A stretch of DNA of 9,367 nucleotides from Myxococcales bacterium (GTDB lineage: Bacteria; Myxococcota; Polyangia; Fen-1088): assembly GCA_003153875.1 (NCBI GenBank), contig PMBY01000190.1:2332-11698 (forward strand), given 5' to 3'. The notes below the pieces were generated by a model. That model did not search any database and had not been told where the DNA came from. It saw only the letters and a program-made list of their open reading frames with translations. Both the position numbers and the translations under genes were made by a program. Shown piece after piece: positions 1 to 9,367 of the stretch (positions are counted from its first letter, which is position 1; each line of letters begins with the position of its first letter).

Positions 1-372
1 GCCTCGCCCTTCGCCTCGGGCTCGGCCCTGTGGGACGCCGTGGTCGCCATCCCTTGCTCGGTGGGACGGTTGGCGCGCATCGCTCACGGCCTGGGCGACG
101 ATCTCATCAGCCGGGCCGCGGACGTGGCCTTGAAGGAACGGCGCAAGCTGGTGCTGGTGGTGCGCGAGACCCCGCTGTCGCAGATCCACCTGGAGAACAT
201 GTTGGCGGTGACACGCGCAGGGGCTGTGGTCTTGCCGGCGGCGCCGTCGTTCTACTTTCGGCCGACCACCGTTGAGCAGCTTGCCGACACAGTGGTGGCG
301 CGCGTGCTCGACCAACTGGGCATTGTCCACTCGCTTGGGCCCCGATGGGCCGAGGAGGACGCGCGGCGATGA
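1..372 (+). CDS. ubiX: UbiX-type flavin prenyltransferase, 3' part (5' truncated by window edge)
   Basis: Frame 1 is open from the first base to TGA at 370-372, giving 123 C-terminal residues of a family usually about 190-210 aa long. UbiX makes prenylated FMN from FMN and dimethylallyl phosphate; this cofactor serves UbiD-type decarboxylases. In the futalosine pathway the UbiX-like protein is also called MqnM. Visible family motifs are ASGS at the very start, AIPCS (residues 16-20), LKERRKL followed by RETPLSQIHLENM (flavin and phosphate binding region), the FYFRP tyrosine motif, and VVARVLDQLG near the end. From memory, the Lys, Arg and Tyr in these blocks match residues binding dimethylallyl phosphate in studied UbiX enzymes. 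The visible GTG at 40 lies inside the conserved fold and is not the real start. The stop overlaps the next gene by ATGA, and the following genes are menaquinone genes, so a role in menaquinone decarboxylation is likely. The family call is very secure; the pathway assignment is from context. Confidence 0.95.
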   Translation, partial: ASPFASGSALWDAVVAIPCSVGRLARIAHGLGDDLISRAADVALKERRKLVLVVRETPLSQIHLENMLAVTRAGAVVLPAAPSFYFRPTTVEQLADTVVARVLDQLGIVHSLGPRWAEEDARR

Positions 373-965
373 GCAGCCGTGTCGCAACGGCGACGAGCCC
401 CTCCGCGGATCTCTTCGTCATCGGCCGGGCCGCCCAGGCGGCATCCCGGAGCGCGACGGACGGACGCGGCTTCTTCGGTTGCAGCACCTTCATCGCGACG
501 TCACTTCCCATGCTGACCGAAGCCACGGGCCGCGGGCTGCGCGGCTTGCTCCGGCTTTCCCTGACGGCCGAAGAACCCGTGCAGGAGCAAGAAGGGCGCT
601 TGGCCCAGCTTGCGGATCAAGTTCGCGAAGGTCTGGTTCTCGACGGCGTCGTGCCCACACCCGAAGAAGATTGCCTGGGACTTGCCACCTTGCTGTTTGT
701 CGCCCGCTGTCGCCTGGCCCTGGCCGGAGTGCCGCATGTGCTCGTCGATCTGGATCGTCTCGGCCCCAAGTTGGGTCAGTTGGCGCTAGCTTTCGGCGCC
801 GACGAGCTTTGCGGGCCCATCGTGGAAACGCGGGCGCTGCGCCTGGGCGACAACGCCGGCAGCCGAGCGATCACACGCGTCGAGGCAGCCCAGCTTCTGT
901 GCGGGGCCGGGCTGCGTGCCTTCGAGCGCGTAGCGGGAGGTGGGCTGGAGGAGTTCCCGCCGTGA
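369..965 (+). CDS. MqnE/MqnC (CofH-like) paralogue lacking the radical-SAM core; function unknown
   Basis: 198-aa protein starting at ATG 369, which overlaps the ubiX stop (ATGA). GAGGAGG at 352-358 is a good ribosome binding site; the in-frame ATG at 345 lies upstream of it and is less likely. By eye, residues 121-153 (PHV...LGPKLGQLALAFGADEL...PIVE) align with the C-terminal domain of MqnE and MqnC next door: MqnC has MGPAVGQVALRFGGNDF and MqnE has GIKTAQTAQWFGADDL. Residues 102-120 match the preceding helix, and residues 48-88 (GLR, TAEE...EGRLAQLADQ) match the segment with GLR...ETIEERVEHLLRL. Residues 14-45 (DLFVIGRAAQ...GRGFF...FIATS) resemble the N-terminal helix and first strand of both enzymes. 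The roughly 170 residues between, with the CxxxCxxC 4Fe-4S motif and the GGG substrate block, are absent. Its five cysteines are scattered and do not form that motif, so it should not do radical-SAM chemistry. It may be a structural partner or a decayed copy kept in frame. The homology is from visual alignment only. Confidence 0.85.
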   Translation: MSSRVATATSPSADLFVIGRAAQAASRSATDGRGFFGCSTFIATSLPMLTEATGRGLRGLLRLSLTAEEPVQEQEGRLAQLADQVREGLVLDGVVPTPEEDCLGLATLLFVARCRLALAGVPHVLVDLDRLGPKLGQLALAFGADELCGPIVETRALRLGDNAGSRAITRVEAAQLLCGAGLRAFERVAGGGLEEFPP

Positions 966-2086
966 CCCTCGCCTCGATTTCCGAGAGAGTGAGCGCTGGG
1001 ATCCCGCTGTCTTTCGACGACGGCGTTGCCCTTTTCCGTGAGCCGGATCTGCTCAAGCTGGGCGCGCTGGCCAACCAGATGCGCGAGCAGCGCCACGGTG
1101 ATCGCACCACCTTCAATCGCAACCTGCACATCAACCCGAGCAACCTGTGCGTAGCGAGCTGTCCGCTGTGCTCGTTCTCGCGCCGCAACCCCGAGCAGCC
1201 CGGGGCCTACACCCTCAGCTTGTCGCAGGTATGGGACAAGCTCCAGGCGAGACTGGACGCTGGCGATTGCGTGACTGAAGTCCACGTGGTGGGCGGGCTC
1301 AATGACAGTCTGCCTTTCGACTACTACGTCGAACTTCTGGCCGGACTAAAAAGCATCCAGCCCACGCTTCACATCAAGGCCTTCAGTGCGGTCGAGATCT
1401 TCCACTTTCACAAGCTCTTCCAATTGGAAGTGCGCGAGGTCCTGCAACGCCTGGTGGCGGCTGGGCTAGGCTCGCTGCCCGGAGGAGGCGCCGAGATCTT
1501 CGCACCCCGGGTGCGCCAGCGCATCTGCCCCAACAAGTGCAACGCCGAACAGTGGCTGCAGGTCCATCGCACGGCACACCAGTTGGGTCTGCGCTCCAAC
1601 TGCACCATGCTCTATGGCACCATCGAGACCATCGAAGAACGGGTCGAGCACCTACTGCGCTTACGTACTCTTCAGGAGGAAACCGGCGGGTTCCAGGCCT
1701 TCATCCCCCTGACCTTTCACCCGGACAACAACGCCCTTTCGCATCTTCCCGCACCCACGGCGGTCGACGATCTGCGCGTGTGCGCGGTGTCGCGGCTGGT
1801 GCTGCACAACATTCCGCACATCAAGGCCTACTGGATCTCTTTGGGAATCAAGACCGCGCAGACCGCACAGTGGTTCGGCGCCGACGATCTGGACGGCACC
1901 GTGCAAGAGGAAAAAATCTATCACCTGGCTGGCTCAGATGCGCCGCAGTCCCTGACGCCGGCTGAAATTGTCCATCTCATCCGCGCGGCCGGCCGCACGC
2001 CCGTGGAACGGGACACGCTGTACAACGTCGTGGCACAAGGCGAGGCCCTGCCCACGTGCGCGTCGCCTGCGGGAGGGCAGCGATGA
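962..2086 (+). CDS. mqnE: Aminofutalosine synthase MqnE (radical SAM)
   Basis: 374 aa from GTG 962. The start overlaps the previous stop (GTGA) and has GGAGGAG at 947-953, eight bases upstream; the open frame further upstream is a shadow of the previous genes. MqnE joins 3-((1-carboxyvinyl)oxy)benzoate to the adenosyl part of SAM, giving 6-amino-6-deoxyfutalosine, in the cytoplasm. The 4Fe-4S motif CxxxCxxC is at C63, C67 and C70, after HINPSNLC. Other family blocks are HVVGGLND (108-115), HIKAFSAVEI, LPGGGAEIF (172-180), RICPNKCNAEQWLQVHRTAH, MLYGTIET, ETGGFQAFIPLTFHPDNN, IPHIKAYW and FGADDLDGTVQEEKIYH (GADDL from G306). The KAFSAVEI block and the GTVQEEKIYH ending favour MqnE over MqnC. Its length is normal for the family. 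Its neighbours MqnA-MqnC and UbiX support the pathway. The gene looks complete and intact. Confidence 0.96.
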   Translation: MTLASISERVSAGIPLSFDDGVALFREPDLLKLGALANQMREQRHGDRTTFNRNLHINPSNLCVASCPLCSFSRRNPEQPGAYTLSLSQVWDKLQARLDAGDCVTEVHVVGGLNDSLPFDYYVELLAGLKSIQPTLHIKAFSAVEIFHFHKLFQLEVREVLQRLVAAGLGSLPGGGAEIFAPRVRQRICPNKCNAEQWLQVHRTAHQLGLRSNCTMLYGTIETIEERVEHLLRLRTLQEETGGFQAFIPLTFHPDNNALSHLPAPTAVDDLRVCAVSRLVLHNIPHIKAYWISLGIKTAQTAQWFGADDLDGTVQEEKIYHLAGSDAPQSLTPAEIVHLIRAAGRTPVERDTLYNVVAQGEALPTCASPAGGQR

Positions 2087-3981
2087 GCCAGCGGCTGCGC
2101 CTGGCCGCGGTTTCCTTTCTGAACGCGCGGCCCATCACCTACGGGATCGAGCAGGGCCTGGTGGGCGCCGAACGCTTCGACCTGCGTTTCGCCGAACCAT
2201 CGCGCTGTGCCGCCGCGGTGGCCGCAGGCGAGGCAGACCTGGGGCTCATGCCCATCGCCAGCTACGCGGCCTCGGCCGAAGAACTGCGCGTGGTGCCCGG
2301 TATTGGCATCGCCAGCCGCGGCCCGGTGCGCACGGTTGTGCTGGTGGGTCAGGTGCCATGGGAAGAAATGACCGCCATCGCGCTCGACGGAGCCTCGCGT
2401 ACCTCGCAGATGTTGGCGCGCCTTCTGACCAAAGAGCGGGGCCTTGATCCCGACTTCGTCGAAGTGCCGCACAGCCAGATCGCAGATGCGGCAAGCGGCA
2501 CACGCGGCGCTCTCATCATTGGCGATCTCGGCCTGCTCATCGACGGCCGCTTTCGCCATGTTTACGACCTGGGTGAGAAATGGCACGGCTCGGTGGGACT
2601 TCCCTTTGTCTACGCCGTCTGGGCTGGCCGGCCAGGCGTGGTCTCGACCGAAGACGTGGCGCTGTTGCAGGAAAGTCTGCGGCTGGGCTTGCAGCGCAGG
2701 GCGGAGATCGGGCGGGCCTGGGCCCTGGACAATGGCGTCGACCCTGCGGTGGGCGAGAAGTACCTGCTGGAAAACATTCGCCACCGCCTCACTTCAGACG
2801 AAATTTCCGGCGCCACGGCCTTTCTCGCGCGCAGTTACCAGGCCGGCCTTCTGGCCAAACCCATGCGCGTGCGCTTGTTCGATGCAGCGGTGCCGCCGCA
2901 CCCACAGCCGCGCTCAAGGCTGTCCCTGGATCGCCTGGTAGCGGACGCTGCCGCGGGCGAGCGCTTGAGTCTCGACGAGGGCGTGCGCCTGTATTCGGAG
3001 GCGCCCTTGTTCGACTTGGGCCAGGCCGCCGACCTTCGCCGTCAGTCGCTGCATCCGGAAGGCGTGGTGACCTACATCATTGACCGCAACATCAACTACA
3101 CCAACGCCTGCACCACTTGCTGTTCGTTCTGCAATTTCCACCGGACCCCAGGCCACCCGCAAGCCTACACACTTTCGCGCGAAGAGCTGGCGCAGAAGCT
3201 TCGCGAGACAGTCGAGCTGGGCGGCGTGCAGGTGTTGCTCCAGGGCGGTATCAATCCCGATCTGTCGCTTGCGTACTACGAAGATCTTTTTCGCTTCATG
3301 AAGGCGAACTTTCCTTTGGCGATTCACGGCTTGTCGCCCGAGGAGATTCGCTACCTGTCCGAGCGCGAGGGCTTGCCGGTGCGGACCGTGCTCGAACGCC
3401 TGGTGGCCGCGGGCCTGGATTCGGTTCCCGGCGGCGCGGCCGAGATTCTCGACGACGAAATTCGCCGACGCATCTCGCCCAAGAAATGTTCGGCTGACAC
3501 CTGGATCGATGTTATGCGCGAGGCGCATGGGCTTGGCCTGCGCACCACGGCCACCATGGTCTTTGGTTTCGGGGAATCGCCGCGGCAACTGCTGGGGCAC
3601 CTGGACCGTCTGCGCCGCCTGCAAGATCAGACCGCGGGCTTCACCGCCTTCATCTGCTGGAGCTTCCAAGCCGAGGGCACCCGCCTGCCGCTCACCGACG
3701 ACACCGGCAGCCTCCGCTATTTGCGCGTGCTGGCTCTGGCGCGCCTCTACCTCGACAACTTCCCCAACCTGCAGGTCTCCTGGGTCACCATGGGACCGGC
3801 CGTGGGACAGGTTGCCCTGCGCTTCGGCGGCAACGACTTTGGCTCGGCCATGATCGAAGAAAACGTGGTGGCCACCGCGGGCACGGTATTCAAGATTTCC
3901 GCCAGCGATATCGAACGCTGCGTGCGCGGTGCGGGCTTCATTCCTCGCCGGCGCAACATGCGCTACGAACTCATCGACTGA
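2083..3981 (+). CDS. mqnA-mqnC: Fused MqnA-MqnC: chorismate dehydratase / cyclic dehypoxanthinyl futalosine synthase
   Basis: 632 aa from ATG 2083, overlapping the mqnE stop (ATGA), with GGAGGG at 2072-2077. Residues 1 to about 268 are MqnA, which dehydrates chorismate to 3-enolpyruvyl-benzoate: SFLNARP (11-17, the SYLN-like motif whose Asn I recall as catalytically implicated), DLGLMPIASY (52-61), LDGASRTSQ (101-109), LIIGD (144-148) and PFVYAVWAGR (174-183), a periplasmic-binding-protein-like fold. A Pro-rich linker (about 269-280) leads into MqnC, a radical-SAM enzyme that closes the ring of dehypoxanthine futalosine. Its CxxxCxxC is at C343, C347 and C350; further blocks are LLQGGINPDL, VPGGAAEIL, ISPKKCSADTW, MVFGFGE, FICWSFQAEGT, VSWVTMGP and FGGNDFGSAMIEENV. 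The two enzymes catalyse the first and a later, non-consecutive step, and are normally separate proteins of about 280 and 370 aa. No stop interrupts the linker and both halves look intact, so this is a real fusion unless a base is missing from the sequence. Confidence 0.95.
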   Translation: MSQRLRLAAVSFLNARPITYGIEQGLVGAERFDLRFAEPSRCAAAVAAGEADLGLMPIASYAASAEELRVVPGIGIASRGPVRTVVLVGQVPWEEMTAIALDGASRTSQMLARLLTKERGLDPDFVEVPHSQIADAASGTRGALIIGDLGLLIDGRFRHVYDLGEKWHGSVGLPFVYAVWAGRPGVVSTEDVALLQESLRLGLQRRAEIGRAWALDNGVDPAVGEKYLLENIRHRLTSDEISGATAFLARSYQAGLLAKPMRVRLFDAAVPPHPQPRSRLSLDRLVADAAAGERLSLDEGVRLYSEAPLFDLGQAADLRRQSLHPEGVVTYIIDRNINYTNACTTCCSFCNFHRTPGHPQAYTLSREELAQKLRETVELGGVQVLLQGGINPDLSLAYYEDLFRFMKANFPLAIHGLSPEEIRYLSEREGLPVRTVLERLVAAGLDSVPGGAAEILDDEIRRRISPKKCSADTWIDVMREAHGLGLRTTATMVFGFGESPRQLLGHLDRLRRLQDQTAGFTAFICWSFQAEGTRLPLTDDTGSLRYLRVLALARLYLDNFPNLQVSWVTMGPAVGQVALRFGGNDFGSAMIEENVVATAGTVFKISASDIERCVRGAGFIPRRRNMRYELID

Positions 3982-3994
3982 TTGAGATCTCAAT
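3981..3994. repeat. 14-bp perfect palindrome spanning both convergent stop codons
   Basis: ATTGAGATCTCAAT reads identically on both strands. It begins on the last base of the mqnA-mqnC TGA and contains the TGA of the convergent lipoprotein gene; only eight bases separate the two genes. It has no loop and no T-run, so it is not a classical terminator. A palindrome of this length is expected by chance about once in 16 kb, so it may mean nothing. Confidence 0.4.
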
Positions 3995-4727
3995 AGCCCG
4001 CGTGCACATTGGGCACGTACAGAGCGAGGCTGTGGACCAACGGGTGCGGGCTATCCGAGGATTCGGCCACAGAGAGACACAAGCTCATGTCGTAGCCAGA
4101 GATTTTGCCCGACACTTGCAGAGTGCCGGTCAATCCGCTGGTGTAGCTATCCACTGGTGGGGTGGTGCAGAGGTAGTTCATAGGATCACAACCAACGAAT
4201 ACCTGCACGCCCCAGGCATTGGGCAGGTTGGCCAGATCGAGTGTGGCGGGGAGCACAAAATCCGTGTTGCGCCATGTGACCCAGATCGGCCAGACGAATG
4301 TCTCGGCAATGGCCTGGAACTCGCCTCCCTCGCAGCAGTCGTATGGGATCGCGTTCCCGCTGACCGCTGGATAGGACTCGATGCCGTTGACCACCATGTG
4401 GCTGGTCGGTCCACTGCAGAAATCACTGAGCGCGGCATCTGGCAAAGACGACGGCACCTCATTCGCGGCATCCGGCAACGCGGGAGCGACGTCACTCAAC
4501 CCGGGCGCATCCGAGAACGCGGGTGAAACGTCACTCAACACAGGCGCTTCGGGCGACGCGGGAGCGACGTCAAAGAACAAAGAGGGCGCATCTGCAGCCA
4601 TGGTGGCAATCGAACTGTCCCCGACCACGGGAGCCGCACCGTCGTGCCCCACACCGAGTCCGGATCGGTTGCCACAAGCACACAACAGGCAAAGAGCCAA
4701 CTTCGATCCGCCGCGAATGGTCTGCAT
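3990..4727 (-). CDS. Predicted lipoprotein with Ala/Pro/Asp repeat linker and Cys-rich C-terminal domain
   Basis: 245 aa from ATG 4727, chosen because it starts directly at a signal peptide: MQTIRGGSK, then a short hydrophobic core LALCLLCA, then lipobox LCA-C with Cys18 as the likely lipidated residue. The open frame continues upstream to 4838, but that adds 37 residues before the signal. No strong Shine-Dalgarno is seen. Residues about 25-105 are low-complexity, rich in Ala, Pro, Asp and Ser, with a 13-residue repeat (APxLSDVxPAxxD) that probably tethers the rest away from the membrane. Residues about 106-245 form a compact domain with six cysteines (FCSG, DCCEG, GCDP, YLCTT, LCLS), which could make three disulphides, and several Trp/Tyr/Val-rich beta-like stretches. 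I do not recognise its fold or function. Similar Asp/Pro/Ala linkers are common in myxobacterial lipoproteins. It is convergent with the mqn operon, eight bases away, and apparently unrelated to it. Confidence 0.72.
   Translation of the reverse strand: MQTIRGGSKLALCLLCACGNRSGLGVGHDGAAPVVGDSSIATMAADAPSLFFDVAPASPEAPVLSDVSPAFSDAPGLSDVAPALPDAANEVPSSLPDAALSDFCSGPTSHMVVNGIESYPAVSGNAIPYDCCEGGEFQAIAETFVWPIWVTWRNTDFVLPATLDLANLPNAWGVQVFVGCDPMNYLCTTPPVDSYTSGLTGTLQVSGKISGYDMSLCLSVAESSDSPHPLVHSLALYVPNVHAGY
4477..4593 (-). repeat. Three 39-bp tandem repeats coding a 13-residue linker unit
   Basis: Units at 4477-4515, 4516-4554 and 4555-4593 share (on the + strand) AACGCGGG, ACGTCA and GGCGC at matching positions. 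Each is 13 codons of the lipoprotein linker, reading roughly (S/P)(D/E)APxLSDVxPAx. The period is a multiple of three, so gain or loss of a unit keeps the frame. Units A and B are closest; unit C has diverged in its second half. Confidence 0.75.
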
Positions 4728-4993
4728 GGGACAGAGTCTAGACCTGACCTCGGCTCTGCGGAAGCTCATGTCGGGAAGAATCCCCGGCCACAGCTCCCAG
4801 ACACGCGCGCCGGCGTGACGCGTTTGTGGCGTGAACACGCCGGAACGTCGTTGCGGGCTATCCGAAACCGCGCGTGGAGGCGAGGGCAGTCACCGGCAAG
4901 GTCATGGCACTGGGCCGGAGGAGGTGTAGATGCAGCCTGGGCCGGCCCTAGCGATTGCGCACGCGACAGCTGAGGCCGCCGCGTGCGACGGGA
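4728..4993. other. Intergenic region between the two minus-strand lipoprotein genes, with GGCGTG repeats
   Basis: 266 bases with no convincing gene. It lies downstream of the 961-aa gene and upstream of the 245-aa gene, so it should hold a terminator for the first and a promoter for the second; I can identify neither with certainty. It does contain CCGGCGTG (4810-4817) and its inverse CACGCCGG (4836-4843), plus another GGCGTGA at 4828-4834 that forms GGCGTG-AA-CACGCC (4828-4841). This cluster sits about 85-115 bases upstream of the 245-aa lipoprotein start and could be an operator. A 10-bp palindrome GGGCCGGCCC is at 4939-4948. Confidence 0.4.
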
Positions 4994-7879
4994 CTACGGC
5001 AGCCGGCTCACAGGGCAGTAGTTGATGCGATTGTTGGCATCGCCCCAAGCACCGCCCATCCAAAGGTTCGCCTTGTCGGGCGAGAGCAGGATGTAGCCAT
5101 TGTACAAGACGTCCGTGGCCGTCAGAGGCTCGTCGATGACCGTGCCGTCGATCCGGCTGACCCGCGTCATCTGCGCCTGGAAGTCATAGTAGAAGAGCCA
5201 CTGGCTCTGGGCCGAATACATCCCGACGGGCAGGGGCATCGACGTGACCTGCTTCTTGGCCGTGCCATTGTAGGCAACCGACCAGGCCGTCCCGTCCTTG
5301 TGTAGGTAGAGGATGCGCGCGGCGTCGGGATAGTCGCCGATGATGGTGCCTGCGCCGCTCTCGAGATCGGTGTCGAAGTAGTTAGGCGAAAGCAGGGCGT
5401 GCAGCTCAAGGTTGCCATTACATGCCTCCAGGAAGAAGCAGGAATTGCCGGCGGCCTGCACCTGGACGACGGGACACGTGACGGTGACTGCCGCAGAGGG
5501 GGCCGCGCCAAGCGCCGCGGTCCGAATCGTGTCGGCCACCGACCAGCAGGCTCGGGTCGTCGCGTCGGTCGTGCCCGTGGCGACCGACAGTGAATAGGTG
5601 AATCCACCCGAAGCCTGGTTCCACGTGTCGAGTTGCGTGGCGACTCCGTTGTCGATCGGAATCCAGCGCAGGTACCTCTGGGCGCCACTGTACTCGATGA
5701 AATAGAACGCTCGACCCTGGACGCCATAGTTGTAGGCGTTGAATCCGGCAGTGGGCAGACCAGTATCGGTCGGGGCCGCCGCGCTGACCGGCCAGGCCCA
5801 CAAATTGCCCGCGCTGTCCCAGATGAAGAAGCCCGACGAATCGGACGTTCCCCAGACCCCGTTGATGTACGCCTGCGACGTGAAGACGTACCGCTCCGGC
5901 CCGGTCAGGTGGACGAGGAACCAGCGCTTCCCAGCGCAGGTCGAATCCGCACAAGCATTGCCGATCAGCCAGGTCTTGTCGGGTGTCAGGATGAACGTTG
6001 AATAATACGTTCCCTCGGCCCAAGACCAGAAGCCGGGGGCATAGGGGGCCGGGGCGGCAACAGCCGGATCTAGCGAGACGAAGTGCAGGGCTGCCGTCGC
6101 GGCGGCGGGTGTGGGCGTCGTCGCGTAGAAAAACAGCGTATCCGTGGCCTGCCCAGAGACCAGCGTCTCGCTAGCATTCCCTGAGTAGAACTTTTGCGAC
6201 GAGGTCGAACCATCATTGGGGACGATCCAGTAGTCGAAGTAGCCCGTGAGAGAACTGCTGTATCTATACACGAGCGACTTGCCGCCGGAGAAGTAGTAAT
6301 TATTGAGCGGAGTCTCAGCCAGGGGAAATGGCGGAGACGCGTCGCCGAGTTTCTTCGACCAGAAGATGTAGGAGTTTCCCTGGCACTGGTACGAGAGGAA
6401 GTAGCTGTTGCTCAGCCCGAGCGACCTCGTCCCCGCGAGGGAGGCGAGGACGGGGGGCGTGCTCGCGTCGGCGGGCGTGGTGATGAAGCCAGGGCTGCCG
6501 TAGTTTGGCCCGTTGGTGGTGATGACCACGTTCTTGCTATCGGGGGTGAAGCTGAACTGCGCGTACACCGTGTCCCGGCCGATATCCTCGATGAGCGTCG
6601 CGCGTTCAAGGACGACGGGCTCGACGAGCGTGGTGGCGCTCGGGTTGACGCTAAGCGAATCGACCTGGACCGTGTCGTAGGTGCTCTTGCTGAAGGCGAC
6701 TGTATAGACACCGGCCGGGACGTTGGTGATGGTGAAGGCTCCGGTCGTCGAGGTGCTCACCGCCGGGATAGCCGTGCCGACGAGGCTGACGCTGATGCCG
6801 CTCGAGTCGGCCTGGCCGAGGAGCGTAGCCTGCCCAACCAGCGTTCCGCTACACCCCGTCGTGCAGCTCCCATCCGCCACGCAGGTTCCGCTGCCATTGT
6901 CGTGAGATCCCGCCGCACACCCGGCGTTGGCTCCGTTGCACACGTAGACGGTGTGCTGGACCTCGCCGGGTTGCAGGGTGCCGTCGTTGTTCTGGTCCAC
7001 GCCACTTTGCACAGCCACGCCGCCGCTTGTGCAGTTCAGCCCTGCGGGTTCAGGCGTAACCAAGACCAGGGAGTTGAGCCCACTACCGGTTGCACCCGTT
7101 GCTCCAGTTGCACCCGCTGGTCCGGTTGCGCCGGCTGGCCCAGCTGCGCCGGCTGGCCCAGTTGCGCCGGCTGGCCCGGTTGCACCCGCTGGTCCGGTTG
7201 CGCCTTGCGGTCCTGCAGCACCATTCAGTCCATTGCTCCCGTTGAGCCCGTTGTTGCCGTTGATCCCGTTAGTACCCTGCGGGCCGGTCGCTCCTGTCGC
7301 CCCTGTGGCTCCCTGCGGCCCGGTCGCGCCCTGCGGGCCAGTCGTCCCCTGCAAACCCTGTGGCCCTATCGCCCCGGTAGCGCCGGTCGCACCGGTGGCG
7401 CCCTGCGGCCCCTGTGCCCCTGTAACACCCGTCGCGCCCTGCGGCCCCGTAGTCCCATTGCACACCAAAGTCGTGGAAGATACTTCCGAGTTGTCGAGGA
7501 TTCCGTTGCGGTTCTGGTCGAGGCCGAACTGGATGCTCGATCCGCCCGCTGCGCACTGGCTACCCGGGCTCACGGGCGTGATGCGGACAGCGGCGTTCAC
7601 ACCATTCAGGTTGGTCTGCGTCCAGGTCTTGGTGCTACCTTTGCAAACGTAGAACGAGGAAGAGCTCCAGACGTACCAAACCTCGCCGTCCTGAGTGGAC
7701 CCACAGGTCGGCAAAGACGAAGTGGTCAGCGCGAACTGAACCGCGGTGATGTCGGCCGCCGAAGGCGCGCCGGCCTTGTTCTGGCCCGAACACGCCACCG
7801 CACCGGCCAGCAAGCCCAGCATTGCCAGCACGACATGATTTCGACTCTGACTACGGGTTCTCGTCGTCGTAGGACTCAT
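4994..7879 (-). CDS. Large mosaic lipoprotein: duplicated Cys/EF-hand-like module, collagen-like repeats, beta-sandwich, probable beta-propeller
   Basis: 961 aa from ATG 7879, with GGAGGAA at 7884-7890 on the minus strand. Residues 1-30 are a signal peptide (RTRSQSRN, then a hydrophobic stretch) ending GAVA-C30, a plausible though not ideal lipobox. Residues about 99-141 are a module with two Cys, an EF-hand-like loop [12 protein letters not shown] (121-132) and terminal VCNG. Residues 142-267 are 42 unbroken Gly-X-Y triplets, mostly GAT, GPQ and GPA, with an Asn-rich block ([18 protein letters not shown]) at 202-219. Residues about 271-316 repeat the module ([12 protein letters not shown], 295-306, VCNG). 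A short Cys-rich segment (320-344) follows, then a carboxypeptidase-regulatory-like beta-sandwich (about 344-425). Residues 430-961 are rich in Tyr, Trp, Gly and Ser with repeated TPD/SPDK motifs (445, 632, 933), suggesting a PD40/TolB-like propeller. I infer a surface-exposed, possibly calcium-binding adhesion or binding protein; its ligand is unknown. The gene is complete. Confidence 0.88.
7079..7456 (-). repeat. Collagen-like Gly-X-Y coding region (42 triplets)
   Basis: Every third codon from residue 142 to 265 encodes Gly without interruption. The X-Y pairs are dominated by AT, PQ and PA. Bacterial collagen-like stretches can form triple helices without hydroxyproline, so the protein may be a trimer. 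The Asn-rich run at about 7223-7276 divides two GPQ/GAT/GPA-type stretches. Confidence 0.9.
7107..7196 (-). repeat. Five 18-bp tandem repeats inside the collagen-like region
   Basis: Units start at 7107, 7125, 7143, 7161 and 7179. Read on the + strand they are variants of GTTGCGCCGGCTGGCCCA; units 1 and 5 are identical to each other, and units 2, 3 and 4 differ at one or two positions. Each encodes two Gly-X-Y triplets (GPAGAT or GPAGAA). Such near-identical 18-mers can change copy number in frame by slippage or recombination. Confidence 0.85.
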
Positions 7880-7883
7880 CAGC

Positions 7884-7890
7884 TTCCTCC
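7884..7890 (-). promoter_or_regulatory. Shine-Dalgarno of the 961-aa lipoprotein gene
   Basis: Read on the minus strand, GGAGGAA ends four bases before ATG 7879. It fixes the start immediately before a good signal peptide. Confidence 0.8.
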
Positions 7891-7929
7891 ATTCCTCAAG
7901 GTGAAATCAGGCGCCTGTCCGCGGCCAGT

Positions 7930-8000
7930 CACTGCCATCAGAATTACCCCACGTCCAACACGCGATCTCCTGCACCGGTGGGGTAATTCTCATGGCAGTG
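7930..8000. repeat. 23-bp near-perfect inverted repeat with 25-base spacer
   Basis: Left arm 7930-7952 and right arm 7978-8000 are reverse complements at 22 of 23 positions; the exception is position 7939 versus 7991. The shared core is AGAATTACCCCAC, preceded by CACTGCCAT. It lies 51-121 bases upstream of the 961-aa lipoprotein start and about 170 bases upstream of the small LuxR gene. As RNA it would form a very stable long hairpin in the lipoprotein leader; as DNA it could be a dimeric-regulator site for both divergent genes. No T-run follows on either strand, so it is not a simple terminator. A REP-like or MITE-like element is possible; no target duplication is obvious. The rest of 7880-8167 holds a CAGGCGCCTG palindrome (7908-7917) and no gene I would support; I could not pick a promoter with confidence. 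Confidence 0.85.
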
Positions 8001-8167
8001 CTCGCCGCAATGCCGGGGACACTGTAGGAATGTGACGTCCGCGCGGTCCATAGTAAGTTCGTCGAGACGCTCGCACGACGCCGGGCGGCGAGAAGATCAA
8101 GATGGCCGCGCCTCCTTCGCATTCCCCAAACAGGCCGTCGCGCGCTCGCCCGCGCAGGACGCAGACG

Positions 8168-8473
8168 ATGCAGGAAGGTCTTCGCGTGGCGCAGTTCCGC
8201 GCGGGCGGCGACGAATTCGTCGTGGTCAGCGAGCCGATCGTCGGCGCTGATGTCTTTGCCGCCCTCACTCAGGCGGAGCGCGAAGTGGCGCGCCTGGTGG
8301 CAGATGGGTGTTCCAACCGAGCCATCGCGGCAAGACGGGGCGCCCGCCCACGGACGGTTGCCAATCAACTGGCCGCCATCTATCGAAAGCTCGCGGTTTC
8401 GTCGCGGTCAGAGTTGGTCGCCCGGCTTGTCGGCTTGCCGGCCGAACGACGTGGTTACCAGCGCGGCCCGTGA
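8168..8473 (+). CDS. Small LuxR-type HTH transcriptional regulator
   Basis: 101 aa from ATG 8168 with a weak AGGA upstream; an alternative in-frame ATG at 8102 would add 22 Arg/Pro-rich residues that look unlike a domain. Residues 1-30 form a short beta-like N-terminal segment (RVAQFRAGGDEFVVVSEPI). Residues 32-88 are a LuxR/GerE four-helix DNA-binding domain: LTQAEREVARLVADG, then the helix-turn-helix CSNRAIAARRGARPRTVANQL and AAIYRKLAVSSRSELV. No receiver, autoinducer-binding or other sensor domain is present, so it must act with a partner or respond in an unknown way. It is divergent from the 961-aa lipoprotein gene, sharing the inverted repeat upstream, and converges on the larger LuxR gene with a 66-bp overlap. 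Its target is unknown. Confidence 0.78.
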   Translation: MQEGLRVAQFRAGGDEFVVVSEPIVGADVFAALTQAEREVARLVADGCSNRAIAARRGARPRTVANQLAAIYRKLAVSSRSELVARLVGLPAERRGYQRGP

Positions 8474-9367
8474 CCGCAGGCCCAGCTTGCGCAAGGCGCC
8501 CGACAGATGGGTCGCCACTGACGACGGCGACAGCCCGAGGGTGTAAGCGATTTCCTTGTTCGACTGGCCGAGCTGTGCGAAGGCGGCCACGCTCGCCTCT
8601 CGTTGCGACAGTCCGCGCAGGTTCGGCAGGCTCGGCTGATTCCGGTGCGCGATGAGATAGCGGCGGCCGTCGGATTCAAAGCGATCGACCAGCGACCAAC
8701 GTCCGGCGCAAAGGGCACGCCAAAGTTCGAGCGCCTCTTGCGGGTGGTTTCTGCGCAGGGGCCCGCGCGACCGATCGATCGCGCGCGCCGCGGTCCGTAA
8801 TCGCTCGCGTGCGTCGGCTTGCTTGGCCACGCCCGTGGCGTGCAGCACGCTGCCCGACGGGGAGAGCACTGCCTCGTCCTCGACTTTTTCCTGCTCGATA
8901 CGGCGTCGCAGTCGAAGCGCCGACGCCATGTGCGCCGTGATCCGTTGCCAGCGGGCCACGTCCCGCGCGGACACGGTCTGTTCCAGCGCACGCGGGGAAA
9001 GGATGCCGATTCCACCATCGGGATCGGCCGCATGAACCATGAGGGCATCGGCGAAACCAAGCTGACGGTAGAAGTTGTCGTGCCACTCGCGCGTTTGTGG
9101 CGGCAACTTCGCCACCTGCTGACTGAAGCTATAATAGGGTTTGCGGACGTCAATCGCACCGGCAAGGTAATCCGCCGACGCTCCGTCGTTCATTTGTCGA
9201 AGGATGTCTTCCCATGCCGGATTGCCACTCGCGAACGCCGTGAAGGTCAGACGGCCACCGTGCCAGCGGTAGGTGAATCCATAGACGCCGATGCTCTGGT
9301 CAATCGCCGGCCCGACCGCTTCCAGCAGCCGGTCAATCCACTCGCTCTCGCTGCCCTGCAAGGCATA
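8408..9367 (-). CDS. LuxR-family regulator with N-terminal sensor-like region (5' end outside window)
   Basis: The minus-strand frame is open from the window end to the stop at 8408, giving about 319 visible residues; the real start probably lies just beyond 9367. TTG 9361 is in frame but sits within a sequence (YALQGSESEW) that looks internal. Numbered from TTG 9361, residues 1 to about 160 resemble a GAF/PAS-like sensing region, ending in a helical, basic stretch (ALRLRRRIEQEK). Residues 163-240 have a PAS-like pattern (VLSPSGSVLHATG, then WSLVDRFESDGRRYLIA). Residues 248-303 are the LuxR HTH: LRGLSQREASVAAFAQLGQ, SNKEIAYTLGLSPSSVATHL, then LRKLGLRSRAALV. There is no receiver domain, so it is probably a one-component regulator; the signal is not evident. 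The last 22 codons overlap the convergent small LuxR gene. Confidence 0.88.
   Translation of the reverse strand, partial: YALQGSESEWIDRLLEAVGPAIDQSIGVYGFTYRWHGGRLTFTAFASGNPAWEDILRQMNDGASADYLAGAIDVRKPYYSFSQQVAKLPPQTREWHDNFYRQLGFADALMVHAADPDGGIGILSPRALEQTVSARDVARWQRITAHMASALRLRRRIEQEKVEDEAVLSPSGSVLHATGVAKQADARERLRTAARAIDRSRGPLRRNHPQEALELWRALCAGRWSLVDRFESDGRRYLIAHRNQPSLPNLRGLSQREASVAAFAQLGQSNKEIAYTLGLSPSSVATHLSGALRKLGLRSRAALVTTSFGRQADKPGDQL

Follow-up and report, generated by a model that had tools for sequence, protein, structure and literature searches.

MqnE (TIGR03700; PDB 6xi9/6xig) is the described protein closest, in both profile and fold, to the small protein considered here, and it is encoded in the same operon. 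Both proteins contain an N-terminal part followed by a C-terminal module in the same order. However, MqnE has a full barrel and the motifs CxxxCxxC, KAYW, DLDGT, and EExIYH, whereas the small protein, hereafter the core-less protein, is without them. MqnC and CofH (TIGR03699, TIGR03551, and CofH_C) share the same C-terminal region, with scores mostly below those of MqnE, but they are active radical-SAM enzymes, and in its C-terminal block the core-less group is separate from MqnE and MqnC. The paired radical-SAM proteins of the CofG/CofH type are comparable in that two related proteins are encoded together and serve one cofactor pathway, yet both partners keep CxxxCxxC (as read by eye in the pairs at loci L096 and L097).

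Pseudoenzyme partners are already known for other enzyme families. The trypanosome AdoMetDC prozyme is reported to be a paralogue without catalytic activity that pairs with its enzyme in a heterodimer (PMC6221367), and it offers a works-like analogy. In contrast to the prozyme, the core-less protein belongs to an unrelated family, its partner is a predicted one, and most of the sampled genomes have MqnE alone. In a literature search that drew largely on sources other than subscription papers, and partly on the best-ranked 15 of 481 and 12 of 378 papers, no title or abstract dealt with the core-less protein; of two related papers, one mentions 6XI9 as a modelling template (PMC8498797) and the other treats the distribution of the two menaquinone pathways (PMC13386864). 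The Pfam and NCBIfam models searched include none specific to the core-less proteins, and where their relatives are named, among the matches listed, ‘hypothetical protein’ and ‘2-iminoacetate synthase ThiH’ predominate. A conserved radical-SAM barrel minus its SAM/cluster part in an operon of primary metabolism seems to be undescribed.

A core-less MqnE/MqnC paralogue beside mqnE

The window, i.e., the whole stretch of 9,367 nucleotides that was analysed, carries the core-less gene between ubiX and mqnE (Table 1). The intact frame, the 4-base overlaps at both ends, and the three family members in one operon that had been claimed in the preliminary description are found, together with a candidate for the claimed ribosome-binding site: the open reading frame is present, a putative AGGAGG site precedes it, its ATG overlaps the ubiX stop as ATGA (as it also does in L001-L004), its 3′ end overlaps mqnE by 4 nt, and MqnE and, behind MqnA, MqnC follow. 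The automatic ORF list begins the frame at ATG 345, but ATG 369 is the preferred start, and the gene-overlap counts were made without loci L083, L093, and L094. At another locus (L005, 4956-5672), the core-less gene stands directly after a UbiE-type methyltransferase frame, and no ubiX was found in that locus.

Table 1. Coordinates of the operon features within the window
Feature	Position	Strand	Evidence
3′ part of a ubiX-type flavin prenyltransferase gene, truncated at the window start	1..372	+	TIGR00421 E 3.7e-46, PF02441 E 4.2e-29
AGGAGG, putative ribosome-binding site of core-less gene	353..358	+	sequence, 10 nt 5′ of ATG 369
Core-less gene (pseudo-MqnE of 198 aa; short form of type A)	369..965	+	profiles, fold, relatives, dN/dS
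Residues 101-187, match to MqnE C-terminal end	669..929	+	TIGR03700 positions 258-344, E 1.7e-7
mqnE, aminofutalosine synthase, intact, with CxxxCxxC	962..2086	+	TIGR03700 475.7 bits (cut-off 434.55)
mqnA::mqnC fusion, chorismate dehydratase + cyclic dehypoxanthinyl futalosine synthase	2083..3981	+	PF02621 residues 5-252; TIGR03699 residues 293-631, 453.2 bits

The likeness of the C-terminal half to MqnE and MqnC, first proposed by eye, is significant in profile searches. In addition to the match of the 198-aa protein to the MqnE profile, which at 30.5 bits is far under the cut-off for membership of that family, its residues 108-187 match MqnC (TIGR03699, E 2.9e-5), and profile-profile comparison of the C-terminal region with MqnE gives E 9.3e-14 over 142 columns for type A, the window's own type, E 6.9e-13 for type B, and E 1.9e-11 for type C. 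This similarity to the MqnE/MqnC/CofH region exceeds chance. The proposed likeness of the N-terminal helix is borne out in part: type B clearly keeps the helix and the first strand (E 1.6e-5, profile-profile), and the predicted fold of the protein alone matches MqnE over model residues 5-198, but types A and C are weakly alignable there by sequence (type A, E 0.13, colinear). The window form is without a segment of about 39 residues that relatives of about 237 aa keep.

A Pfam search of the window protein gave no match up to E 1, including to PF04055 (Radical_SAM); 10 relatives likewise had no PF04055 match at a limit of E 0.01. CofH_C (PF19288) likewise did not match the window protein; it matched two of the 10 relatives under its cut-off, and it appears in the precomputed annotation of two listed relatives (P0164 and P0261). 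No experimental structure of any core-less relative came up in a sequence search: apart from MqnE, the rows returned were weak radical-SAM or chance matches. The 198-aa protein is confirmed as a core-less MqnE/MqnC paralogue by its profile matches, its fold, the relatives in the same position, and its dN/dS.

Motif loss and selection on the protein

As had been claimed, the radical-SAM core is missing. Besides the unmatched PF04055, CxxxCxxC is absent from 135/135 aligned core-less rows, the window protein included, and present in 58/58 MqnE rows, 21 of them from loci that bear a core-less gene. The consensus comparison of 133 core-less with 47 MqnE rows (two type A and 11 MqnE rows that failed the block pattern were left out) indicates that both the SAM side and the MqnE-specific C-terminal signatures were lost, as KAYW, DLDGT, and EExIYH are gone from the consensus of types A, B, and C, apart from the W of KAYW retained in type B. 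All three consensus sequences retain the helix Gxxx[AG]QxxLxFGA, and the C-terminal module is the constant part while the remainder varies. Type A has the invariant polar residues R58, R62, H123, and D127; the block common to the three types has no common catalytic-type polar set in its consensus.

Purifying selection acts on the core-less gene, though somewhat less strongly than on mqnE. Its dN/dS is 0.17-0.30 (15 pairs from six close relatives, with the frames of L001 and L002 read from an ATG eight codons ahead of the one taken in the other analyses), whereas mqnE from these genomes gives 0.11-0.19, and its differences by codon position are 110/62/252 (four sequences, six pairs). A decaying gene copy, one of three options offered in the preliminary description, might be read from the missing segment of about 39 residues and from a dN/dS somewhat above that of mqnE; however, the low dN/dS, the codon-position pattern, and the open frames in distant genomes rule it out, and we give decay practically no chance.

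Distribution and inheritance in Myxococcota

The survey, whose presence counts cover Myxococcota genomes only, sampled 282 genomes, 54 of which have an MqnE match at E 1e-100 or better; one of them (G050, locus L095), which is under the family cut-off, has 37% identity to the window MqnE, and has no adjoining ubiX, was left out, giving 53. Orthologues do occur at the same place, a point that the preliminary description had suggested checking: in the 52 inspected loci having both genes, the ubiX-mqnE distance is bimodal, with a spacing of 418-749 nt and a core-less gene in each of 15 loci (one type A, nine type B, and five type C), and a spacing of -3 to 105 nt and no core-less gene in the other 37. 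Once a further type A genome (G005) is added, 16/53 genomes have the gene and 37/53 do not; these counts rest on the slot survey, as the phylum scans evaluated no more than 10 or 11 candidates in each genome. The three types have in common the slot between ubiX and mqnE, a common clade, and the absence of a cluster motif; type C includes the protein of the cultured species Plesiocystis pacifica. Among the matches listed (120 of 663 and 120 of 227), which may include fragments, the named relatives are Myxococcota, Polyangia, or deltaproteobacterial.

In the MqnE tree, the type A rows lie on one side of a branch, as do the type C rows, the type B rows fall together with the sole exception of one genome (G263), and the 36 rows without a core-less gene form one clade with support of 100/100. 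This pattern suggests that the gene was inherited vertically and lost at least once. The exceptional genome lies inside the type B clade and has mqnE directly after ubiX (L082), and no core-less gene was found elsewhere in it; its MqnE branch is 0.17 versus 0.20 for its sister, hence not longer, so the protein appears dispensable at least there. A strictly essential role is made less likely by this apparent loss, as well as by the 37 genomes that lack the gene. As the MqnE tree is midpoint-rooted and the MqnC branches are long, the gene may have been gained once in the lineages that bear it, or earlier, with loss from the others. The tree of the C-terminal block, in which the core-less proteins separate from MqnE and MqnC, has 122 columns and 46 rows, with four selected rows out on account of a failed block pattern and long branches flagged.

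Weak matches in G277 and G263 had raised the suspicion that the parent was a second MqnE of full length, but reading of the ORFs by eye identified these as CofG/CofH-like pairs. The CofG/CofH-like pairs read at L096 and L097, in two Myxococcota genomes, suggest F420-type deazaflavin synthesis there. In seven genomes (L058, L084, and L087-L091), MqnE and MqnA are joined in one open frame of 988-1299 aa, in which MqnC is also recognised in three (L058, L088, and L090); none of these loci has a core-less gene, and together they make up a single MqnE clade (95/89).

Proposed origin and role

Directly supported are the relation to MqnE, the motif loss, the fixed operon slot, and the selection on the protein. 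The loss of the catalytic centre in a gene that is yet kept beside a real MqnE suggests a non-catalytic helper subunit, and of the three options offered earlier the ‘non-catalytic subunit or scaffold’ is the best fit as a predicted role. We therefore propose, with moderate confidence, a pseudo-radical-SAM protein derived from an MqnE-like ancestor and acting as a non-catalytic structural subunit for MqnE, either alone or together with the MqnA::MqnC fusion. Most likely in a single event, the MqnE-like ancestor would have been duplicated, and the barrel strands carrying the cluster and substrate loops, with the residues that hold the [4Fe-4S] cluster, would have been lost internally, while the C-terminal module around the conserved helix was retained in every type. 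Presumably made together with MqnE through the overlapping genes, the protein may bind MqnE, or bridge MqnE and the fusion, and may stabilise MqnE or help to pass the MqnA product to it; the binding partner and the effect are what we infer here. The apparent loss in G263, the absence of the gene from 37/53 genomes, and a dN/dS somewhat above that of mqnE weigh against this reading. More tentatively, the subunit could, in one large group of Myxococcota, hold MqnE and MqnA::MqnC in a menaquinone metabolon, the same job being done in another lineage by direct MqnE-MqnA fusion.

Other roles can be set against a structural subunit. A substrate channel component, the second of the earlier options, is possible if rather unlikely: the half barrel would hold an unstable acidic intermediate and pass it among MqnA, MqnE, and MqnC. 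Type A, with several strands and the invariant Arg, His, and Asp, would suit such a carrier, as R58, R62, H123, and D127 could line a pocket, contrary to the subunit reading, and MqnA and MqnC share one adjoining open frame in 15/15 bearing loci of the slot survey. However, type B matches MqnE at the two ends only, and therefore has little left for such a pocket, yet it occupies the same slot with the same C-terminal module, and none of the three types retains the C-terminal signatures of MqnE in its consensus.

The conserved polar residues of type A might also point to a new non-radical activity in or beside menaquinone synthesis, e.g., one replacing a missing enzyme, which we consider improbable in view of the lack of shared catalytic-type polar residues in the common block. 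At least two PF02621 matches, read as MqnA and MqnD, are present in 18/20 bearing and 20/20 lacking genomes, and PF01048 matches in 20/20 of each, as well as in 13/14 control genomes; since PF01048 is a broad family, its match shows a nucleosidase and not MqnB itself. Given these matches and the MqnA-MqnC frame, the core-less gene seems to replace no missing pathway step, and replacement of MqnD or a nucleosidase is unlikely. Just as improbable is an aid to MqnE expression or assembly alone, e.g., folding or cluster loading without staying bound: the gene lies directly 5′ of mqnE and overlaps it, but the protein has no cluster-type cysteine motif, and the Pfam and NCBIfam profile searches of the window protein gave no chaperone or nucleic-acid-binding family.

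As a core-less family conserved in an operon of primary metabolism over much of one bacterial phylum, these proteins provide a natural system for asking which part of the radical-SAM barrel serves protein contacts and whether the futalosine pathway operates as a complex.

Elsewhere in the window, by eye, a 961-aa ORF on the minus strand (4994-7879) contains a long collagen-like GxxGPQGATG repeat region, and two convergent ORFs (8102-8473, plus; 8408-9361, minus) overlap at their 3′ ends, the C-terminal end of each resembling a LuxR-type helix-turn-helix.
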